Shown in pieces: positions 1-9,171 of a stretch of DNA of 9,171 nucleotides (the first letter of the stretch is position 1; the number at the start of each line of letters is the position of its first letter). The stretch is taken from the NCBI GenBank assembly GCA_020847555.1, contig JADLBT010000042.1, forward strand, positions 1 through 9,171. Direction: 5' to 3'. The DNA is from Gemmataceae bacterium. Its GTDB lineage: Bacteria > Planctomycetota > Planctomycetia > Gemmatales > Gemmataceae. The translations under genes were made by a program, and so were the position numbers. The notes beneath the pieces are model-generated. The model saw only the letters and a program-made list of their open reading frames with translations, did no database searches and was not told the DNA's origin.

Positions 1-42
1 GAGGGCGAGGAGCCTGGCCACATCCACGATTGGTTCATGTGA
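1..42 (+). CDS. possible C-terminal tail of an upstream gene (partial)
   Basis: Frame 1 is open from the window edge to a TGA at 40-42, giving 13 residues that end in GHIHDWFM. The stop lies 45 bases before the next start, which matches the gene spacing seen elsewhere in the window. The fragment is too short to recognise a family. Another frame could equally be the real one, so this is only a plausible gene end. Confidence 0.3.
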   Translation, partial: EGEEPGHIHDWFM

Positions 43-69
43 CCCGTCCTGACTTTCCTGGCCGACATG

Positions 70-78
70 AAAGGAGGT
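70..78 (+). promoter_or_regulatory. Shine-Dalgarno that fixes the start of the Mom-like gene
   Basis: AAAGGAGGT lies 9 bases before the ATG at 88. An earlier in-frame ATG at 67 sits immediately in front of this ribosome-binding site and would translate it as coding sequence. The start at 88 is therefore preferred. Confidence 0.8.
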
Positions 79-87
79 TCTCGCCCC

Positions 88-882
88 ATGGCTGACCTTG
101 TGCCCAGCCAGCGCTGGTGGATAGGCCGTGACGCCTACCGCCCACCCGACGAACCGATCCGCACCCGAGAGTATGACGTTGCCGAGTTGCCCGACGACCG
201 TCTCGCCAGGGCGTTCGTCCTGGAGCACCACTACGCCGGCAGTTACCCCGCCGCCCGCTGGCGCTTCGGCCTGTTCCGCCGGGGCGTGCTGCAGGGCATG
301 GCCGTCTTCTCACACCCCTGCAACGACCGCGTGCTCACCTCCGTCTTCCCCGGCAGCGCCACCGACTCGGTGGAGCTGGGTCGCTTTGTCCTGCTCGACG
401 AGGTGCCCGGCAATGGCGAGACCTGGATGCTGGGCCGCTGCTTCCGCCTGTTGCGCCGCGAGGGGCTGGCCGGCGTGCTGGCCTTCTCCGACCCGTGCCG
501 TCGCTTCAACCGGCGCGGGGAGGTCGTCTTCGGCGGCCACATCGGCCGCATCTATCAGGCGCACAACGGCGTCTACCTTGGGCGCTCCGCACCGCGGACG
601 CTCACCCTGCTGCCCGATGGCCGGGTCTTCTCCGACCGGGCGCAGCAGAAGGTCCGCGGCGCCGAGCGAGGCGTGGCCTACGCCATCGGCCTGCTGGTCG
701 CATGCGGCGCAGAGCCACCAGGCTGCGACGACCCCGACGAATTGAGCGCCTGGCTGCGCCGGTGGAAGGCGCGGCTGTGCCGCACGCTGAGGCACCAGGG
801 CAACCACCGCTACGCCTGGCCGCTGCGCCCGCATGTGCGGCTGCCGCCCGGCCTGCCCTACCCCCGGCAGATCGACTCCTGA
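88..882 (+). CDS. Mom-like DNA adenine modification protein (GNAT-fold acyltransferase)
   Basis: The protein has 264 residues and resembles the phage Mu Mom family, GNAT-fold enzymes that convert N6 of adenine in DNA to a carbamoylmethyl form and so protect DNA from restriction. Visible family marks are the HHY at residues 47-49, the strand ELGRFVL around 97-102 with a conserved Arg, SDP at 134-136, GHIGRIYQAHN at 150-160 followed by a VYLG strand, and the basic, aromatic NHRYAW near 239-244. The length is close to that of Mom proteins. It is cytoplasmic, with no signal peptide or membrane segment. Ninety-six bases separate it from the methyltransferase-like gene, so the two probably share a transcript. 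The chemical group it transfers cannot be read from sequence. The GNAT/Mom assignment rests on remembered motif patterns, not on a search. Confidence 0.75.
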   Translation: MADLVPSQRWWIGRDAYRPPDEPIRTREYDVAELPDDRLARAFVLEHHYAGSYPAARWRFGLFRRGVLQGMAVFSHPCNDRVLTSVFPGSATDSVELGRFVLLDEVPGNGETWMLGRCFRLLRREGLAGVLAFSDPCRRFNRRGEVVFGGHIGRIYQAHNGVYLGRSAPRTLTLLPDGRVFSDRAQQKVRGAERGVAYAIGLLVACGAEPPGCDDPDELSAWLRRWKARLCRTLRHQGNHRYAWPLRPHVRLPPGLPYPRQIDS

Positions 883-978
883 TCCGACCCAGTTCCCCGT
901 GCCAGCCCGTCGTCCTCGTCCATTCCTCCTTCACGCTTCGGTGTTGATCCACACGAACTCTGAAAGGAGTCCTCTGCG

Positions 979-1848
979 ATGAGCGCACCCACCGGGGCGC
1001 ACGCCACCGATACGGCGCGTGACCTGACCGCCTTCATGGCGCAGCGCGACCGTCTGCCCCGGCTGGGAGATTCCCCGGCCCCCTGGCACTACCGCGGCTG
1101 GCTGTTGCCCTACGTCATCCAGCTCCACGCCATCATCCCGGCGGTCGCCGACCGCTGGGGCTACCACCTCCGGACGCTCGAAGCCGGCCGGCTACTGGAG
1201 GAACCCATCCCCCAGATCACCTTCGGCGCACCTGACAACAAGGTCTTCGGGCTGCTCCGGAGCTGGTCCCGGATGGTCGGCCGCGAGTGCGGCGGCTGGA
1301 GCGACTTCCGCACCTTGCTCGACTGGCTCTGCTGGGCCCTGAGCCTGTGCGGCGAGGAGCCTCGCCTGTCCGAAGCTGTGCAGGAGCAGCTCTACCGGGA
1401 GGTCAATCTCGCGCCGCTTCTGGCACACCCCCATGACCACCTCGGCGCCCACGTCGCGGCTGGCAAGGCGCGGGGCTGGAACCCGACCGCCTTCTTCCCG
1501 ACGCCTCACTCTGTCGTCGAGTGCATGGTGCAGATGACGATGCACGACGCCGGCAAGGACGGCCGCGACCCTCGGACGCGCAGCGTCTGCGATCCGTGCG
1601 TCGGCAGCGGGCGGGTGCTCCTGCACGCCAGCAACTTCTCCCTCAACCTCTGGGGCCAGGACATCGACCCGCTCGCCGTCGCCATGTGCAAGATCAACGG
1701 CGCGCTCTACGCCCCCTGGCTCGCCTTCCCCCTCCCCGCCTCCATCCTCGGCGCGCAGGTCGAGGAGTCGCCAGCCGAACCAATTCCCAAGGGGGTGCGG
1801 ATCTTCCGGACCGACGACCGGCGGCAGGGGCTTCTCTTCAACCCGTAA
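979..1848 (+). CDS. N6-adenine DNA methyltransferase-like protein lacking motif IV
   Basis: The protein has 289 residues. The C-terminal half resembles type I/IIG N6-adenine methylases: motif X as FFPTPHSVVECM (172-183), SAM-binding motif I as DPCVGSGRVLLHA (205-217), and an acidic motif II region GQDIDPLAVAMCKIN (226-240). The N-terminal 165 residues are helical, Trp-rich and not recognised. The catalytic NPPY/F motif, expected some 60-90 residues after motif I, is absent. The protein stops at FNP, with no continuation in any frame after the TAA. It may bind SAM without methylating, may depend on a partner, or may be a truncated enzyme. The tail RQGLLF (282-287) resembles a sliding-clamp-binding peptide. 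The SD AAAGGAG (964-969 core) supports the start. It follows the Mom-like gene in the same direction. Confidence 0.7.
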   Translation: MSAPTGAHATDTARDLTAFMAQRDRLPRLGDSPAPWHYRGWLLPYVIQLHAIIPAVADRWGYHLRTLEAGRLLEEPIPQITFGAPDNKVFGLLRSWSRMVGRECGGWSDFRTLLDWLCWALSLCGEEPRLSEAVQEQLYREVNLAPLLAHPHDHLGAHVAAGKARGWNPTAFFPTPHSVVECMVQMTMHDAGKDGRDPRTRSVCDPCVGSGRVLLHASNFSLNLWGQDIDPLAVAMCKINGALYAPWLAFPLPASILGAQVEESPAEPIPKGVRIFRTDDRRQGLLFNP

Positions 1849-1867
1849 CGCAGGAAGGAGGTCCTAC

Positions 1868-2170
1868 ATGCCCGGCAACACCGGCCAGAATGTCTATCTG
1901 ATCCGCCAGGACATCGACCACCTGGACGGCGAACACCTCGTCCGCGCGGTCGTCATCGCACCCGGACCGGGGCGAGCTGTCAAGGACCTGCTCCGGCAAG
2001 TCCGCTTCCACCACCCGGCCGCCATCGCCCGCCGCAGCCGCCTCAGCGTGGTCTGCATCGGCGAGAACGCCCCCGCGCGGATCGGCCCTGAAGATGCCGA
2101 CCACGCCGGCAGCGCGGCGACCATCGTCGCCGTCGTCATCGCCACACCATCCCCATCCGAGCCTTCCTGA
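1868..2170 (+). CDS. conserved-looking small protein, unknown function
   Basis: The protein has 100 residues and follows the methyltransferase-like gene by 19 bases, with an excellent SD (GGAAGGAGGT, 1853-1862). Residues 8-32 (NVYLIRQDID, then RAVVIAP) look like a strand pair. They resemble small phage and mobile-element proteins that begin with YLI, contain an AVV.AP block and continue with an Ala/Arg-rich helix, but I cannot name the family. A second conserved-looking block is VVCIGENAPA (61-70). The Ala/Val-rich stretch 82-92 is hydrophobic but short and is followed by a Pro/Ser tail, so a membrane role is unlikely. Its stop codon overlaps the SD of the next gene, which suggests translational coupling. 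Confidence 0.7.
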   Translation: MPGNTGQNVYLIRQDIDHLDGEHLVRAVVIAPGPGRAVKDLLRQVRFHHPAAIARRSRLSVVCIGENAPARIGPEDADHAGSAATIVAVVIATPSPSEPS

Positions 2171-2180
2171 GGAGCCAGGC

Positions 2181-2369
2181 ATGAAGGTCACCATCGAGGG
2201 CGGCGAGCTGGTCATCCGGCTGCCGCTGCACAATCCGCCGGCCCTCTCGGCCAGCGGCAAGACGCTGGTCGTTGCCTCGACCCGCGGCAACCAGAAGACC
2301 GAGGCCGTCGTCAACGGCCAGCCCGTCACCATCGGCGTCAACGCCTACATCCCGCGCCTCACGCGCTGA
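2181..2369 (+). CDS. 62-residue protein with SASGKTLVVASTRGNQKT block, unknown function
   Basis: The start is set by TGAGGAG (2168-2174), which includes the stop codon of the preceding gene. The frame is open further upstream to about 2094, but that part overlaps the previous gene and has no ribosome-binding site. The protein begins MKVTIEGGELVIRLPL, likely two beta strands, and then has SASGKTLVVASTRGNQKT (residues 23-40) and INxYIPR-like ending GVNAYIPR (52-59). I have seen the same layout in small proteins of phages and mobile elements from several phyla, all without known function. SGKT resembles part of a P-loop, but the protein is far too small to be an NTPase. Its high conservation in such a short protein suggests a compact beta-rich binding domain. 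Confidence 0.75.
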   Translation: MKVTIEGGELVIRLPLHNPPALSASGKTLVVASTRGNQKTEAVVNGQPVTIGVNAYIPRLTR

Positions 2370-2437
2370 ACCTGCGGCGCGGCGCCGAACCCGGATCGTC
2401 TGACGAATCGCATCCATCCCGAGGAGGAACCCGCTTC

Positions 2438-2800
2438 ATGTCCCACATCGTCACCGTCCAGACCCGGGTCCACGACCCGGCTGCCATCGCCGCCGCCTGC
2501 CAGCGGCTCGGACTGTCCGCCCCCGCACAGGGTACAGGTCGCCTCTACAGCGGCGAGGCGACCGGCCTGCTCGTGCAACTCCCGGGCTGGCAGTACCCCG
2601 TCGTCATCGACCCGCTGACCGGCGCCGTGCGCTACGACAACTACGGCGGCGCCTGGGGCGAGCAGGTACATCTGGACCGCTTCCTGCAGGCCTACGCCGT
2701 CGAGAAGTGCCGCATCGAGGCCAGGAAGAAGGGCCTCCAGGTCAGCGAGCAGCCGCTCGCGGACGGCAGCATCCGGCTGGCCCTCGCCGAGGGAGGCTGA
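2438..2800 (+). CDS. DUF1257 (Ycf35-like) protein
   Basis: The protein has 120 residues and matches the DUF1257/Ycf35 pattern: an MSH start with T and D positions (MSHIVTVQTRVHD), a middle with LPGWQYPVVIDPLTGAVRYD-type strands (48-67), a GGAWG turn (70-74) resembling the family's YDNYGGxWG, then LDRFLQAYAVEK (79-90) leading to a helix and a C-terminal DGSIRLAL strand (109-116). Ycf35 is conserved in cyanobacteria and plastids, where its role is not settled. It is often encoded near DUF2997 and an AAA+ ATPase, and both follow here. The SD GAGGAGGAA (2421-2429) is strong. The 68-base gap before it holds two short dyads, CGGCGC-G-GCGCCG (2375-2387) and CGTC-T-GACG (2397-2405). It is probably the first gene of a three-gene translational unit. 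Confidence 0.8.
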   Translation: MSHIVTVQTRVHDPAAIAAACQRLGLSAPAQGTGRLYSGEATGLLVQLPGWQYPVVIDPLTGAVRYDNYGGAWGEQVHLDRFLQAYAVEKCRIEARKKGLQVSEQPLADGSIRLALAEGG

Positions 2801-2803
2801 GCG

Positions 2804-3028
2804 ATGACCCAGCCCCGACGATGTCTCATCCGGACGCCGCCCGCTCCGCCGACCCCCAGCGCCAGGACGCAGGACAGGATCCGCCGGCTGCGGGAGCGGC
2901 TGGCCGGCGAGCGGGCCACCCTGGCCCGTTGGATGACGCGCCTGCGCCGCGCCTTCCACAGAGTCGAGCAACTTCAACGCTCCGTCGCCCGCATCGAACG
3001 ACAGATCACCCGACTGGAGGAGCCCTGA
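2804..3028 (+). CDS. 74-residue basic coiled-coil protein
   Basis: The start is 3 bases after the DUF1257 stop, with SD GAGGGAGG (2789-2796) lying inside the end of that gene. The stop TGA shares a base with the next ATG (TGATG at 3026-3030). Residues 1-22 are Pro- and Arg-rich and probably disordered. Residues 23-72 form a long helix with Leu/Ile/Val spaced as heptads (IRRL, ERLA, RATLARW, LRRAFHRVEQL, IERQITRLEE) and many Arg. This tight coupling argues that it is a real gene and a working partner of its neighbours, perhaps an oligomerising adaptor. No family is recognised. Confidence 0.7.
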   Translation: MTQPRRCLIRTPPAPPTPSARTQDRIRRLRERLAGERATLARWMTRLRRAFHRVEQLQRSVARIERQITRLEEP

Positions 3029-3216
3029 TGGCCAGGATCATCGAGGTCACCGTCTCGCCGCAGGGCGAGGCCACCGTGCAGACGAAGGGCTACGCCGGCG
3101 CCGAGTGCCGCCAGGCCAGCCAGTTCCTGGAGCAGGCGCTGGGCGTGGCCATGCAGGACCGCAACACCGCGGAGTTCTACGCCGAGGCCCAGGCCCAGCA
3201 GCACGCCCAGCAGTAA
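3028..3216 (+). CDS. DUF2997 family protein
   Basis: The protein has 62 residues and matches DUF2997: an N-terminal strand IIEVTVSPQGEATVQTKGYAG (split here as residues 4-13 and 14-24), then a Cys-containing helix AECRQASQFLEQALG (25-39), then a short helix NTAEFYAE and a Gln-rich tail. The ATG overlaps the previous stop by one base, with SD GGAGGAG at 3016-3022. The frame is open upstream to about 2707, but that part lies over two other genes and is ignored. DUF2997 proteins are commonly encoded beside DUF1257 proteins, so this pairing supports both calls. The function is unknown. The gene ends before a strong hairpin. Confidence 0.8.
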   Translation: MARIIEVTVSPQGEATVQTKGYAGAECRQASQFLEQALGVAMQDRNTAEFYAEAQAQQHAQQ

Positions 3217-3234
3217 CCCCCTCGTCCCAGCCCG

Positions 3235-3272
3235 ACGACCCAGGAGTGCCGCCGCCCCGGCCCCTGGGTCGT
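3235..3272 (+). terminator. strong hairpin between DUF2997 and AAA+ genes, terminator-like
   Basis: ACGACCCAGG (3235-3244) is perfectly complementary to CCTGGGTCGT (3263-3272). Within the 18-base loop, GCCG (3248-3251) can also pair with CGGC (3258-3261). The stem is followed by TCGTTCTTCC, a T-rich but interrupted tract. It begins 18 bases after the DUF2997 stop, the right place for a terminator or attenuator that sets the level of the AAA+ gene relative to the trio before it. Confidence 0.65.
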
Positions 3273-3313
3273 TCGTTCTTCCACTCCCCGCACTCCGGAG
3301 ATTCAACCGCACC

Positions 3314-4801
3314 ATGAACCTGACCGAACAGCTCACCGACTACGTCCGCGCCGCCTTCAGCGGCCTGTACCTCGTCACCCACGAGCCCGACGAGGCCGAG
3401 CGCGAGATCGCCGCCCTGGCCCGCGCGCACAACTGGAAGCTCGCCTGCTGGGACATCGCGGCAGGCCTGCGCTTCCCCAATGCGCCCCGGAACGCGCCCA
3501 CCGACGTCGGCGCCGGCGACCCGCTCGCCGTGCTGCGGGCCGTACCGGCGCTGGCCGAGTCCGACGGCACCGCCCTCGTCCTGCTGCACAACTACCACAA
3601 GTTCTTCGGGAACCCGGAGGTCGTGCAGACCACCTTCGCCCAGCTCGTCGCCGGTAAGCAGCAGCGCACCTTCCTCGTCGTCCTCGCACCGATCGTGCAG
3701 GTCCCGGTCGAGCTGGAGAAGCTCTTCGTCGTGGTCGAGCACGCGCTGCCCGACCGTCAGCAGCTCGAACGCATCGCCTGCGGCGTGACTGCGGACCGTC
3801 CCGAGGAGATGCCGGCGGGGGAGGACCTGCAGCGCGTGCTGGACGCGGCGGCTGGCCTGACGCGCTACGAGGCGGAGAACAGCTTCGCGCTGTCGCTGAT
3901 CCGGCATGACGCCCTGCGGCCCGAGAGCATCTGGGAGATGAAGGCTCAGGCCCTCAAGAAGAACAACCTGTTGACGCTGCACCGAGGCGGCGAGCGCTTC
4001 GACTCGCTGGGCGGCCTGGCCAACCTCAAGGAGTTCTGCGCCCGCGCCCTTCGCCCTGGCCGATCAGTCAAGCCGCGAGGCATCCTGCTCCTGGGCGTGC
4101 CCGGCGTCGGCAAGAGCGCATTCGCGAAGTGCCTGGGCAACGAGACAGGGCGCCCGACGCTGCTGCTCGACCTGGGGGCGCTGTACGGCTCGCTGGTCGG
4201 GGCCACCGAGGCCAACGTCCGTCAAGCGCTGCGCGTCGCCGACGCCATGAGCCCGGCGATCCTGTTCTGCGACGAGGTCGAGAAGGCCCTCTCCGGCGTG
4301 GGCAGCAGCGGCGACAGCGGCGTCGCCACCCGGCTGTTCGGCACGCTGCTCACCTGGCTGTCGGACAGGACGAGCGACTGCTTCTTCATAGGCACCTGCA
4401 ACGACATCAGCAAGCTGCCCCCGGAGTTCACGCGGGCCGAGCGCTTCGACGGCGTCTTCTTCCTCGATCTGCCCACGGTCCCGGAGAAGGACCCCATATG
4501 GCGGATGTACCGCCGGCAGTTCGGCGTCCCCGAGGGGCAGGCCCGGCCTGACAACACCTCCTGGACCGGGGCCGAGGTCCGCTCCTGCTGCCGGCTGGCC
4601 GCCCTGCTCGACATCACCTTGACACAGGCGGCACATCACGTCGTGCCGGTGGCCGTGACCGCGGCGGAGCAGGTCGAGCGGCTTCGCACCTGGGCCAACG
4701 GCCGCTGCCTGTCGGCCTCGACCCCCGGCATCTATCGCCGCGACGGTGAGCCGGCCGGCCGGCCGGGCCGCCGCGTCCAGCGCGGCGGCAGCAACAACTG
4801 A
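3314..4801 (+). CDS. Ycf46-like AAA+ ATPase
   Basis: The protein has 495 residues with the two-part layout of Ycf46. The N-terminal domain (1-215) begins with a helix and LYLVTHEPDEAE (18-29), and contains CWDIAAGL (45-52), LLHNYHKFFGNPEVV (90-104) and LVVLAPIVQVPVELEKLF (121-138). The C-terminal AAA+ core has RFDSLGGLANLKEF (228-241), Walker A GVPGVGKS (261-268), Walker B ILFCDE (316-321), sensor 1 GTCND (360-364), RAERFDGVFFLDLP (374-387) in place of the usual RxGRFD, and WTGAEVR (417-423) at sensor 2. The key catalytic residues are present, so it should hydrolyse ATP. The last 25 residues are basic and Gly/Arg-rich, probably disordered. The SD is weaker than its neighbours' (GGAG at 3297-3300, 13 bases before ATG). 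It follows the DUF1257/DUF2997 genes and is bracketed by two hairpins. The substrate is unknown. Confidence 0.85.
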   Translation: MNLTEQLTDYVRAAFSGLYLVTHEPDEAEREIAALARAHNWKLACWDIAAGLRFPNAPRNAPTDVGAGDPLAVLRAVPALAESDGTALVLLHNYHKFFGNPEVVQTTFAQLVAGKQQRTFLVVLAPIVQVPVELEKLFVVVEHALPDRQQLERIACGVTADRPEEMPAGEDLQRVLDAAAGLTRYEAENSFALSLIRHDALRPESIWEMKAQALKKNNLLTLHRGGERFDSLGGLANLKEFCARALRPGRSVKPRGILLLGVPGVGKSAFAKCLGNETGRPTLLLDLGALYGSLVGATEANVRQALRVADAMSPAILFCDEVEKALSGVGSSGDSGVATRLFGTLLTWLSDRTSDCFFIGTCNDISKLPPEFTRAERFDGVFFLDLPTVPEKDPIWRMYRRQFGVPEGQARPDNTSWTGAEVRSCCRLAALLDITLTQAAHHVVPVAVTAAEQVERLRTWANGRCLSASTPGIYRRDGEPAGRPGRRVQRGGSNN

Positions 4802-4829
4802 TTCGGGACCTTCGTCGTGTTCCATTCAC

Positions 4830-4864
4830 AGGCCCGGCCGCTCATCCGAAGAGCGACCGGGCCT
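4830..4864 (+). terminator. 13-bp interrupted hairpin after the AAA+ gene, terminator-like
   Basis: AGGCCCGG (4830-4837) pairs with CCGGGCCT (4857-4864). After one C/A mismatch, CGCTC (4839-4843) pairs with GAGCG (4851-4855) around a 7-base loop. The following bases are TCTTCCTTCC, pyrimidine-rich with several T. It lies between the AAA+ stop and the next SD (GAGGAG, 4875-4880), so it could terminate the transcript or act as an attenuator on the downstream gene. Confidence 0.7.
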
Positions 4865-4884
4865 TCTTCCTTCCGAGGAGACCC

Positions 4885-5862
4885 ATGAGCACCCTGACCG
4901 TTAGCGACATCCCCCTGAGCGCCGAGAGCCCGGCCCAGCGCCTGCGCCGCACCGCCGCGGCCGTGCGCGTGATGCTCCACTGGTGGGGGGTCCACCGCGC
5001 CCTGACGCCCCAACAGCGCGAGGAGATCGGCTCCGTCACCTCTGCCGACTCCCGTTTCCTGACCGCCGGCAAGAAGCTGGTGGACGTGCGCCACGAGGCG
5101 TTCCGCCGGCTCACGTCGATCCGGACTCGCCTGTCCAACTACTGGCGTGGGATCACGCTGCCCTACACCGAGCCGGGCGTGCGGCTCATCCGCCAGTCCG
5201 ACATCGAGAGCTTCGTTCATACCCTGGAGGGCTTCCGCGACGAGCTGACCGGCGCCGAGACTGACCTGAACGCGGTCTACGACGAGATCAAGAGCGACGC
5301 CCGACGCCGGCTGGGCCGCCTCTTCAACCCGGCCGACTACCCGCCGGAGGTCCGCGGCCTGTTCCGGGTGGACTGGGACTTCCCCAGCGTCGAGCCGCCC
5401 AGCTACCTGATGCGGATCGCGCCGGAGGTGTACGAGCAGGAGCGCCAGCGCGTGGCGGCCCGCTTCAACGAAGCGGTGCGCCTGGCCGAGCAGGCGTTCG
5501 CCACCGAGTTCGCCCGTCTGCTGTCCCACCTGACCGCACGCCTTGCCAGCGGCGAGAACGGCGAGCGCCAGGTGTTCCGCGACTCGGTCGTCAGCAACCT
5601 GACGGAGTTCTTCCAGCGGTTCAGCGAACTGAACGTGCGCAGCAACCCGGACCTGGACGCGCTGGTCGAGCAGGCGCAGCGGCTGGTGCGGGGCGTCACG
5701 CCGCAGCAACTCCGCGGCAGCGACTCGCTGCGCCAGCACGTCGCGGCCGAGATGGCGCTCATGCAGGCCCGGGTCGAGGGGCTGCTCACCGACGCGCCGC
5801 GGCGGCGCCTGATCCGCAACCGCCCGTCCGCCAACGGAGGGGGCCATGCAACTGCGGGTTGA
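4885..5862 (+). CDS. DUF3150-like helical protein
   Basis: The protein has 325 residues, almost all predicted helix with charged coiled-coil stretches. The layout resembles DUF3150 proteins found on phages and conjugative elements next to AAA+ ATPases: a TPQQREEIGS-type segment after a Trp pair (33-50), LTAGKKLVD (59-67, like the family's SLGSKK block), a long helix, a GVRLIRQSDIESF segment (98-110), then LGRLFNPADYP and FRVDWDFPSVEPPSYL (143-175), and a long helix rich in EAxRLAEQAF. The C-terminus (302-325) is Arg/Pro/Gly-rich. There is no signal peptide or membrane segment and no catalytic motif. The gene overlaps the next one by 17 bases. It may be a scaffold or partner for the AAA+ ATPase just upstream. 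The family call is from memory of the pattern and is moderate at best; the gene itself is certain. Confidence 0.6.
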   Translation: MSTLTVSDIPLSAESPAQRLRRTAAAVRVMLHWWGVHRALTPQQREEIGSVTSADSRFLTAGKKLVDVRHEAFRRLTSIRTRLSNYWRGITLPYTEPGVRLIRQSDIESFVHTLEGFRDELTGAETDLNAVYDEIKSDARRRLGRLFNPADYPPEVRGLFRVDWDFPSVEPPSYLMRIAPEVYEQERQRVAARFNEAVRLAEQAFATEFARLLSHLTARLASGENGERQVFRDSVVSNLTEFFQRFSELNVRSNPDLDALVEQAQRLVRGVTPQQLRGSDSLRQHVAAEMALMQARVEGLLTDAPRRRLIRNRPSANGGGHATAG

Positions 5863-6106
5863 TCCAGACGGCAGCGTCTGCTGTATCTACGCCGAGAGCA
5901 TCGACCTCTCTGCTCTCGGTGTCGTCACGATCCGCCGCGCCAGCCACGTCGAGCCGGATGAAGAAGGCCGTTGGTGGGCGGACCTCATGCCCGTCGGCGG
6001 TCCGCTACTCGGCCCCTTCCCCATGCGCACGCCGGCACTGGAGGCCGAGCAAGGCTGGCTGGACGCGCACTGGCTGGAGCGACCGTCTGCAGCGAACGCA
6101 CCGTGA
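5846..6106 (+). CDS. small conserved-looking protein (RASHVEPD / PVGGPLLGPF type), unknown function
   Basis: The protein has 86 residues and starts inside the end of the preceding gene with SD GGAGGGGG (5836-5843), so it is translationally coupled to it. The sequence reads as a compact beta-rich domain: MQLRVDPDGSV and IYAESIDL strands, RASHVEPDEEGRWWADL (31-47), PVGGPLLGPF (49-58), then a helix ALEAEQGWLDAHWL (63-76). This arrangement recurs in small hypothetical proteins of phages and mobile elements from many bacteria, in my recollection, with no known activity. There are no catalytic residues I can point to. It probably plays a general accessory role rather than one special to this locus. 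Confidence 0.75.
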   Translation: MQLRVDPDGSVCCIYAESIDLSALGVVTIRRASHVEPDEEGRWWADLMPVGGPLLGPFPMRTPALEAEQGWLDAHWLERPSAANAP

Positions 6107-6139
6107 ATCACTTCTCCGATCCATTCCTGCGAGATTCTG

Positions 6140-6442
6140 ATGACTTCCATTCTCACGCCGGGTGAAACTGCCCGGGTCCGCACGCTGCACTTCCTGGCGC
6201 ACCGCGAGCTGTGGCCGCACTGGCCGAACCTGCCAGTCGTACGCCGGCGCCCCGGCCAGGACGAGGAGCTGGGCGTCGTCTTCGACGCGCTCGGCGCCTA
6301 TGGCCTGGCCGGATACTCCGCGACCGTCTTCAAGACCAACCTGTTCCTGCTGCCGCCGGCGCTGAACCAGTTCCTCGCCCTGCCGCACGAGACATTCGAC
6401 ACGCCGGAGGAGCTGTTCGACGCTGGCTGGACGGTCGATTGA
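6140..6442 (+). CDS. 100-residue protein, unknown function
   Basis: The start overlaps a TGA (CTGATGAC) and has the weakest ribosome-binding site in the window (GCGAGA, about 6129-6134). I kept it because the N-terminus reads well and no later Met is credible. Residues 1-35 are helical and contain an HRELWPHWPNLPVVRRRPGQ segment split by Pro. Residues 41-70 (ELGVVFDALGAYGLAGY, then VFKTNLFLLPPALNQF) are mildly hydrophobic but not membrane-like. The C-terminus is acidic (FDTPEELFDAGW). No family is recognised beyond a general resemblance to small accessory proteins of planctomycete genomes. Confidence 0.6.
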   Translation: MTSILTPGETARVRTLHFLAHRELWPHWPNLPVVRRRPGQDEELGVVFDALGAYGLAGYSATVFKTNLFLLPPALNQFLALPHETFDTPEELFDAGWTVD

Positions 6443-6497
6443 CCGCCCCGCAGCTGAGGCAGTTCGCAACAACTGACAACTCTGATGGAGGTAAGCC

Positions 6498-7907
6498 ATG
6501 ATAACCATTCCCCGCGCGCTGGCCCGCGTGTTGCGGGCGGTGCTGAGGCGCTCGGTCGTCGAGGAGGAGCCGAAGGGCGAGTGGCCCCTGCTCCTCTGCC
6601 GTGGCGGCCCGGACGGCCTCGCGCTGGAGGCCCACCGCGCCAGCGTTGGTGTCCGCTACCAGCTCGATGGCCCGCAGCCCGCCGGCGTCCTCACCTTCCG
6701 TTCGACGATACTCGCAGAGTTCGAGGGCCGCGGCAACGATCCCGTGACGCTGGAGCCGACCGGCCCCGGCAAGGCGCGGGCGCGCTGGCAGGAATCTGGT
6801 GTGCCGCGCGTCCTCGACCTGGAGACAGTCGATCCCGAGACCATTCCACCGCTGCCCGCCCAGCCGGCTCGGTGGGCGGCTCTGCCCGATTCGTTCCCCC
6901 AGGTCTTGCTCGACGCGGCCAACACCACCGCCCGCGAGTCGGGCCGGTTCACCCTGACGCGCGTGCAGCTCCGCGGCAGCCGCGGCCAGGTGGCCGCCAC
7001 CGACGGCCGGCAACTCCTGATTCGCAACGGCTTCGACTTCCCCTGGAAGGAAGATGTCCTCATCCCTCGGCTGCCGGCGCTGGGCCTGCGCGAGCTGCGC
7101 GACGAGAGGCTGATCGGCATTCGCCGCACCGAGGAGCACGTCGTGCTCCGCATTGGCGCCTGGACCTTCTTCCTCGCCATTGACCGCACCAGCCGCTTCC
7201 CCGACGTGCAGTCCGTGGTGCCCCGGCCTTCTACCTTCACCTCCCGGCTGCGCCTGGCGCCCGAGGACGTTGCCTTCCTGGCGAAGTCGCTGCCCGGCCT
7301 TCCCGGCGCGGACGACGATCACTCGCCCGTCACCCTCGACCTGGGGGAGCGAGCCGTGCTGCGCGCCCGCGGCGAGGGCGAGGCCCCGAGCACCGAGCTG
7401 GAACTGGCCCGGTCGATTGTCGAGGGCAAGGCCGTGAGGATCTCTGCCAACCGCCTCTACCTTCGGCGAGCGCTGGCGCTGGGCTTCCGCGAGCTTCAAG
7501 TCGGCGCGCCGGGACAGCCCGCCGCCTGGCGCGGAGGCGACGATGTGTACCTGTTCGTCCCGCTCGACGCGGGGAGCACAATACCCCCGAGTCAGGACGC
7601 CGTGCGCGTCACGTCCGCCCCAGGCGTCCCCCGGCCCATCTCTGACCACCGCCCCGATCCCGAACCTGAAAGGAGCGAACACACCATGCCCGAACCGAAT
7701 GGCAACAGCCACGCCACCAACGGCCCGCAGGACCACGCGGCCGGCATCGAGGAGTTGATCGACGAGACCGAGGGCCTGAAGCGTGCCCTGCAGGAGGCGG
7801 CCACACGGGCCGGCCGGCTGGCCGCGGCCCTGCGGCAACAGCGCCGCCAGAGCCGCGCCGTGCAGGCCGCCGTCGAGGCTCTGCGTGGCCTCAAGATCGG
7901 CCGCTGA
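6498..7907 (+). CDS. diverged DNA polymerase III beta subunit (sliding clamp), frame fused to a small coiled-coil protein
   Basis: The frame has 469 codons. Residues 1 to about 358 match the three-domain DnaN layout and length (DnaN is about 366 residues). Domain 1 ends in LDLETVDPETIPPLP (106-120), like the beta-clamp linker ending in eFPplp. Domain 2 has FTLTRVQLRG then QVAATDGRQLLI (164-175), the typical ATDgrRL strand, and ends in RFPDVQSVVP (233-242), matching FPDYxRVIP. Domain 3 has ISANRLYLRRAL (315-326) and ends YLFVPLD (351-357), like YLIMPMR at the DnaN C-terminus. It would encircle DNA as a polymerase processivity factor or a tether. Overall identity to housekeeping DnaN looks low. 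Residues 360-396 are a Pro-rich stretch, and from 397 on the frame is the small protein listed next. SD GGAGGT at 6487-6492. Confidence 0.7.
   Translation: MITIPRALARVLRAVLRRSVVEEEPKGEWPLLLCRGGPDGLALEAHRASVGVRYQLDGPQPAGVLTFRSTILAEFEGRGNDPVTLEPTGPGKARARWQESGVPRVLDLETVDPETIPPLPAQPARWAALPDSFPQVLLDAANTTARESGRFTLTRVQLRGSRGQVAATDGRQLLIRNGFDFPWKEDVLIPRLPALGLRELRDERLIGIRRTEEHVVLRIGAWTFFLAIDRTSRFPDVQSVVPRPSTFTSRLRLAPEDVAFLAKSLPGLPGADDDHSPVTLDLGERAVLRARGEGEAPSTELELARSIVEGKAVRISANRLYLRRALALGFRELQVGAPGQPAAWRGGDDVYLFVPLDAGSTIPPSQDAVRVTSAPGVPRPISDHRPDPEPERSEHTMPEPNGNSHATNGPQDHAAGIEELIDETEGLKRALQEAATRAGRLAAALRQQRRQSRAVQAAVEALRGLKIGR
7668..7675 (+). promoter_or_regulatory. internal Shine-Dalgarno within the clamp-like frame
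   Basis: GAAAGGAG lies 10 bases before an in-frame ATG at 7686. Its strength equals that of the true gene starts elsewhere in the window. It indicates independent initiation of the 73-residue protein. Confidence 0.7.
7686..7907 (+). CDS. 73-residue coiled-coil protein, nested in frame at the end of the clamp-like gene
   Basis: An ATG with its own strong SD (7668-7675) opens a 73-residue protein in the same frame as the clamp-like gene, with no stop between. Residues 1-19 are polar (MPEPNGNSHA start, Asn/Pro/His-rich). Residues 20-68 form one helix with heptad hydrophobics: IEELIDETEGL, ALQEAATRAGRLAAAL, QQRRQSRAVQAAVEAL. I recall free-standing proteins of this size and pattern in planctomycete genomes. 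That supports a separate gene whose upstream stop codon was lost, or a clamp made in two forms, one with the coiled-coil tail. The function is unknown; oligomerisation is the obvious guess. Confidence 0.65.
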   Translation: MPEPNGNSHATNGPQDHAAGIEELIDETEGLKRALQEAATRAGRLAAALRQQRRQSRAVQAAVEALRGLKIGR

Positions 7908-7962
7908 CAGCGCGACGATGCACCGCTGACACCTTCACTCCCTGAAACACCCGAGGACCATA

Positions 7963-8562
7963 ATGTACTACAACACCCCGCACATTGCCCCGGAGGCGCG
8001 CCGCTGGCTGGTGCCCCGCCACCTCGACCTACTCGGCGCGGCGCTGGAGCGGCTCTGCGGTCAGACCCGAGCCGAGTTCGCCCGCACCCTGGCCGAACTG
8101 GCGGCGGGCTTCGTCTGCGAGGCCGTCTCCACGGCGCTCGCCGCCCCCGAGTACCGGACGCCGCGCGACTCCCTGGTCCGGCGCGACCGCCGCCGCTCGA
8201 TTCTCAATGTCTTCGACGACCCGGCGGTGGAGTACGACGACGACCTGGCCGACGGCTGGGAGGAGGAGCGCTTCCCGCCCACGTACTCCAACTGCGATCG
8301 CCCGGCGCTGGCCGCTGGGGAGGCCGTGCCGGCCGCGCTGGCCATCGGCCTGCGCGTGGCGGCCTGGTGGCTGGGCCGTCGCCCGGGCCGGCTGCCGCTG
8401 CTGTCCGCCATGACGCTCGGCGCCGCTACCACCGTGGTCGCAATGGCCGGCGGCCCGCTGGCGCTGGCCGGGTTCGGCCTGGCCGAGGCGGTGCTCAGCA
8501 TCGCGGCCGCTGACGGCGCCGGTCGGCTCGCGGCCCGGCTCCTGACCCCTTCCAGCAACTGA
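7963..8562 (+). CDS. probable membrane-anchored protein, unknown function
   Basis: The protein has 199 residues with SD GAGGA (7953-7957). The N-terminal 65 residues are helical and amphipathic (LDLLGAALERL, RAEFARTLAELAAGF). Residues 66-115 are charged and probably flexible, with acidic DDPAVEYDDDLADGWEEE after RRDRRR. The C-terminal third is hydrophobic: a weak segment 122-136 (VPAALAIGLRVAAWW), a short basic turn GRRPGR, and a long Ala/Gly/Val-rich segment 147-183 that could form one or two membrane helices (a hairpin). There is no signal peptide. It shares its reading frame, without stops, with the spacer and the next gene. The family is not recognised. Confidence 0.65.
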   Translation: MYYNTPHIAPEARRWLVPRHLDLLGAALERLCGQTRAEFARTLAELAAGFVCEAVSTALAAPEYRTPRDSLVRRDRRRSILNVFDDPAVEYDDDLADGWEEERFPPTYSNCDRPALAAGEAVPAALAIGLRVAAWWLGRRPGRLPLLSAMTLGAATTVVAMAGGPLALAGFGLAEAVLSIAAADGAGRLAARLLTPSSN

Positions 8563-8579
8563 TCTCCACCCATGCCCTG

Positions 8580-8670
8580 GGCCCACCGGCCGCGGGGCAA
8601 CAACCACCTGACCTTAACGCATCGCCACGGAACGCACGTCTTTCCGATGGTCGTCCGCGGCTCGTGGGCC
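8580..8670. repeat. 16-bp imperfect inverted repeat, 59-base loop
   Basis: The left arm GGCCCACCGGCCGCGG (8580-8595) pairs with the right arm CCGCGGCTCGTGGGCC (8655-8670) through 14 Watson-Crick pairs and one G-T wobble, with one C/C mismatch. It starts 18 bases after a gene end and lies 76 bases before the next start. It could be a long-looped terminator, part of a structured leader or a protein-binding site. Confidence 0.55.
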
Positions 8671-8684
8671 TTCGTGCCTGCCGG

Positions 8685-8699
8685 CCGGGACAGCCCCGG
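8685..8699 (+). other. small GC hairpin in the leader of the last gene
   Basis: CCGGG (8685-8689) and CCCGG (8695-8699) pair perfectly around ACAGC. It follows the larger inverted repeat and lies 34 bases before the SD of the last gene. Short GC stems are common by chance in DNA of this composition. Confidence 0.3.
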
Positions 8700-8732
8700 A
8701 CACAACCCCATTCCACCAGAACACACCAGACC

Positions 8733-8738
8733 GAGGAG
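8733..8738 (+). promoter_or_regulatory. Shine-Dalgarno that sets the start of the last gene
   Basis: GAGGAG lies 7 bases before the ATG at 8746. The same frame is open back to 8563, so this site, and the lack of one at 8572, decide the start. Confidence 0.7.
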
Positions 8739-8745
8739 AAGAACC

Positions 8746-9171
8746 ATGAACGCGACGATGACCAACGGTAAGACCCGCAAGACGCTGAGTGACCAGCTCG
8801 ATCGCCTGGACAACATCCTGGACGCCCTGAGCGAGGGCCTCAACGGCGCGGTCGCCGACGCCGTCCGGGAGGCCGCCGGCGCCGCGGTGCAGGAGGCCGT
8901 CAAGCAGGCGCTCATCACGGTGATGACCGACAGCAACGTCCTGGCTCTGATCAGCGGCGCCGCCCGGGCGCAGGCCGACGCGCCGCCCGCCCCCAACGTG
9001 TCCACCGCGGCCGCTGCCAGCCGGCCCGGCCTGCGCGAGCGGCTCGGCGCCGTTGGCGCCTGGGCCGGTCAGAAGGTGCGCGCCGCCCGTCGCGGCCTTG
9101 GCGGGCTGGCCGGCCGACTGGCGCCGCTGTGGCAGTTCCGCAAGCAGTTGCTGGTCGCGCTGGGCGTCGGC
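8746..9171 (+). CDS. helical protein, unknown function (3' end outside the window)
   Basis: The frame is open from this ATG to the window edge, giving 142 residues without a stop. Residues 10-75 form amphipathic helix: KTRKTLSDQLDRLDNILDAL, then GLNGAVADAVREAAGAAVQE and AVKQALITVM, a regular Ala/Val heptad pattern. Residues 76-94 are an Ala/Pro linker. Residues 95-135 are Arg/Gly-rich and basic (LRERL, QKVRAARRGLGGLAGRL), and the window ends as a more hydrophobic stretch begins (QLLVALGVG), possibly a membrane anchor. The LSDQLDRLDNILDAL start is a pattern I associate with conserved hypothetical proteins of Gemmata-type planctomycetes. Its neighbour is also a probable membrane protein, so the two may act together at the membrane. 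Confidence 0.65.
   Translation, partial: MNATMTNGKTRKTLSDQLDRLDNILDALSEGLNGAVADAVREAAGAAVQEAVKQALITVMTDSNVLALISGAARAQADAPPAPNVSTAAAASRPGLRERLGAVGAWAGQKVRAARRGLGGLAGRLAPLWQFRKQLLVALGVG

Follow-up and report, generated by a model that had tools for sequence, protein, structure and literature searches.

Sliding clamps are platforms for replication and repair, present as one main copy per bacterium, and the combination of a clamp with ubiquitin-type signalling and AAA remodelling is known from eukaryotic PCNA biology. Neighbourhoods of bacterial genes for ubiquitin-like (Ubl), E2-like, JAB and E1 proteins were reportedly treated by Iyer et al. in 2006. The term 'AAA' occurs 0 times in the main text of PMC1779556. 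According to an excerpt of PMC4284462, cyanobacterial DUF1257 and DUF2997 genes are neighbours of the ferredoxin gene fed7. Open-access searches with Ycf46/Ycf35 gave, among the matches listed, mostly plastid and other genome papers, while those with DUF1257/DUF2997 gave nothing on an AAA-clamp module, as judged by titles. Nothing was found in the open-access literature on DUF3150 or on planctomycete E2/RING systems, and nothing relevant by title on bacterial ubiquitin with Cdc48. For clamp gene neighbourhoods, this literature yielded a review of jumbo phages (PMC7824862), and an excerpt of PMC12153180 concerns clamp loaders, not clamps. A clamp within an AAA core, with exchange for a ubiquitin-like cassette, was not found in open-access sources, where searches with 'DNAN' were swamped by other uses of the term.

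The DNA analysed here, termed the window, is a stretch of 9,171 nucleotides from a Gemmataceae bacterium that makes up an entire contig, and its core genes have counterparts on plasmids. Plasmid CP114554 of Candidatus Manganitrophus encodes the same core proteins (AAA, DUF1257, DUF2997 and DUF3150), including a conserved protein of 86 amino acids (aa). On this Nitrospirota plasmid (L089, CP114554.1 107320-124750), the whole core is present, the DUF3150-like protein is split over two open reading frames (ORFs), and a JAB-domain gene lies upstream. Regions of Paenibacillus and Thermovibrio plasmids share the AAA-DUF1257-DUF2997 module, with no DUF3150 match in the regions read. Unlike the window, these plasmid modules contain no clamp and have different neighbours, for instance 4Fe-4S single-cluster proteins or a JAB protein. 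Plasmid AAA relatives adjoin 4Fe-4S single-cluster proteins in L090, L092 and L094, confirmed by Pfam Fer4_12 in L090 and L092. Labels such as F11, F13, F22, F52 and g86 were coined in the present analysis.

A divergent second sliding clamp

The gene at 6498..7907 (+ strand) encodes a sliding-clamp paralogue of 469 aa, identified from the ORF list, a profile search and the predicted fold. The preliminary description had noted clamp signatures in the expected order over a DnaN-like length and had proposed an accessory, strongly diverged clamp. The signatures were confirmed; the TDG and FPD..P junction motifs and the PL/PM ending are present. The check that it had proposed for residues 1-360, by profile and structure prediction, returned a three-domain beta-clamp fold, which extends over 344 residues with 13-22% identity to the solved clamps compared; three tandem clamp domains span the whole ring part of the protein. 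As a single protein, the window clamp did not match the DnaN model TIGR00663 at E 0.1 and did not reach the curated cut-off; only 2 of 70 aligned clamp proteins matched at E 1 or better (best 0.00096). A separate dnaN scoring over the curated cut-off was detected in 21/21 relatives' genomes with the family (8 reached through loci and 13 from a phylum sample), so in these genomes the family is not the main or only clamp. The proposal of an accessory clamp was thus borne out by the profile, the fold and the separate dnaN, and the window protein is a second clamp belonging to a divergent subfamily of a known fold, a status that for the window's own cell is extrapolated from its relatives.

In all, 82 clamp proteins were found; the alignment left out the window's own copy along with 12 that were shorter or of odd length, and alignment counts refer to 70 rows. 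A two-domain, PCNA-style clamp was considered for L080 and L081, both from genome G129, which end at about 270-280 residues. These were taken as broken copies because L080 (9491-10953) breaks off in the third domain and continues into the sequence of the downstream nuclease gene, while L081, the second copy in that genome, is broken near the same motif and reaches a stop with no third domain behind it.

In the predicted structure, residues 1-360 form the clamp, about 361-416 a mostly low-confidence linker (most of 380-414 lie below pLDDT 50) and 417-464 a single long helix. A tail of at least 35 residues is present in 62/70 rows; a tail HMM, searched without L085 and L086, had no match in L074-L079 and L087, though the clamps there were otherwise recognised. 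Comparison was made with the residues that form the partner-binding cleft of the E. coli clamp. A hydrophobic cleft is largely retained, with 7 of the 12 aligned positions checked keeping one residue in >85% of the 70 rows. T168 (69/70), D169 (70/70), G170 (70/70), L173 (64/70), P242 (65/70) and L356 (70/70) are conserved; Q172, corresponding to E. coli R176, is Q in 60/70, and R171, corresponding to H175, is R in 53/70. In the C-terminal part of the cleft L356 alone is fixed, P355 being P in 47/70 and V360-P363 varying.

The first helix is Arg-rich, with a mean net charge of +4.9 (65 rows) versus about 0 in 22 DnaN proteins, and the last inner helix has +3.0 versus -0.4, while the four of the six inner helices compared that lie between them are less positive than in DnaN; this comparison by helix is approximate, as the DnaN helix limits were read off the alignment. 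The mean charge of the ring part is +2.0, against -8.9 for whole DnaN. The window clamp shares with DnaN the three-domain fold, both junction motifs, much of the cleft and the C-terminal PL/PM ending but differs in its Arg-rich first helix, its linker and coiled-coil tail and its accessory, sometimes multi-copy occurrence.

The linker also contains a putative internal start. An in-frame ATG at base 7686 (residue 397), with AAGGAG 10 nt upstream, would give a candidate second product of 73 aa consisting of the C-terminal coiled-coil tail (7686..7907, + strand). This ATG is preceded by CTGAAAGGAGCGAACACACC, a context resembling the one in which the methyltransferase-like gene of this operon begins, CTGAAAGGAGTCCTCTGCG. 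Residue 397 is M in 52 of the 69 rows without a gap at this position (V in 8 and I in 4) and is among the best-kept linker positions without being alone (P364, 57/70; R370, 52/70; R393, 50/69; P398, 51/63; N403, 51/68). A Met occurs within the linker in 53 of the 63 proteins having linker and tail. In a count that left out L082 and L029, an ATG with a Shine-Dalgarno (SD) match of at least 4 bases was found in the linker in 8/22 loci, compared to a mean of 1.1 after codon shuffling, in which 8 was never reached (0/1000). In the eight codons before the chosen ATG, AGA/AGG was used for 6 of 11 arginines versus 58/975 in the rest of the genes (Fisher p 2e-5), a value limited by the relatedness of the loci and by the choice of the best-SD ATG where a linker had several, which favours AGG. 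As the signal as defined is absent from 14/22 loci (nine without an ATG in the range searched and five with an ATG but without SD), these patterns only suggest an internal start for a free tail product, strongest near the window's clade and no rule of the family.

The window operon and its conserved core

The window genes under discussion are all on the + strand and tightly spaced. The first encodes a Mom-family DNA-modification protein (67..882; PF25680, E 4.3e-21) and adjoins a gene for an N6-type DNA methyltransferase-like protein (979..1848; PF02384, E 6.6e-7), both lying directly upstream of the core module; for neither was a tblastn match detected beside other copies (L001-L013 and L069-L088 searched). 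Two small ORFs follow and then the core: a DUF1257 (Ycf35-like) protein of 120 aa (2438..2800), whose Pfam PF06868 match (E 0.0027) is below the cut-off but whose position is conserved; a small coiled-coil protein of 74 aa (2804..3028), present in some core copies (family F22, 5/34 rows); a DUF2997 protein of 62 aa (3028..3216; PF11211, E 5.4e-13); an AAA ATPase of 495 aa (3314..4801); a DUF3150-like protein of 325 aa (4885..5862); and a conserved protein of 86 aa (5846..6106), present in 24/34 rows and matching the Manganitrophus plasmid at E 3.1e-32. A 100-aa protein (6140..6442) occupies the place of a protein of ~70 aa, F13, in most other copies; among the loci searched (L001-L013 and L069-L088), it has a relative in L013 only. 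The clamp gene comes next and is followed by two ORFs without assigned function. A 199-aa ORF behind the clamp (7963-8562) has hydrophobic stretches and no family match.

The AAA ATPase matches PF00004 (E 1.1e-25) and has a Cdc48/PAN-like AAA domain at residues 257-385. Its best NCBIfam matches are of the Cdc48/PAN/FtsH type, CDC48 being the best and far below its cut-off; a PHROG clamp-loader model was matched at E 8e-4 only. By profile comparison, the 325-aa protein is a DUF3150 relative: it aligned to the DUF3150 protein of the Manganitrophus plasmid in hhalign (97.8%, E 7.1e-13, 138 columns), and two ORFs of this plasmid were matched by the HMM of the DUF3150-like family (7e-20 and 7.5e-34). 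Among 59 relatives, Pfam itself recognised DUF3150 in just one (E 0.029).

The 36 clamp rows represent 34 distinct loci (L085 repeats L002, and L086 repeats L006). Five begin at most 260 bases from the clamp; of the remaining 29, which have upstream sequence, 25 have AAA and/or DUF3150-like genes upstream. Four distinct loci (L006, L083, L084 and L088, L083 having no more than about 2 kb of sequence before its clamp) have no core nearby; hence, the clamp may act without it. The F11 protein was found in 19 clamp rows, or 17/34 distinct loci, and a PD-(D/E)XK nuclease with a C-terminal Cys cluster in 9/34, one being the remnant fused to the broken clamp of L080. The nuclease behind the clamp matches PDDEXK_1 (E 3.9e-31) and, in PADLOC, the models of Cas4/DruK-like nucleases; without a dedicated search, no CRISPR or Druantia partner of it was recognised. 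Neither this nuclease gene nor the F11 gene is present in the window.

Ten proteins were compared with PADLOC. The AAA ATPase gave a weak match to IetA (2e-12), two nucleases matched Cas4/DruK down to 1e-15, and the methyltransferase-like protein matched at 1e-6. The clamp and the DUF3150-like, F11, Mom-like, DUF1257 and 86-aa proteins matched nothing, and no single known anti-phage system was completed by the 10 proteins. A scan of nine neighbour families for a clamp-binding motif of the Q-L-x-L-F type detected none.

A slot shared with a ubiquitin-like cassette

A further 20 core copies were chosen from 55 DUF3150-like matches. Behind the core, 11/20 had a cassette in the order Ubl, E2-like, JAB and E1, 2/20 (both in genome G369) had a clamp, and 7/20 had neither, one of these (L141) being interrupted by the contig end; these shares are no unbiased census because places without a known clamp were preferred. 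No DnaN-like ORF was detected at E 0.01 in the 18 of these loci without a clamp. Across the examined loci, what follows the AAA core in this slot is a clamp, a ubiquitin-like conjugation cassette or neither. The cassette of the 11 loci is of the kind seen in bacterial ubiquitin-like conjugation operons, and the window has a clamp in its place. The loci with the cassette, all from Planctomycetota, were L125-L130, L133-L136 and L139.

Cassette proteins matched ThiF (7e-25) and, just under its cut-off, Prok-JAB (2e-5), while the Ubl protein gave weak matches to Ub/ThiS-type models (E 0.04-0.08). The E2-like proteins were so named by us from an HPH-LCxG motif (9 ORFs) and a Cys-rich C terminus, Pfam having given no match in the two scanned. 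Genomes G246, G189 and G032 each combine a clamp locus with one or more ubiquitin-type loci. The two can also meet in one locus, as in L001 and L005, where the core is preceded by an E1-like ORF and followed by a clamp. In the tree of the AAA proteins (40 rows), 9 changes of the clamp label are required, at least 5 of them forced by well-supported branches; the tree of the DUF3150-like proteins (42 rows) requires 6, only 1 of which is forced by supported branches. L085, which repeats L002, was omitted from the trees, and each tree also lacks one short row; both carry a long-branch warning, the AAA row of L007 being a very long branch.

A strong clamp match (E below 1e-70) was found in 14/392 Planctomycetota genomes sampled, a search that scored at most four best candidates per genome and hence undercounts clamp copies and perhaps genomes. 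Thirteen of the 14 also have a DUF3150-like gene, and of the 27 sampled genomes with such a gene, 14 gave no strong clamp match. In genome contigs, a scan for a single peptide pattern led to 12 confirmed loci, all under planctomycete titles. Genome G369 has six clamp copies on one 5.5-Mb contig (four from the genome sample plus L140 and L144). Integrases were found in 9/54 rows searched, five of the nine being search seeds, and a tyrosine recombinase lies near one clamp locus only (L144). As just this one integrase row has a clamp, the module is described as accessory and sometimes multi-copy rather than as proven mobile, and mobility of its clamp form is weakly supported.

Proposed role and alternatives

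The window clamp has the clamp fold, is a paralogue and lies in a conserved operon. On account of its anatomy (fold, charge and cleft), we propose that the ring would serve as a DNA platform for the AAA machine. The paralogous three-domain clamp, mostly with a coiled-coil tail, would then be the module that provides an accessory AAA machine with its output on the DNA side, a proposal that we consider evenly poised between right and wrong. The clamp would close into a dimeric ring on DNA, with the Arg-rich helices of domains I and III lining the hole and partners binding via the conserved cleft and tail. The Cdc48-like AAA may load, unload or pull on the clamp, with the DUF3150-like and small proteins possibly acting as adaptors between the two, and in part of the loci the clamp could tether the Cas4-like PD-(D/E)XK nuclease whose gene lies immediately behind its own. 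Protein tagging would be the task of the alternative cassette, and clamp and cassette might both feed the same ATPase, as substrates or recruiters. The likeliest role would be the handling of foreign or damaged DNA, in defence or repair, and not replication of the module's own replicon. DNA scanning or tethering by the window clamp is possible and lies near to this model.

Several findings count against the AAA-clamp model. No Q-L-x-L-F-type motif was seen in the nine families, the four middle ones of the inner helices carry less positive charge than those of DnaN, the C-terminal part of the cleft is poorly fixed beyond L356, and four distinct clamp loci stand without a nearby core. More than half (14/27) of the genomes with a DUF3150-like gene lack a strong clamp match, the window is without F11 and the nuclease, six of the 10 proteins have no PADLOC match, and the DUF3150-like tree forces only one change of the clamp label. 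A bolder form of the model, in which a Cdc48-like AAA has interchangeable outputs (the ubiquitin-like cassette, or the clamp, sometimes with the nuclease, so that clamp-marked DNA replaces tag-marked protein) and the internal start supplies a free coiled-coil subunit, is tentative and, as a whole, unlikely to be right.

The clamp fold might instead have no role on DNA and be a protein scaffold only, serving the Cdc48-like AAA as substrate or adaptor, for example. The protein-tagging nature of the alternative cassette in the same slot and the less positive charge of four of the six inner helices would fit such a scaffold, which is nonetheless improbable given the strong positive charge of the first and last inner helices and the nuclease gene near the clamp in 9/34 distinct loci.

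The preliminary description had suggested a private replication or DNA-scanning system. In its present form, the replication explanation holds that the clamp replaces DnaN for the polymerase of an integrated element, in replication or repair, with the host's clamp loader placing it on DNA; the largely retained hydrophobic cleft for DnaN partners and the several chromosomal copies in some genomes speak for it. It is very improbable, as no polymerase, primase or clamp loader was recognised among the window genes or those conserved neighbour families that were inspected, no clamp match was obtained in 72,556 plasmid records at E 0.01 and only one locus in viral contigs, and by its best matches the AAA resembles Cdc48/PAN-type proteins rather than clamp loaders. 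Of the earlier interpretation, the accessory, diverged clamp therefore stands and the private replication finds no support; it had overlooked the C-terminal tail, the conservation of the operon and the exchange of cassettes. Equally poor are the prospects of a non-functional decoy that captures the clamp-binding proteins of invaders via its cleft, inhibiting the host clamp or phage replication, for although the cleft is largely conserved and nuclease and modification genes occur in some neighbourhoods, the arginines of the first helix, the positive charge of the ring part and the complete set of three domains suggest that DNA encirclement is retained, and the clamp is often associated with the AAA core.

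For the AAA-clamp model, the conserved gene set with its swappable clamp/ubiquitin-like slot suggests a modular machine of a new kind, for DNA handling or defence. The clamp module offers a handle on the function of DUF1257, DUF2997 and DUF3150 proteins. A family of clamps coupled to a Cdc48-like ATPase and interchangeable with a ubiquitin-like system would connect a clamp, ubiquitin-type signalling and AAA remodelling in bacteria.
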